Positions 1 through 46,827 of a DNA stretch of 46,827 bases are shown piece by piece (within the stretch, counting starts at the first letter, position 1; each line of letters begins with the position of its first letter). The stretch is from a virus. Location of the stretch: positions 1 to 46,827 of IMG/VR virus record IMGVR_UViG_3300033148_001614. One strand, given 5' to 3'. The notes under the pieces are model-generated. The model ran no database searches, was not told the origin of the DNA, and saw nothing but the letters and a program-made list of their open reading frames with translations. The translations under genes were made by a program, and so were the position numbers.

Positions 1-44
1 GTCCGCTGACCTAACCCACGTTCTAGTAACGTCGATAGCGACAT
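1..44 (-). CDS. Portal-MuF fusion protein, 5' end (continues at 46713)
   Basis: This is the first 14 codons of the portal gene, interrupted by the contig cut. The ATG lies at 44-42, behind the ribosome site GAGGAGG that directly follows the T-run of the upstream hairpin. The complete gene is annotated at 44565-46757 in the second copy of the terminal repeat. Confidence 0.9.
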   Translation of the reverse strand, partial: MSLSTLLERGLGQR

Positions 45-54
45 ATCGCCTCCT

Positions 55-92
55 CTAAAAGAAACACCCCCACGCCGTTTGGCGCGGGGGCG
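55..92 (-). terminator. Rho-independent terminator or attenuator ahead of the portal gene
   Basis: On the minus strand a 12-bp stem (81-92 with 65-76, two G-U pairs) closed by the loop AAAC is followed by a T-rich tract (TTTCTTTT, 64-57). The two wobble pairs exist only in minus-strand RNA, which fits a minus-strand terminator. It lies between a strong promoter (121-149) and the portal ribosome site, so it probably acts as a leaky terminator or as the target of antitermination. Confidence 0.8.
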
Positions 93-120
93 TCCTTCTC
101 GACGCTATTCCCGTCGATCT

Positions 121-149
121 ATTCTAGTTCAGGCTCACTGTTGAGTCAA
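121..149 (-). promoter_or_regulatory. Late promoter, sigma70 type
   Basis: Minus strand: -35 TTGACT at 149-144, a 17-bp spacer, and -10 TAGAAT at 126-121. Start of transcription would be near 113, within an imperfect inverted repeat (CGACG...CGTCG, 100-116). It lies between the terminator behind the accessory operon and the hairpin before the portal gene, so it should drive the head and tail genes. Confidence 0.75.
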
Positions 150-180
150 GCCCGTCTGCATTCTGTTACACGGTCGTCTC

Positions 181-221
181 AAAAGAAGAGGGCGGCGGAA
201 AGTGCGAAAACCGCCGCCCTG
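181..221 (-). terminator. Rho-independent terminator ending the accessory operon
   Basis: A perfect 10-bp inverted repeat (189-198 and 211-220, very GC-rich) is followed on the minus strand by CTTCTTTT. It starts 15 bp after the stop codon of the last gene of the operon (236). This is the clearest terminator in the window. Confidence 0.85.
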
Positions 222-235
222 AACAAAGGAGGGTT

Positions 236-466
236 CTAGATGCTGCTTGCTGTTTCCTCAGTAAGTATCCGGCCCTCAACCGGCTCGCCCAACCCGTTGA
301 TCGGGATAGCATCCCATACCCCTTCTTCGGGGGGGAGCTTAGTTGCGTACTCCGCTAGAATGCGGCGGGCACAATCCTCACACACCCAGCTCCCAGGAAC
401 CTTCCCCCCGTTACATCGCAACCAATGTGAAGCCTCTTTTGAGCAGTCAACCGTCGTGCACTTCAT
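236..466 (-). CDS. Small cysteine-rich hypothetical protein
   Basis: A 76-aa protein with Cys pairs that could bind zinc: CTTVDC near residues 3-8, a Cys at 18 and CEDC near 29-32. The rest (WDAIPINGLGEP) has no motif I recognise. Its ATG overlaps the stop of the upstream gene as ATGA, so it is translationally coupled. It is the last gene before a strong terminator. Small zinc-binding proteins are common in phage accessory operons and often act by binding host proteins, but no function can be assigned here. Confidence 0.7.
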   Translation of the reverse strand: MKCTTVDCSKEASHWLRCNGGKVPGSWVCEDCARRILAEYATKLPPEEGVWDAIPINGLGEPVEGRILTEETASSI

Positions 467-765
467 TCTTCATCCCGCCTTTCAAACTGATCTGCGTACC
501 CCCACCGCTTCCCGGCGGGAGTCTCACAGTCGTAAACCAATTGACCGGCTTCTTGTCTAACCTTGGTTATCATGCATTCGAGACGCGGACCTACCCCGAA
601 TGATGCCCAGTACCAAGCCAAGTCGCCGACTTTAAGCGACGCTGGCTCTCGGCCGATGAAGGCGACCTCGTTGATCCCTTTCGCCATCGCCTTTCCTACC
701 TCCGCGCCCCAGTCCTCGACCGGAGCGGAAAGGTCCTCGCCGTCATCGATGATGTGGATCGTCAT
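463..765 (-). CDS. Hypothetical protein, 100 aa
   Basis: Chosen start is the ATG at 765, preceded by GGAGGTGA at a usual distance; a longer frame to 804 has no better site and would overlap the upstream gene. The product starts MTIHIIDDGEDLSAP and has a compact, mixed-charge middle with aromatic residues (DLAWYWASFG) and a C-terminal segment that looks like a small beta-rich fold. I see no signal peptide and no known motif. It overlaps both neighbours by 4 bases, so it belongs to the accessory operon. Confidence 0.7.
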   Translation of the reverse strand: MTIHIIDDGEDLSAPVEDWGAEVGKAMAKGINEVAFIGREPASLKVGDLAWYWASFGVGPRLECMITKVRQEAGQLVYDCETPAGKRWGYADQFERRDEE

Positions 766-956
766 TGCGTCACCTCCACTACCCGGTACTTGGCCTCCGC
801 CCATTCCGGTCCGAGTTCGCGGAGCGCAGCGATTGCCTCCTCCGCCTCAGATTTCGTGTTGAACAGATTGACATCTGGATCACCAATCCCATCCGACGTC
901 CAACTGTTAGAGTAGGTGTCCCAGGTTTGGATCTGATAGCGCGCCTTTTCGCTCAT
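762..956 (-). CDS. Hypothetical protein, 64 aa
   Basis: A small acidic protein, ATG preceded by AGGAGGAGGCGAA. A basic and aromatic N-terminus (MSEKARYQIQTWDTYSNSW) is followed by a helix (SEAEEAIAALRELG) and a final strand (YRVVEV). This beta-helix-beta pattern resembles small phage proteins with a double-stranded-RBD-like or KOW-like compact fold, but that is only an impression. It overlaps its neighbours by 4 bases on both sides. Confidence 0.7.
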   Translation of the reverse strand: MSEKARYQIQTWDTYSNSWTSDGIGDPDVNLFNTKSEAEEAIAALRELGPEWAEAKYRVVEVTQ

Positions 957-1075
957 TTCGCCTCCTCCTTTATGAGTTCATCAAACGCCTGCCGGACATC
1001 CGGCGAGTTAGGGTTTAGCCCCGCTCGACAGCAAATGATGTGGTAAAAGTCGCTTATATTTTTAACTGTTGTCAC
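953..1075 (-). CDS. Small hypothetical protein, 40 aa
   Basis: A 40-codon frame starts at GTG 1075 and ends in TGA 953-955. Its start overlaps the stop of the ASCH gene (GTGA) and its stop overlaps the next start (ATGA), the same coupling used by the certain genes around it. It fills a gap of more than 100 bases that otherwise has no gene. The product (MTTVKNISDFYHIICCRAGL at its start) has one CC pair and a helical, acidic C-terminus (FDELIKEEAK). Function unknown. Confidence 0.6.
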   Translation of the reverse strand: MTTVKNISDFYHIICCRAGLNPNSPDVRQAFDELIKEEAK

Positions 1076-1392
1076 CCCTCTTTGATGTTTCCTATTTCCC
1101 AGGCTACTAACGGAGGATCATTCGGGTAGATCCTCGCTAATATACCTCGGGCTTCTTCTACGGACTCTGCTCCTAGGTCCCTGGCGGAAAGGCTCTGTAG
1201 GAGCGCGTCCCGAGTAGGAAACCGTCTGACGCTACAGACGGTAGCTAGAGCCGTATAGGGACCAGCCGCGAACAGGATTTCATCGCCACGTTCTACGTTT
1301 TGCGTCCACGGTGATTCTGCCCGGATCTCAAACCGTTTCTCTCCGCGCTTGATCCGGTCTAGATGCTGTTTCTTTAGCCGTACTAGGCGCAT
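1072..1392 (-). CDS. ASCH-domain protein
   Basis: A 106-aa protein matching the small ASCH family: a basic start with KKQHLDRIKRGEKRFEIRA, then a G-D-E-I-L-F strand, a central beta segment, a helix (SVEEARGILARIYP) and the final strand PLVAWEI. ASCH domains have a PUA-like beta-barrel that binds RNA; some members hydrolyse acylated cytidines. The start at ATG 1392 lies 6 bases after AAGGAGGT; the TTG two codons upstream overlaps that site and is unlikely. It is the first gene after a promoter at 1414-1442 and heads the small-protein operon down to 236. Confidence 0.75.
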   Translation of the reverse strand: MRLVRLKKQHLDRIKRGEKRFEIRAESPWTQNVERGDEILFAAGPYTALATVCSVRRFPTRDALLQSLSARDLGAESVEEARGILARIYPNDPPLVAWEIGNIKEG

Positions 1393-1413
1393 CGCCAACC
1401 TCCTTTTATCTGT

Positions 1414-1442
1414 ATTATACCCTATACGTCCCTGCTTGCCTA
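1414..1442 (-). promoter_or_regulatory. Promoter of the ASCH operon
   Basis: Minus strand: -35 TAGGCA (4 of 6 to consensus) at 1442-1437, 17-bp spacer, -10 TATAAT at 1419-1414, followed by the ASCH ribosome site. The sequence around the -10 (TATAGGGTATAATAC) is 14 of 15 identical to that of the RHH promoter at 18772, so the two may share a regulator. Confidence 0.7.
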
Positions 1443-1478
1443 GGGGCCCCAGCTTGCGTTATGTCGGGTACCAGAAGG

Positions 1479-1490
1479 AGACAATTGTCT
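1479..1490. promoter_or_regulatory. Palindrome in the gap behind the ABC-GNAT gene; possible operator
   Basis: The perfect 12-bp palindrome AGACAATTGTCT lies in the 119-base gap between the ABC-GNAT stop (1512) and the ASCH gene, about 37 bp upstream of the -35 box. A second short palindrome, GGGGCCCC, lies at 1443-1450 next to the -35. No U-tract terminator is evident. This may be a repressor site; the function is inferred from position only. Confidence 0.35.
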
Positions 1491-1511
1491 ACCTTTATTT
1501 TAGCTCTCTAT

Positions 1512-2642
1512 TTAAATTAGCCCGAACTTCTTTGCGTCTTTATAGTTCGGTGTCCCCTTAAAGACAAATGATGCTGTAGCTCTTCTTGCTGAGTTTAATA
1601 GCCAGTTACTTTGTAGCTCCTTCTTCTGATGTATAGTCCCGCTTTCAGAAGCCCGCTGGACCTTTCGATGTAAGGCCCACAGAGGAGATGCTGAATGATA
1701 GTAGATCATTCCTGGATGTGCTGTCGTGACGAAAACGCGCTTATGCTTAATTGCGGCCATGAGGCTGGCTATATAGTCAGAAAACTTTACGCCAAGCCCA
1801 ATACCTTGATAATCCGGAAGGCATACGAGTCTATGACCGCGCCAGTATCCCCCATTACGTCCCACTATATGGATCCACGCCGCAAACGCTACGGGTTCTC
1901 CACGTAAGAAGGCTATAAAACACTTCGCTCCCTTGTTGATGTCATGACTTAGATAGTGATACTTACTGAATAGTCGCCAAGCAGAGTAATGTACTCGGTG
2001 TATTTCAAGGGTAAGTTCTGGGTGTCGTTGAACTGACCTCCAGTAAAAACTATTTGAGCGTAAATCATACACCCAGTCAGGCTGTAACCAATCTAAGATA
2101 TCATAGTGGCAAGAGATTGCGATAAATTTCTGCTTTCTTTTTCGAACGGTTTTTGCTATTGCGGCACTTCCTATCTGAGCTACCGTCCTATCTACTACAC
2201 TTGTAAACTCATCTATAACAGCCAGCTCTGGCGATTCAGCTAAAGCTCTAGCCATAGTCACCCGAAACTTCTCACCAGTTGATAATACATGATAAGGACG
2301 TAACCAATTAGGTGGGCTGCTAAAGCCAACAGAAGATAAATACCCAGTAATCTCCCGAATGCTCATTCCTTTTGGAAACTCATCAATAATACTCCGGGTC
2401 TTTGACCATGAATACCCCTGGATAATCTCTTTCTTAAATAGTTTCTTCGCTATAGTAGTTTTCCCACTTCCACTAGGCCCAACAATAAGGCCGATATTCC
2501 ATTCTTTGTCCTCACAGGGTAGATTGACGTCCCACTCCTCTTTACTCCTTTCGCTCGGAGGGACATCAAATAATGCCTCAAGTTGCATAACACGCGGAGT
2601 CCGCGATATCTTTATTGATTTTATAATATGAGCGGACGGCAT
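1512..2642 (-). CDS. ABC-type ATPase fused to GNAT domain (Mom-like DNA modification candidate)
   Basis: A 376-aa two-domain protein. Residues about 15-205 are an ABC ATPase: Walker A GPSGSGKTT (55-63), signature LSTGE (120-124), Walker B LAVIDEF (140-146) and a switch His in SCHYD (179). There is no membrane segment, so this is not a transporter. Residues about 210-376 form a GNAT-like fold with the cofactor loop LPDYQGIGLG (275-284) and a YHYLS motif (228-232). Phage Mu Mom, which modifies adenine in DNA, is a GNAT-fold protein, and the ParB-like gene directly upstream (22-base overlap) supports DNA targeting. The gene is clearly AT-richer than its neighbours (sampled lines 35-43% GC against well over 50%), a sign of recent transfer. 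The activity itself is inference. Confidence 0.75.
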   Translation of the reverse strand: MPSAHIIKSIKISRTPRVMQLEALFDVPPSERSKEEWDVNLPCEDKEWNIGLIVGPSGSGKTTIAKKLFKKEIIQGYSWSKTRSIIDEFPKGMSIREITGYLSSVGFSSPPNWLRPYHVLSTGEKFRVTMARALAESPELAVIDEFTSVVDRTVAQIGSAAIAKTVRKRKQKFIAISCHYDILDWLQPDWVYDLRSNSFYWRSVQRHPELTLEIHRVHYSAWRLFSKYHYLSHDINKGAKCFIAFLRGEPVAFAAWIHIVGRNGGYWRGHRLVCLPDYQGIGLGVKFSDYIASLMAAIKHKRVFVTTAHPGMIYYHSASPLWALHRKVQRASESGTIHQKKELQSNWLLNSARRATASFVFKGTPNYKDAKKFGLI

Positions 2643-3169
2643 TTATACCCCCTTCCTACTAAATCCTCCAGCAACTCTGCTTGGCTTTCCTCCGTTAGCT
2701 CTATGACTAAAATCTGGTACTCTCCTGAGTACGCAGGTTCATTAGGCTTATAGCGCTCCTTTTGCTCCTGTGGCTCTTCAAACCCCATTACGTTAAGGTC
2801 AATATCGAAATCCGATTCCTCAATCTCAAGTTTAATATCCTCTAGCATACCCTCATCCCACTCCGCAAGAAGGGCGATTTGGTTATCCGCCAACGCCAAC
2901 GCCTTCCTCCGAGGATCATCGGTATCCAAGTCCACACGCCGCACCACGACCAACTCCGAGCCATCGGTCTCAACCTCTTTGATCGGGATTCCTAGTTCCT
3001 TGGCCTTCTCATAGACAGCATTGCCGCCGATGATGACACCATTCCGATCAACCACAATCGAGCGTCCCGCCCCTAGCTCCTTGAGCGACTGTTCAACGGC
3101 CTCTAAGTTCCGCTCGGGATGTAGCCTAGCATTCCGGGGATCAAGCTTTATCGTCGCCTTTTTCGCCAC
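2621..3169 (-). CDS. ParB N-terminal-domain protein
   Basis: A 182-aa protein that starts at GTG 3169 behind GGAGGTGACAG. Residues 1-110 follow the ParB/Srx-like fold: the strand [14 protein letters not shown], a helix, then [15 protein letters not shown] (the family's nucleotide-binding region), a helix, and [14 protein letters not shown], typical of the end of the phage domain. The C-terminal third is acidic and ends with an unusual strand-helix segment. Phage ParB-like proteins without a partitioning partner usually accompany DNA methylases or other DNA-modifying enzymes. It overlaps the ABC-GNAT gene and the sugar acetyltransferase gene, so the three are translated together. Confidence 0.8.
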
Positions 3170-3854
3170 CTGTCACCTCCAACCATCTCTGAACACGAGC
3201 CGGATTCCCGTACACCAATGTGTGGGCCGGGACGTCCTTCGTCACCACGGCCCCCGCGCCGATGAACGCTTCCTCACCGATGGTCACACCGCAGACGATC
3301 ATGGCGTTTGCCCCTATCGTCGCGCCCCTCTTCACTAGTGTTTTCAGATAACGAGCCGGCGGCGTAGGTTTACTCGCCCTCGGCCATTTGACGTTGGTGA
3401 AGACACAACTCGGTCCGCAGAACACGTCATCTTCCAGGGTGACCCCTTCGTAGATTGAAACGTTGTTCTGGATCTTCACGCCGTCGCCGATCAGGACGTT
3501 CTCACCAATGAATACGTTCTGCCCCAAGGTACAGTTCTTTCCGATCCGCGCCCCCGGCATAACATGCGTGAAGTGCCAGATCCGCGTTCCTTCTCCGATC
3601 TGCACGTCATCATCAATCACCGCAGTGGCGTGAATGAATACCTTTGGGACGACCGTCGCGGTTTTCAAAACGTTATTAGCCTCCTCCCATTTCCTACGGG
3701 CGACGTCATCATCTGTCTGTCCCATCTCCACTCCACCTTCTTCTACATTCCCACAAGCACACCACCAGCACCAAGGATACTGCGGGGGATAACTCGTCAA
3801 TACATAGTTCTTGTATCGTTTAATCATCCTCTGGCCGCAAATTGGGCAGATCAT
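3141..3854 (-). CDS. Zinc ribbon fused to a hexapeptide sugar N-acetyltransferase (WlbB/WbpD-like)
   Basis: The start is ATG 3854, behind a perfect AAGGAGG; a longer frame to 3950 would run into the upstream gene. Residues 1-60 are a phage-type zinc ribbon (CPICG near 3-7, WCWWCACG near 30-37). Residues about 70-230 form a left-handed beta-helix of hexapeptide repeats ([40 protein letters not shown], then VFCGPSCVF), very close to enzymes that N-acetylate UDP-3-amino-glucuronate during O-antigen synthesis. The joined zinc ribbon is not part of that family. The enzyme could alter host surface sugar (superinfection exclusion), glycosylate phage proteins, or supply a group for the adjacent DNA-modification genes. 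Confidence 0.85.
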
Positions 3855-3870
3855 ATAGACCTCCTTACTA

Positions 3871-4473
3871 TCAATCCCACCCATCCACTCGCCCCACCGC
3901 ATCAGGGTTGGCGGTCTTCGGTTCAGCCCATCGTTTCTGCCACTCACCACGGAGTGTGCTGAGAAACCACTGCTCAGCAGCCGTCAACGCCCCTTTGAAC
4001 ACCGCGTTGATCGTCCCATCCCACAGCACCAAATCCTCCTGATCGACCGCGTAGACCTTCCCGGCTCCGAGCTTCATCAACCGCTCCGGGCGGAGTACGT
4101 CACGAGCCAACGCACAGCCTCGATAGTCATACTCAGGGAACCTCCCTACCATAAGAGCGTAGACGGTCGCATGATTCTTGGGAACCTTCTCCTTGACGAT
4201 CAGTTGCCCGTTGTTATATCGGGTGGTCTTGACATCGACGGTTACACCATTCACGACGCAATCCCCCCCGCCTTTCCGGGGTTCTGTAGTCAGATCGGGG
4301 TAGACGTTCATCAATCGACAGAAAGCCAACTCCGCGCCCACGCCGTCAAGCTCAACTGCCTCAGCGTCACCACCGGACAGCTGATCCTTGACTCCCGCCG
4401 CCCGGTTACGCCTTGGGCGTTCCTGGGCTAGGTATCGTGCCAACCGCTGCTCTGCCTCGGTCAGGATAATCAC
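3871..4473 (-). CDS. PD-(D/E)XK nuclease-like protein
   Basis: A 200-aa protein with the probable start GTG 4473, six bases after AGGAGGT; the ATG at 4491 lies upstream of that ribosome site. A conserved Glu in [11 protein letters not shown], then [17 protein letters not shown], gives the E...D-(X)n-DXK pattern of PD-(D/E)XK nucleases (catalytic D and V-D-V-K). The family includes restriction enzymes, Holliday junction resolvases and phage recombination nucleases. It lies directly upstream of the zinc ribbon/acetyltransferase gene. Its exact substrate cannot be told from sequence. Confidence 0.65.
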
Positions 4474-4675
4474 GTGGACCTCCTGGGTCATGACTCTGTG
4501 ATGGAATCAGATGGAACCGCTGCTCTCCATCCTTCATCAGCACCAGCTTCCCAAGTTTGACCACCCGCGCCACCCCGTGCGTAACGCAGACCGTGAACTC
4601 CGCCGTAATCCCTGGAATCGCGAACTGCTCTGTGAACAGTTGCGCAACCGCTTCGTTGATCTGCCTTCGATTCAT
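4406..4675 (-). CDS. Hypothetical protein, 89 aa
   Basis: The start at ATG 4675 overlaps the upstream stop as ATGA, which makes it far more likely than the 34 extra codons of the longer frame. Residues 1-40 look globular (MNRRQINEAVAQLFTEQF), then a beta segment (FTVCVTHGVARVVKLGKLVL); the last 35 residues are Pro- and Gly-rich and overlap the downstream nuclease-like gene by 68 bases, an unusually long overlap here. The tail may be of low functional value. No known motif. Confidence 0.55.
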   Translation of the reverse strand: MNRRQINEAVAQLFTEQFAIPGITAEFTVCVTHGVARVVKLGKLVLMKDGEQRFHLIPSQSHDPGGPRDYPDRGRAAVGTIPSPGTPKA

Positions 4676-5037
4676 CGCACCATCGTCCACGACGTTGGGC
4701 AAATGCCCCACTCTCCGTTCGGATCGGGTGTGTACGGGGCCGATTCCTTGACCGCTGTCAACCGCGCCTCGATCCACTCGATCCCCGCTATGCTTGACGG
4801 CCCTAGCTGCATCTTGACGTACACAGCCCGGAACACCTTGTCGTTCGCCCCGGCCATCCTCTGTGTCCTTCCTACCTCGAAGTCACGAAAGACTGGGATG
4901 TTTGGTTGGACCCGCGCTTCCCGAAACGTCTGTTGAGCGTAGGGTCGCCAGTCCTCGCCGTCCATGATCGCCTGGAGGAACTTGCGTGCTACCTCCCGGA
5001 TCGCCGCTCGATCTTTCCTGTCCTGCTCATCGGCCAT
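4672..5037 (-). CDS. Hypothetical protein, 121 aa
   Basis: ATG 5037 follows GGTGAAGC. An N-terminal charged helix (MADEQDRKDRAAIREVARKF) precedes a region of alternating hydrophobic residues with KVFRAVYVKMQLG and a Trp-rich end (GEWGICPTSWTMV). It looks like a soluble protein of about 14 kDa. No family recognised. It is coupled by overlap to its neighbours on both sides (11 and 4 bases). Confidence 0.65.
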   Translation of the reverse strand: MADEQDRKDRAAIREVARKFLQAIMDGEDWRPYAQQTFREARVQPNIPVFRDFEVGRTQRMAGANDKVFRAVYVKMQLGPSSIAGIEWIEARLTAVKESAPYTPDPNGEWGICPTSWTMVR

Positions 5038-5329
5038 GCTTCACCCCTCGCAGAATATATACTACCGCCACCACGACGGAGGCAACAATCGCCATGCCGT
5101 ACACCGACTCCTCAAGATGAGCTGCCACCTCTTTCCCAATCATCGTCACAGCGATCGCGGCGTAAAGCCAGACGAACGCTCGCCCTGCTCGATAGACCAA
5201 CCGGCCTTTCGCTGGGAGGCCCCGTGCATCGTCAACGCTCGTTGTCAGATACCAGAAGATACATGCCGCACTCACCGCAAAGCTCACCAGTAACGCAAAG
5301 CTGCCAGTCGCTTCAAGTAGTCCATTCAT
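5027..5329 (-). CDS. Small membrane protein, 100 aa
   Basis: Three hydrophobic stretches: residues about 8-28 (GSFALLVSFAVSAACIFWYL), 52-63 (AFVWLYAAIAVTMI) and 75-93 (VYGMAIVASVVVAVVYIL), with a basic end (RGVKHGR). This is the topology of a small inner-membrane protein. Positioned just before the terminase block's downstream genes, it could be a holin, but the tail-end membrane proteins at 20597-21860 are better placed for that role. Start ATG overlaps the previous stop (ATGA). Confidence 0.7.
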   Translation of the reverse strand: MNGLLEATGSFALLVSFAVSAACIFWYLTTSVDDARGLPAKGRLVYRAGRAFVWLYAAIAVTMIGKEVAAHLEESVYGMAIVASVVVAVVYILRGVKHGR

Positions 5330-5538
5330 CCTATCACAATCGGGTCGTCACCCGGCCTCCATTCCTCGATCTGCTTGCTCAACGATTCCCGTTCGTCTGT
5401 AGTGAACGGCCGTGTCATCCTGATACGCCCCCCACCCATCAATCGAAGCTCAAGGTGGTGCTTATTCTCTTCGTCTCGGGCGAATTGAAAACCAAACGCT
5501 ACCTCGTATATCCCATCAGCTAGTTTCACCGGCCACAT
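5326..5538 (-). CDS. Hypothetical protein, 70 aa
   Basis: The start at ATG 5538 is 6 bases from AAAGGAG; an ATG two codons upstream sits too close to that site. The product is a small predicted beta-rich protein (GIYEVAFGFQF, HHLELRLMGGGRIRMTRPF) with a helical, acidic segment and ends DDPIVIG. No recognised domain. It overlaps the upstream 202-aa gene by 23 bases and the downstream membrane gene by 4. Confidence 0.65.
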   Translation of the reverse strand: MWPVKLADGIYEVAFGFQFARDEENKHHLELRLMGGGRIRMTRPFTTDERESLSKQIEEWRPGDDPIVIG

Positions 5539-6124
5539 ATCCATCTCCTTTCAACGGCTTCTTAGGAACAACGAAGTCGTCGTTTTTCAGATGTTCTATT
5601 TTATACCATTTCCCTCGCTGCCACAGTACCCTAAACCGTCGATCCCTGATTGCGTACATCCCGTAGCCGTGCCGGTTGAACACACGTGCGCCGTTCTGAT
5701 TGGGGCGAAAGTGCAAGAGGAACCTATCATCATGCTCTTCAATATCAACTGACTGATATTTCTGCATTCCCCAGCGATGAACACTAGCCATACCAATCCC
5801 AAGGACGAACCGTTCATTCAGCCGCGCTGGTGTAGGTGAGTAACGAATGACACGGCACACCCCTTGCCTGTAGTGTGTGTAGTGCCGATCCTCTCCGTGT
5901 CGGTACCTCCAGGTTCGCACGATGCTCCGAATCTCCTCCGGGGTGATGTAGGCCGCGCCGCGTCTCGCCTCGTTAGGATCATTGTACAGCGACTTCTCCA
6001 CCTTTCGCCATCGCTCGACCCACTCCCATACCTCCTCATCGGACACCGGAGGGTTATCGGCCTCATCCAGGGCCTTTATAAGCTCAGGCAGACATCGAAT
6101 GCTCAATCCTCTTCGATCCATCAC
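5516..6124 (-). CDS. Hypothetical protein, 202 aa
   Basis: The start GTG 6124 (or ATG 6121) overlaps the terminase stop. The protein has an acidic N-terminal half with helices (DEEVWEWVERWRKVEKSLYN) and a basic, aromatic C-terminal half (YRHGEDRHYTHYRQ, RFRVLWQRGKWYKIEHLK). The basic aromatic part could bind nucleic acid, but I see no known motif. Being directly downstream of the large terminase in all likelihood makes it an accessory packaging or early protein. Confidence 0.65.
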   Translation of the reverse strand: MMDRRGLSIRCLPELIKALDEADNPPVSDEEVWEWVERWRKVEKSLYNDPNEARRGAAYITPEEIRSIVRTWRYRHGEDRHYTHYRQGVCRVIRYSPTPARLNERFVLGIGMASVHRWGMQKYQSVDIEEHDDRFLLHFRPNQNGARVFNRHGYGMYAIRDRRFRVLWQRGKWYKIEHLKNDDFVVPKKPLKGDGYVAGETS

Positions 6125-7665
6125 ACGAACACCTGTACCCTCTCGTGGAACGTCTGATCCTCGCGGACGATTTCCGAGTAGTTGAACGCATGGGCATAGT
6201 GATCGGGCCGCCCGCCGTCTTGGACATACGTCGCGTAAGTTTTGTGACCGTCATCGACTACCTGCCGTGTGAGGGCGAAGAAGTGCCTCCAGAAGTCCGC
6301 CGGCAACGTGCTGGGCACTGCCAGCTCCCCGACGTGGATCAACTGGAACGCCTTGTCTAGCGTCGCAGTCCGAGGCACGGTTAAGACGGTCACCCCTTCT
6401 TCAACTCTCTTGGTGCTATTGATACTGAGCGGGCTGCTGTGATAACGGATCAAGGTCACGATGTCGGGGAACCGTTGAGCGAACTTCGTCGCCGCATACG
6501 TCTCCGGCATTGCGTCAATTCCGCAGGCAACGACGTTGTAGGCACCGATCAGCCGATCCAACGCCGGCCAATCAACCTCGCCCGCCCAGATGATTCCTCC
6601 TGACAGGAGCCTCACCACGACGTGTAACACCGCTCCCACGTCGACTCCCATGACCGTTGGCTGGCTACAACTCATCTTCATTTCGCCCGATGAGGGTAGC
6701 CCCGCGATGATCGACTCGTCGAGCTTGGCTCCCCCTGGAGCGTAAGGAAGGCCGAGCCACATGTTGTAGAAGACTTGCTCCCTCGTTGGGTTTCCCTTCG
6801 CCGCGTTCCATTCAATGATGAAGTCCCCCGGCTGAATCCTCGGGCTAACAAGTCTCGAAATGTGGAATGATCGATAAGGAGCGTCTGGATTCTGAGCCGT
6901 CCACCTCCCACGTTGAAGCCGATCAACCGCCTCCCCACAGTTAGGACAGATCAGATTCTCAGGCCGCTCTGCATCGACTGAATCCGGCCAGCGTGGAATA
7001 AACCACTCGTCACACGTCTCACATTTTATCTCCCATTCCTCTTGCGTTCCTTCAAGGTAGGCATTGTGTAGCTTCCCTTCTGGATATTTTGGGTTCCCGA
7101 TGTCCAGCAGGTATTGATACTGTGACAGTCCTAAACGGGCCTCTGCGAGTTTCGCTCCTTCTGGATCCTGCACCTCGTACTCATCGCGCACGACCAATCC
7201 CACCGGAATCTCTCGCATCTTGCCCGTCGCTACTGAGCCTCGGAGGTAAAGGGTTTGTCCCCATCCGATCTTGAGGTGAACGTTGTCCACGTCCGTGAAA
7301 CTCCGTTCAAGGTACGGTGAGGCTTGAATGTGAGGGTCGATACGCGCCTGGGCAAACTGACCAAGCTCGCCGTCCGTTCGGAGCATATAGAGGACGCCTT
7401 CCTGTCGAACGTCCATGAACCAGAACGCGCATATCTTCCCTAGCTCGGTCAACCCCATCTGTCCCGCTTTCATGAACACAAGCCGCCCGCGTCGTGGCAG
7501 GTGAGCAAACGCTCGGAAAACATCGCGTAGATACGGCATGACGAATGGAGGTGAGTAGATCCCGTAGGGTTTCCCGTCGGGCATCATGTAGTTCTGGACA
7601 GCCCACAGGTATGGGTCTTGCGCCTGGATCGCTAGAAGCTCATCACTGATCTTCGTCATCGCCAT
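6121..7665 (-). CDS. terL: Large terminase subunit, GpA-like
   Basis: A 514-aa packaging motor. An N-terminal ATPase carries a Walker A-like KAGQMGLT (66-73) and Walker B ending GLVVRDE (156-162). A zinc-ribbon insertion holds Cys 215/218 and 240/243. The C-terminal RNase-H-like nuclease has MGVDVG (first Asp near 342), GIDAMPETY (second Asp) and DHYAHAFNY (last Asp/His). The order ATPase, zinc finger, nuclease is that of the lambda GpA group. Start ATG 7665 or 7659; there is a 23-base overlap with the upstream 115-aa gene. The likely small subunit is at 8930. Confidence 0.92.
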   Translation of the reverse strand: MAMTKISDELLAIQAQDPYLWAVQNYMMPDGKPYGIYSPPFVMPYLRDVFRAFAHLPRRGRLVFMKAGQMGLTELGKICAFWFMDVRQEGVLYMLRTDGELGQFAQARIDPHIQASPYLERSFTDVDNVHLKIGWGQTLYLRGSVATGKMREIPVGLVVRDEYEVQDPEGAKLAEARLGLSQYQYLLDIGNPKYPEGKLHNAYLEGTQEEWEIKCETCDEWFIPRWPDSVDAERPENLICPNCGEAVDRLQRGRWTAQNPDAPYRSFHISRLVSPRIQPGDFIIEWNAAKGNPTREQVFYNMWLGLPYAPGGAKLDESIIAGLPSSGEMKMSCSQPTVMGVDVGAVLHVVVRLLSGGIIWAGEVDWPALDRLIGAYNVVACGIDAMPETYAATKFAQRFPDIVTLIRYHSSPLSINSTKRVEEGVTVLTVPRTATLDKAFQLIHVGELAVPSTLPADFWRHFFALTRQVVDDGHKTYATYVQDGGRPDHYAHAFNYSEIVREDQTFHERVQVFV

Positions 7666-7990
7666 TCTTCATAGGGCCCTCTCGCAACGCCTCTGCAAGG
7701 ATCGCCGGAATGTTGACCTCCTTCATCTCCTCCACCTTATACCGTATCGTCTCCGCAACCTCACGCGCTACTAGCATCCGCATAAGGTCATCAGTAACCT
7801 CTTGTATCAGCTCCCTATCTATGTGGACATGGGTGATGATGGTGAGTGCGTTCGGCTTGACGCGATCAGTCGCCTCCATCTCTATGTCGACAAACCTCTC
7901 CAACCTCTCTCGTAGTGCCGGCAACTTGTCGATCGCGGCGCGTATTTGATTCATTATCTGTGCTTTCAGTACCTCGGGTGACTCGTTCAT
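7643..7990 (-). CDS. Hypothetical helical protein upstream of the large terminase
   Basis: A 115-aa protein, ATG behind AGGAGG. Almost entirely charged helices (NQIRAAIDKLPALRERLERF, TDDLMRMLVAREVAETIR), with one beta segment ALTIITHVHID. It resembles the two small proteins at 10606 and 10823 in having an IR.AI.. helix followed by a long strand, which may point to a small paralogous family, but identity is low. It might assist packaging since it directly precedes terL. Function unknown. Confidence 0.65.
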   Translation of the reverse strand: MNESPEVLKAQIMNQIRAAIDKLPALRERLERFVDIEMEATDRVKPNALTIITHVHIDRELIQEVTDDLMRMLVAREVAETIRYKVEEMKEVNIPAILAEALREGPMKNGDDEDQ

Positions 7991-8041
7991 CGCATCCTCC
8001 TATACGCCTCTTGCCGAGCTTTCCGTTCCAAACAAGACCGA

Positions 8042-8263
8042 TTACCATCGCAACCTCCGCTTGAGTGCTTCACTGAACTCCTCTAAGTTGATGTTCCGTA
8101 AGGCCGCGCGAAAAGCCTTCTCACAGGCCCCTTGGCTCGCTTGCAACTTGCCAAGGGTAGTCAAGTAAGCCTCCCGCCACGTGGAGACGGTAATGATGGC
8201 AATGCGGCGACTCAGGCGACGGATCTCCTCATCTGTCAGCTCCATAGCTGAATCCTCGGCCAT
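8042..8263 (-). CDS. Hypothetical protein, 73 aa
   Basis: The start ATG 8263 follows AAGGGGA; the frame remains open to 8284 without a better site. The product is helical and charged (LTDEEIRRLSRRIAIITVS, LEEFSEALKRRLRW), with a central Trp-Arg-Glu. It is a soluble small protein; no family recognised. It lies between the terminase and small proteins, and is spaced 51 bases from the next gene. Confidence 0.6.
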   Translation of the reverse strand: MAEDSAMELTDEEIRRLSRRIAIITVSTWREAYLTTLGKLQASQGACEKAFRAALRNINLEEFSEALKRRLRW

Positions 8264-8264
8264 T

Positions 8265-8495
8265 TTATTTCGTCCCCTTATCAAACTCGCGGTTGTTCAG
8301 TTCCTCAAGGGCATGCCGAGCCTTCTCAAACTCACCAGCGTCCAGACCGTTCTCCTTACACAACTTAATTCGAGCAGTCAACTGATCCACGTCCAGTTCC
8401 AGTATGCGACGTTGAGCAGAGTCCCATATAGCAGCATACCACCCATGTTCATCCCGTCGTATCCCAACATACCGATCGGAAGCCGTGTCCTTCAC
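8265..8495 (-). CDS. Hypothetical protein, 76 aa
   Basis: A 76-aa product, overlapping the upstream stop by 4 bases. A beta-hairpin-like N-terminus (RYVGIRRDEHGWYAAIWD) is followed by two charged helices (LELDVDQLTARIKLCKENG, EFEKARHALEELNNR). It could be a small regulatory or adaptor protein. No known motif. Confidence 0.6.
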   Translation of the reverse strand: MKDTASDRYVGIRRDEHGWYAAIWDSAQRRILELDVDQLTARIKLCKENGLDAGEFEKARHALEELNNREFDKGTK

Positions 8496-8701
8496 TTCCG
8501 CCTCCCTTTGTAACTCTTCTCCCGAGCTTGCCTCTCTATCACTACGCGCCCATACGACTCACCGGAAAACGTAGATGCCCGTCCCTCAAAGTGGAGTAGG
8601 AGCGCTTCAAATACTTCCTCCAAAGTCTGATAAATGAAGCGACAATTCCACTTATTAGTGATGAGGTATCCGTTGCTGACCTTTTCGATCTCGTACATCA
8701 T
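8492..8701 (-). CDS. Hypothetical protein, 69 aa
   Basis: Tandem ATGs at 8701 and 8698 follow AAAGGAG. The sequence MYEIEKVSNGYLITNKW and FIYQTLEEVFEALLLHFEG follows the pattern of short phage proteins in which a beta-hairpin with a conserved Asn-Gly turn precedes a helix, common near terminase genes. It ends with a basic tail (REKSYKGRRK). Function unknown. Confidence 0.65.
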   Translation of the reverse strand: MMYEIEKVSNGYLITNKWNCRFIYQTLEEVFEALLLHFEGRASTFSGESYGRVVIERQAREKSYKGRRK

Positions 8702-8760
8702 CCGCTCCTTTCAATCCTTAGCCGGTTGAAGAACAGCCGCTTTATCTCCTTTAACATCAT
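8698..8760 (-). CDS. Possible 20-aa leader peptide
   Basis: ATGATG at 8760-8755 lies behind AAAGGAGAT and opens 20 codons (MMLKEIKRLFFNRLRIERSG) whose TGA overlaps the start of the 69-aa gene (ATGA). The spacing and coupling match true genes here, and the basic amphipathic character is compatible with a leader peptide, but a frame this short can arise by chance. Confidence 0.35.
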   Translation of the reverse strand: MMLKEIKRLFFNRLRIERSG

Positions 8761-8996
8761 ATCTCCTTTACCCGCAGGGAATAGCGCAAACGCACGATAG
8801 GCCACAACCACCGCCGTCCCCATGCGCGTCGAATGGCAGCCACATCTTGCGGCGACAGCCGCTTGCGCGTGCACAGAACCGCGCCCACCCGATGACCCAA
8901 CAACCGATCAACGTCGCCATGCCTCCGGGTCAGGAACCGCTTAGGACTCCTTGAACCCGCCTTGCCTCCTCGATCTTTCGCCGTATTCTCTCCCAT
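8757..8996 (-). CDS. Possible basic protein, 79 aa
   Basis: ATG 8996 is 5 bases behind AGGAGG, inside the end of the small-terminase-like gene (67-base overlap), and the frame covers an otherwise empty 230 bases. The product is highly basic (17 or more Arg/Lys), with SPKRFLTRRHGDVDRLLGHR and a Trp-rich C-terminus (WGRRWLWPIVRLRYSL). Coding in this Arg-rich style can be a shadow of GC-rich sequence, so it is uncertain. Confidence 0.4.
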   Translation of the reverse strand: MGENTAKDRGGKAGSRSPKRFLTRRHGDVDRLLGHRVGAVLCTRKRLSPQDVAAIRRAWGRRWLWPIVRLRYSLRVKEI

Positions 8997-9637
8997 GCCG
9001 CCTCCTCTTCTGGAGTTAAATCAACCTCAACGGGGACGCCGACAACATGCTCCATCCTTTCTGTCACCCGCCCCTCCATTACCTCCTCAAGCTTGATGAC
9101 CTCAGTCACCGCCCTCGCCAACTGAGGAACTAGCCTGATCCTTTCCGCTGGTGGGATCTGTCCGATGTACTCCTGCATCCTCATGACTATCTCTCTCGGA
9201 GTCGTCGCCGTTGCAATGACCGGATAGGTATTCCTCGTCGTGATGTTCTGGAGAAGTTGGAGCAACGCCTTCTTCAGCCAGTCAATTCCCTGCAAGGTCG
9301 CCGATCGATCCTGAGCGATCACCGCGGCTGTCTCCCGACCGATCACCTCGACGTCCGCCTCGACCGCCGCTGTCGCTGTCTCCCGATCAACCCATCCCTT
9401 CTTATCTCCTTTAGTCCCGACCTTAAGCTGCTTCTCCAATTCGGCCACGCGCTTTGCCAAGCCTGCAAAGTACATCTCCCTTTTCTTCTTCCACTCGCGT
9501 CTTTGATAGTAGTACTGGACTGTGGATTCAGCTACTTTGTGCTTCCTAGCGAACTTACGACGGATAGGCTGGACCGGGGACGTAATCCAGTCCTCTTCCA
9601 TCGCCGCAATCTTCAACTCGCTCAGTCTATTTGCCAT
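8930..9637 (-). CDS. terS: Terminase small subunit-like protein
   Basis: The ATG at 9637 (235 aa) is the best start; the frame continues to a GTG at 9688 without a ribosome site. An N-terminal helix-turn-helix (IRRKFARKHKVAESTVQYYY) is followed by a basic stretch (RREWKKKREMYFAGLAKRV) and a long helical, coiled-coil-like region. This is the layout of phage small terminases: DNA-binding head, oligomerisation helices. Location two small genes upstream of the GpA-like large subunit fits. Confidence 0.7.
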   Translation of the reverse strand: MANRLSELKIAAMEEDWITSPVQPIRRKFARKHKVAESTVQYYYQRREWKKKREMYFAGLAKRVAELEKQLKVGTKGDKKGWVDRETATAAVEADVEVIGRETAAVIAQDRSATLQGIDWLKKALLQLLQNITTRNTYPVIATATTPREIVMRMQEYIGQIPPAERIRLVPQLARAVTEVIKLEEVMEGRVTERMEHVVGVPVEVDLTPEEEAAWERIRRKIEEARRVQGVLSGS

Positions 9638-9712
9638 AGGTTCTGCGTTTCCGCCTCTGATTCGACATCTGCGTCGAATGCCTGCCACGTTCCATCATTC
9701 TTGTCAAGTCTA

Positions 9713-10582
9713 TCACGCGATTTCCCTTTCGATCAAACCATCGCGGAGGTACAGCTTCCCTCGCGCCCGGCGGAGGGGGGAGTAGACTTTTGACACCCGG
9801 AGAAGAACGTGCCCCGGCTTGCGCTCGATAGCCGTCTCATCATCGCTGAACCGCCACGTAATCGCCTCAAAGGGAACCTGGGCGTATAGATGGACCGGCG
9901 ACCGTTTCTCTGGGAGAAACCCTGCTCTGAATAGCTCACGGGCAAGATCTGAGTAGGATGAGTCGCGGGCCTTGTTAAGCCACGCCGTCATCTCCTCAGT
10001 CGACAAGTCACCGGCCTCCCGGATGAGAGCAACCTTGGCCGCGTTCACGCCGTCGGGCCAGACAACTCCTTTCTCCTTCAACCACCCGGCAAGCTCGGCC
10101 TCCTCACGGGCGCGAACCGGATCTAGCCCGATGCTCGCCACGTACTGATCGGGAGTCGTCCCAGGCTCGACGAGGTAGTAGTACGTGTAGACGTGCCACA
10201 ACATCATCGCCCGCGCTCCCTCAGACAGGCTGAGGTTCGTGAGCAACGCCGTCTCTTCCTTAACCTTGTCACGTTCCTGGCGGAGGTAGAACCAGATGTC
10301 TCCTTTAGGCATATAGGCCCCATCCCTCAGACGGATGACAAGACCGTTTTCCAGATCGTCTCGCTCCCAACGCTCAATAAACCAAAGCTTCTCTGTCTTC
10401 TGTCGGTGACATCGGGCGCACAGAGTGATCCCGTTGGCAATCTCATCCCGGCTTGGAATCCCGCCCATCCCCCTCTCTACCACGTGATCGGCTTCGAGGT
10501 TTGACGTTGAGCCGCACTTCTGGCACTCGTACCTGTCGGCTTCTAGAACCTGCTTGCGGAAACTGCTGCTACGCTTAGCCAT
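9713..10582 (-). CDS. HNH endonuclease family protein
   Basis: A 289-aa protein. Residues about 10-62 carry an HNH site with zinc-binding cysteines: YECQKCG, then LEADHVVERG (catalytic His), the Asn in EIANGITLC, and CARCH. The 220-aa C-terminal region is unusual for a plain HNH: mixed alpha/beta with helices (EEAELAGWLKEKG) and ends in a basic beta-rich segment (RRARGKLYLRDGLIEREI). Phage HNH nucleases near terminase genes often act in packaging; this one lies just upstream of the small terminase. Free-standing homing is an alternative. Confidence 0.85.
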   Translation of the reverse strand: MAKRSSSFRKQVLEADRYECQKCGSTSNLEADHVVERGMGGIPSRDEIANGITLCARCHRQKTEKLWFIERWERDDLENGLVIRLRDGAYMPKGDIWFYLRQERDKVKEETALLTNLSLSEGARAMMLWHVYTYYYLVEPGTTPDQYVASIGLDPVRAREEAELAGWLKEKGVVWPDGVNAAKVALIREAGDLSTEEMTAWLNKARDSSYSDLARELFRAGFLPEKRSPVHLYAQVPFEAITWRFSDDETAIERKPGHVLLRVSKVYSPLRRARGKLYLRDGLIEREIA

Positions 10583-10605
10583 CTCCCCGCCTCCAGCGGA
10601 TCCTC

Positions 10606-10833
10606 CTACTCGCCATTCAATACCCCGGTGACGACCATACTGAAAGTTATCTGTCCAGGAATGTACGTTCGTTGTTGCTGCGACATGTCATCAAACGTAG
10701 TGATTTCAATCAGCTTGATCGTGACGGTTGATAGCGACAGATCTACCGGTGTCTTGATCGTCCCAATCGCCTTGCGGATCTTCTCCTCCATTTCTTTCTT
10801 TAGATCGAACGTGTCCCCCTGCTCATCCTTCAT
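10606..10833 (-). CDS. Hypothetical protein, 75 aa
   Basis: The start at ATG 10833 sits behind GGGAGGGGACA and overlaps the upstream gene by 11 bases; an earlier GTG at 10854 is less likely. A helix (LKKEMEEKIRKAIGTI) precedes beta strands (STVTIKLIEITTF, GQITFSMVVTG). The helix-plus-strands design resembles that of the upstream 75-aa protein, so the two may be distant duplicates. Function unknown. Confidence 0.6.
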   Translation of the reverse strand: MKDEQGDTFDLKKEMEEKIRKAIGTIKTPVDLSLSTVTIKLIEITTFDDMSQQQRTYIPGQITFSMVVTGVLNGE

Positions 10834-11050
10834 TGTCCCCTCCCGGCCCTTCAACGACTGTCACCAGGACGTCCTTCACAAAAGGCCGAATCGGTACTTT
10901 CCTGTACGTCATCTCAGAATCGAGTTGGACCTCAACCGCGACCGGCAAGAAACGGGTGCGGCTATGGAACACTCGCAAGGCCCGTTCAATCGCTGTTCGG
11001 ATGGACGTCTCTACATCCGTCTTCGCGTTCAGCACCTCGTCACGCCTCAT
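10823..11050 (-). CDS. Hypothetical protein, 75 aa
   Basis: ATG behind AGGAGGCGAA. Helix with TSIRTAIERALRVFHS then two strands (LPVAVEVQLDSEMTY, KDVLVTVVEG). Same size and fold pattern as the next gene downstream. No recognised family; both fall in the cluster of short genes between the ABA-sandwich protein and the HNH gene. Confidence 0.6.
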   Translation of the reverse strand: MRRDEVLNAKTDVETSIRTAIERALRVFHSRTRFLPVAVEVQLDSEMTYRKVPIRPFVKDVLVTVVEGPGGDNEG

Positions 11051-11090
11051 TTCGCCTCCTAGACATCAACATCCCATCATCTACTCACCA

Positions 11091-11504
11091 TCAGTCATCC
11101 GCTTCCTCTGAGCAACTCATCGTCCACACAAAGGCGCGGGTGATTGTTCGAGCGTCCATGTTCAGAAGCGTCTGCGTCAATCCGTCAAGGAAGTTGTAGG
11201 TATTAGTAAGGACCAGCAGATTCTGCCCGAACCAGAACTGCTTTACTGAATCAATCTCTTTGATCCGGTGAATCAGCTCCCAAGCCGCTGCGATGTCGTT
11301 CGGGTAGTCGGGAATGTCCTCCCAACCTCCGAGATAGAAGTTCGTGTCATCAATTCGCTGCTTGTGGGAACTGTCAAGCCAATAAGCGGTTAGATGCGTC
11401 CCTTCATGATCCGTCCGCTGCCCAAACCCCTTCGCTCCTAGTAGACTCGCTACCTTGTATCGTAGCTCTTCATCCGACATTGCCAAAACTTCGTCACGAG
11501 TCAT
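11091..11504 (-). CDS. Phage ABA-sandwich domain (BC1872-like) protein
   Basis: A 137-aa protein with a very strong ribosome site (AAGGAGGAGGT). It has the hallmark of this phage family: an N-terminal Asp-Glu-Leu region, a middle block IPDYPNDIAAAWELIHRI and an end block ARTITRAFVWTMSC. Such proteins occur in many siphoviruses among early genes; their role is unknown. The start overlaps a possible 28-aa frame upstream (ATGA). Confidence 0.75.
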   Translation of the reverse strand: MTRDEVLAMSDEELRYKVASLLGAKGFGQRTDHEGTHLTAYWLDSSHKQRIDDTNFYLGGWEDIPDYPNDIAAAWELIHRIKEIDSVKQFWFGQNLLVLTNTYNFLDGLTQTLLNMDARTITRAFVWTMSCSEEADD

Positions 11505-11587
11505 CGGACCTCCTCCTTGCCTGCGTAAAAGCCTTCCGAATCGCTACCTCGTGTTGCGTCCACGTAGATAGTCAGACGTGTAGTCAT
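11501..11587 (-). CDS. Possible 28-aa peptide
   Basis: ATG 11587 lies 6 bases behind GGAGA and opens 28 codons (MTTRLTIYVDATRGSDSEGF at its start); the TGA overlaps the start of the ABA-sandwich gene as ATGA. The coupling is of the type used by real genes here. Its short length keeps confidence low. Confidence 0.4.
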   Translation of the reverse strand: MTTRLTIYVDATRGSDSEGFYAGKEEVR

Positions 11588-11638
11588 TTCGGTCTCCGAT
11601 CCCGTTCCTTTACGATCTGGCTCGCGTGGCCGGGGCTT

Positions 11639-11746
11639 CTAGCGCCAATCGACCTCCCGGAGCTTCCCCGCCGCCCCTCGCGGTACACCGCTACTGACGG
11701 CAGTGCGCAAGCCACGTGTTCTACCACGCCGCACGCGAGCCTTCAT
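11639..11746 (-). CDS. Possible basic 35-aa peptide
   Basis: ATG 11746 overlaps the stop of the zinc-finger gene (ATGA) and gives 35 codons (MKARVRRGRTRGLRTAVSSG at its start) with at least ten Arg/Lys. It occupies a 155-base gap with no other gene. Such strongly basic peptides may bind DNA or RNA, but the reading frame could be a coincidence of GC-rich sequence. Confidence 0.35.
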   Translation of the reverse strand: MKARVRRGRTRGLRTAVSSGVPRGAAGKLREVDWR

Positions 11747-12003
11747 AATCCCAGCAATGCCTTTACTTCCATTAGGCCAGCCCATCGTTCCGTGTGTCCG
11801 GTCCCGTTACAGGCCGGGCAAGGGATTTCCTCTGATGGAATTCGATCCAGCGAGTAGCCGTGTTTCTCAAACCATGCCTCATAGTCCTCCCGCGACAGTC
11901 GGCCGCTCTTGACCTGCTTCCAGAACTCTTCCCAAAGCGGGTGCTGCGCTATCCTGTTGCCTTTGCACCTCTTACACATCTCCCGCACTCGAAACTCAAT
12001 CAT
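11743..12003 (-). CDS. Zinc-finger protein (DnaJ-type CxxCxGxG pairs)
   Basis: An 86-aa protein; start ATG 12003 follows AGGAGGAGGAC. CKRCKGN near the N-terminus pairs with CPACNGTG near residues 68-75, the two halves of a DnaJ-like zinc ribbon, separated by a charged 45-residue helix region with FEKHGYSLDRI. Phages use small proteins of this kind for binding host partners or nucleic acid. A 13-codon frame at 12040 with its own ribosome site overlaps the start and might be a leader. Confidence 0.7.
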   Translation of the reverse strand: MIEFRVREMCKRCKGNRIAQHPLWEEFWKQVKSGRLSREDYEAWFEKHGYSLDRIPSEEIPCPACNGTGHTERWAGLMEVKALLGL

Positions 12004-12049
12004 GTCCTCCTCCTCTATCTGCAATTTCGTAAGCCATCATCGCCCTCCT

Positions 12050-12241
12050 TTATTCCCCCAACAGTTGTTCTAGCCGCGCCCATGCCTCCGGTGACAGCGT
12101 AACCACAGTCGGTGCGGTTTCCTCCTTAACGGGCGTAGATATGTCTGGTTTCGGGCAGTAACTCATCAACCAGACACTCAACGGCCCGGTCGCTATGCCC
12201 ACCACGATGCCCACAATCAATATCGCAAGGCGTGTTTTCAT
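12050..12241 (-). CDS. Small single-span membrane protein, 63 aa
   Basis: ATG 12241 overlaps the loader-like gene stop (ATGA) and has TAAGGGAGG before it; the longer frame upstream is a shadow. Residues 5-27 are hydrophobic (LAILIVGIVVGIATGPLSVW), followed by an outer Cys-Pro and a charged C-terminal domain with a helix (SPEAWARLEQLLGE). It may be anchored by its N-terminus. Unusual inside a replication block; role unknown. Confidence 0.65.
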   Translation of the reverse strand: MKTRLAILIVGIVVGIATGPLSVWLMSYCPKPDISTPVKEETAPTVVTLSPEAWARLEQLLGE

Positions 12242-12714
12242 GATCCCTCCCTTAACGCCTCTTGTCCTGGCTTCCCTAACACCTCTTGCCCGACCATCCG
12301 CCGCCTCTCTTCCTGATAAAAGTGCAGAAAATGCGCACGGGTCGTCCCGTCTCCAACAAGGACCTCCCGTAAAGCGAACAGCCCCACCTGTTCCGCCGCC
12401 CGCCGAACTGGGAGCGGTAGGTCTGCGAGAGTCCGCTCGCCCCGCGCCACTTGTCGAGCCAGTTCCCACGCGTCACCCTCCGACGGATACCGCTCAGCGA
12501 GGATCTCCTCCGCCGCTGTAAAGATCGCTCCGGGAGGAACCGCGAAGGGTTTCGTCGTATGCCGGACAACGCGCATCGCCGCCTCGACTGCTAGTTCATC
12601 ATCTAACGGATCCAGGACCCGCAACCACGTGTCCCAGTTCTCCTCCGGTACCGGCTTCGTGGTGGTGTGCTCAAGGAGCTTAATGATCGTCGCCAACGCC
12701 TTACGGCTCGCCAT
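12238..12714 (-). CDS. Replicative helicase loader/inhibitor-like protein (G39P-like)
   Basis: A 158-aa protein starting at ATG 12714 after GAGAGGAT. It has the pattern of phage helicase loaders related to SPP1 G39P: an N-terminal helical domain (MASRKALATIIKLLEH), NWDTWLRVLDPLDDELAVEA, and a C-terminal disordered charged tail (FYQEERRRMVG). These proteins deliver host-like DnaB helicase to the origin. It lies three genes downstream of the replisome organizer, which supports the assignment. The match is by pattern, not by catalytic residues. Confidence 0.6.
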   Translation of the reverse strand: MASRKALATIIKLLEHTTTKPVPEENWDTWLRVLDPLDDELAVEAAMRVVRHTTKPFAVPPGAIFTAAEEILAERYPSEGDAWELARQVARGERTLADLPLPVRRAAEQVGLFALREVLVGDGTTRAHFLHFYQEERRRMVGQEVLGKPGQEALREGS

Positions 12715-13216
12715 GCTTATCCTCTCGTCGAATAACCTGGACTGGCTTCTCACAGTAGATGCTTAGTTCCGTCGCTACCTCGACCGCCTCCTCTGCTGTG
12801 TGCCCTAGATGTAAGGCAGCCAGGGCGAAGTCCATCCCCGCTCCTATTGCCTCAAATGTTGCGACCTCAGTAATACACCATCCCGAAACGTAGAAAACGT
12901 GGCCCTCATACCCAATCAGGTAAGCGGCTTTTAGGTCCCCTCCCCCAATTCGGTCTTTCTTCCACTTTGAGAACTCCGCTAAAAACTCTAAGAGCGCCGC
13001 CTCAGTCGGTCTCTCCGGTCTACGAGTACTCGCAAACGTGTAGAACATTCCGATCTCACCTACATCACCCGATGCCCCGATATCCAGGCCGTTGATCGAC
13101 GTTAGTTTCGATAGCTTGGAGCGATCGCCCTTCTCTTGCGTTGCCCATCGAACCGATATCGAATCAGCCGCTATTTCATAACCACCCTTGGTGATCCGAC
13201 ACGCTACAACACTCAT
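12701..13216 (-). CDS. HslV/proteasome-beta-like peptidase with Ser1 nucleophile
   Basis: A 171-aa product, ATG 13216 behind GGAGG and overlapping the previous stop (ATGA). If the first Met is removed, the chain starts with Ser1, and Asp17 (IAADS) and Lys33 (SKLSKL) fall exactly at the positions of the catalytic Thr1-Asp17-Lys33 of HslV and proteasome beta subunits. The later glycine turn and helix also match (EAIGAGMDFALAALHLGHTA, EEAVEVATELSIYCEKPVQV). So this is an Ntn-hydrolase-fold peptidase with Ser for Thr. No HslU-type ATPase gene is visible, so the role (host protein turnover, prohead maturation or regulation) is open. Confidence 0.8.
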   Translation of the reverse strand: MSVVACRITKGGYEIAADSISVRWATQEKGDRSKLSKLTSINGLDIGASGDVGEIGMFYTFASTRRPERPTEAALLEFLAEFSKWKKDRIGGGDLKAAYLIGYEGHVFYVSGWCITEVATFEAIGAGMDFALAALHLGHTAEEAVEVATELSIYCEKPVQVIRREDKHGEP

Positions 13217-13503
13217 CCCGGCCTCCGTTCCCACGCCCCGCCATCCCTCACCACCATCCATCCTCGCCCTGGAAGAAGTACTGTCTTTACAGGAATCCCG
13301 AATACTGTTTCAATTGGTCCACTTCGCTCCATTCGTGCATCGATGCTAAAGGGACTATCCTTGAACTGCGCCCTCTCATAAGCCAACCTTGTCCGCATTA
13401 GCTCAACCCGTGTCTGATCATCCACCAGGATAGATGATGGCTTGACTCCGTGTCGGTGCATCCAGCTAATCGAGGCCAATATTTCGTCGAAGATCTTAGT
13501 CAT
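13213..13503 (-). CDS. Hypothetical protein, 96 aa
   Basis: Overlaps the HslV-like gene as ATGA and the SNase gene at the other end. The sequence has a helix (FDEILASISWMHRHG), then ILVDDQTRVELMRTRLAY, a middle segment GPIETVFGIPVKTVLLPG and a Trp-rich end. The GxPV...LPGxGW pattern occurs in small phage proteins related to the capsid E-loop-region type, but I do not rely on it. It could be a partner of the HslV-like peptidase since the two are translationally coupled. Confidence 0.65.
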   Translation of the reverse strand: MTKIFDEILASISWMHRHGVKPSSILVDDQTRVELMRTRLAYERAQFKDSPFSIDARMERSGPIETVFGIPVKTVLLPGRGWMVVRDGGAWERRPG

Positions 13504-13892
13504 CGCTTCCCCCCGAAATACGGGACGGCGTGTCCCGCCTTGACCATCTCCGCGTTGACGCGCGTCAAAAGCCTCGGAAAGATCGGGCCAAACCTGCCAT
13601 CGGTCACGGCATACTCGAATATCTCCACTAAGTACCGCCCGTACTTTCCCTTCTTGTCCTTATGCGTTCGGATCAGAACCTCCTTCCCCTCGATCATATT
13701 CCGTAGAAACTCGGCCGCCTCCATCCCTCGCTTGTACTCCTCGCTGTCCTTCCTCACGCCGTGCGTTTCAGGTGCGTTGATCCCGTAGAGTCTGCACCGT
13801 TCGTGGACGTGAACGGAAAGGCCGAGGTCGATATCCAGCGTGACGGTATCCCCATCTTGGACACTGAGTACTTTGGCCCTATACTCGTACAT
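13500..13892 (-). CDS. Staphylococcal-nuclease-like (SNase) endonuclease
   Basis: A 130-aa protein with the complete SNase/thermonuclease signature: DGDTVTLDIDLG, CRLYGINAPET (first catalytic Arg), the middle helix GMEAAEFLRNMIEGKEVLI, KGKYGRYLVEIF (second catalytic Arg) and the end EMVKAGHAVPYF. No signal peptide is present, so it acts inside the cell. Strong ribosome site AAGGAGGAC. Such nucleases in phages may degrade host DNA or process phage DNA; it overlaps the following gene (ATGA). Confidence 0.9.
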   Translation of the reverse strand: MYEYRAKVLSVQDGDTVTLDIDLGLSVHVHERCRLYGINAPETHGVRKDSEEYKRGMEAAEFLRNMIEGKEVLIRTHKDKKGKYGRYLVEIFEYAVTDGRFGPIFPRLLTRVNAEMVKAGHAVPYFGGKR

Positions 13893-13908
13893 TAGTCCTC
13901 CTTAACAT

Positions 13909-14148
13909 TCAGCCCTCTTTCAGTAATGGGCAATTCTCATACTCGCAGGGCCGGCCACGCCGCTTGGTGCAATTGGCACCACTCGGAGAGGAAACCCAAT
14001 ACTCAGCCCCAGACCAATCTCGATAGCAGCGGGGAGGAGACGCCCGGCGAGCGTAGATGCAGTACCTGCGCATTTTCTCCCACATCTCTTTACGCGCAAG
14101 TGCAGCCCATTCCTCCCAGATGCACACCGTTTTCCTTTCATCCATCAT
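13909..14148 (-). CDS. Cysteine-rich hypothetical protein, 79 aa
   Basis: ATG 14148 or 14145 behind GGGGAGG; overlaps the replisome organizer gene by 11 bases. It contains a CIWEEWAALARKEMWEKM helix, then cysteines at RRYCIY, PRCYRDW, NCTKRRGRPCEYENC, likely a zinc-binding site with the CxxxxxxxCxxxxC spacing. No family recognised. Position directly after the replication initiator suggests a replication helper. Confidence 0.6.
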   Translation of the reverse strand: MMDERKTVCIWEEWAALARKEMWEKMRRYCIYARRASPPRCYRDWSGAEYWVSSPSGANCTKRRGRPCEYENCPLLKEG

Positions 14149-15001
14149 CCTCCCCCTCTATCCACTTCACGAGCTTCTTGTGCCTGTCCTCAGCCGTCGT
14201 CACGACCGGCTCGAGGTACGCCTCCCATCCCCTCTTCTTAGGACCAACGAACGAAGCCGGTTGCATGATGAACCGCCGCTCGGTCCCGTTCTCCTTGCAG
14301 TACGCTGCGTAGTTCCTAGCCGCTTGGATGATCGTCTCAGCCGGCACAGGCGGATGACCGGTCGGGCCGTTCCTCCCGACTAAGGTCGCGTTCCAATGCT
14401 CAAAGGCAAGTGGTTTCCCTTCTGCACGTCCCAAGGCCTTGAACACGGACCAAAACTCTTCGAACTCTTTCGTGTAACCGTTAGATTTAGAAACAGATTT
14501 AGATCTAGATGTAGATATAGATATAGATATGTCACCGTTCGGTGACTGATCCGTGTCCGCTTCGTCACGCCATAGTGACGACTCCGTAACGAGGGATGCC
14601 AGATAGGAACAGAACTTCATCGCCGGATACTCCTCCTTGACCACCGCATACAGGCCCTCTAGGAGAGGTGATTGAGGGAGTGCCTTCAAAACTTCCACCG
14701 CCGAGATTTCTGTCTGGTTCTTCTTGATCGTGTGATACCGGAGATAGTTCCGGATCCAGACAATCCTGGTATGCGGATCGTAGGAGATGAACCCATGCGC
14801 CTCAAGTTTACCCATCACCTTCTTCACCCGGTCGATCGACCAGCCTAAATCATCGGCCATGTACGGTAACGGGAGAAGATAGTAGCCTAGGACGTTTCCG
14901 TGCTTGTTGGCGATCAAGTAGATGAATGCCAGCTTGCAGGCATCATCAAGGGCGCGGACCTTTGGGCTGTCCCAGATCCCCACTTCAATCTTTCCGAACA
15001 T
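14138..15001 (-). CDS. Phage replisome organizer (initiator) protein
   Basis: A 287-aa protein, ATG behind GGAAGGA. The N-terminal 110 residues form a winged-helix-type domain (DSPKVRALDDACKLAFIYLI, WSIDRVKKVMGKLEAHGFIS), as in phage replisome organizers. A Ser/Ile/Lys-rich linker (residues about 155-173) joins a C-terminal DnaD/replication-like domain (EFEEFWSVFKALGRAEGKPL, PASFVGPKKRGWEAYLEP). The linker is coded by eight AT-rich hexamers that may double as origin iterons. It is the first gene of an operon with its own promoter and a structured leader. Confidence 0.75.
   Translation of the reverse strand: MFGKIEVGIWDSPKVRALDDACKLAFIYLIANKHGNVLGYYLLPLPYMADDLGWSIDRVKKVMGKLEAHGFISYDPHTRIVWIRNYLRYHTIKKNQTEISAVEVLKALPQSPLLEGLYAVVKEEYPAMKFCSYLASLVTESSLWRDEADTDQSPNGDISISISTSRSKSVSKSNGYTKEFEEFWSVFKALGRAEGKPLAFEHWNATLVGRNGPTGHPPVPAETIIQAARNYAAYCKENGTERRFIMQPASFVGPKKRGWEAYLEPVVTTAEDRHKKLVKWIEGEDDG
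14484..14531. repeat. Eight imperfect AT-rich hexamer repeats; candidate replication origin
   Basis: On the plus strand the 48 bases are gatNNa-type hexamers: gattta, gaaaca, gattta, gatcta, gatgta, gatata, gatata, gatatg. They lie in the linker of the replication initiator gene, in an otherwise GC-rich genome. In lambda the initiator gene O contains its origin iterons, and in several Gram-positive phages too, so an internal origin is plausible. They may instead be only a low-complexity linker. Confidence 0.45.
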
Positions 15002-15055
15002 CCCGCTTCCTTCCGGGGTCGGTTTTCATCACTTCACCCCCACCTGATAGAGTTT

Positions 15056-15134
15056 GAGGGGCGACTGCCGTCAGGTGACGACTGCACGTTCCCGCGTGGA
15101 GAGGCGAAACTGTGAGTCCGGCAGTCGTCCCCTC
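15056..15134. ncRNA. Structured leader with alternative pairings upstream of the initiator gene
   Basis: Arms 15056-15070 and 15119-15134 pair over 15 bp with one bulge, across a 48-base loop. Inside the loop, GACGACTGC at 15077-15085 copies part of the left arm (GCGACTGC), so the right arm can pair with either. This lies between the promoter at 15141 and the ATG at 15001, in the 5' leader on the minus strand. It could be an attenuator, a regulator-binding structure or part of an origin. Function is inferred from structure and place. Confidence 0.5.
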
Positions 15135-15140
15135 GTTCAT

Positions 15141-15169
15141 ATTATAGCCCTTTCCTGTCTGAAAACCAA
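15141..15169 (-). promoter_or_regulatory. Promoter of the replication operon
   Basis: Minus strand: -35 TTGGTT at 15169-15164, 17-bp spacer, -10 TATAAT at 15146-15141. The -35 is weak but the -10 and spacing are good. It lies right behind the stop of the SbcC-like ATPase gene and drives the structured leader and the initiator operon. Confidence 0.65.
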
Positions 15170-16435
15170 CTACTCAACCGGTTCACGCACCACCTCACCA
15201 TCCTCGATGATGAACGCCGCCGGGTCATCCCCGACACGCTCAAGCCAGACCTGGACGCCGTACTGCTCAGCCATCTCCGCGATCTGAGCTAGGCTGTCTG
15301 CATCGAGGAGCGAGGCATCGCGGATGAGCGTGATCCCGATCGTCGGGTTAGCGGCGACAGCGAGAGCGAAGCTAACCCTCAGTTGCTCGGATTGACTACA
15401 CTGCTCGAACGGGATTCCGTTCAAGGTCAATCCGTCCGGCCCGAACGATAACCCTTTGACCGGTATCCGGGCACTGGCGATTAGCTGCCTCCGCTCGTCG
15501 CGGACTGCCTGAATCTGGTCCTCAAGCGCTTGCACTGCTTCTTTGAGCTTCTTTGCCTCGTCTTTGAGATTGAGGTAGCTACGCTTGGCGTCCACCTTTC
15601 GGTTGACTTCTTGGGCTTCAGCGATCGCTTTCCGAATCTCATCGAGCGAGGGAACCTCTGCCTTCTCAACAAGATCCGCAAGTTGCGTGATGTCTGCGCT
15701 AACCTCAGCCCTCTCCTCCTTAGCTGCCTCGAGTTGCGCCTTCAACGACTCGATCCTTTTATCAAGCCGTTCCTTTTCGGCCTGAGCAGTCTTCAACGCG
15801 CTGAGTGCCCTGGTGTACTGAGTGTGAGCTTCCTCCCGGGCCTCAAGCTCTTGGATGAGCGCGTCTGTGTTGATGTACTCAGTAGGGGCATCCTCCGGGA
15901 CGTCGATCGCCTCCAACCTGTTTAAGGCCGCTTTCAGTTCAGCGTTCGCTTCCCGCCGCTCCTCGTACAGGTCGACTTCCTTCTCCTCAAGCTCGCTCAG
16001 ATCAAGCCCGGCGATCTTCCTGACCGTCTCGGCTTGTTCGTTGGGAGTCATTCTGAGAAGGGCTAACGGGTCGAATGTCAGGTCCCCAAGCATGTCGTTG
16101 AGGACCGTTTGTGGGGATCCCACCACGCTCCCGTCCTTCCTCTCGACTCTAAGCCGGTCGGGGTTGTAAGTCCGGGTGACGATGTACTCGCCGAGGTCAA
16201 CCTGGACGCCGGCCTTGTCCTCACCCTCCCGGATCGGGCGGGGGACAGCCGCCCTCTTGCCTCCTAGAGCGAGCGTGATGGCCTCCAGGACGCTCGTCTT
16301 GCCTTGAGCGTTCCTTCCCCCGACGATGACCACAGGACGCCCGTCAGGGCGTATCCTGACCGCTTTCAGCCGCATGATGTTCTGAGCCGTAAGCTCAACA
16401 ACCTTTAACGGCTCCTCCTTGATTAGCGTATCCAT
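15170..16435 (-). CDS. SbcC/RecF-like SMC-family ATPase
   Basis: A 421-aa protein. Walker A is GGRNAQGKTS (39-48), the middle (about 140-320) is a Glu/Lys/Leu-rich coiled coil, and the C-terminal ABC half has the signature-like QCSQSEQLRVSFALA followed by a Walker-B-like strand IGITLIRDASLLD. The Walker B here lacks the canonical acidic pair (D then E): IRDASLLD has D in the usual spot for catalytic residues only partly. Short for SbcC, so it resembles phage RecF/SMC-like ATPases that accompany recombination nucleases. It is placed with YqaJ exonuclease and Rad52-like genes. Ribosome site GGAGGAGG. Confidence 0.85.
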   Translation of the reverse strand: MDTLIKEEPLKVVELTAQNIMRLKAVRIRPDGRPVVIVGGRNAQGKTSVLEAITLALGGKRAAVPRPIREGEDKAGVQVDLGEYIVTRTYNPDRLRVERKDGSVVGSPQTVLNDMLGDLTFDPLALLRMTPNEQAETVRKIAGLDLSELEEKEVDLYEERREANAELKAALNRLEAIDVPEDAPTEYINTDALIQELEAREEAHTQYTRALSALKTAQAEKERLDKRIESLKAQLEAAKEERAEVSADITQLADLVEKAEVPSLDEIRKAIAEAQEVNRKVDAKRSYLNLKDEAKKLKEAVQALEDQIQAVRDERRQLIASARIPVKGLSFGPDGLTLNGIPFEQCSQSEQLRVSFALAVAANPTIGITLIRDASLLDADSLAQIAEMAEQYGVQVWLERVGDDPAAFIIEDGEVVREPVE

Positions 16436-16436
16436 C

Positions 16437-16625
16437 CTATCCTCCTCCCGCGACTGGGTTGTTTAGGGCGATGAAAAGCAATGTCCCCACCAACGTTGTC
16501 AGACCGAGCGTGAATGCCACCCATCGCCCTCTCCTACCTCCAAGAGCGGCTCCGAATAACAAGCCGCTGAGTGTCCCTAACCACAACAGCATCATCGCAT
16601 CTGTTGTTGAAAACCGTAGAATCAT
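16437..16625 (-). CDS. Small membrane protein A (tandem duplicate)
   Basis: A 62-aa protein; ATG 16625 follows AGGAGG. Two hydrophobic segments (LLWLGTLSGLLFGAALGG and VAFTLGLTTLVGTLLFIAL) are separated by a short Arg-rich loop (RRGRW). It is about 50% identical over some 54 residues to the 58-aa protein encoded directly upstream (16644-16820), so these are recent tandem duplicates. Two-span peptides of this size could be holins, membrane-depolarising or superinfection-exclusion factors. Function unknown; located between the SbcC-like gene and recombination genes. Confidence 0.7.
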   Translation of the reverse strand: MILRFSTTDAMMLLWLGTLSGLLFGAALGGRRGRWVAFTLGLTTLVGTLLFIALNNPVAGGG

Positions 16626-16643
16626 CACTCCTCCTCCCTCTTA

Positions 16644-16820
16644 TCAGTGCGTTGCGATAAACGCGATGAACATAAGCACCCCGCCTACTCCCGACACGCC
16701 TAATACGAACGCTACCAACCTTCCTCCTCTACCTGCTAACGCAGCTCCAGATAGTAAGATACAAAGGAACCCGGCCAGTAACGCTAGAACCGCGTTCTCT
16801 AGTGACCACCGCAAGCTCAT
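16644..16820 (-). CDS. Small membrane protein B (tandem duplicate, 58 aa)
   Basis: ATG 16820 lies behind GGAGGAG and the frame ends at TGA 16644. Shared features with the neighbour at 16437: MxLR-xS at the start, the hydrophobic first segment ending GAAL-G-GR-GR, then VAF-LG, and a second hydrophobic segment ending FIA. The conserved loop has Gly-Arg pairs between the two spans. The duplication followed by drift to about 50% identity suggests the two may act as a pair (for example heteromer). No known family. Confidence 0.7.
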   Translation of the reverse strand: MSLRWSLENAVLALLAGFLCILLSGAALAGRGGRLVAFVLGVSGVGGVLMFIAFIATH

Positions 16821-16991
16821 CTACTCCTCCTTCGACTTCTCGATGTAGAGTTCAAGTGCGTCACGCACCACTGCCATCGATGATCTGAGGACCTTTGCGA
16901 GTCCTTCGATCCCAGTCAGGCCTTGCAGCATTGCAGCCAGAAGTTGCTCCCTGAAGTCATCGGCTGAACGCGCTTGTTTGGACTCATTCAT
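16821..16991 (-). CDS. Small hypothetical protein, 56 aa
   Basis: ATG 16991 overlaps the SWIM gene end by 8 bases; preceded by GGAGGTG. The product is helical with no membrane span (DDFREQLLAAMLQGLTGIEG, AVVRDALELYIEKSKEE) and could be a small adaptor with a helix-turn-helix feel. Its stop abuts the start of membrane protein B. No function can be given. Confidence 0.6.
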   Translation of the reverse strand: MNESKQARSADDFREQLLAAMLQGLTGIEGLAKVLRSSMAVVRDALELYIEKSKEE

Positions 16992-17259
16992 TATTCACCT
17001 CCAGTAACTCTTTTGCCACGGCGTAATACGTCACGATGTGCTTGCACAACCGACTTGCCGGACATGTACAGACCGCATCCAAGATCGTCTTATCCCCTGG
17101 ATCGTCCTTGTGAACCTTGATGGAGACGGTATAGACTGCATCTGTGGTGAATGATTCGACGCGTGCCATACCCGGCGTTCCTGTTCTGTGAACGCGCTTC
17201 TCAACCCCACGAGGGAGAAGAGGAATCCGCGCCTTTATCTCTTCAACTGTGACTTTCAT
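16984..17259 (-). CDS. SWIM zinc-finger protein
   Basis: A 91-aa protein. The C-terminal region carries the SWIM motif CxCx(n)CxH as CTCPASRLCKHI with hydrophobic flanks (VCTCPA, HIVTYYAVAKELL). The N-terminal 60 residues form a beta-rich segment (AVYTVSIKVHKDD). SWIM domains bind DNA or proteins. It follows the YqaJ exonuclease gene (17-base overlap) in the recombination module and may help it. No strong ribosome site of its own; translation is coupled. Confidence 0.75.
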   Translation of the reverse strand: MKVTVEEIKARIPLLPRGVEKRVHRTGTPGMARVESFTTDAVYTVSIKVHKDDPGDKTILDAVCTCPASRLCKHIVTYYAVAKELLEVNNE

Positions 17260-17854
17260 CGCGGATCAACGTGCACAGGCTGTCGAGCCTATCACAGAAC
17301 GCTTCGAGGGCGTCTTGGAGCTTCGAGATGAACGCCTCGTTCCGCTCTACCCGCACGATGAGGGTCGGGAGGCCGGGGTAGTACGACACGAAATCGCACC
17401 ACACCCGACCGGTGACGAGAAGCTGGCCCTGAACCTGTTGAATGTACGCAGTCGGGAGAGTGCCACTGACAAGATATTCAACAGCGGCCTTCCCTTGTGG
17501 ATTCTTCAGCTCAAGGACCCCATCCTCGCCGATCAACCCGTCGGGGCTGCATCCGTAACGCCCGGAGTCGTCAATGCAGAACCCAACCTCCTCGACCTCT
17601 ACTTCGCGGAGCATGGCATAGACACGCCTACTCTCCGCTTCCCTAGCAATGCCCTCAAGCATCGCAGGGCTGATGTACGTCTCCTCCCGCATCCCCGCAA
17701 GCCGTTCAGCTACCAGTTGGTAGAGGTAACCTTCCGCTTGCTTAGACGGGGATCCGTTCGACGTTACGATCTTGTTGAAGTTGGAAGCTGTGGGGATACC
17801 CCTACGCGCCTCGTACCACTCAGGGGAGCGTTGAGGGACACGGATGATCTTCAT
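17243..17854 (-). CDS. YqaJ-like (lambda-Exo-type) recombination exonuclease
   Basis: A 203-aa protein of the YqaJ viral recombinase family. Opens with QRSPEWYEARRGIPTAS (the typical start RS-W...R...ASN), then Glu in LEGIAREAESR, Asp in GCSPDGLIG and the ELKNP motif (D...E-x-K active site). Then helices around AYIQQVQGQLLVTGR. It degrades the 5' strand of DNA ends to make 3' single strands for the Rad52-like annealer encoded directly upstream. The start ATG is preceded by AAGGGGA. Confidence 0.9.
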   Translation of the reverse strand: MKIIRVPQRSPEWYEARRGIPTASNFNKIVTSNGSPSKQAEGYLYQLVAERLAGMREETYISPAMLEGIAREAESRRVYAMLREVEVEEVGFCIDDSGRYGCSPDGLIGEDGVLELKNPQGKAAVEYLVSGTLPTAYIQQVQGQLLVTGRVWCDFVSYYPGLPTLIVRVERNEAFISKLQDALEAFCDRLDSLCTLIRDESHS

Positions 17855-18486
17855 GCCGTCCCCTTCTTCAGAAGCTCAGTGAACCGCTCGTAGACCCGAC
17901 CGGCTCCAGCCTCTCCGCAATCAGCGATGATGGCAGCCTTGTTGGTCGGCCACCACTTCTTGAAGCCCTCATCGGATGCGGCTTCCTCGCATTTGGCGAT
18001 CCAGTCCGCTGTCTTCTCCTTGGTCGAAGAGGGAAGGAAGTCGATCGGGACGTTGTACTTGGACCCGTCCCACTGGTCCATGTAGACCGCCGCGCCGAAC
18101 CCTAGCATCTTGAACGCGACGCTTAGGGCGTCGGTAACAGCCATCTTGAATGCCTCATCCGAGGCGTAGAGGCCGGCCTTCTCCTTGGCAACGAGCGTTG
18201 AGCCTCCGATTCCAGGCACCGCCTCAGACCACTCATCGTCCTCTTTCCGATACCATAGGTAGACCTTTGCGAAGACGAGGATCTGCCCGTCAGGCCCCTC
18301 TTCCTTCCATAGTTCTGCAATCTCGTACTTCCACCCCTCGCCGCACGGCCCCCACAACTCAGTCGCAGCCCGATACCGCCACTGTGGTGAGATATCGGTC
18401 ATCCCAGTCAGCCGTCCTCCTAGGATCGGCTTCAGCACTGACGACGGCGGTTGTGCTACCTTATCCCATACCCTCAGGTTGTCCAT
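17851..18486 (-). CDS. Rad52-like single-strand annealing protein (Sak-type)
   Basis: Start ATG 18486 lies behind GGAGGAGG (211 aa); a second in-frame ATG at 18597, behind GAGGAG, would give 248 aa and cannot be excluded. The core resembles phage Sak/Rad52: WDKVAQPPSSVLKPILGGR, the beta-sheet region with YEIAELWKEEG, then GGSTLVAKEKAGLYASDE and FKMAVTDALSVAFKMLGFG (the conserved helix). The C-terminal part is Trp-rich (FKKWWPTNK). The coupling to YqaJ exonuclease (stop/start overlap) is the classic pair for phage homologous recombination. Confidence 0.8.
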   Translation of the reverse strand: MDNLRVWDKVAQPPSSVLKPILGGRLTGMTDISPQWRYRAATELWGPCGEGWKYEIAELWKEEGPDGQILVFAKVYLWYRKEDDEWSEAVPGIGGSTLVAKEKAGLYASDEAFKMAVTDALSVAFKMLGFGAAVYMDQWDGSKYNVPIDFLPSSTKEKTADWIAKCEEAASDEGFKKWWPTNKAAIIADCGEAGAGRVYERFTELLKKGTA

Positions 18487-18569
18487 TCGTAACCTCCTCC
18501 GTGTAGAGTAGATCTGCGGATCATCTACGAACCCCCAATCTCTGCCGAACCCTTCCAAAATCCCCGCTG

Positions 18570-18752
18570 TTATTTCATCCGGCCACTGTTCTCCCATGTC
18601 TCCTCGTCCGTGCTGGTAATAACGTAGTGACGGATCGCACGGCGGATAAACTCCGTCCGGCGACCTGTTGGCAGACTTTCAAGGATCTGGATGACATCCG
18701 CATCCTCATCGACCCGAAGGGTCAACGGGAATTGGACGCTTGCCTTAGCCAT
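18570..18752 (-). CDS. Ribbon-helix-helix (Arc/MetJ-type) regulator, 60 aa
   Basis: Small protein with a strand (VQFPLTLRVDED) and two helices (ADVIQILESLP, RRTEFIRRAIRHYVI), as in CopG/Arc-type DNA-binding dimers. It begins a transcription unit (AGGAGGTGATGATATG) with a good promoter directly upstream and paired palindromes that could be operators for it. It is the only clear DNA-binding transcription-factor gene I find. It overlaps the start region of the Rad52-like longer frame. Confidence 0.7.
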   Translation of the reverse strand: MAKASVQFPLTLRVDEDADVIQILESLPTGRRTEFIRRAIRHYVITSTDEETWENSGRMK

Positions 18753-18771
18753 ATCATCACCTCCTAACCGT

Positions 18772-18800
18772 ATTATAGCCTATAGGGTGTAGGAAGTCAA
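18772..18800 (-). promoter_or_regulatory. Promoter of the RHH/recombination operon
   Basis: Minus strand: -35 TTGACT at 18800-18795, 17-bp spacer, -10 TATAAT at 18777-18772. The spacer holds the palindrome CCTATAGG immediately upstream of the -10. The strongest-looking promoter of the early block, driving the RHH gene and, by read-through, the recombination genes. Confidence 0.8.
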
Positions 18801-18808
18801 GCCCTGAA

Positions 18809-18818
18809 GGCGATCGCC
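18809..18818. promoter_or_regulatory. Palindrome GGCGATCGCC, copy 1 (possible operator)
   Basis: Perfect 10-bp palindrome lying 9 bp upstream of the -35 box. A second identical copy is at 18876-18885, 67 bp apart (start to start), which suits looping or a two-site repressor. The ten-base word contains GATC, so it could also be a methylation-sensitive site. The region between copies has no gene. Confidence 0.45.
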
Positions 18819-18875
18819 ACGAAACGACATCAATACGGCGTTTGCGCTACTTACCTAGACGATATAAGCTAGCGA

Positions 18876-18885
18876 GGCGATCGCC
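18876..18885. promoter_or_regulatory. Palindrome GGCGATCGCC, copy 2 (possible operator)
   Basis: Identical to the palindrome at 18809. It lies between the lipoprotein terminator-like stem and the RHH promoter, so it stands in the 234-base non-coding gap between 18753 and 18986. Confidence 0.45.
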
Positions 18886-18896
18886 AAGGAATAGAT

Positions 18897-18950
18897 GAGG
18901 GGCGGAGGCGGTAACCTGGGCTGGCGAGAGAACAGAAATCTCCGCCCCTC
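18897..18950 (-). terminator. Stem-loop behind the lipoprotein gene (possible terminator)
   Basis: A perfect 11-bp inverted repeat (18897-18907 with 18940-18950) with a 32-base loop lies 37 bases after the lipoprotein stop. On the minus strand it is followed by ATCTATTCCTT, a weak T-tract, so this may be a terminator or only an mRNA-stabilising structure. Confidence 0.5.
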
Positions 18951-18986
18951 TAGGGCTGAGATGGGACCGCCCGTAGGGTGGTATTA

Positions 18987-19925
18987 CTACCAGCACCCAG
19001 TTGGGAGGAGCCTATACTTGAACGTCTTCGTCCGCCTTGCGCCGAATTCATCCTCCGTTGTAATTTTAACAAAGTAATCCTGCTCAGGATACGGTCCTAC
19101 CGAGCAGTTGTAATCATGACAGACCGACGGATACCCCGGCACTCCTCCGGGAGGAGCAAGGGGTAGCTTCTCATCCGCGTCGATCATGAGCGGCCACGTC
19201 GGGACGATGAGGAACGCATTGTCCCACGGGCCGACCTTGTAGATCCCAGGCCCTTGATACCGTACCGATGCGAACACGGCGTCAGGCTTTTCAGGCTTGT
19301 ACTGATACCACGCCTCAACTTCAACGATCCTCCATGAATCGCCATCGGGATCGTAGAACCCATAGGTCGCGGGCACGTGTCCCGGATAGAGAGGATCACT
19401 CGTAATGAACTCGCACCTGAATACCTCGTACTCCAGCGGCGTCAGATACTCCCGCGTATCCGGTCCAATATGCTTTATCGGCTTGTCTGTATCTCGATAG
19501 AGTGCCATTAGATCGAAGGTCGATTCAAACTGAATCGAACTAGGCAGGTTGATGTTCGAGAATCCGTAACTGGAAACGAAAGGCCGGAAGTCCATGTTGA
19601 CCGGCTGGTTCCGCAACGTGATCCAAACTTCGCCTTCCTTCACCTGCCCTGTATCGTCCTCAGCGATAACCCGAATCCTCCCCGGCACGTCTTCCCGGTG
19701 AAGGGTAACGGTCAACTGAGGGGATCCTTGCTGCATGGACCACGAAGGCATCTCAAAGGTGTATGTCCACCCCGGCCCAAGGTCGGTCGCCGTGATGGTA
19801 ACCGCCTCGGGTGGATGAACCTCGGTCTTGTCAACCGTTACCGCTAGATCCCGTATAGGCGGACGAAAGCATCCTCCCAGAATGAAGACCCCTAGAACGA
19901 GTAGTACTACGAAACTCCTTTTCAT
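18987..19925 (-). CDS. Predicted lipoprotein, 312 aa (moron candidate)
   Basis: Start ATG 19925 behind AAGGGGTG. Type II signal peptide: MKRS, hydrophobic LLVLGVFI, lipobox LGGC with Cys near residue 19. The mature part starts with a beta-rich Ig/fibronectin-like domain (about 25-110: VTVDKTEVHPPEAVTITATD, VWITLRNQPV), then an Asp/Tyr-rich C-terminal region with paired cysteines (CHDYNC) and a last Trp. It should be anchored in a bacterial membrane facing outwards. It follows a beta-barrel-like gene, not a phage structural gene, and likely modifies the infected cell surface (exclusion or adhesion). Separated from the upstream gene by 120 bases of stem-loops. Confidence 0.75.
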   Translation of the reverse strand: MKRSFVVLLVLGVFILGGCFRPPIRDLAVTVDKTEVHPPEAVTITATDLGPGWTYTFEMPSWSMQQGSPQLTVTLHREDVPGRIRVIAEDDTGQVKEGEVWITLRNQPVNMDFRPFVSSYGFSNINLPSSIQFESTFDLMALYRDTDKPIKHIGPDTREYLTPLEYEVFRCEFITSDPLYPGHVPATYGFYDPDGDSWRIVEVEAWYQYKPEKPDAVFASVRYQGPGIYKVGPWDNAFLIVPTWPLMIDADEKLPLAPPGGVPGYPSVCHDYNCSVGPYPEQDYFVKITTEDEFGARRTKTFKYRLLPTGCW

Positions 19926-19953
19926 GTATCCCACCCCTTTTTGCTAAGAGGTA

Positions 19954-20043
19954 CCGGGGGAGGCTGATTAGACCTCCCCCGGCGAGCCGTGCAGTCTGCA
20001 TGCACGGAAGGAGGTTAGACGTTGGTCCGAGACTAGGGACCAA
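19954..20043 (-). promoter_or_regulatory. Three successive stem-loops between two surface-protein genes
   Basis: Within the 120-base gap between the beta-barrel-like gene and the lipoprotein gene are three perfect inverted repeats: 20022-20028/20037-20043 (7 bp), 19987-19993/20001-20007 (7 bp, around TGCATGCA), and 19954-19963/19973-19982 (10 bp, CCGGGGGAGG). None has a clear U-tract on the minus strand. They might slow, process or stabilise the transcript or bind a regulator. No promoter with both boxes was found in the gap. Confidence 0.55.
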
Positions 20044-20045
20044 TC

Positions 20046-20585
20046 TTACCCTTGATCGCCAAGCCGGAACCGAATATACGGCCATGGCTCCAAGTAGCCC
20101 GCTCCATGACTATCGTAGGTTAGATCCGCTCCCAACCAGAACCGGAACCAATCGGTGACGTATGCCGCAAACTCGACTGTCGAATCCCAGTAGTCGAAGG
20201 GCGACGTGACATACGGCCAACTGGACCAATCGGTTGTGAATCCCAGTTTCGATGAGAGCGAAAGCCCGACATAGCTCCATCGTAGATTGAGATTCAGCCC
20301 GACGAATGGTGCGCCGGGGATAAGCCAGATGTCGTCAACACCGAAGTGTAGATCTCCGTTGACTGAGATTTCCCCAAACTGTTGTTCTCCCCCGCAAGGA
20401 GTTGTTTTCGGGCATGGGTATTCGTAGACCTGACTCAGGCCGAACGCCCACCCGATTGTCAGCGTCCCTACGCCGACGTCCGTCTCGTCAGGGAGAATGT
20501 ATTGATCGAACTCCAGGTAAGGAGCGGACGCCGCCCCCACCGCCAGTACTGCCAGAACCGCAAGTACAACTAGAGCTTTCTTCAT
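20046..20585 (-). CDS. Predicted secreted small beta-barrel-like outer-membrane protein
   Basis: A 179-aa protein, ATG behind AAAGGAGG. A Sec signal peptide (MKKALVVLAVLAVLAVGAASA, cut near 21) is followed by about eight amphipathic strands with alternating hydrophobic and polar residues and aromatic ends (GTLTIGWAFGLSQVYEY, VGLNLNLRWSYVGLSLSSK, STVEFAAYVTDWFRFWLGA, LEPWPYIRFRLGDQ). The terminal Phe/Arg strand is like an outer-membrane barrel end, though the final Gly is atypical. This is a bacterial-type gene inside a phage, suggesting a diderm host. Possible receptor masking. No peptidase motif. Confidence 0.7.
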   Translation of the reverse strand: MKKALVVLAVLAVLAVGAASAPYLEFDQYILPDETDVGVGTLTIGWAFGLSQVYEYPCPKTTPCGGEQQFGEISVNGDLHFGVDDIWLIPGAPFVGLNLNLRWSYVGLSLSSKLGFTTDWSSWPYVTSPFDYWDSTVEFAAYVTDWFRFWLGADLTYDSHGAGYLEPWPYIRFRLGDQG

Positions 20586-20596
20586 TTCTGCCTCCT

Positions 20597-20851
20597 TTAC
20601 GATAACTCGCTGATAATCGTTTCAGCGATCAGGTTAAGTGCATCCGATAGGACATTAACCAGTTGATCGTCCCATGTCGGATCCGTGCTTTGCGCCAACG
20701 CATCGAGGCGGTTCAGAACACGAGCCAACTGCTCCTTGATCGCCTTAACTTTGTCCACCACTTCGCCTTCACCGCGAGCGATTATGTAGATCTTCCTCGC
20801 GGCGAAGACCGCTGTGATGATGGCGTTGATTGACGCCAAGATTGTCCTCAT
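20597..20851 (-). CDS. Small membrane-anchored helical protein, 84 aa
   Basis: ATG behind GAGGAGGT. A hydrophobic N-terminus (residues 3-18) is followed by an amphipathic, coiled-coil-like helix (VVDKVKAIKEQLARVLNRLD) and a hydrophobic end (LIAETIISEL). Single-span topology with a cytoplasmic or periplasmic coil could be a spanin-like or holin-related lysis component. A -10-like TATAAT lies just upstream (20872). It precedes the beta-barrel-like gene by 11 bases. Confidence 0.6.
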   Translation of the reverse strand: MRTILASINAIITAVFAARKIYIIARGEGEVVDKVKAIKEQLARVLNRLDALAQSTDPTWDDQLVNVLSDALNLIAETIISELS

Positions 20852-20871
20852 ACTCCACCTCCTCAGTGGGT

Positions 20872-20877
20872 ATTATA
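20872..20877 (-). promoter_or_regulatory. Isolated TATAAT, weak promoter candidate
   Basis: A perfect -10 (TATAAT) directly before the ribosome site of the 84-aa membrane protein, in the sequence GGTATAATACC. The -35 place (20895-20900, CGGAAT) is poor. It might start a surface-protein operon (20851 to 18987), but only weakly. Confidence 0.3.
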
Positions 20878-20882
20878 CCTCC

Positions 20883-21140
20883 TCACTTCTCCCCATTCCG
20901 TTTCTCGAAGAACCGCTGCATAAGTCGGGCTGCATCCAAACCCCCTTCTGTTGCCCAATATCCTATGTTGAGGACCTTGAGAAACCCCACAATCTCAGCC
21001 CCCTTGACATGGGATGTGAACACTAGGGTCAAGAGGACGATATTCCCGACTAGGTATGCGTAGAACTTCTTTGAGGCGATCTTCGCCCGCGCACCCCCAA
21101 ACGCATTTCTCGCAATCTCCTTCACCACTTCGGTAGCCAT
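20883..21140 (-). CDS. Small membrane protein, 85 aa (holin candidate)
   Basis: A charged N-terminal helix (MATEVVKEIARNAFGGARAK) precedes hydrophobic residues about 27-42 (FYAYLVGNIVLLTLVF) and a second, weaker segment (AEIVGFLKVLNIGYWA); the C-terminus is basic (FFEKRNGEK). Located just behind the tail genes, where siphovirus holins normally are. No endolysin follows, so its role is inferred from topology and place. Overlaps the upstream gene by 19 bases. Confidence 0.55.
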   Translation of the reverse strand: MATEVVKEIARNAFGGARAKIASKKFYAYLVGNIVLLTLVFTSHVKGAEIVGFLKVLNIGYWATEGGLDAARLMQRFFEKRNGEK

Positions 21141-21589
21141 GACGTTCGCTCACCTACCTCGAAAAACGGTGTTAATACTGATAAACGGCGTTTGACCCCC
21201 TGACCCACGTCCACCTCAAAGAAGACGTTGGCGTAGTAGTACTGGCCAGGATCGAGAGGACGCGGCGTTGGGACGCCAATTGTGTACACCTGACGCCCTG
21301 CCTGTAGTATGCCGTCATTGCTTACACTGAACAGCTCATTGATCCCATCGTCCTTTCGATAGACACTAATCGTCACCTTGACCGGATAGTCGTCCCGCAC
21401 CCACCGATCAATCCCGATGATTAACGTATCGGGCATTGCCTCGACGACTAGATCTTTAATCTGGACGTAGTAATCTAACGGTAGAAGTTCGCGTACCATC
21501 AACGGTCCAAAATGACCGATTAAAACCATCAACCCCGCCATTAGGACTGCACCGATGATGTTGTCAACCTTCTTTTTTAGTACCCCCAT
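21122..21589 (-). CDS. Single-span membrane protein with external domain, 155 aa
   Basis: ATG behind GGAAGG. A basic start (MGVLKKKVD) and one hydrophobic segment (residues 10-32, IIGAVLMAGLMVLIGHFGPLMV) anchor a beta-rich domain (YPVKVTISVYRKDDG, YANVFFEVDVG, FEVGERTSW) that should face the periplasm or outside. Ig-like appearance. It could be a phage membrane protein acting in lysis, exclusion or virion assembly. No known motif. Confidence 0.6.
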   Translation of the reverse strand: MGVLKKKVDNIIGAVLMAGLMVLIGHFGPLMVRELLPLDYYVQIKDLVVEAMPDTLIIGIDRWVRDDYPVKVTISVYRKDDGINELFSVSNDGILQAGRQVYTIGVPTPRPLDPGQYYYANVFFEVDVGQGVKRRLSVLTPFFEVGERTSWLPKW

Positions 21590-21860
21590 TTTGCCTTCCC
21601 TTAAACGGATTGAACCCGAACAACCAACCCGTTACTCCGCCGACCAAAAGATGGACCTGCCAAGGAGCCGAATAGCTCGGAATGACCGCATCCGCCATCG
21701 TCGTCGCCGCCCATACCAGCACGATGACAAGCCCGACGATCTGCCTCGTTGAGTTTCCCCGTACGTAGACTAGACCCCTCGCAAACCATCCGCTCGCAAA
21801 ACCTCCTGCGAAGATCCCCAATGCTATCAATGTCTCTTTCAATTGCGCTGCACCTTCCAC
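21564..21860 (-). CDS. Small membrane protein, 98 aa (holin candidate)
   Basis: The frame starts at GTG 21860, but TTG at residue 7 is also possible (GGAAGGTG before it). Three hydrophobic stretches: about 11-22 (LIALGIFAGGFA), 42-51 (VGLVIVLVWA) and 68-80 (VHLLVGGVTGWLF), with a basic end (GRQNGGTKKEG). A three-span small protein behind the tail genes is a typical class I holin profile. An out-of-frame ATG at 21870 has a better ribosome site but gives a protein that looks like a shadow. Overlaps the following gene by 26 bases. Confidence 0.6.
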   Translation of the reverse strand: MEGAAQLKETLIALGIFAGGFASGWFARGLVYVRGNSTRQIVGLVIVLVWAATTMADAVIPSYSAPWQVHLLVGGVTGWLFGFNPFKGRQNGGTKKEG

Positions 21861-21885
21861 TCCCGCTCATTCGCGGTCACCTCAG

Positions 21886-23874
21886 CTATGCCGAGTCTTT
21901 CCAGACGCCTCCGATTACAGATTTGATTTCCTTGACGTATCTCCATACGCCGCCAATAACAACTCCGATCCAGTTTACTCCCTTCCATGCTCCTCCGATC
22001 TGTACATCGGGATACGCCGGAGGCTGTGGTTCTACGTACTGGATTTCGAGGTACGGTTTATTGCTGGCTGCATCAGCGGAGTTCATTTTAATCGACTTAA
22101 AAGATGTCGCGGCGGACCCGATGTCGAGGCAGAGCTTCGTTAACCCACTGCGATTAAGTTCGTCAACGGGGATGTCCAACGACACCCATCCAACACCAGA
22201 AATAAGGCTGGTCTGGTCAAGCTCGGTGTATAGAGTCCGATCGAAGTCGGATACCTGTAGGGCTGGTGCCCCTCCACTTTCGGAGGGGTAGTTCGGCTGG
22301 CCGCTGAGTACCGAAAGAGCGAATTGGTACAAATCCCATTGGACGTCATTAACGTAGAGATGTAGAGTTACGCTTTTTACTACCGCGTCGGAAGGAAGCC
22401 CCGTATCGGCGTCATCAGTCTTGAAGTACACATACCCTCGTATGATGTCGACCATGTACTTGCCCTGAGCGCTGCTATATTCACAGTATCCATATGCCCA
22501 GAGGTCGGTGCTGGTGGTATCCACGGTGTCGGCCGGGGTAACATTTGTTCCATCACCACAGGTATCATAGACATACGATGTGGTGACGCGCAGATTGCCG
22601 TCACCGGGGTCACTGTAGACTGTAGCACTCCCTGGAATTCCTGTCCTGATTATTCGTAGTTTCCCGTATGCCACATGTCCGCCATCATCGGTCGTCTGAG
22701 CATATGCTCGACAGAAGTAAACTGAGTCTTGCGTTAAGCCTGTCACTTCAGACGTAAAGGCCCCCTCACTTCCCGCGCCTTCCTGTGTGTACCCTTCTGC
22801 CGTGGTCGGGTCCGCTGGCGTCCCCGGATCCGCCTCGAGTGCGTAGATGACGCCATGCTGGGTTATCGTGTAACCGTTGTCTTCGACGATCGTCCCATGA
22901 CAGGTCGCTGACGTGTCCAAGACGTTCGTCGGCTCTTCAGTCGTTACCGTGAAGCCAAGGGGGGCTGCTGTTGTCGTGAAGGCGACTGCATCGCCGTAGG
23001 CCGTCCCATATTCAGTCGTCGCGTAGGCTCGGTAGTAGTACGTCTTCTCAGGTGTGAGGCCGGTTAGGTTAGCTGAGAAGACTCCGCCGGAGAGGTTGGT
23101 ACTGACCACCTTGTTATCCGCTGAATCCAGATCAACTGGATCAGACCCATCATCATTCCAGATGAAGCCGTACTCAGTGAGACTGCCATCGCCGACATCT
23201 GAAATATTCCCATTCCCTGTAGCGTAACTGGACCCCACTCCACTTGCCGCGTCGGTTCCGACCGTTGCCTTGACGCCGTAGGTAACTTCGAGGACAGGCC
23301 GGTAGCCTACTCCTTTGTCGGCTGAGTAAAAGTCGGCGAGCATATAAAGTTTGGGGAGCGTCGGGGAGACATCTTGCTCAGTCCGTAAGCAGAACGTCGT
23401 CTTACCCGTCAGATTGATCCAACCCCGGCCCGTTGCGTTGAGGGTGAATGTCTGGTAGCCAGACTGCCCGGTGGACACCGTGATATCATCTGCCCCTCCC
23501 GATGCATAGAAGTTCAGATCAAAGTCTGAAAGCGAAAGCGGATCTGTCGGACGATTCTCTGCGTGGAAGAGAATAACCTTGATTCCCGTTTCTTGAATCT
23601 TTAGATTCCCGACGAGATAGATCTTCAGAGTTGCCGCTGTGACGGTCGCATTATTCGGGAGGGATGACGTGTCGAAATATAGAAAGCCACGATAGAAACG
23701 ATACTTATCACCAGAAAGAGGAGGATCAATGTATGCCACGCCGATCCGGATTGTGTCCCCGGCGGTATCCTTAACATCAGCGACAGCAGCTTCCCGCGCT
23801 ACCGAAAAATGAGCATCGGTTTTGGCGTAGAGATAACCGTCACCTGTCTCACCGTAAAACGTCGCGTTAGGCAC
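21886..23874 (-). CDS. Tail adhesin with two carbohydrate-binding-like domains, 662 aa
   Basis: Start GTG 23874, overlapping the upstream gene by 8 bases. Residues about 1-190 and 395-620 are two copies of a jelly-roll-like domain, each with FDTSSLP-or-DTGLPSDAV, ...KSVTLHLYV / ATLKIYL and a DIG..GWI-or-WVSLDI segment, as in CBM96-like domains. The middle has fibronectin-like modules (TTEEPTNVLDTSATCHGTI, LTPEKTYYYRAYATTEYG, VYFCRAYAQT). The end (IGGAWKGVNWIGVVIGGVWR) repeats a Trp-Gly motif. A receptor-binding tail protein reading surface glycans is the best interpretation. Confidence 0.75.
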   Translation of the reverse strand: MPNATFYGETGDGYLYAKTDAHFSVAREAAVADVKDTAGDTIRIGVAYIDPPLSGDKYRFYRGFLYFDTSSLPNNATVTAATLKIYLVGNLKIQETGIKVILFHAENRPTDPLSLSDFDLNFYASGGADDITVSTGQSGYQTFTLNATGRGWINLTGKTTFCLRTEQDVSPTLPKLYMLADFYSADKGVGYRPVLEVTYGVKATVGTDAASGVGSSYATGNGNISDVGDGSLTEYGFIWNDDGSDPVDLDSADNKVVSTNLSGGVFSANLTGLTPEKTYYYRAYATTEYGTAYGDAVAFTTTAAPLGFTVTTEEPTNVLDTSATCHGTIVEDNGYTITQHGVIYALEADPGTPADPTTAEGYTQEGAGSEGAFTSEVTGLTQDSVYFCRAYAQTTDDGGHVAYGKLRIIRTGIPGSATVYSDPGDGNLRVTTSYVYDTCGDGTNVTPADTVDTTSTDLWAYGYCEYSSAQGKYMVDIIRGYVYFKTDDADTGLPSDAVVKSVTLHLYVNDVQWDLYQFALSVLSGQPNYPSESGGAPALQVSDFDRTLYTELDQTSLISGVGWVSLDIPVDELNRSGLTKLCLDIGSAATSFKSIKMNSADAASNKPYLEIQYVEPQPPAYPDVQIGGAWKGVNWIGVVIGGVWRYVKEIKSVIGGVWKDSA

Positions 23875-25513
23875 TGTACTTCACAAACAATGTCCCTTCC
23901 GGGTAGTTGCTCGCTGTCGGAGCTGCACCCGTTCCGAATACCACGTTGACCACATATCCCGTTGCTCCTGTGGGATCGTGGTCACCGACCCGTAACGTCC
24001 CCGTCACCAGTGAGCCACCGCCCAGTCTTGCCGGACCGCTCACCCACGCATCCCAAGATCCACCAGGATCCGTCTCTGCCCCGACCACTAGATCCTGCGT
24101 GACGTACACTTCATCGTGTTTTAGCCATGCCCCACTTGCCGCCACCGATGGAAAGTAAGCCAGCCGGTTCGCCGCATCCGCCCCGCTAGCGTTCCAAACT
24201 TCTATCCCTGCATCTCGGACAGTTGCCCGCTTCTTGTTCGCTGAGTCATAGGCATAAAGCTCGTCGGCATCCGCTCCCGATGTCCCCGGTATCTCGATCC
24301 GTTTCCCACTTGAGGCCGTCTTGAACGTTGCGGAAAGAACCATCTGCGGGATGGTAGGATCGAAGTCCAAGTACGCCCCGTTCGGCCCGATCTGGACGAC
24401 CCCACCTGATGTTGCGTAGAAACCAGGGCTTGAGGCTCCTCCCATTGTCAATGTGCCGCTCGCCAAGGAAAGCTGTGTCCCCGCTCCGGTTGACCAGTCG
24501 TTGCTCTGGAGGACGCTAGCGATGATCGTTCCACCCGAGATGAGCAGAACGCCGGCCTCGTAGCTGAACACCGGATTGTCTGACCCGCCGAACTTGATCG
24601 TCTCGTTGTCAAGATCGATCTTGGCCCCGCCTGTTGTACTCCAGTCCTCGGTGCGGAACGCTCCGCCGATGAACTCCTTGGCATACATAGCGTATTCCAC
24701 CATCATGTACTGCGCGGATATGACGTCAGAATCGAGGCTGCTTTGACTCGCAGCGTTCGGCTTGTAGCCAACTCCTCCGTTATCAGCGACCGTCCCAGTC
24801 GTCTCATTCCCATCCTCGTCGAGGACTGAGACTTTGTACTTGTACGCACTCCCCGTGGCTAGGCCGTTGTGAAGCATCCCAACACGGTCCTTGCCCATCT
24901 CAGTCCACGACCCCGACCAATTCCCGGTCGCGCCGGAAGCGTCGTAGTAGAACTTGTATGCGTCCCACAGATACCAGTCTGAAGCCGGAGGCATGGCTTC
25001 GACAAATAGAACACCGCGCCCGATCAAGACTTGCGAGACGTTTCCACTTGCTCCGGTAAGATCGTAGACTGAGGCTGTTGTGCTACCTGAAGCTGTCGCG
25101 CTCACCTCTGAGCTTGCGGCCGACTCTTGTCCATCGGTGTCGATCGCCGTCACAACAAAGTACCACGGCCCGCGATTCGTTCCGCCCGTGTTGTAGTGGT
25201 AGTCCCCGGCCTTGATCTTGGTGAAGCCGTCGTAGGTTGTATCGTTCGATGGGTCGATCCCACTCACCGAGGAGTAATAGACTCGGTATTCGAGCAGCGA
25301 ACCTTCCTTCAACGCTTCGCCATCAGCACGTTTCGTAGGAGCCGTCCAAGAGATGATGATTGACTCAAGGGCTGCGGAAGCCGCAACGTCGCTAGGCGGC
25401 ATAGGAGCCGCCGGACGAATAGGCAACTGAGCGGCGACAGGGTCAGACCATTCGGTGACCCCACGCACACCCAAGAATCGACCTCGGACCGTTCCCCGCG
25501 TCTTCTCCGTCAA
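23867..25513 (-). CDS. Fibronectin-domain tail tip protein, about 548 aa
   Basis: A TTG at 25513 overlaps the previous stop as TTGA with GGAGG before it; a longer GTG frame to 25552 is possible. Residues about 25-130 are a fibronectin type III domain (PPSDVAASAALESIIISWTA, LEYRVYYSSVSG, WYFVVTAIDTDGQE), a second Fn3 follows (YLWDAYKFYYDASG, SAYKYKVSVLDEDG). The rest is Ser/Gly/Thr-rich with repeated GGTIIASVLQSNDW / GGVVQIGPNGAYL strands, like tail fibre shafts. It likely extends the baseplate. Coupled to the adhesin gene downstream. Confidence 0.75.
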   Translation of the reverse strand: MTEKTRGTVRGRFLGVRGVTEWSDPVAAQLPIRPAAPMPPSDVAASAALESIIISWTAPTKRADGEALKEGSLLEYRVYYSSVSGIDPSNDTTYDGFTKIKAGDYHYNTGGTNRGPWYFVVTAIDTDGQESAASSEVSATASGSTTASVYDLTGASGNVSQVLIGRGVLFVEAMPPASDWYLWDAYKFYYDASGATGNWSGSWTEMGKDRVGMLHNGLATGSAYKYKVSVLDEDGNETTGTVADNGGVGYKPNAASQSSLDSDVISAQYMMVEYAMYAKEFIGGAFRTEDWSTTGGAKIDLDNETIKFGGSDNPVFSYEAGVLLISGGTIIASVLQSNDWSTGAGTQLSLASGTLTMGGASSPGFYATSGGVVQIGPNGAYLDFDPTIPQMVLSATFKTASSGKRIEIPGTSGADADELYAYDSANKKRATVRDAGIEVWNASGADAANRLAYFPSVAASGAWLKHDEVYVTQDLVVGAETDPGGSWDAWVSGPARLGGGSLVTGTLRVGDHDPTGATGYVVNVVFGTGAAPTASNYPEGTLFVKYSA

Positions 25514-25650
25514 CCGTTCAACGCCTCCAGGATCTTTTTCACTATCGCCCACAATGCAGCGACCGTCTTTGGCTGTTCATTCTTCAATCCTGCCAGCTTC
25601 TTGGCCCGTCGCCCTTTGGCATTTGGATCTATCCTTGTTGTCTTAGGCAT
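25510..25650 (-). CDS. Small basic protein, 46 aa
   Basis: Start ATG 25650 behind AAAAAGGAGG; overlaps the XkdW-like gene by 8 bases. The product MPKTTRIDPNAKGRRAKKLA then NEQPKTVAALWAIVKKILEA is strongly basic with a helical end. In siphovirus tail modules, such short frames sit behind XkdW-like genes (XkdX-type). No further evidence for function. Confidence 0.55.
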   Translation of the reverse strand: MPKTTRIDPNAKGRRAKKLAGLKNEQPKTVAALWAIVKKILEALNG

Positions 25651-26053
25651 TATTGAGGGCCTCCTTTTTCTTCGCCCCTTCCTCGACCTTGGCAACGGCG
25701 ATATCGTTCAATCGCTCAAAATCGGGAGTCGGGGTCAGGCCAAGGTCGTTGATGATATGAACGAGCTGATCTCTAAGAATGGCGATCTGCTCCTCAAGCC
25801 CCGCGAAGGAATGAATCTCCTTGTCGATCACCTTGCCCGTATCAGCGTCGATAAGGTGGTTTTTGCGGGCCAGGACAGCGGCCAGAAAGCTGTCATCCGT
25901 ATCGAGAGCTTCTAGCTCCGCATCCGTAGGGCGAGGCTCTGAGAGTCTCCATTCCTTGATGTACGCCCCATTCCCTTCGTCTACAACCGCGTAATCCCTT
26001 TCAGGATCTGCTTCGGGGAATAAATACCGCAACTTATCTATTATCGTATACAT
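25643..26053 (-). CDS. XkdW-like tail protein
   Basis: A 136-aa protein whose first half matches XkdW: YAVVDEGNGAYIKEWRLSEP, followed by RPTDAELEALDTDD. These are found behind tail fibres in many phages and defective prophages (PBSX). The C-terminal half is a helical region (EEQIAILRDQLVHIINDLG, DIAVAKVEEGAKKKEAL) that could help fibre assembly. Start ATG behind GGAGGGGG, 10 bases after the collagen-like gene's stop codon. Confidence 0.7.
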   Translation of the reverse strand: MYTIIDKLRYLFPEADPERDYAVVDEGNGAYIKEWRLSEPRPTDAELEALDTDDSFLAAVLARKNHLIDADTGKVIDKEIHSFAGLEEQIAILRDQLVHIINDLGLTPTPDFERLNDIAVAKVEEGAKKKEALNNA

Positions 26054-26062
26054 ACCCCCCTC

Positions 26063-27809
<1,747 letters not shown>

Positions 27810-27817
<8 letters not shown>

Positions 27818-29831
27818 TCCCGCCTCCTTTCAATCGCTGATCGAAGTGTTTGATATTCTGAATGATCCTCTTGTGATCCGGCGTATCGGGAGGCGTCCTC
27901 GCCAACGCCTCCTTCGCGTACTCACGGCCTTCCTGCCAACGCCCCATGTGCCAGCACCACATCGAAGCTCGATCGTAGATGTAAGGGCCATCGAGGCCAG
28001 GGAGGATATAACCCTCCTGTTTCTCGCTCGGTAGTTCCAGGGTCGCCTTGAATAGTCCAAGACCAAGCTCGTGCAGCCCGGCGTCCCAGTACGCCCGCGC
28101 AAGTTCAGCCCACCATCGTTTGTTCGTCGGCTGTGAACGGCAAGCCTCGTGTAGTACCTTGATCCGGTCGGTGAACTGCTTCCTCTTCTCATAAAGCAAG
28201 GCAAGATCGAAGCAAGCGTTCGGCCGATCCCAGGCGACTCGATCACCCAACATTTGTAAGTACTTTTCAAGCGTCGCTATTGCCAAGTTGTCGTAGTGAT
28301 CGGCCTTGTCCTTGAACTCGTCAAGCCCTGCCATGTACCGATATTGCCTACCGAGATAGTAGACAGGGCGCGGATCGTCGGGATTCTCCGCCACGTCTAG
28401 AAGGAGCCGTTCGAGGGCGTACTTCGTCTTCCACCCCCAACGATCCTTCGGTGGACGATGCTCCCAAACGTAAGGGACACGCTCAACTGCCTTTCGCCCC
28501 TCACTCGGAAGAGGAAGTTCATGCGCACGATACTTGTACCAGAACGCTCCCTTCCTCCAACACCGCTGTTGATAGAAGCTCAGATCATGTTGATCCTTGT
28601 TCATGTAGGTAGTTCGGATCATCAACCCGTCGGCGTAGGTCTGGTTGATATGCTCCCGCACCTTCTCCGGTTCGGCTATCCGCTCATCAGCATCGAGGAC
28701 AACCACCCAATCGCCCGTCGCTTCCTGGATCGCCTTGTTACGGGATCCCGCCTTGTCCATGCGGTCACCGCCGAGGATGACCTTGGCACCGAACGCCTTG
28801 GCGATCTTCACCGTGTTGTCTGAGGATCCTGTATCAACGACGACAACCTCATCGGCCAAACCTTTTGTGGAATCGAGAGCTGTTTGCAGGCACTCCTCCT
28901 CATTACGAACGATCATCGTCACGCTGATCTTCAACGGAGTAGGCGGATGGCCTTCCTCTAACGCCCTATCGCAAGCCTCAATGAACGTCTCGGCAGCATG
29001 ATTCGGGGAGTGGAACGTAGCCCATACATTGCGCCCTTTTGCGGTCCATTCCCGTCGGAAGTCCTCGTCATCGCGGAAGCGCGTGATGATCGCCACAAGG
29101 TCATCAGTCGCAGGGCAGAACGGCAACCCGCCGACTGATTCGATGATCCTTTCCTCAATCTCTGGTCTGGAGTAGTTCACCACCGGCAGCCCTAACGCCC
29201 ATGCCTCGACGACGTTCACGCCGTACCCTAATCCCGCGCCGGACTTTGCCTGGTCGATGTAGAGATGACCCCTTGCCTTCCGTTTGAGACAATCCGCGTT
29301 CGATACCCTTTCGATCAGATCCAGCTTAACCCCGGCTTCCTCACACGCCTTGATGATTTCCTCTGTGCCTCGCACATCGCGCTTCGTCGGGGCATGAACA
29401 ACGGTGAATTCGTCGTCCGGCTTCCGCAGGTCGCTCAGATCCTCCATCGCCACAGGCAACCAGACCGGCCCCCAACGGGTTAGATCGTGGGTGGTGCAGG
29501 CTGTAACGTATCCCCTCCGCTTGGCGCGTTTTACGACCGGCTCAGGGCGTTGACGGAACCATGTCCCGTGGTAGATTTGCAGAACGGGTTTCCAATCCCG
29601 GTCAACTGGGATCAGAGTATCGCCGTTATCAAAAGCCACGATGACATCAGCCCAATCGACCAACTCCCCTACTTGTTGGACCGTTGGTTTGTGCAGATCG
29701 TGAGGATACTCGGTGTAGTATGGAGGACTGAAGTCCACTAGGCGGGCAACATGACCCAACCCCTCCACGGCCTTCTTCATTTTGTATCCCCAACCAGCCC
29801 AGTCGCTCCATGCCAGCATCAAGATATTCAC
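27810..29831 (-). CDS. GT4-GT2 bifunctional glycosyltransferase with TPR tail, 673 aa
   Basis: Start GTG behind GGGAGGTAG. Residues 1-300 are a GT-B/GT4-like domain ([38 protein letters not shown] with the donor-binding Glu). Residues about 302-520 are a GT2 domain: [22 protein letters not shown], and the metal site VVLDADERI. Residues about 520-670 have TPR-like helical repeats ([37 protein letters not shown]). TPR-containing transferases often modify protein Ser/Thr. Sitting between the hub and the Thr-rich collagen fibre, with a stop/start overlap with the latter, it likely glycosylates the fibre. Confidence 0.88.
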
Positions 29832-29832
29832 G

Positions 29833-31581
29833 CTACCTCCCTACTCCGAACGGAACCGTCCGGACCTTCGAGATTGTATAGACTCCACTCGGCAATCCCT
29901 CCACTTGAGTGAAGGGATACCTATCACACCGGATGGCTTGCCAGTCCGTCGTCGGCTTGAGGATAGCATACTCTTCGGCCGCCGCTACCGCTGTATCGAG
30001 AGGATCCCGCCACGTGATCGTTGTGGCGTCATTGTCGATGATGAGGCGCACCTGATCCTCGCCACCTCGTCCAGTCCCTTTTAGGTAAACGTAGTACCCC
30101 ATGAATTCATGTCTGATCCATGCCTTAGATGAATCAATTAACGAATTTGTCCCGCCTGAATCAGCGGTCCCGGTATCAATCTCCTTGGCCTGCCTCAACT
30201 TCACCTCATAACCTTTGGTGGTCCAGTCCCGGTATCCCGACCAGTTAATGAAAAGAAGAGGGGCTGCGCTTGCATCGTTGGACTCACCCCACTCACCTTC
30301 AGCGTGGACGTTTGCGGGAGGCTCCGGCCACTTACCGTGCTGTCGGTAGTAATCCCGCGCCAACTTTCCGAGAAGATCCGTCCGCCCTCGCAAGAACCAA
30401 TATCGCTGATTCCCGACGCGACTGTCTAGGACTCCTTCAATCGTGGTCTGTCCTATCATCCCTTTTTCGTCTACCGTCGAGATGCGGTGGGTGATCCCCG
30501 TCACACCCACCTTGATCGTCTCCGAACGGGTGGTGAACTGCACAAGGTCGCCACCTTCGATTGTCAACGCAAGCCACGGAATCTCTATCTGCACCGCTGG
30601 ACACGGACGGGAGACATCGAACAAAGCACTATTGCAAGCGATCTGCGCCTCAGCACGGGTATCGACGGTAGCCAGATCTGTCATCACGATCCTCATATAC
30701 CGATGAAGGCGTCCGCCTTTTCCGTCGGGGATGCCGTAGAGGGCTTTTGCGGATTCGTCGGCCGCGATAACGGATGCCTCCTTACCCGTCGTTCGATCCT
30801 TGTAAACCCACCGAACCTTAGTGCGCACGTTCGCCTCGGTGTAGGTCGTGTAGATGACCTTCAGATCCCCGCCGATGACAATATCGGGGGTAGTGTTGTC
30901 TCGCTGCGGATCAACTACTGTCGGCCTAAATGCCGACACCGATGCGTTCCACTTGGTCATAAACACGTACCCGATCGCATGAATCGGATTCTGTAGGACG
31001 TCCAGCATATTGATATCTCCTATATCATAGCGATATAGGTAGTAGTTAGGATCATCTTGTAGGATCACGTTCGCAGCGAACCCGTAATCGGTGAGGATCG
31101 TGTTCAGCACATTCTCCGAGGCGCTGATGTAGGTTTCCTTGTAAGTTCGACCCTCGTCAATGTCGATCCAGAAGTCGGCATAGGGTTGAAGGATGTCAAC
31201 AAGGGTAGCATACAGAATGTCCTCGCCTTCAATGTCCTCCATTCCTCGGATGTCACTTGGTCCTACATGTCCTTCGAAGAACGGAACTGCCACCGCGTCC
31301 TTGCCTATGCTGATCTTGACATTGTGGTAGGCCCCAAGGAGAGGAACACCGCCTGGGTTGTAATCGGAGGTGTGACCGGGATCCAGGCTTTTGTTGTCGT
31401 TACGGTATGAAGGCGTATTGATAACTTCCCACTCCGTAGTCCACCTCCCTGAGCCATGGGAGTAACGCAGGATGCACGTTCGGACACGGGAGGCTATATC
31501 AATCCATGACGAGCCGTTGTAGACCTCGCACTCAAATGCTGTTACAGGAACAAGGGAATTCCCGTTCGTTACCGTCCTCAT
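29833..31581 (-). CDS. Baseplate hub / tail protein, 582 aa
   Basis: Follows the tape measure with an ATGA overlap. Residues about 1-390 resemble the gp27-like hub of siphovirus baseplates: beta-rich start (GNSLVPVTAFECEVYNGSSW), ADFWIDIDEGRTYKETYISA, AIGYVFMTKWNASVSAFRPT and a conserved middle (RTKVRWVYKDRTTGKEASVI). The C-terminal 150 residues are Fn3-like (NVHAEGEWGESNDASAAPLL, KGYEVKLRQAKEIDTG) and end in FGVGR. Tail-tip function is clear from place and pattern; any peptidase activity cannot be seen. Confidence 0.7.
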   Translation of the reverse strand: MRTVTNGNSLVPVTAFECEVYNGSSWIDIASRVRTCILRYSHGSGRWTTEWEVINTPSYRNDNKSLDPGHTSDYNPGGVPLLGAYHNVKISIGKDAVAVPFFEGHVGPSDIRGMEDIEGEDILYATLVDILQPYADFWIDIDEGRTYKETYISASENVLNTILTDYGFAANVILQDDPNYYLYRYDIGDINMLDVLQNPIHAIGYVFMTKWNASVSAFRPTVVDPQRDNTTPDIVIGGDLKVIYTTYTEANVRTKVRWVYKDRTTGKEASVIAADESAKALYGIPDGKGGRLHRYMRIVMTDLATVDTRAEAQIACNSALFDVSRPCPAVQIEIPWLALTIEGGDLVQFTTRSETIKVGVTGITHRISTVDEKGMIGQTTIEGVLDSRVGNQRYWFLRGRTDLLGKLARDYYRQHGKWPEPPANVHAEGEWGESNDASAAPLLFINWSGYRDWTTKGYEVKLRQAKEIDTGTADSGGTNSLIDSSKAWIRHEFMGYYVYLKGTGRGGEDQVRLIIDNDATTITWRDPLDTAVAAAEEYAILKPTTDWQAIRCDRYPFTQVEGLPSGVYTISKVRTVPFGVGR

Positions 31582-34500
31582 CCTATCCCCTCCAATGCGA
31601 AGCCCGAATCGAGGTTCGACAACCGATCCCTTCTCCTCACCGCTGCTCGGATCTGTTGCCCGTCAAGGAATACCTGTAGCTGGATCGGGCGGTCGGATGC
31701 TAACGCGCCCAACCTATCAAGTGGAAGGACAACCTCCGGAGTCCGCTCCCCTATCATCGCAATCGTTGGCTTCGTGACGATCCCTCCAGCGGCCAACTGC
31801 GGAATCGAGCCGGATGGAACGGTCACGTCGAACCCGAGCCATTTAAGGAATTTAGCCACCCTTTGCCATAGATGAAACAGGTCCGTGATGAGATTGTTCA
31901 ATACCTGCGTTAACTGATTCTCTAAGAAGTCGCTGATTGCGGGCCAGTTAGCCTGAACCCATTGTCCTAGCTGCTCAAAGAAGTCCATGATGACGCCCCC
32001 GAACTTCGATAAGATCGGCCAGACGTTCGTCTCCAGCCACGGCCATATCGTGTTCTTAAGGAAGTTGACAATCGGCGCTAGCCAGGAATATAGCTCCTCT
32101 AACCACCCGCCGAGAACGGGGAATACGTCTGATCGAAGGAACGGATCGACCTTTGATTTCCACCACGTCGAGAAGCCGCTGAAGAATCCTTTTAGATCCG
32201 GGAGCAGGGTGTCCCCGATCCATCTAGTTAGTGGAGTGAAGGCTCCCTCGATGACGGTAATCAGCACCGGTGCCAAGGCATCCGAGAGACTACTCCCCAG
32301 GCCAAGGAGGGAGGAGCTTGCCGTCCCCACAGCATCAAGGAACTCACCCATAGCCGGAGCCAGGGCGATCATGGTGTCCACCAGGAATGTCAGGCCTTCT
32401 GTGATTGCATGTCCGATAGTAGTTGCTAGATCCCCTGCAATGGCTGTGAGAAGCTCGTCGCCTCCACCCGTCAACCAGTCGGTGATCTTGTTCACCAATC
32501 CGGCAAGACTGCTCAGGAAGTCACTAATCGCCGGTGAAATGCTTTCAGCGATCCCGGCCAGCAGGTCGGGAAGGTTCGCGCCGAGTCCGCCTAACGCCTG
32601 AGCGAAATCCTCAAGCTCAGGAAGAATGTTTGCAAGGGTATTGACGATCAGGGTAGCAACACCGACAATCTCTCCTCCGATGAAGTTGAAGAACCCCTCC
32701 AGCACACCGGGTAGGTGCGACATGAACACCGGGAGAAGGTCGTCCTTGATATGTTTGCCCAAGTCGAGAATCTGATCCCCGAAACTTTCGATCGCAGGGA
32801 GTAGCTTCAACAGGATTGCGGGAACCAGTTGCGCTCCCACCTGTCGCATGATGTCTATGAACTCCCTTAAAGGAGCAACAGCACCCTCGATAGCCGCCTT
32901 CCAGGTGTTGACGATGCTCTCGATCCAATCAGGAACCCGGATGCTGACTTCCCCTCCGCCACCGGTAACAGGCTCCTCCGGGAAGATTGGAGGCTCGCCC
33001 GGTGTTGAAGCCGCGTACGCTATCCGCGCCGCCTTCCATCCAATCGGTACGTTCAGATCAGATAGGAGCCGCTCCCGTGCTGACACCTCCGAACTGATAG
33101 TCTGGGTGACCTCAGTCGTTACCCCGAATAGCTCCTCAAGGACCGCGACAAACGGCCACAAGAACGCAAGAAGACCCTCCACGATGGCGTTCTGGATTGA
33201 ATTGACCGCTGCTTGCAGACGCTGATACGCCTCAGTTTGCGAGATGACGTTGACGAATGACTGAGCCAGGGATAGGGCACTGGCCTCCAACCTATTCAAC
33301 GCAGTTGCCGCGTACCGAACCCCTTTACCAAACACGTCTAGGGCCGTCGTCCCGACCGTCTTGAACGCATCAATCAATCCCTCAGCGGTTGCCCTCATCC
33401 GTTCTTGTTCAGCTTCCCAAGCGTCTTGGATCAGACCGATAACCGTTCCGACAAGGCCAACGATGGAACCTGCTGTGCCCGCTGCGTTGAGGCTCGCTAT
33501 ATTCGTAGCTACATCGACAAGTGCGCCGGCGATCTGTCCCGCGCCCTCGTCAAAGAGGGAGACAGTCTTCTCGATTACGCTTCCCCAATCGGAGATAGCG
33601 CCGGGTATATCGAATGTCTCGACCTCCTCAGTAACGTCACCCAACGCGACCTTCAACGTTTTAAGGCGATCCTCTAACTCCTTTGTCTCCTTTCCTTGGA
33701 GTCGGCGTAGTTTTATCTCATCTTCAATTGCGCCATACAGCGTTCGATATAATGCGAGGACACGATCAGGATCAGAGCTTGTGGCTAGCAGCCGCATGTT
33801 TTCCACGACAGCATCCATGTCTCCACCCATAAAGGCCGTAACCAGAGCATCGAGAGCGTTCTGCCAAGCCTGATCTAACGCCTCAGCCCGTTTGCGGGCT
33901 TCCTCGGCCTCCTTCCTCGCAGCCTCTCGCTTCTCTTGAAGAGCCTTATCAGCCGCCCTCTTCTCATCCGCCGCTATCTCCTCAAACGTCTTCCCAAGGA
34001 CTTCCCCGGCCTCGATCAGTTGGTCATGGAGCTTCTTAGCTGCTTCCTTGGTCGCCTCATCGAAGTTCCCAGTAATGATCCGCTCAAGGTTGTCCTGCAT
34101 CGTTTTGACGCTACCACCGAGGAAAGAAAGATCGGAAACAGCCTTCGCTATCTCTCCCCAGTTCCCACCTGCTAGAGCCTCACCTAGTTTGGTGGACGCC
34201 TCGCTGATGAGGGTTGTAACGTCTCCGACCTGGCCTTCACTCAACCTCTCGGCAAACGACTTCACTGCCTCAGCCGCGCCGTACAGTTCTTCACGGAGAC
34301 TGGCAAGTTCGTCGTCGGTGTAGCCCAACGCCTCGGCGAGGGCGATAACCCGCTCCTTGGCATCCTCGGTATCCATACCGAATAACCGCAAGACATCCAC
34401 CATGTCGCGGCTGCGATCAAGTTCATCTTCTAAGGCATCATGCAAACGGCTGAGGACATCCTCGTTTCCACTTGCTTCAGTACCGAACGCCTTCACTTTG

Positions 34501-36191
34501 GCGATCAGATCCTCGACAGTCGGACTTGCGGCCTGTAGCTCACTCCAGAACTTATCGAACGTGTCATCGGAAACTTCATCCAAGAGGGCTTGCCACGCCT
34601 GGGTGAGAGCGGAAACGGTCTCTGCCGCTTCCCCGACAGCGCTATCCAGTTGTGGGAAGCCTAACTCCTCGGGTGTCATTTGAGGTATGAAAGAAGGGTA
34701 TTCAGGGGCGAACTCGCTTAACAGACTTTCAGGTGTCGGGAACCCTGCCGCCTCCCAGATTGCACGGAAAAACTCAGAGGTTGCCGCCGATATTTCCTCT
34801 TCACTCCCCCTGAATTGTCGCAAGTACTCATCCATGAAGTACTTATACATTTTCTGGGCTTGTGCAGGACCAAACTTCTCTGCTGCACGCGTAAACGTTT
34901 CACCATACTGTAGCAGAAACTCAGACGCCGCCTCCCTCCCAGCCTCTGCAGCTTGCTTCACCCATTCCTCAGTTGATATAACCGTATCTGGGACTCTTTG
35001 CCATCCCCATTCATCGACACCAGGGCCCTCCTCGATTGGTTCGGGGATGTTGAATTCCCTTAGTGCTTCCTTAGCACCCGCTAGACCTGATATGAGGCGC
35101 GCAAAAAACCTTTTAACGCCAATCTCCAGCCCAATTAAGTTTTGCAGGGCGTCGCCAAGTTCTCTGTTTGCCTCTGCTAACTCAGCTTGCGCCTTTGCAA
35201 GTTCAAACGCCTTGCCTTTCTGCTTATCAAACGCCTCCGATGTCGCACCCGCTGACTCTTTAGCGGCGGTAAGATCCTTAGCGTATTCCGCTGCGCTTGC
35301 CCCGGCAAGAGGTAGAACTGCCAGGATCGCCCTAATGTTAGTAAACAGGTCGGTGAGCGGGAAGTTGTTCCTCTCAGCAGCCTCAGCGACTGCGGCCAGG
35401 GCGTCGGCAAAGCCAAGAGTACTAATGATCTGTGTCCCTGACTCATAGCCGAGGGACTGAATCAAGGCTAGTAGTTCTTTCCCTGGCCGCGCCAACTGGA
35501 CAATTGAATTACGAATCGCTGTAACCGCTTCATCGGTCGAGATTCCCTGCCTCGTCAAGGTCATCAACGCGGCTGAGATATCGTCAAATGATGCGCCAAG
35601 CGGAGCGGCAACAGCAGCGAGACGGCCGAAAGCGGAACCTAACTCAGAGGCCGTTGTCTTACCACGCTTAATGATGGTAAACAAAACATCGTTTACATGG
35701 GTGGCTTCCTCAGCCGCCATACCGTAGGCGTTAATGATTGTTGTGAGTAGATCAGCCTGAGTGAAGACGTCGCTCAGCCCGGCGGCAGCTCCTTGGAGAG
35801 ACGCCTTAAAGATATTCATGGCGTCACGCCCGGTGAAGGAGGCCGAGTAAATCTGGTACATCGCCTTCAAGCCTTCTTCGCCAGTCGCACCGAACTGGTT
35901 TGCTACGTTAGCGACCTCATCACCGAGCTTCTGCATCTCAGCCCATGTCGCATCGGTGAGGGTCCAAACGTTTCGGAGGGCCGTGTCAAACCTGACTGAG
36001 GCGTCTAGGGCGCTGTTAAGTTGATGTGTAAGGGCGGCTACGCCTGCTACGCCAATAGTGATCTTGGCGTACTTCATCATCGTCTTATTCCAGTTGATCA
36101 TGCTGGACTGAGCTTGGCCCAATCCGCGCTTGAATCCCGTCTGGTCTAGGACGACTTCTGCGTATGCAGTCCCTAGGCTATCTCCCGGCAT
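31578..36191 (-). CDS. Tail tape measure protein, 1537 aa
   Basis: The longest gene in the window, as expected for a tail length ruler; about 1,500 aa corresponds to a tail around 200 nm if the usual 1.5 angstrom per residue holds. The N-terminal 350 residues match the TP901 tape-measure domain (VRFDTALRNVWTLTDATWAEM, GEEGLKAMYQIYSASFTGRD, ISTDEAVTAIRNSIVQLARP). The middle is helical and charged (EEAARKRAEALDQAWQNALD), then amphipathic hydrophobic repeats (AGAVAPL, FGDQILDLGKHIKDDLLPVF), as used in membrane insertion. The end has APGSIPQLAAGGIV-type and a conserved KPTIAMIGERTPEVVLPLD. No muramidase or transglycosylase motif was recognised. Confidence 0.92.
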   Translation of the reverse strand: MPGDSLGTAYAEVVLDQTGFKRGLGQAQSSMINWNKTMMKYAKITIGVAGVAALTHQLNSALDASVRFDTALRNVWTLTDATWAEMQKLGDEVANVANQFGATGEEGLKAMYQIYSASFTGRDAMNIFKASLQGAAAGLSDVFTQADLLTTIINAYGMAAEEATHVNDVLFTIIKRGKTTASELGSAFGRLAAVAAPLGASFDDISAALMTLTRQGISTDEAVTAIRNSIVQLARPGKELLALIQSLGYESGTQIISTLGFADALAAVAEAAERNNFPLTDLFTNIRAILAVLPLAGASAAEYAKDLTAAKESAGATSEAFDKQKGKAFELAKAQAELAEANRELGDALQNLIGLEIGVKRFFARLISGLAGAKEALREFNIPEPIEEGPGVDEWGWQRVPDTVISTEEWVKQAAEAGREAASEFLLQYGETFTRAAEKFGPAQAQKMYKYFMDEYLRQFRGSEEEISAATSEFFRAIWEAAGFPTPESLLSEFAPEYPSFIPQMTPEELGFPQLDSAVGEAAETVSALTQAWQALLDEVSDDTFDKFWSELQAASPTVEDLIAKVKAFGTEASGNEDVLSRLHDALEDELDRSRDMVDVLRLFGMDTEDAKERVIALAEALGYTDDELASLREELYGAAEAVKSFAERLSEGQVGDVTTLISEASTKLGEALAGGNWGEIAKAVSDLSFLGGSVKTMQDNLERIITGNFDEATKEAAKKLHDQLIEAGEVLGKTFEEIAADEKRAADKALQEKREAARKEAEEARKRAEALDQAWQNALDALVTAFMGGDMDAVVENMRLLATSSDPDRVLALYRTLYGAIEDEIKLRRLQGKETKELEDRLKTLKVALGDVTEEVETFDIPGAISDWGSVIEKTVSLFDEGAGQIAGALVDVATNIASLNAAGTAGSIVGLVGTVIGLIQDAWEAEQERMRATAEGLIDAFKTVGTTALDVFGKGVRYAATALNRLEASALSLAQSFVNVISQTEAYQRLQAAVNSIQNAIVEGLLAFLWPFVAVLEELFGVTTEVTQTISSEVSARERLLSDLNVPIGWKAARIAYAASTPGEPPIFPEEPVTGGGGEVSIRVPDWIESIVNTWKAAIEGAVAPLREFIDIMRQVGAQLVPAILLKLLPAIESFGDQILDLGKHIKDDLLPVFMSHLPGVLEGFFNFIGGEIVGVATLIVNTLANILPELEDFAQALGGLGANLPDLLAGIAESISPAISDFLSSLAGLVNKITDWLTGGGDELLTAIAGDLATTIGHAITEGLTFLVDTMIALAPAMGEFLDAVGTASSSLLGLGSSLSDALAPVLITVIEGAFTPLTRWIGDTLLPDLKGFFSGFSTWWKSKVDPFLRSDVFPVLGGWLEELYSWLAPIVNFLKNTIWPWLETNVWPILSKFGGVIMDFFEQLGQWVQANWPAISDFLENQLTQVLNNLITDLFHLWQRVAKFLKWLGFDVTVPSGSIPQLAAGGIVTKPTIAMIGERTPEVVLPLDRLGALASDRPIQLQVFLDGQQIRAAVRRRDRLSNLDSGFALEGIG

Positions 36192-37103
36192 CCGGCCCCC
36201 CTGGTGGCGGTGGTATCAGGTTGTATTTCTCCGCCGCTTTCCTGTTCTCTTCGTTTATCACTTCCCAGTATTCGGCCGTCTCGACATACAGATTAGGCTT
36301 GAGTTTCTCAATCTCTTCCACTCCCTCCTCCGTTACGAACGGTGGTGGATTCCAGCTCAACTGAAATCCCATGTACGTCTGTACTGCCTCTAGCCGCCAC
36401 GCGAACTCCTCCTCAGTTAGCCCCCAGACCCAGTCGGGGTCTTTTTGCCAGTAGAGGCAGACGAGCGGGATGGCTTCTTCGTAGTTGATTTCGTAGCGGG
36501 CGGCTTCTCGGAGCCTTTTGGGTCCCCGAGACTCCTCTCTACTTCCTCATCGACGGTTTCCGCCGGTGCAGGTATCTCATCTGTCCAATCCTCAAGGCCG
36601 AGGACATACAGGGCCGCACGGCTGATGACACCGCTAGGAGTCGCATTGAGAATCGTGGTGACATTCTCCTCAGTCAGATCGAGCGAGTCGTCCCCTTCAC
36701 CCCACTTCGCTCCAAACTCCTGTCGTAGTGCGAGGTAGATCGCCCTGGTCTGGGCGAGGGTATCCAAGGGAGCGAGAAGGGCATCGGTGTAGGGACCGAT
36801 CCTATCGGTAATCCGCCGCCTCAGTTCGTTGCGCAGCTCATCGGTTAATTCATTCGGCAGATTCTCCTCTGCCCAATCACTCCGAACCTCCTCAGCCGCC
36901 TGCGCCATCCGTAGTAATGCCCTGTTACGAATTGACGCAAGCGAGAAGTTCTCGATCCCCCGCTTGTGCATCCACATCTCGAAAGCCGCTCGATTCCCGA
37001 GGTTCAGGCGGGGAAGTTCAATCGACTCCCCCGCCAAAACGAACGCCCGTTTCTTGCCCGATAAGGCTTTTCCTTTTTCAAAGGCTGCTAGCAAGTTACC
37101 CAT
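36178..37103 (-). CDS. Tail assembly chaperone, frameshifted gpGT form, 308 aa
   Basis: Product of a -1 ribosomal frameshift at 36522-36516. Residues 1-196 come from the gpG frame; at the slippery CCCAAAA the ribosome slips back, and translation goes on in the -1 frame from 36516 to the stop at 36178 (112 residues). The -1 part (RLREAARYEINYEEAIPLVC, YWQKDPDWVWGLTEEEFAWR) is a well-formed Trp/Tyr-rich helical sequence, whereas the gpG tail beyond the slip is low-complexity Ser/Lys/Thr. The pattern equals lambda gpG/gpGT. The only ATG in the extension (36372) has no ribosome site nearby. It overlaps the tape measure start by 14 bases. Confidence 0.85.
36417..37103 (-). CDS. Tail assembly chaperone, unshifted gpG form, 228 aa
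   Basis: ATG behind AGGAGAGCGGC, 9 bases after the tube paralogue gene. Acidic, helical protein (SGKKRAFVLAGESIELPRLN, EEVRSDWAEENLPNELTDEL, DSLDLTEENVTTILNATPSG) in the place of tail chaperones, directly before the tape measure. The last 32 residues are Ser/Thr/Lys-rich and follow the shift site, so the bulk of gpG ends in a disordered tail. gpG normally outnumbers gpGT and holds the tape measure soluble. Confidence 0.85.
   Translation of the reverse strand: MGNLLAAFEKGKALSGKKRAFVLAGESIELPRLNLGNRAAFEMWMHKRGIENFSLASIRNRALLRMAQAAEEVRSDWAEENLPNELTDELRNELRRRITDRIGPYTDALLAPLDTLAQTRAIYLALRQEFGAKWGEGDDSLDLTEENVTTILNATPSGVISRAALYVLGLEDWTDEIPAPAETVDEEVERSLGDPKGSEKPPATKSTTKKPSRSSASTGKKTPTGSGG
36516..36522 (-). 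other. Programmed -1 frameshift site CCCAAAA
   Basis: Canonical X-XXY-YYZ heptamer C-CCA-AAA in the gpG reading frame: position 36521 is exactly the first base of codon 195 (37103 minus 3 x 194). Re-pairing gives CCC-AAA in the -1 frame, which is open for 112 more codons and reads like a real protein. This is the same solution as lambda's GGGAAAG. Confidence 0.85.
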
Positions 37104-37112
37104 GCCGCTCTC

Positions 37113-38054
37113 CTATCTGTCAGCGTATCCCACAATGCCGTCGATGATCAGATCAAACGGCTCCTTTTGGACTTCACCAATCGGTGCCCTGAACTCAACA
37201 CCCATCGGCCGTGCCCAAAACTCCCATCGGTCCTGTGTCTTCGTTCCCTTCTTGGTAGCAAGGACGACGAAGACCTTATCTTGCTGAGCCATCGGAGTTG
37301 CCGGTTGCTCAGATGTGACGTAGAAGGAATCCACGTGGATCTTGCCCTGACTCCGCATCGTAGGTGCCCAACGCCGGAACGGGCCGTCTACACCAACTGA
37401 GGCAAACGTCGTCACATCCTCAGTTTCCCACTCGTCGCCTTCCTTGGTTAGTGCGCCGTAGGCCCCGGCGATCTGCTGGACGACAGCACAGGACACGTTA
37501 TCAACGTACATCGTCCCGGTTGAACCTGAAGCCATGTCAGTACTGACCTGCCACTCGATCGTCTCCAGACGATCAACAGCATCTATGCGAACTGAGTAGT
37601 ACCCCCAGTCGGCCTCCGGATAGAATCCGTGATCGACCAAAGCTACCGATCCGCTAGTCAGAATCGATCCCGTAGGATCGCGTAGAACAAGCTTTAACGA
37701 CCCGGTATTCCCGGCTACGGAGTGCTTAGCCCAGCAGCTTAGGACGACATCATACTCAGCCGCGTCGGTCGGATTGAACGGCGTATCAAGGGTTCTCGAT
37801 CCAGTGATCTGGACCGTGTTCCCCGTCGGCCCGTCGTCCACCAGCACAGCCCCGTAGGACATTTCGTTGTAACCCGATGACGCTACAACGGTTGCCCGCG
37901 ATCCCGTGGTGTTGTTCGTCCAGTTCGTGAAGTCGCCGGTTTCGAAGTCGCCGTTCCTGACCAACTCGTGGACCGTGCTACCGCCGACCGTCATCCCAGG
38001 CGAGCGAAAGATCCCTGCCAGGTAACCCTGTAGAGGAGTAACTGTGTTACCCAT
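37113..38054 (-). CDS. Second tail-tube-like protein with an inserted carbohydrate-binding-like domain
   Basis: A 313-aa protein, ATG behind GGAGGTGAGCA. Its start (MGNTVTPLQGYLAGIF) and end region (DVTTFASVGVDGPFRRWAPT then SQGKIHVDSFYV) match the tube protein at 38065 (MGNTFTPRQGYQGKITF, FRSWVPGMYGFIEISGQIAL). Residues about 28-195 are an insertion that looks like a jelly-roll CBM (ELVRNGDFETGDFTNWTNNT, LSCWAKHSVAGNTGSLKLVL, YSVRIDAVDRLETIEWQVS, GTMYVDNVS). It could decorate the tail, or be a tail-end tube variant binding cell-surface glycan. Product seen as the second, larger of two tube genes. Confidence 0.7.
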   Translation of the reverse strand: MGNTVTPLQGYLAGIFRSPGMTVGGSTVHELVRNGDFETGDFTNWTNNTTGSRATVVASSGYNEMSYGAVLVDDGPTGNTVQITGSRTLDTPFNPTDAAEYDVVLSCWAKHSVAGNTGSLKLVLRDPTGSILTSGSVALVDHGFYPEADWGYYSVRIDAVDRLETIEWQVSTDMASGSTGTMYVDNVSCAVVQQIAGAYGALTKEGDEWETEDVTTFASVGVDGPFRRWAPTMRSQGKIHVDSFYVTSEQPATPMAQQDKVFVVLATKKGTKTQDRWEFWARPMGVEFRAPIGEVQKEPFDLIIDGIVGYADR

Positions 38055-38064
38055 TGCTCACCTC

Positions 38065-38499
38065 CTAGGTTGCACCCGCGCACAGCGTACCGGTCACCGA
38101 ACCGCAGTAGCGGTACGTCACGTCCAGCAGTTGCACTCCCTCCTTGTCGATGATCGGAGTTGCCTTGACGACCCCCGCCGCACCCGTCAGAAGCGCAGTA
38201 GCGCTCCCCGTTGGATACACAGCGAGAGACGTTCCTGTCGTCCCTGCATTGAACACGTTCAGCGTCCCGGTCACAGCATCGTTATCCGTATCGAGGGCGA
38301 TCTGCCCTGAGATTTCGATGAAGCCATACATCCCAGGAACCCACGACCGGAACGGTGCGCTGCCATCATAGAGAGCCGTGACCTCAATCGGTGTCCGCTC
38401 AACACCCGAGATGGTCGGAACGTTGATGAACTGCACCGTCTCTCCATTGAACGTGATCTTCCCTTGATACCCCTGTCTAGGCGTAAAGGTATTACCCAT
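38065..38499 (-). CDS. Major tail (tube) protein, 144 aa
   Basis: Small beta-rich protein before the chaperone genes and after tail terminator, the usual position of the tube protein. Strands such as QGKITFNGETVQFINVPTIS, VTALYDGSAPFRSWVPGM, GFIEISGQIALDT and ATPIIDKEGVQLLDVTYRYC. Very strong ribosome site TAGGAGGTGAAAC fits high expression. Ends with CGSVTGTLCAGAT, with two cysteines near the end. Major in this role compared with the longer paralogue. Confidence 0.75.
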   Translation of the reverse strand: MGNTFTPRQGYQGKITFNGETVQFINVPTISGVERTPIEVTALYDGSAPFRSWVPGMYGFIEISGQIALDTDNDAVTGTLNVFNAGTTGTSLAVYPTGSATALLTGAAGVVKATPIIDKEGVQLLDVTYRYCGSVTGTLCAGAT

Positions 38500-38509
38500 G
38501 TTTCACCTC

Positions 38510-38935
38510 CTAGCTTACATTGACTCCGGCGTACACCGCTTCCCACCGCTTGATGGTGTAGTAGTGGCGTACACCTTCGATTTCTTCCTCTTGAGTGAAT
38601 GGACCGTAGTACCCCTCGAACCGAGGTGTACCCCAACCTGTGACATCTATAGTCGCTCCGTCAAGGGCCACCATGACAGCATCCATGACCTTCTCTGCCT
38701 CCGTTTGCGTAACCCCGACTGTCATGATCTGGAGCCTGACCTTCTTATAAGCCGGCTCATTGAAGCCTAGGCCGTGGAAGTCCCTTGCGGGAAGGACATC
38801 AATGACAATGTACGGCAAGGTGGGATTCTTCGGCCGTCCTGAATAGACGCGGGAACCCACCTCCGCCGATACACCCGCATCCGCTATCAAGTGCGATCGC
38901 ACTGCTATCCGTGTCGCTGAAAGATGCCCTGTCAT
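38510..38935 (-). CDS. Tail terminator-like protein, 141 aa
   Basis: ATG 38935 overlaps the upstream stop (ATGA); earlier codons to 38989 belong to the neighbour's end. The sequence shows the typical small alpha/beta pattern of tail completion proteins: RSHLIADAGVSAEVGSRVYS, PTLPYIVIDVLPARDFHG, KKVRLQIMTVGVTQTEAEKV, and a closing strand GVRHYYTIKRWEAVY. The position between neck protein and tube protein agrees. Function is to cap the tube. Confidence 0.7.
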   Translation of the reverse strand: MTGHLSATRIAVRSHLIADAGVSAEVGSRVYSGRPKNPTLPYIVIDVLPARDFHGLGFNEPAYKKVRLQIMTVGVTQTEAEKVMDAVMVALDGATIDVTGWGTPRFEGYYGPFTQEEEIEGVRHYYTIKRWEAVYAGVNVS

Positions 38936-39315
38936 GTTAGCATCTCCTTCCACGCGGACATACACGAATCCACCGTCAGCGTGATCCAAGGACGAGGAGC
39001 CATTTTGATCGTTCCCAGTTCCAGGAACGCAGGATAACCCAGCTCCTCCGCTCCGGCGGTAGTGGGGACGATCCCGAACCGGCCGATCACCTTGTCGCCT
39101 TCGACCACGACCTCGAACGTGATATGTCCCCTCATCCCCTGCGCACCGCTCTGGCTTGCCGGATATTCACCGGGTTGAGAGTGGACACCGGGACCAAGCT
39201 CCTGCATCCCTTCTTTGATGGTCTGGACGGCGAGAGTCATCGCCTGCCTCATACGGATCACAGAAGCGGCTTGCACGTTCTTGATGAAGTTCGCCGGATT
39301 CCACGCTACACTCAC
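38932..39315 (-). CDS. HK97-gp10-like neck/tail-completion protein, 127 aa
   Basis: Start GTG 39315 overlaps the previous stop. The protein has the gp10-like profile: a helix (PANFIKNVQAASVIRMRQAM TLAV), then LGPGVHSQPGEYPASQS (Pro-rich HxQPGxYP segment found in many family members) and the end YPAFLELGTIKMAPRPWITL. It lies between head closure and tail terminator genes. This is the usual order. Confidence 0.75.
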   Translation of the reverse strand: MSVAWNPANFIKNVQAASVIRMRQAMTLAVQTIKEGMQELGPGVHSQPGEYPASQSGAQGMRGHITFEVVVEGDKVIGRFGIVPTTAGAEELGYPAFLELGTIKMAPRPWITLTVDSCMSAWKEMLT

Positions 39316-39656
39316 GATGTAATCCCCTCCACGTGAACGGCCAGCACCTCAAGGTGATGTCCTAGCTTGTCAGGATCCTCAACAGTTAACACCCGATAGT
39401 ATTCACCGTCGTATTCCAGCTTGTCGTCCGTCGCTATGTCCTTCCCGTCCTCGAAGAGAAACGTGTACGCCTCAACGTCTCCGTAGTGCAAACCAATCGC
39501 CTCCATCTGAGCCTTCCTTGCCAGGGATACAGTCACCACCCGGCATGGGATGTCGCTCTCTGTTGGCGAATCCGGCCACGTGAAGACTTCCTCCCCCTCA
39601 GGGTTGGTAGTCTGCGTTGGCCGATACTTGTCTACGGTTTCGTTTAGGCCGATCAC
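39312..39656 (-). CDS. Head closure (stopper) protein, 114 aa
   Basis: Small beta-barrel-like protein beginning MIGLNETVDKYRPTQTTNPE and containing PCRVVTVSLARKAQMEAIG, YTFLFEDGKDIATDDKLEYD and YYRVLTVEDPDKLGHHLEVL. The DxLxYDGxYYRV block is characteristic of SPP1 gp16-type head closure proteins. GTG 39656 follows GGAGGATAC and overlaps the adaptor gene's stop by 4 bases. Confidence 0.75.
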   Translation of the reverse strand: MIGLNETVDKYRPTQTTNPEGEEVFTWPDSPTESDIPCRVVTVSLARKAQMEAIGLHYGDVEAYTFLFEDGKDIATDDKLEYDGEYYRVLTVEDPDKLGHHLEVLAVHVEGITS

Positions 39657-40312
39657 CAGTATCCTCCGACCACGAAATGGTCAAGCCGCCGTTTCAGATC
39701 CTCCATAATCCCCCCAGTTCTTGTCCGCCCTGATGTTGCCTGTTCGGAAAATGCAGGAAATACCGCTGTGTATTCACCGATGGACACCCTCGAAGCAAGC
39801 CGGTTCATCCGGTACTGTTCATGGATCCTAAGTAGCCACCGAACCGCCACTTCTAACACAATCTCCTTCAGTTCATGCGGGATGGCTTTGTGGGTCCCCG
39901 TTCCCGAGTCCGAGTAGCCGCCGACGTAGACAACCTCCACTACCTGCGGTGTACGCACCAACGGATACCGCCGCTCTAGGGCGTTCTCAGCGGTAACGAT
40001 GTGAATGTATGTATCATACACGTAGTAATCATCGTCTACTGTCAACTCTTCCTCGTCATCGGTAACGCTCGTCACGGAGACGATGGGGGGGTGTTTCACG
40101 AATAGATCAATCCCCCCATCGAATTTCTCCGTAACCGTCGCCTCGTCGAAACCTAGCTCTCTGTCTCTACGGCAGTATTCGGCTGCCCACCAATAGGCTC
40201 GTTCTAACAACGTGGCGACGTTTAACCCATAGCTCGTTTCATCGTCGGTCAACGTCACTTTTGCACGTGCGGCAACATCCGCCGACGTCGGCCAACCGCT
40301 AGCTAGAGCCAC
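39653..40312 (-). CDS. Head-tail adaptor (gp6/gp15-like), 219 aa
   Basis: GTG 40312 behind AGGAGGTCGGG. An N-terminal helical region (WPTSADVAARAKVTLTDDET, LLERAYWWAAEYCRRDRELG), a beta hairpin (PPIVSVTSVTDDEEELTVDD, YYVYDTYIHIVT) and C-terminal helices (IPHELKEIVLEVAVRWLLRI, GGIMEDLKRRLDHFVVG), typical of the connector that joins portal and head closure. It follows the capsid and decoration-like genes. Confidence 0.7.
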   Translation of the reverse strand: MALASGWPTSADVAARAKVTLTDDETSYGLNVATLLERAYWWAAEYCRRDRELGFDEATVTEKFDGGIDLFVKHPPIVSVTSVTDDEEELTVDDDYYVYDTYIHIVTAENALERRYPLVRTPQVVEVVYVGGYSDSGTGTHKAIPHELKEIVLEVAVRWLLRIHEQYRMNRLASRVSIGEYTAVFPAFSEQATSGRTRTGGIMEDLKRRLDHFVVGGYW

Positions 40313-40324
40313 CCCGACCTCCTA

Positions 40325-40708
40325 TTACGAAATAGGTGCCACAGGAGCATCCCAACCGATCGCAACAGCGCCGAACAGCGCGTTCTTTCCGTTGGTCACG
40401 GTGTACTGGATCCTCCAGTACCGCTCCATGTTCTTGACCTCCTGGGTCACCGTCGAGTTTGCGTCCGCATTGGTGAACGTCTTGGCCGAGGAGATTGCAT
40501 CCTCCCAAGTCGAGTCATCCTCCGACTTCTGGATCATGACCGAGACGGTCGTCCCAGAATCAACAGCACCAACGTCAAACACGACGACTCCGGTCTTGCA
40601 CCGCTTCATGTCAACACCGGAACCGTCTACCTCAGACCCACTTCCCGCGATAGTTTGCGGGGCTAGGAGCTGCCCGTCGTACGCAAAGTCATCAAAGTTT
40701 CTCTGCAT
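40325..40708 (-). CDS. Capsid decoration-like protein, 127 aa
   Basis: Strong ribosome site TAGGAGGTGGAAG directly after the capsid gene, as usual for head decoration proteins. Sequence is beta-rich with Thr/Val strands (GVVVFDVGAVDSGTTVSVMI, NSTVTQEVKNMERYWRIQYT, NALFGAVAIGWDAPV). No cysteine network or known domain. Could also act in head stabilisation or in attachment to surfaces. Confidence 0.6.
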   Translation of the reverse strand: MQRNFDDFAYDGQLLAPQTIAGSGSEVDGSGVDMKRCKTGVVVFDVGAVDSGTTVSVMIQKSEDDSTWEDAISSAKTFTNADANSTVTQEVKNMERYWRIQYTVTNGKNALFGAVAIGWDAPVAPIS

Positions 40709-40718
40709 CTTCCACCTC

Positions 40719-41924
40719 CTAGGCGCGGATGCCCTTCAGGATGTAGAACTCTTCCGGCTGCTTGGGTACACCGTCTACGTAGTGCACCGCCCGGATCAGC
40801 ACTTGGTCATAGCTGAACTTCTCATCGCGGCTGACCGCAATCTCGATCGCCCCGGCTTCACCGATTGCGAAGCTCGGCCAGTTACCGAGGATGATGTACG
40901 AGCAGTCAGACGACGTTCCAACAGTGAGGTTAATCGGGATCTGAGTCGTGGTCTTGACCGGCATACCAAACAGGCCGTTCGGTATCCCGCTCGCCATCGA
41001 GTCGTAGAAGATCGGCCTGTTGTTCCCGTCAACCAGACTGCGGATCGTGTTCAGCGAACGGGGGTGCATCGCCCAGCCACTGTAAGAACCGTTCAGAAGC
41101 TCGATCTGGTACATCATGCCGGTCAGGTCGCTCGCTGTCGGAACTGCACCATTAGTGGCGATGTTGGCAGCACCAACACCTGCCTGGTAGTACAGACCTA
41201 AAGGCTGCACTCCACCGGTTCCTCGGATGAACGCTTGATCCTCAGCGAGGGCAAGCTGCTTCATTAGGTCCTGGCGAACAATCGTCTCGATCGACGCATT
41301 TGCGAACTTGAGGAGCCGTTCATGAACCGGGACAAGCCCGATGCACTCCCGGAGGTTCAGCGTCACCTGCTCAAATGCAGGCTGGCTTTCCGTCTTCTGC
41401 GTAGACTGATCTAGCCAGTACGCAGTCGCTCCTGAGGCCATCCGAGGGATGCTCAACTTCTCCGATGACATCGTGTAGATCGTGGCTCCAAGGGAGCGGA
41501 CGACCGTCTGAGCGTAAAGCTCAGGGATCAGCTCTGGGAGAAGCTCATCCTGAACTAGGAATCCCCCGGCGCTGTCATCATCAGTTGTGAGGGCCTTTGT
41601 CTGGATCAACACCTCACGTTCAAACTCAGCCCCTTTCCAGTTCCTCCGCCAACACGCACTCAGCGCCTTGGCGAACGAGAAGGACTGAACCTTGTCCGGC
41701 TGCTTCGGCTGCGGGTGAATCGCCGGGAAACTGGCCTCCCGATCCTTCTCTTGCGCTTGCTCGGGATCAACTGCCTCTACACGGTCAGCCCTCTTCGGCT
41801 CTACTGTGTAGACCTGATCCCCAATCCGTACCTCGACAGATTCCCGCTCCTCCGGCTCCTTATCCAGCATAGCAAGAGCCGCGTCTGCGAGTTTCTGCAC
41901 GTCTTTTTCTGTTAGGTTTTCCAT
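40719..41924 (-). CDS. Major capsid protein, HK97 fold
   Basis: A 401-aa protein. Residues 1-100 form the helical delta/scaffold-like domain (KDVQKLADAALAMLDKEPEE) that the protease would cut near RNWKGAEF/REVLIQTKA. From 115 on, the HK97 pattern is clear: GGFLVQDELLPELIPELYAQ, GATIYTMSSEKLSIPRMASG, ECIGLVPVHERLLKFANASI, AEDQAFIRGTGGVQPLGLYY, PIFYDSMASGIPNGLFGMPV and the end QVLIRAVHYVDGVPKQPEEF. Strong ribosome site AGGAGGTGACAG. Confidence 0.93.
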   Translation of the reverse strand: MENLTEKDVQKLADAALAMLDKEPEERESVEVRIGDQVYTVEPKRADRVEAVDPEQAQEKDREASFPAIHPQPKQPDKVQSFSFAKALSACWRRNWKGAEFEREVLIQTKALTTDDDSAGGFLVQDELLPELIPELYAQTVVRSLGATIYTMSSEKLSIPRMASGATAYWLDQSTQKTESQPAFEQVTLNLRECIGLVPVHERLLKFANASIETIVRQDLMKQLALAEDQAFIRGTGGVQPLGLYYQAGVGAANIATNGAVPTASDLTGMMYQIELLNGSYSGWAMHPRSLNTIRSLVDGNNRPIFYDSMASGIPNGLFGMPVKTTTQIPINLTVGTSSDCSYIILGNWPSFAIGEAGAIEIAVSRDEKFSYDQVLIRAVHYVDGVPKQPEEFYILKGIRA

Positions 41925-43390
41925 CTGTCACCTCCTGACTTTTTGACCACTTTGGCCGCTAACTCGGCCAACTTCGCTACTGCTTCCTTTTTCTCGGCTT
42001 CCATGCTTTCCAGGTAGCCACAGATGAGCCACGTCGCCTCATCCTCAGACAACGTCCCGCTACGCCACGCTGTCAGCACCCGACGGACTAGCTTCTCTCC
42101 ATCAAGGACTACCCCTGAGTCGCTGGCTTTCCATTCCAACCACGTGAAGTCCGCATACAGCTCAGGGAACCGTTGATACAGTTCCTCTGCACTGTAGTCC
42201 TTAAACTCAGGTGGCTCCTCGTCGAACTCCTTGTAGTGTCGAGCGAGGTGGTTGTAGACGCCTTTTCGGTCTGCATCGGGGATATTTACCCCACCCCGTG
42301 CGCCAAGTAACGCCCCCATTGCCGCCGTTACACCACGCCAGACAACTGCATGTCCGCTTACCTTGTGATGTGGGAGCTTGTAGGAGCCTTTGTTATCCGG
42401 CTCCTCCGAATCCACCCAGGTGCACATGACCTTTAGATCGGAGACTTCGGCCGCTGCCACTTCTGCAGGGCCGTCCCAGGCTTCATCTTTCGGGGCCTTC
42501 GGCGTACCGTCCGGGTGCGCTGCACCGTAAGTGATGACACCCTTCTCCACGGTCATCGCCACCGTGGCGACTGCATCCACCTGGGTCGGTTCCGCCGCAG
42601 GGGTGTCTGTGTCCTCCTCTCCCGACGTCTCAGAAGAAACAGACGCTACCGGTTCAGTCGGCTTGGACACCGCTACCTGCTTAGGCCGCAACGCCGCATC
42701 AGCCGCGTTCCAAAGACCCTTGGCAATCGGGGACGGGCCAACTGCAATCGCCTCCGCATACTGCCTGACGTACTCCTTGATCCCGTCAGTGCGCATCGCC
42801 TCCCGGTTCGACGGGATGACCACAGGGGAGTGTTCTAGAAGTTCCCACTTCCTGAATAACCAACCCCACGTCTCAGGTATTTCCTCCCACTCACCAGGAA
42901 TGGGGATGAAACCAACGGACGTGCAGTTGAGGACGTGGGCATCCCACAGGCGTTGATAGACCTGGGCGGGAGTCTCGGGAACGTCTACTAACCACTCCCA
43001 TGCTGCCCAAACGCGGTCTTTGCTCACCTTCAGCTTTCGATCGAACCCCACAGGGAAAGTGTGAGCATGAGACGGCAACACCACAGGATTCTGTCGAAAG
43101 TTGTCCGTAATGATGACCCCAGTAGATTCCAGAATATCACCGTCCCGATCGACTTCGGCCGACGAAATAGTCGATGAAGCTACAGGCCGTGCCGGGTTCA
43201 GGAAGTCACCCTTGAAGGAATGAACGGCCTTGACAGCCGTATCCGGAACATCATCGCGGGGATATATCCCAAACTTGAATACCCCGGCAAGCTGCATCGT
43301 CTCGACCAACCGCTTGATTTCATCGCGTGGGACGACGACATGTTCGCTTTCGCCCTTAACCAGGACCTCTGTTACAAGCATCCGTTCCAT
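41912..43390 (-). CDS. Prohead protease (HK97 U35) with C-terminal extension, 492 aa
   Basis: ATG 43390 overlaps the micro zinc-ribbon gene stop as TGATG. Residues about 60-235 are the serine protease: VASSTISSAEVDRDGDIL, the catalytic His in LPSHAHTFPVG and the catalytic Ser in LNCTSVGFIPI. A Glu/Thr/Ala-rich linker follows (about 260-315). Residues about 320-430 are an extra domain ending KLPHHKVSGHAVVWRGVTAA, IPDADRKGVYNHLARHYKEF, found in other phage structural proteins. The last 60 residues are helical. Fused domains next to the capsid may act as a scaffold. Confidence 0.88.
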   Translation of the reverse strand: MERMLVTEVLVKGESEHVVVPRDEIKRLVETMQLAGVFKFGIYPRDDVPDTAVKAVHSFKGDFLNPARPVASSTISSAEVDRDGDILESTGVIITDNFRQNPVVLPSHAHTFPVGFDRKLKVSKDRVWAAWEWLVDVPETPAQVYQRLWDAHVLNCTSVGFIPIPGEWEEIPETWGWLFRKWELLEHSPVVIPSNREAMRTDGIKEYVRQYAEAIAVGPSPIAKGLWNAADAALRPKQVAVSKPTEPVASVSSETSGEEDTDTPAAEPTQVDAVATVAMTVEKGVITYGAAHPDGTPKAPKDEAWDGPAEVAAAEVSDLKVMCTWVDSEEPDNKGSYKLPHHKVSGHAVVWRGVTAAMGALLGARGGVNIPDADRKGVYNHLARHYKEFDEEPPEFKDYSAEELYQRFPELYADFTWLEWKASDSGVVLDGEKLVRRVLTAWRSGTLSEDEATWLICGYLESMEAEKKEAVAKLAELAAKVVKKSGGDRWKT

Positions 43391-43524
43391 CACTTTCGCC
43401 TCCCCTTGTGCCTCTTGAGGCGGATCTTGCGCGAGGCTACCATGTCCGCACCACAGCGCGGGCACTTTCCCGACGGCGGAGACGCCTTCACGATCAACCC
43501 GCACTCAGGGCACACCATCTTCAT
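43390..43524 (-). CDS. Micro zinc-ribbon protein, 44 aa
   Basis: ATG 43524 overlaps the upstream micro-gene stop (ATGA) and the TGA overlaps the protease start. Two CxxC pairs (VCPECGLIV, KCPRCGAD) make a zinc ribbon, followed by a basic tail (RKIRLKRHKGRRK). Too short for automatic gene callers, yet coupled on both sides to certain genes. Possibly binds RNA, DNA or the prohead. Confidence 0.7.
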   Translation of the reverse strand: MKMVCPECGLIVKASPPSGKCPRCGADMVASRKIRLKRHKGRRK

Positions 43525-43613
43525 TTCTTGGCCTCCTTAGGAAAGACGTATCCGCACATTGGGCACTTCTTCCCACCTTTCTTGAGAGGCGCACCGCACA
43601 TTGGACACTTCAT
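43521..43613 (-). CDS. Micro zinc-ribbon protein, 30 aa
   Basis: ATG 43613 follows TAAGGAGGTG with ideal spacing. The 30 residues contain CPMCG twice (MKCPMCGAPLKKGGKKCPMC), a complete minimal zinc ribbon, and a basic end. The stop overlaps the next start (ATGA). It and its neighbour lie between a signal-peptide protein and the protease, an unexpected place for such genes. Confidence 0.7.
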   Translation of the reverse strand: MKCPMCGAPLKKGGKKCPMCGYVFPKEAKK

Positions 43614-43624
43614 CACTCACCTCC

Positions 43625-44563
43625 TTAGTCACTCGACGGGATTACGAAGACCTTCCAGTCCCCCGATGCAAGATCAACAGCGCCGCCGGTTTCATTCGCA
43701 ATCGTTATCGTCACCGTATCGGCTGCTGTAACTTGCGCAGAGACTAGAAGATCGACCACATCAACCGGAGCCGCGACGAGGACAAAATCGCCCACCGCTG
43801 CACCGGTCACCGTGACGTCCTTCGATTCCTGGGCACCATCGGCAAGGCTAGCGGGATCCCAGGTCGCAGTGGTGACGCCTGTCAGCTTCAGCCCCAACTG
43901 GGTCTTGATCTCAGCCGATCCCGTGACCTCCAGCTCGTCGCCTGACGCCCCGGATATGGCAACGGTACCGCCACTCAAAGTGATCCCGCTTTGAGTCCAT
44001 GTAACCGTCTTGCCCGATCCTGTCTGTGTGATCGTCACGTTTCCGGTCGTGTCCGCAACCGCGATCTTCAACCACGCCCCGGAGTCATACCCAATATAGA
44101 ACGCCGGGGTGTAGCCGTACCATGCCGTGGACGCTGTGAACGTTTGTGAAGCCGCTGTCAACGCAAATGATCCGGCGCTGAGAGTGAATGATCCCGCCGT
44201 AGTCCAGCTAACATTCTTCGTAGACCCTGCATGGGTGATCGTTAGATTCCCGGTCGTGTCCGCAACCGCGAACGAGATGTAGGCCCCGCTATCGTAACCA
44301 ATCTTGAACGAGTCTCCGTAGTTGTAAGCATCCCCGACCAAGCCGATCGTGTTCTCGGTGATTGTCAGAACCGAACTCGATGTCACGTTATCGAACCGCG
44401 CCCCGCCGATCAGATCAAACAGCCCCGTCGAGGTAAACCCGGCGAGGACCGTTCCCCAGGGCGTAGTGAAATACCGCCCGCTGACATAATCCGATCCGTC
44501 CAGACCCCATGCGCTGAAAGCGCATAGTGCCACCAATACCGCTGTAAGAAGTAGTTTCCTCAC
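43625..44563 (-). CDS. Secreted repeat protein between portal and protease, 312 aa
   Basis: A Sec-type signal peptide (MRKLLLTAVLVALCAFSAWG, cut near 20) is unusual for a head module. The mature part is rich in Thr/Gly/Ser and has two similar repeats of about 60-70 residues: GYDSGAYISFAVADTTGNL T with NVSW, and GYDSGAWLKIAVADTTGNVT with TVTW. The C-terminal 100 residues (TTATWDPASLADGAQESKDV, DLLVSAQVTAADTVTITIAN) occur in many uncultured phages and look like a virion surface or fibre domain. If exported, the protein might be shed or surface-attached; if not, the hydrophobic start could be a membrane anchor. Confidence 0.75.
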   Translation of the reverse strand: MRKLLLTAVLVALCAFSAWGLDGSDYVSGRYFTTPWGTVLAGFTSTGLFDLIGGARFDNVTSSSVLTITENTIGLVGDAYNYGDSFKIGYDSGAYISFAVADTTGNLTITHAGSTKNVSWTTAGSFTLSAGSFALTAASQTFTASTAWYGYTPAFYIGYDSGAWLKIAVADTTGNVTITQTGSGKTVTWTQSGITLSGGTVAISGASGDELEVTGSAEIKTQLGLKLTGVTTATWDPASLADGAQESKDVTVTGAAVGDFVLVAAPVDVVDLLVSAQVTAADTVTITIANETGGAVDLASGDWKVFVIPSSD

Positions 44564-44564
44564 A

Positions 44565-46757
44565 TCACACCTCCTGTCCTGTAACCGCTGCCAAGTGATT
44601 CAGATACCGCTCCTTCTCGCGCTGGAAGAAGTCCGCCAACGCCCCTGTATATGCCTTCCCCGCTCCGTCGGTCAGTAGCTTGTTCTCCCAGGCAAGGAAG
44701 TCCTTCCTCGTTATGTCTGGCGTCTTGCCCGACTCGTTCATCGGAACTAGGTCGCAATGACAGTTGATCGTCTCCTCACCCGGAGCCGCAATATCGCCGG
44801 GGTACATCAACGAATTCCCCGTTGACATCACGAACGGCTCATCCATCGGGATACCGTTTGCGTAGGTGCCCATCGCTTCCAAGTGCCATTGCCGGGGATT
44901 TTCTTGAGATGGGAAGGCAAGCCACCGCTTCTTGGGAACTTGAACCGCTGAATAGAACTGGAACTGTCCGGTCTCCAATGCGTTGTGCAGTTCTGTCCCC
45001 GCGATCGTCTTGGCCCGCGTCTTGCTCATCCCATCAAACGCTTCCCGGAGTCGCTTGGCAATTTCACGGACACCTTCTCCTTCCCTCATTGCGTCTTGAA
45101 TGAGTCTGCGGATCCGTGTACGGGTTTCCTCGTTGATCGACGTAACGATGCCTTTCCCGCCGATCTTTTCTCCGAGCCGCTCGTTCACGTATTGGTTGAT
45201 ATGCTGCTGCCAGTTGTAGCGCCCCCTCCAGTCATCCGGTACGTCGATCCCCAACTCAAGGGCTAGGCTATGTCCCCTATCCGCCCCCTCGTCCATCAAG
45301 ATCGGTAAATGCTCTGCATGGGTCTTACGTTGATCGACGAGCGATTCGTAAGGGTCGGGAAGCAACGTGTCGGGATCGCTCGCTAGTTTGGTAATGTCGA
45401 GGATCTTACCCCTCACCCTGCGGACCCCTTTGGCCGGTGCGACGGTCCCCGCGCTTTGAAGATTCATCGGAACTAGGACGTCGTTGACAAGATCGCCCTC
45501 CGCCTCAGGTAGGTTCCAGTACTTCGTTCGCAGTTCCTGGAGGGTCCACCCCTGTTGCTGGAGGAACCGTCCGATCCGGGCCTTGGTCTGTTGGTCCTCC
45601 TGGAGTGCCGGAATCCCTGTAACATCGAACGCAACCCTGATCTTCTCACCACCAAGAGGTAAACCAAAGTTCATCTTGCGCTCGATCATTTCGCAACGAG
45701 GAAGGACCGTGTTCTCGTAGAAGAGTTGCTCTTGGACCTGAGCAACCGCGCGGTTCAAGCCTTGTTCCTTCGATACACCAGCAACGATCGGCGGGACACC
45801 CAGTACGGCCAGAACCTCCTCACGGGTAAGCAGACGCAACTCGCGGAACCCCATCTCTGTATGGCTCAGACCGACCTTCTTGTACTCGGCACCCTCACCA
45901 AGGACTCCGATACGGTGCGACCGTGCAACGCCTTTGTGCTGCTCTTCCCACATCGCCCGGAGAGTCCGCGCATCCGCCATGCTGATCTTGCGATCGACCT
46001 TGAGATACCCTGGAACCTCTCCCGAGTTGTCGAAGAACGCTCTGTTCCAATCCATCGCCCGCGCGTCGGCGATCAATTGCGTCCGCAGAACCTTCGTCGG
46101 GCTGAGGCCGTAGTAGGGATTTTCAGGGTTGAATTCTACAAAGTGGACAATCTCATCCTTGTCGAACACGACGGCCCGCGTCCCTACCCGATAAAGCCAA
46201 CCGCCGATCAGCGTCTTCTCATCGGGAATGGCATACATGTACCGGGGATCGATCTTCGGCCAAAGGCCGTCAACCTTCGTCTTGGCCTTGTCTGCGAACC
46301 GCTTCTCCCAGTATGCGTCTCCGGCTAGATCGATGTAGACCGACGTAACGTAGATCAGGTCGTATCGGGTCAACTGGGCTTCATCGAGGGGATGTTCAAT
46401 CAGGTCGAGGATTTCGTGATCAACAACCGTCGCCCGTTCGAACTTGAGCCACGCCTCGAACGCCTCCGCCCAGTTGTTTATCTGGGTCGTTTCTTTGAAC
46501 TCCCGAACGGAGGAAAACTTCGGGGTCCGCTTGAATTCGATCGCCACGATCGGCACCCTAGCGACCGCTCGACCGATAGCGCGGATCCCGGCATACGTCC
46601 AGCTGTGAACCCTGTACGCGGCTAGCAGGTCGCTCGTGTAACTCGGACGAGAGATGTAATCGCCCTTATCCTCCGCCGCCATGATGATCGACGTGGTTTC
46701 TCCCACGCCGCGTGTCCGCTGACCTAACCCACGTTCTAGTAACGTCGATAGCGACAT
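44565..46757 (-). CDS. Portal protein fused to MuF-like domain, 730 aa
   Basis: Begins at ATG 46757 (44 in the left copy). Residues about 30-430 have the HK97/SPP1 portal pattern (AYRVHSWTYAGIRAIGRAVA, DEIVHFVEFNPENPYYGLSP, VLAVLGVPPIVAGVSKEQGL, FYENTVLPRCEMIERKMNFG). Residues about 530-690 are a MuF-like (SPP1 gp7) head-morphogenesis domain (RIRRLIQDAMREGEGVREIA, AGTELHNALETGQFQFYSAV, RWLAFPSQENPRQWHLEAMG, a final CHCDL). Most phages encode these as two genes; here they are one. Followed by the secreted repeat protein at 44563. Confidence 0.9.
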   Translation of the reverse strand: MSLSTLLERGLGQRTRGVGETTSIIMAAEDKGDYISRPSYTSDLLAAYRVHSWTYAGIRAIGRAVARVPIVAIEFKRTPKFSSVREFKETTQINNWAEAFEAWLKFERATVVDHEILDLIEHPLDEAQLTRYDLIYVTSVYIDLAGDAYWEKRFADKAKTKVDGLWPKIDPRYMYAIPDEKTLIGGWLYRVGTRAVVFDKDEIVHFVEFNPENPYYGLSPTKVLRTQLIADARAMDWNRAFFDNSGEVPGYLKVDRKISMADARTLRAMWEEQHKGVARSHRIGVLGEGAEYKKVGLSHTEMGFRELRLLTREEVLAVLGVPPIVAGVSKEQGLNRAVAQVQEQLFYENTVLPRCEMIERKMNFGLPLGGEKIRVAFDVTGIPALQEDQQTKARIGRFLQQQGWTLQELRTKYWNLPEAEGDLVNDVLVPMNLQSAGTVAPAKGVRRVRGKILDITKLASDPDTLLPDPYESLVDQRKTHAEHLPILMDEGADRGHSLALELGIDVPDDWRGRYNWQQHINQYVNERLGEKIGGKGIVTSINEETRTRIRRLIQDAMREGEGVREIAKRLREAFDGMSKTRAKTIAGTELHNALETGQFQFYSAVQVPKKRWLAFPSQENPRQWHLEAMGTYANGIPMDEPFVMSTGNSLMYPGDIAAPGEETINCHCDLVPMNESGKTPDITRKDFLAWENKLLTDGAGKAYTGALADFFQREKERYLNHLAAVTGQEV

Positions 46758-46827
46758 ATCGCCTCCTCTAAAAGAAACACCCCCACGCCGTTTGGCGCGG
46801 GGGCGTCCTTCTCGACGCTATTCCCGT
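46714..46827. repeat. Terminal direct repeat, right copy
   Basis: Exact copy of 1-114. It contains the first codons of the portal gene (which are complete here, on the minus strand up to 46757) and the start of the terminator hairpin. It supports circularity and gives the position of the contig cut. Confidence 0.95.

Follow-up and report, generated by a model that had tools for sequence, protein, structure and literature searches.

A divergent proteasome/HslV-like protein with a predicted N-terminal serine encoded by a tailed phage

The virus record analyzed here (46,827 bases, referred to as the window in the following) encodes on its minus strand, at positions 13216-12701, a protein of the proteasome/HslV type in which serine takes the place of the N-terminal threonine once the initiator Met is removed. 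Judged by sequence, structural model and analogy, it is probably a subunit of an Ntn peptidase which forms rings and operates either with a host unfoldase or independently of ATP. The protein does not represent a new kind of system; ordinary in kind, it nevertheless diverges from other members and its active site is unusual. No description of the function of any phage proteasome homologue was found in the literature searched. A divergent member with Ser1 offers a test case from nature for two questions: why threonine is used by proteasome-like enzymes, and how much of such an active site can be stripped away.

The gene and its surroundings in the phage genome

Direct reading of the sequence established that the ORF predicted at 12701-13216 is real and is located on the minus strand. 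Its product comprises 171 amino acids including Met and starts with MSVVACRITKGGYEIAADSISVRWATQEKGDRSKLSKLTSINGLDIGASGDVGEIG; the protein begins MSVVACRITKGGYEIAADSIS, and Ser1 and Asp17 occupy the positions given in the original prediction after removal of Met. The start codon ATG (13216-13214) is preceded by a GGAGG ribosome-binding site five bases upstream, and positions 13214-13226 (minus strand) cover the two elements and the ATGA in which the start overlaps the upstream stop codon. Phage homologues likewise start with Met followed directly by the nucleophile and carry no propeptide, which agrees with a start at 13216. A longer, mechanically derived ORF begins at 13261, but nothing in the homologues corresponds to the 15 residues that it adds.

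The ATGA overlap connects the peptidase gene to a gene for a 96-aa protein (13213-13503, minus strand), as originally described. On the other side the next downstream gene (12238-12714, minus strand), for which Pfam and PHROG scans gave no family match, overlaps the end of the peptidase gene; it probably starts with the ATG at 12714, though it is listed from a GTG at 12753. Both the ATGA overlap and this start inside the end of the peptidase gene place the latter in a tightly packed block. The gene belongs to a stretch encoded on the minus strand between replication/recombination genes and the terminase. Two genes upstream of the peptidase a staphylococcal-nuclease-like endonuclease is encoded (13500-13892, minus strand; PF00565, 1.5e-11; PHROG 452, 9.7e-28). 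Between the genes for a YqaJ nuclease and an AAA_23 ATPase a small protein (16984-17259, minus strand) with a SWIM-like CxC...CxH pattern (VCTCPASRLCKHIV) was observed, which found no support in Pfam. A scan with defence-system models returned no matches. The 96-aa protein had been considered a possible adaptor of the peptidase. Searches of Pfam, PHROGs, phages and viral contigs detected no homologue of it, nor was a conserved small partner found next to the peptidase relatives, and this idea was dropped.

The record carries an exact direct terminal repeat of 114 bp (1-114, identical to 46714-46827 by direct comparison), and one relative of the virus, L020, is continuous across the junction. 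The repeat indicates that the 46.8-kb record is probably a complete genome, and genes for terminase, portal, head and tape-measure proteins identify it as that of a tailed phage. None of the relatives of the whole virus (L018-L020) extends to the peptidase gene. Among the tail genes a collagen-repeat protein is followed by a glycosyltransferase-2/TPR protein (26063-27817 and 27810-29831, both minus strand). A 530-aa ORF (41912-43504, minus strand) matches both the major head protein and the head maturation protease families and possibly encodes a fused protease-capsid protein.

The absence of a partner ATPase of the HslU/Clp type, noted in the original prediction, was confirmed by a six-frame search of the genome with PF07724, which was positive in all of the 14 control genomes. 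In the product of the gene at 1512-2642 (minus strand) an ABC-ATPase is combined with a GNAT acetyltransferase domain (PHROG 11143, 1.4e-108); this fusion is not of the HslU/Clp type. Outside of HslV a missing partner ATPase is the usual situation.

Family membership and fold

The peptidase matched the family PHROG 1040, annotated as "peptidase HslV family", with E = 3.6e-21 and 77 bits, which is more than a chance match. The search against PF00227 proposed along with the original prediction was negative: a Pfam scan of the single sequence, PF00227 included, gave no match at E up to 1, the divergence of the protein being too great for a scan of this kind. The NCBIfam model for HslV also failed (E 0.07, 12.8 bits compared to a cut-off of 137). 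A seven-member profile including the query matched the PDB entries of HslV (4hnz, 1.3e-10), of BPH, the betaproteobacterial proteasome homologue (5ovu, 1.5e-9), and of 20S beta5.

Starting from HslV, relatives were gathered stepwise, first in phages of Klebsiella, Aeromonas and Tenacibaculum, then in hundreds of phage records and at 80 viral-contig loci. When the query sequence alone was compared with phages, viral contigs and species genomes, no matches were obtained. Scanning viral contigs with a degenerate DNA motif revealed one true relative (L030), and the three matches of such a scan in genomes were discarded as chance hits. None of the relatives found is closer to the query than about 30% identity. 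Hundreds of phage records contain members of the proteasome-like family, T5-like and phi92-like phages of laboratory Escherichia coli among them, and two phage classes, PPH (proteasome homologue of phages and their hosts) and AAH, have been described (Fuchs, Alva, Lupas 2021; PMC8665760). The query was scored best by a PPH-like phage protein profile (53.7 bits vs. 27.5 for an AAH-like profile), and in the tree it grouped with PPH/HslV rows (99/99), with phage DSL-LC04 as sister (98/86) and on a long branch; profile and tree rows represent PPH by likeness and are not the authors' own PPH set, and the name AAH is likewise given here by resemblance. Strict membership in PPH was rejected because of helix H2, and the most fitting description of the query is that of a divergent proteasome-like phage protein of group I.

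Several relatives are encoded by adjacent pairs of HslV-like genes. Aeromonas phage 2L372D (L122:1501-2052 and 2070-2954) combines one PPH-like with one AAH-like branch, and two viral contigs (L090:1902-2504 and 2501-3067; L108:2501-3082 and 3089-3658) each carry two different AAH-like branches. Such paired proteins could form mixed rings.

An AlphaFold2 model based on 54 sequences reached a pLDDT of 85.6 and a pTM of 0.83; the single-sequence model (pLDDT 40.5) was left out of the analysis. The order of elements, S1, S2, S3, S4, H1, H2, four strands, H3, H4 and a strand, is that of HslV and BPH. Foldseek returned BPH as the top match (TM 0.83, E 1.7e-9), followed by HslV and then 20S beta subunits, these matches having E values of 1e-9 to 1e-7 and a probability of 1.00; 42 viral models were found at E <= 0.001. 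A helix at residues 72-90 lies where H2 is expected, S3 and S4 are joined by a two-residue turn (42-43), helices H1 to H4 bear no blocking insertions and the pore loop is short. Structure prediction therefore gave the proteasome-type, four-layer alpha-beta-beta-alpha Ntn fold on which the original prediction depended, and together with the PHROG match the assignment to the proteasome-like family and fold, and with it the claim of a phage-encoded proteasome/HslV-like protein, is strong.

The active site

Catalytic positions were compared by aligning the query to 68 homologues, of which 67 are from phages or other viral sequences and one is E. coli HslV. In the nucleophile column Thr is present in 65 and Ser in three of the 68, with the share of Thr being inflated, since the search patterns for viral contigs were drawn from Thr1 sequences. 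Met-Ser occurs at the same place in three cultured phages, Larrie and pT24 of Tenacibaculum and BL47 of Caulobacter, and Ser1 is also found in BPHs outside Betaproteobacteria, in CodW and in one Anbu (PMC5777263). In yeast beta5 the exchange T1S lowers the activity toward Suc-LLVY-AMC by only 40-45%, and the mutant still reacts with carfilzomib and bortezomib (PMC4792962); by analogy, a serine nucleophile is workable. Ser1 is hence uncommon, yet with precedent. The peptidase had been called unusual, which holds for its minority nucleophile (3/68), but it is less so than claimed, given the phage classes already described in hundreds of records and the precedents for Ser1.

The original prediction had placed Ser1, Asp17 and Lys33 exactly on the catalytic triad of HslV and had made the proposal dependent on their conservation. 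Asp17 is invariant (68/68) and the nucleophile is exclusively Thr or Ser, so that these two positions stand. A lysine is present at position 33 as well, but its column contains Lys in only 17 of the 68 homologues, whereas the column with Lys in all 68 aligns with Lys36 of the query. The PPH-like profile alignment and A5 concur on Lys36. In the model Lys36 is situated at the edge of S3, just before strand 38-41 (Met-inclusive numbering), and residue 33 ends the least certain loop. From alignment and model, the catalytic lysine is probably Lys36, and Lys33 was rejected for this role.

The oxyanion-hole glycine is retained as Gly46 (mature numbering, as in the following), and the GAG turn noted earlier (Gly124-Ala125-Gly126) and the helix after it were recovered in sequence and model. 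The 20S proteasome possesses a second network, the pair Ser129 and Asp166, which handles the N-terminal amine, and catalysis is impaired by D166N and abolished by D166A (PMC4792962). The equivalents of this pair are missing from the query: Ser129 is replaced by Ala125 and Asp166 by Ser151. In addition, Cys154 takes the place of Ser169. Among the 68 homologues the Ser129 column contains Cys in 37, Ser in 26 and Ala in two cases and the Asp166 column Ser in 32, Asp in 17 and Cys in six, many phage homologues combining Cys in the former with Ser in the latter; E. coli HslV itself carries Cys at the Asp166 column. To judge from these sequences, the columns of the second network are loose in the phage family.

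Predicted function and relation to known systems

For the ring-forming Ntn peptidase the following sequence of events is proposed. Host methionine aminopeptidase would take off Met and expose Ser1, as suggested by the size of the residue and by the Met removal demonstrated for BPH by mass spectrometry (PMC5777263). By homology to the active sites of 20S and BPH, Lys36, oriented by Asp17, would deprotonate the hydroxyl of Ser1 for the attack on the peptide bond, and the backbone of Gly46 would stabilize the transition state. The subunits probably assemble as a double ring of the HslV/BPH type, to which the short pore loop and the unobstructed helices of the model point. Since the phage encodes no HslU/Clp-type ATPase, the particle may admit peptides or unfolded proteins in an ATP-independent manner, or it may rely on a host unfoldase. 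The location of the gene, with replication/recombination genes on one side and the terminase on the other, suggests that the protein acts within the infected cell and not in the maturation of capsids. A more far-reaching version, a self-compartmentalizing serine-type phage proteasome relative that dispenses with both the Ser129/Asp166 equivalents and an ATPase of its own, protonates the amine by a route unlike that of 20S and serves to take over the host or to turn over proteins in the course of infection, is put forward tentatively and appears doubtful at present.

Two observations count against an active peptidase: the replacement of the Ser129 and Asp166 equivalents, and the finding that BPH was inert in vitro although its Thr1 active site is complete (PMC5777263). 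The fold might accordingly have been kept with catalysis dead or nearly so, in which case the protein would be a decoy or inhibitor subunit binding either a substrate or a protease of the host (HslV/HslU or Clp), and Ser1 a relic. The long branch and the exchange of Thr1 for Ser fit such a role, as does the title of the structure paper on CodW, likewise a Ser1 protein, which in the reference list of PMC5777263 contains the words "an impaired catalytic apparatus". We regard this as unlikely: a decoy would have no need for Ser1, Asp17, the lysine and the oxyanion Gly, all of which are retained, and co-assembly with host subunits is improbable at about 25% identity to HslV. Still less probable is a dedicated processing enzyme or ligase with a single substrate, acting as monomer or small oligomer. 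Connectase, a monomeric ligase, does belong to the family, and for some members it is predicted that no multi-layered rings are formed (PMC8665760), but the insertion between S3 and S4 that is the signature of connectase is missing in the model, where both helix pairs are present. A head or scaffold maturation protease is very improbable. AAH-like relatives (viral loci L042-L121) often stand next to genes for the large terminase subunit, the portal, a head protease or the major head protein, which speaks for such a role. The query gene, however, belongs to the block on the replication side, at a distance of about 5 kb from the terminase and a long way from the portal, the phage has a head-maturation-protease/major-head-protein match of its own at 41912-43504, and a separate head protease gene accompanies some of the relatives.

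The ring-forming peptidase preferred here can be placed among the known systems as follows. With HslV/ClpQ it shares the fold (TM about 0.7), Asp17, the Gly and the IYx(T/C) end of H4, but it falls below the NCBIfam cut-off, the phage lacks HslU and three residues are inserted before the catalytic Lys. CodW of Bacillus subtilis resembles it in the use of an N-terminal Ser. The AAH-like phage family (T5-like Epseptimavirus, a Moorella phage and many viral contigs; PHROG 1040 in part) has H1 and H2, Asp17 and the invariant Lys in common with the query and differs by Thr1 in all 80 fetched loci, which were found with patterns from Thr1 sequences, by a mostly GCG turn and by a separate branch in the tree (99/99). 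BPH is the best structural match; Ser1 in its representatives outside Betaproteobacteria, a catalytic Lys past position 33 (Lys-37; PMC5777263) and the apparently missing partner ATPase are further common traits. The identity to BPH is only 16-21%, however, and BPH is encoded on bacterial chromosomes, possesses a long and acidic pore loop instead of a short one and retains Ser-139, which bonds residue 1. PPH is likewise phage-encoded, with Met directly before the nucleophile, no propeptide and a triad with Asp and Lys, but comprises about 140 aa without helix H2 and usually has Thr1, while in the query Ala replaces the Ser of GSG and the DxxTGG motif is missing. The protein is therefore a divergent new member of the described phage proteins and not a new kind of machine.
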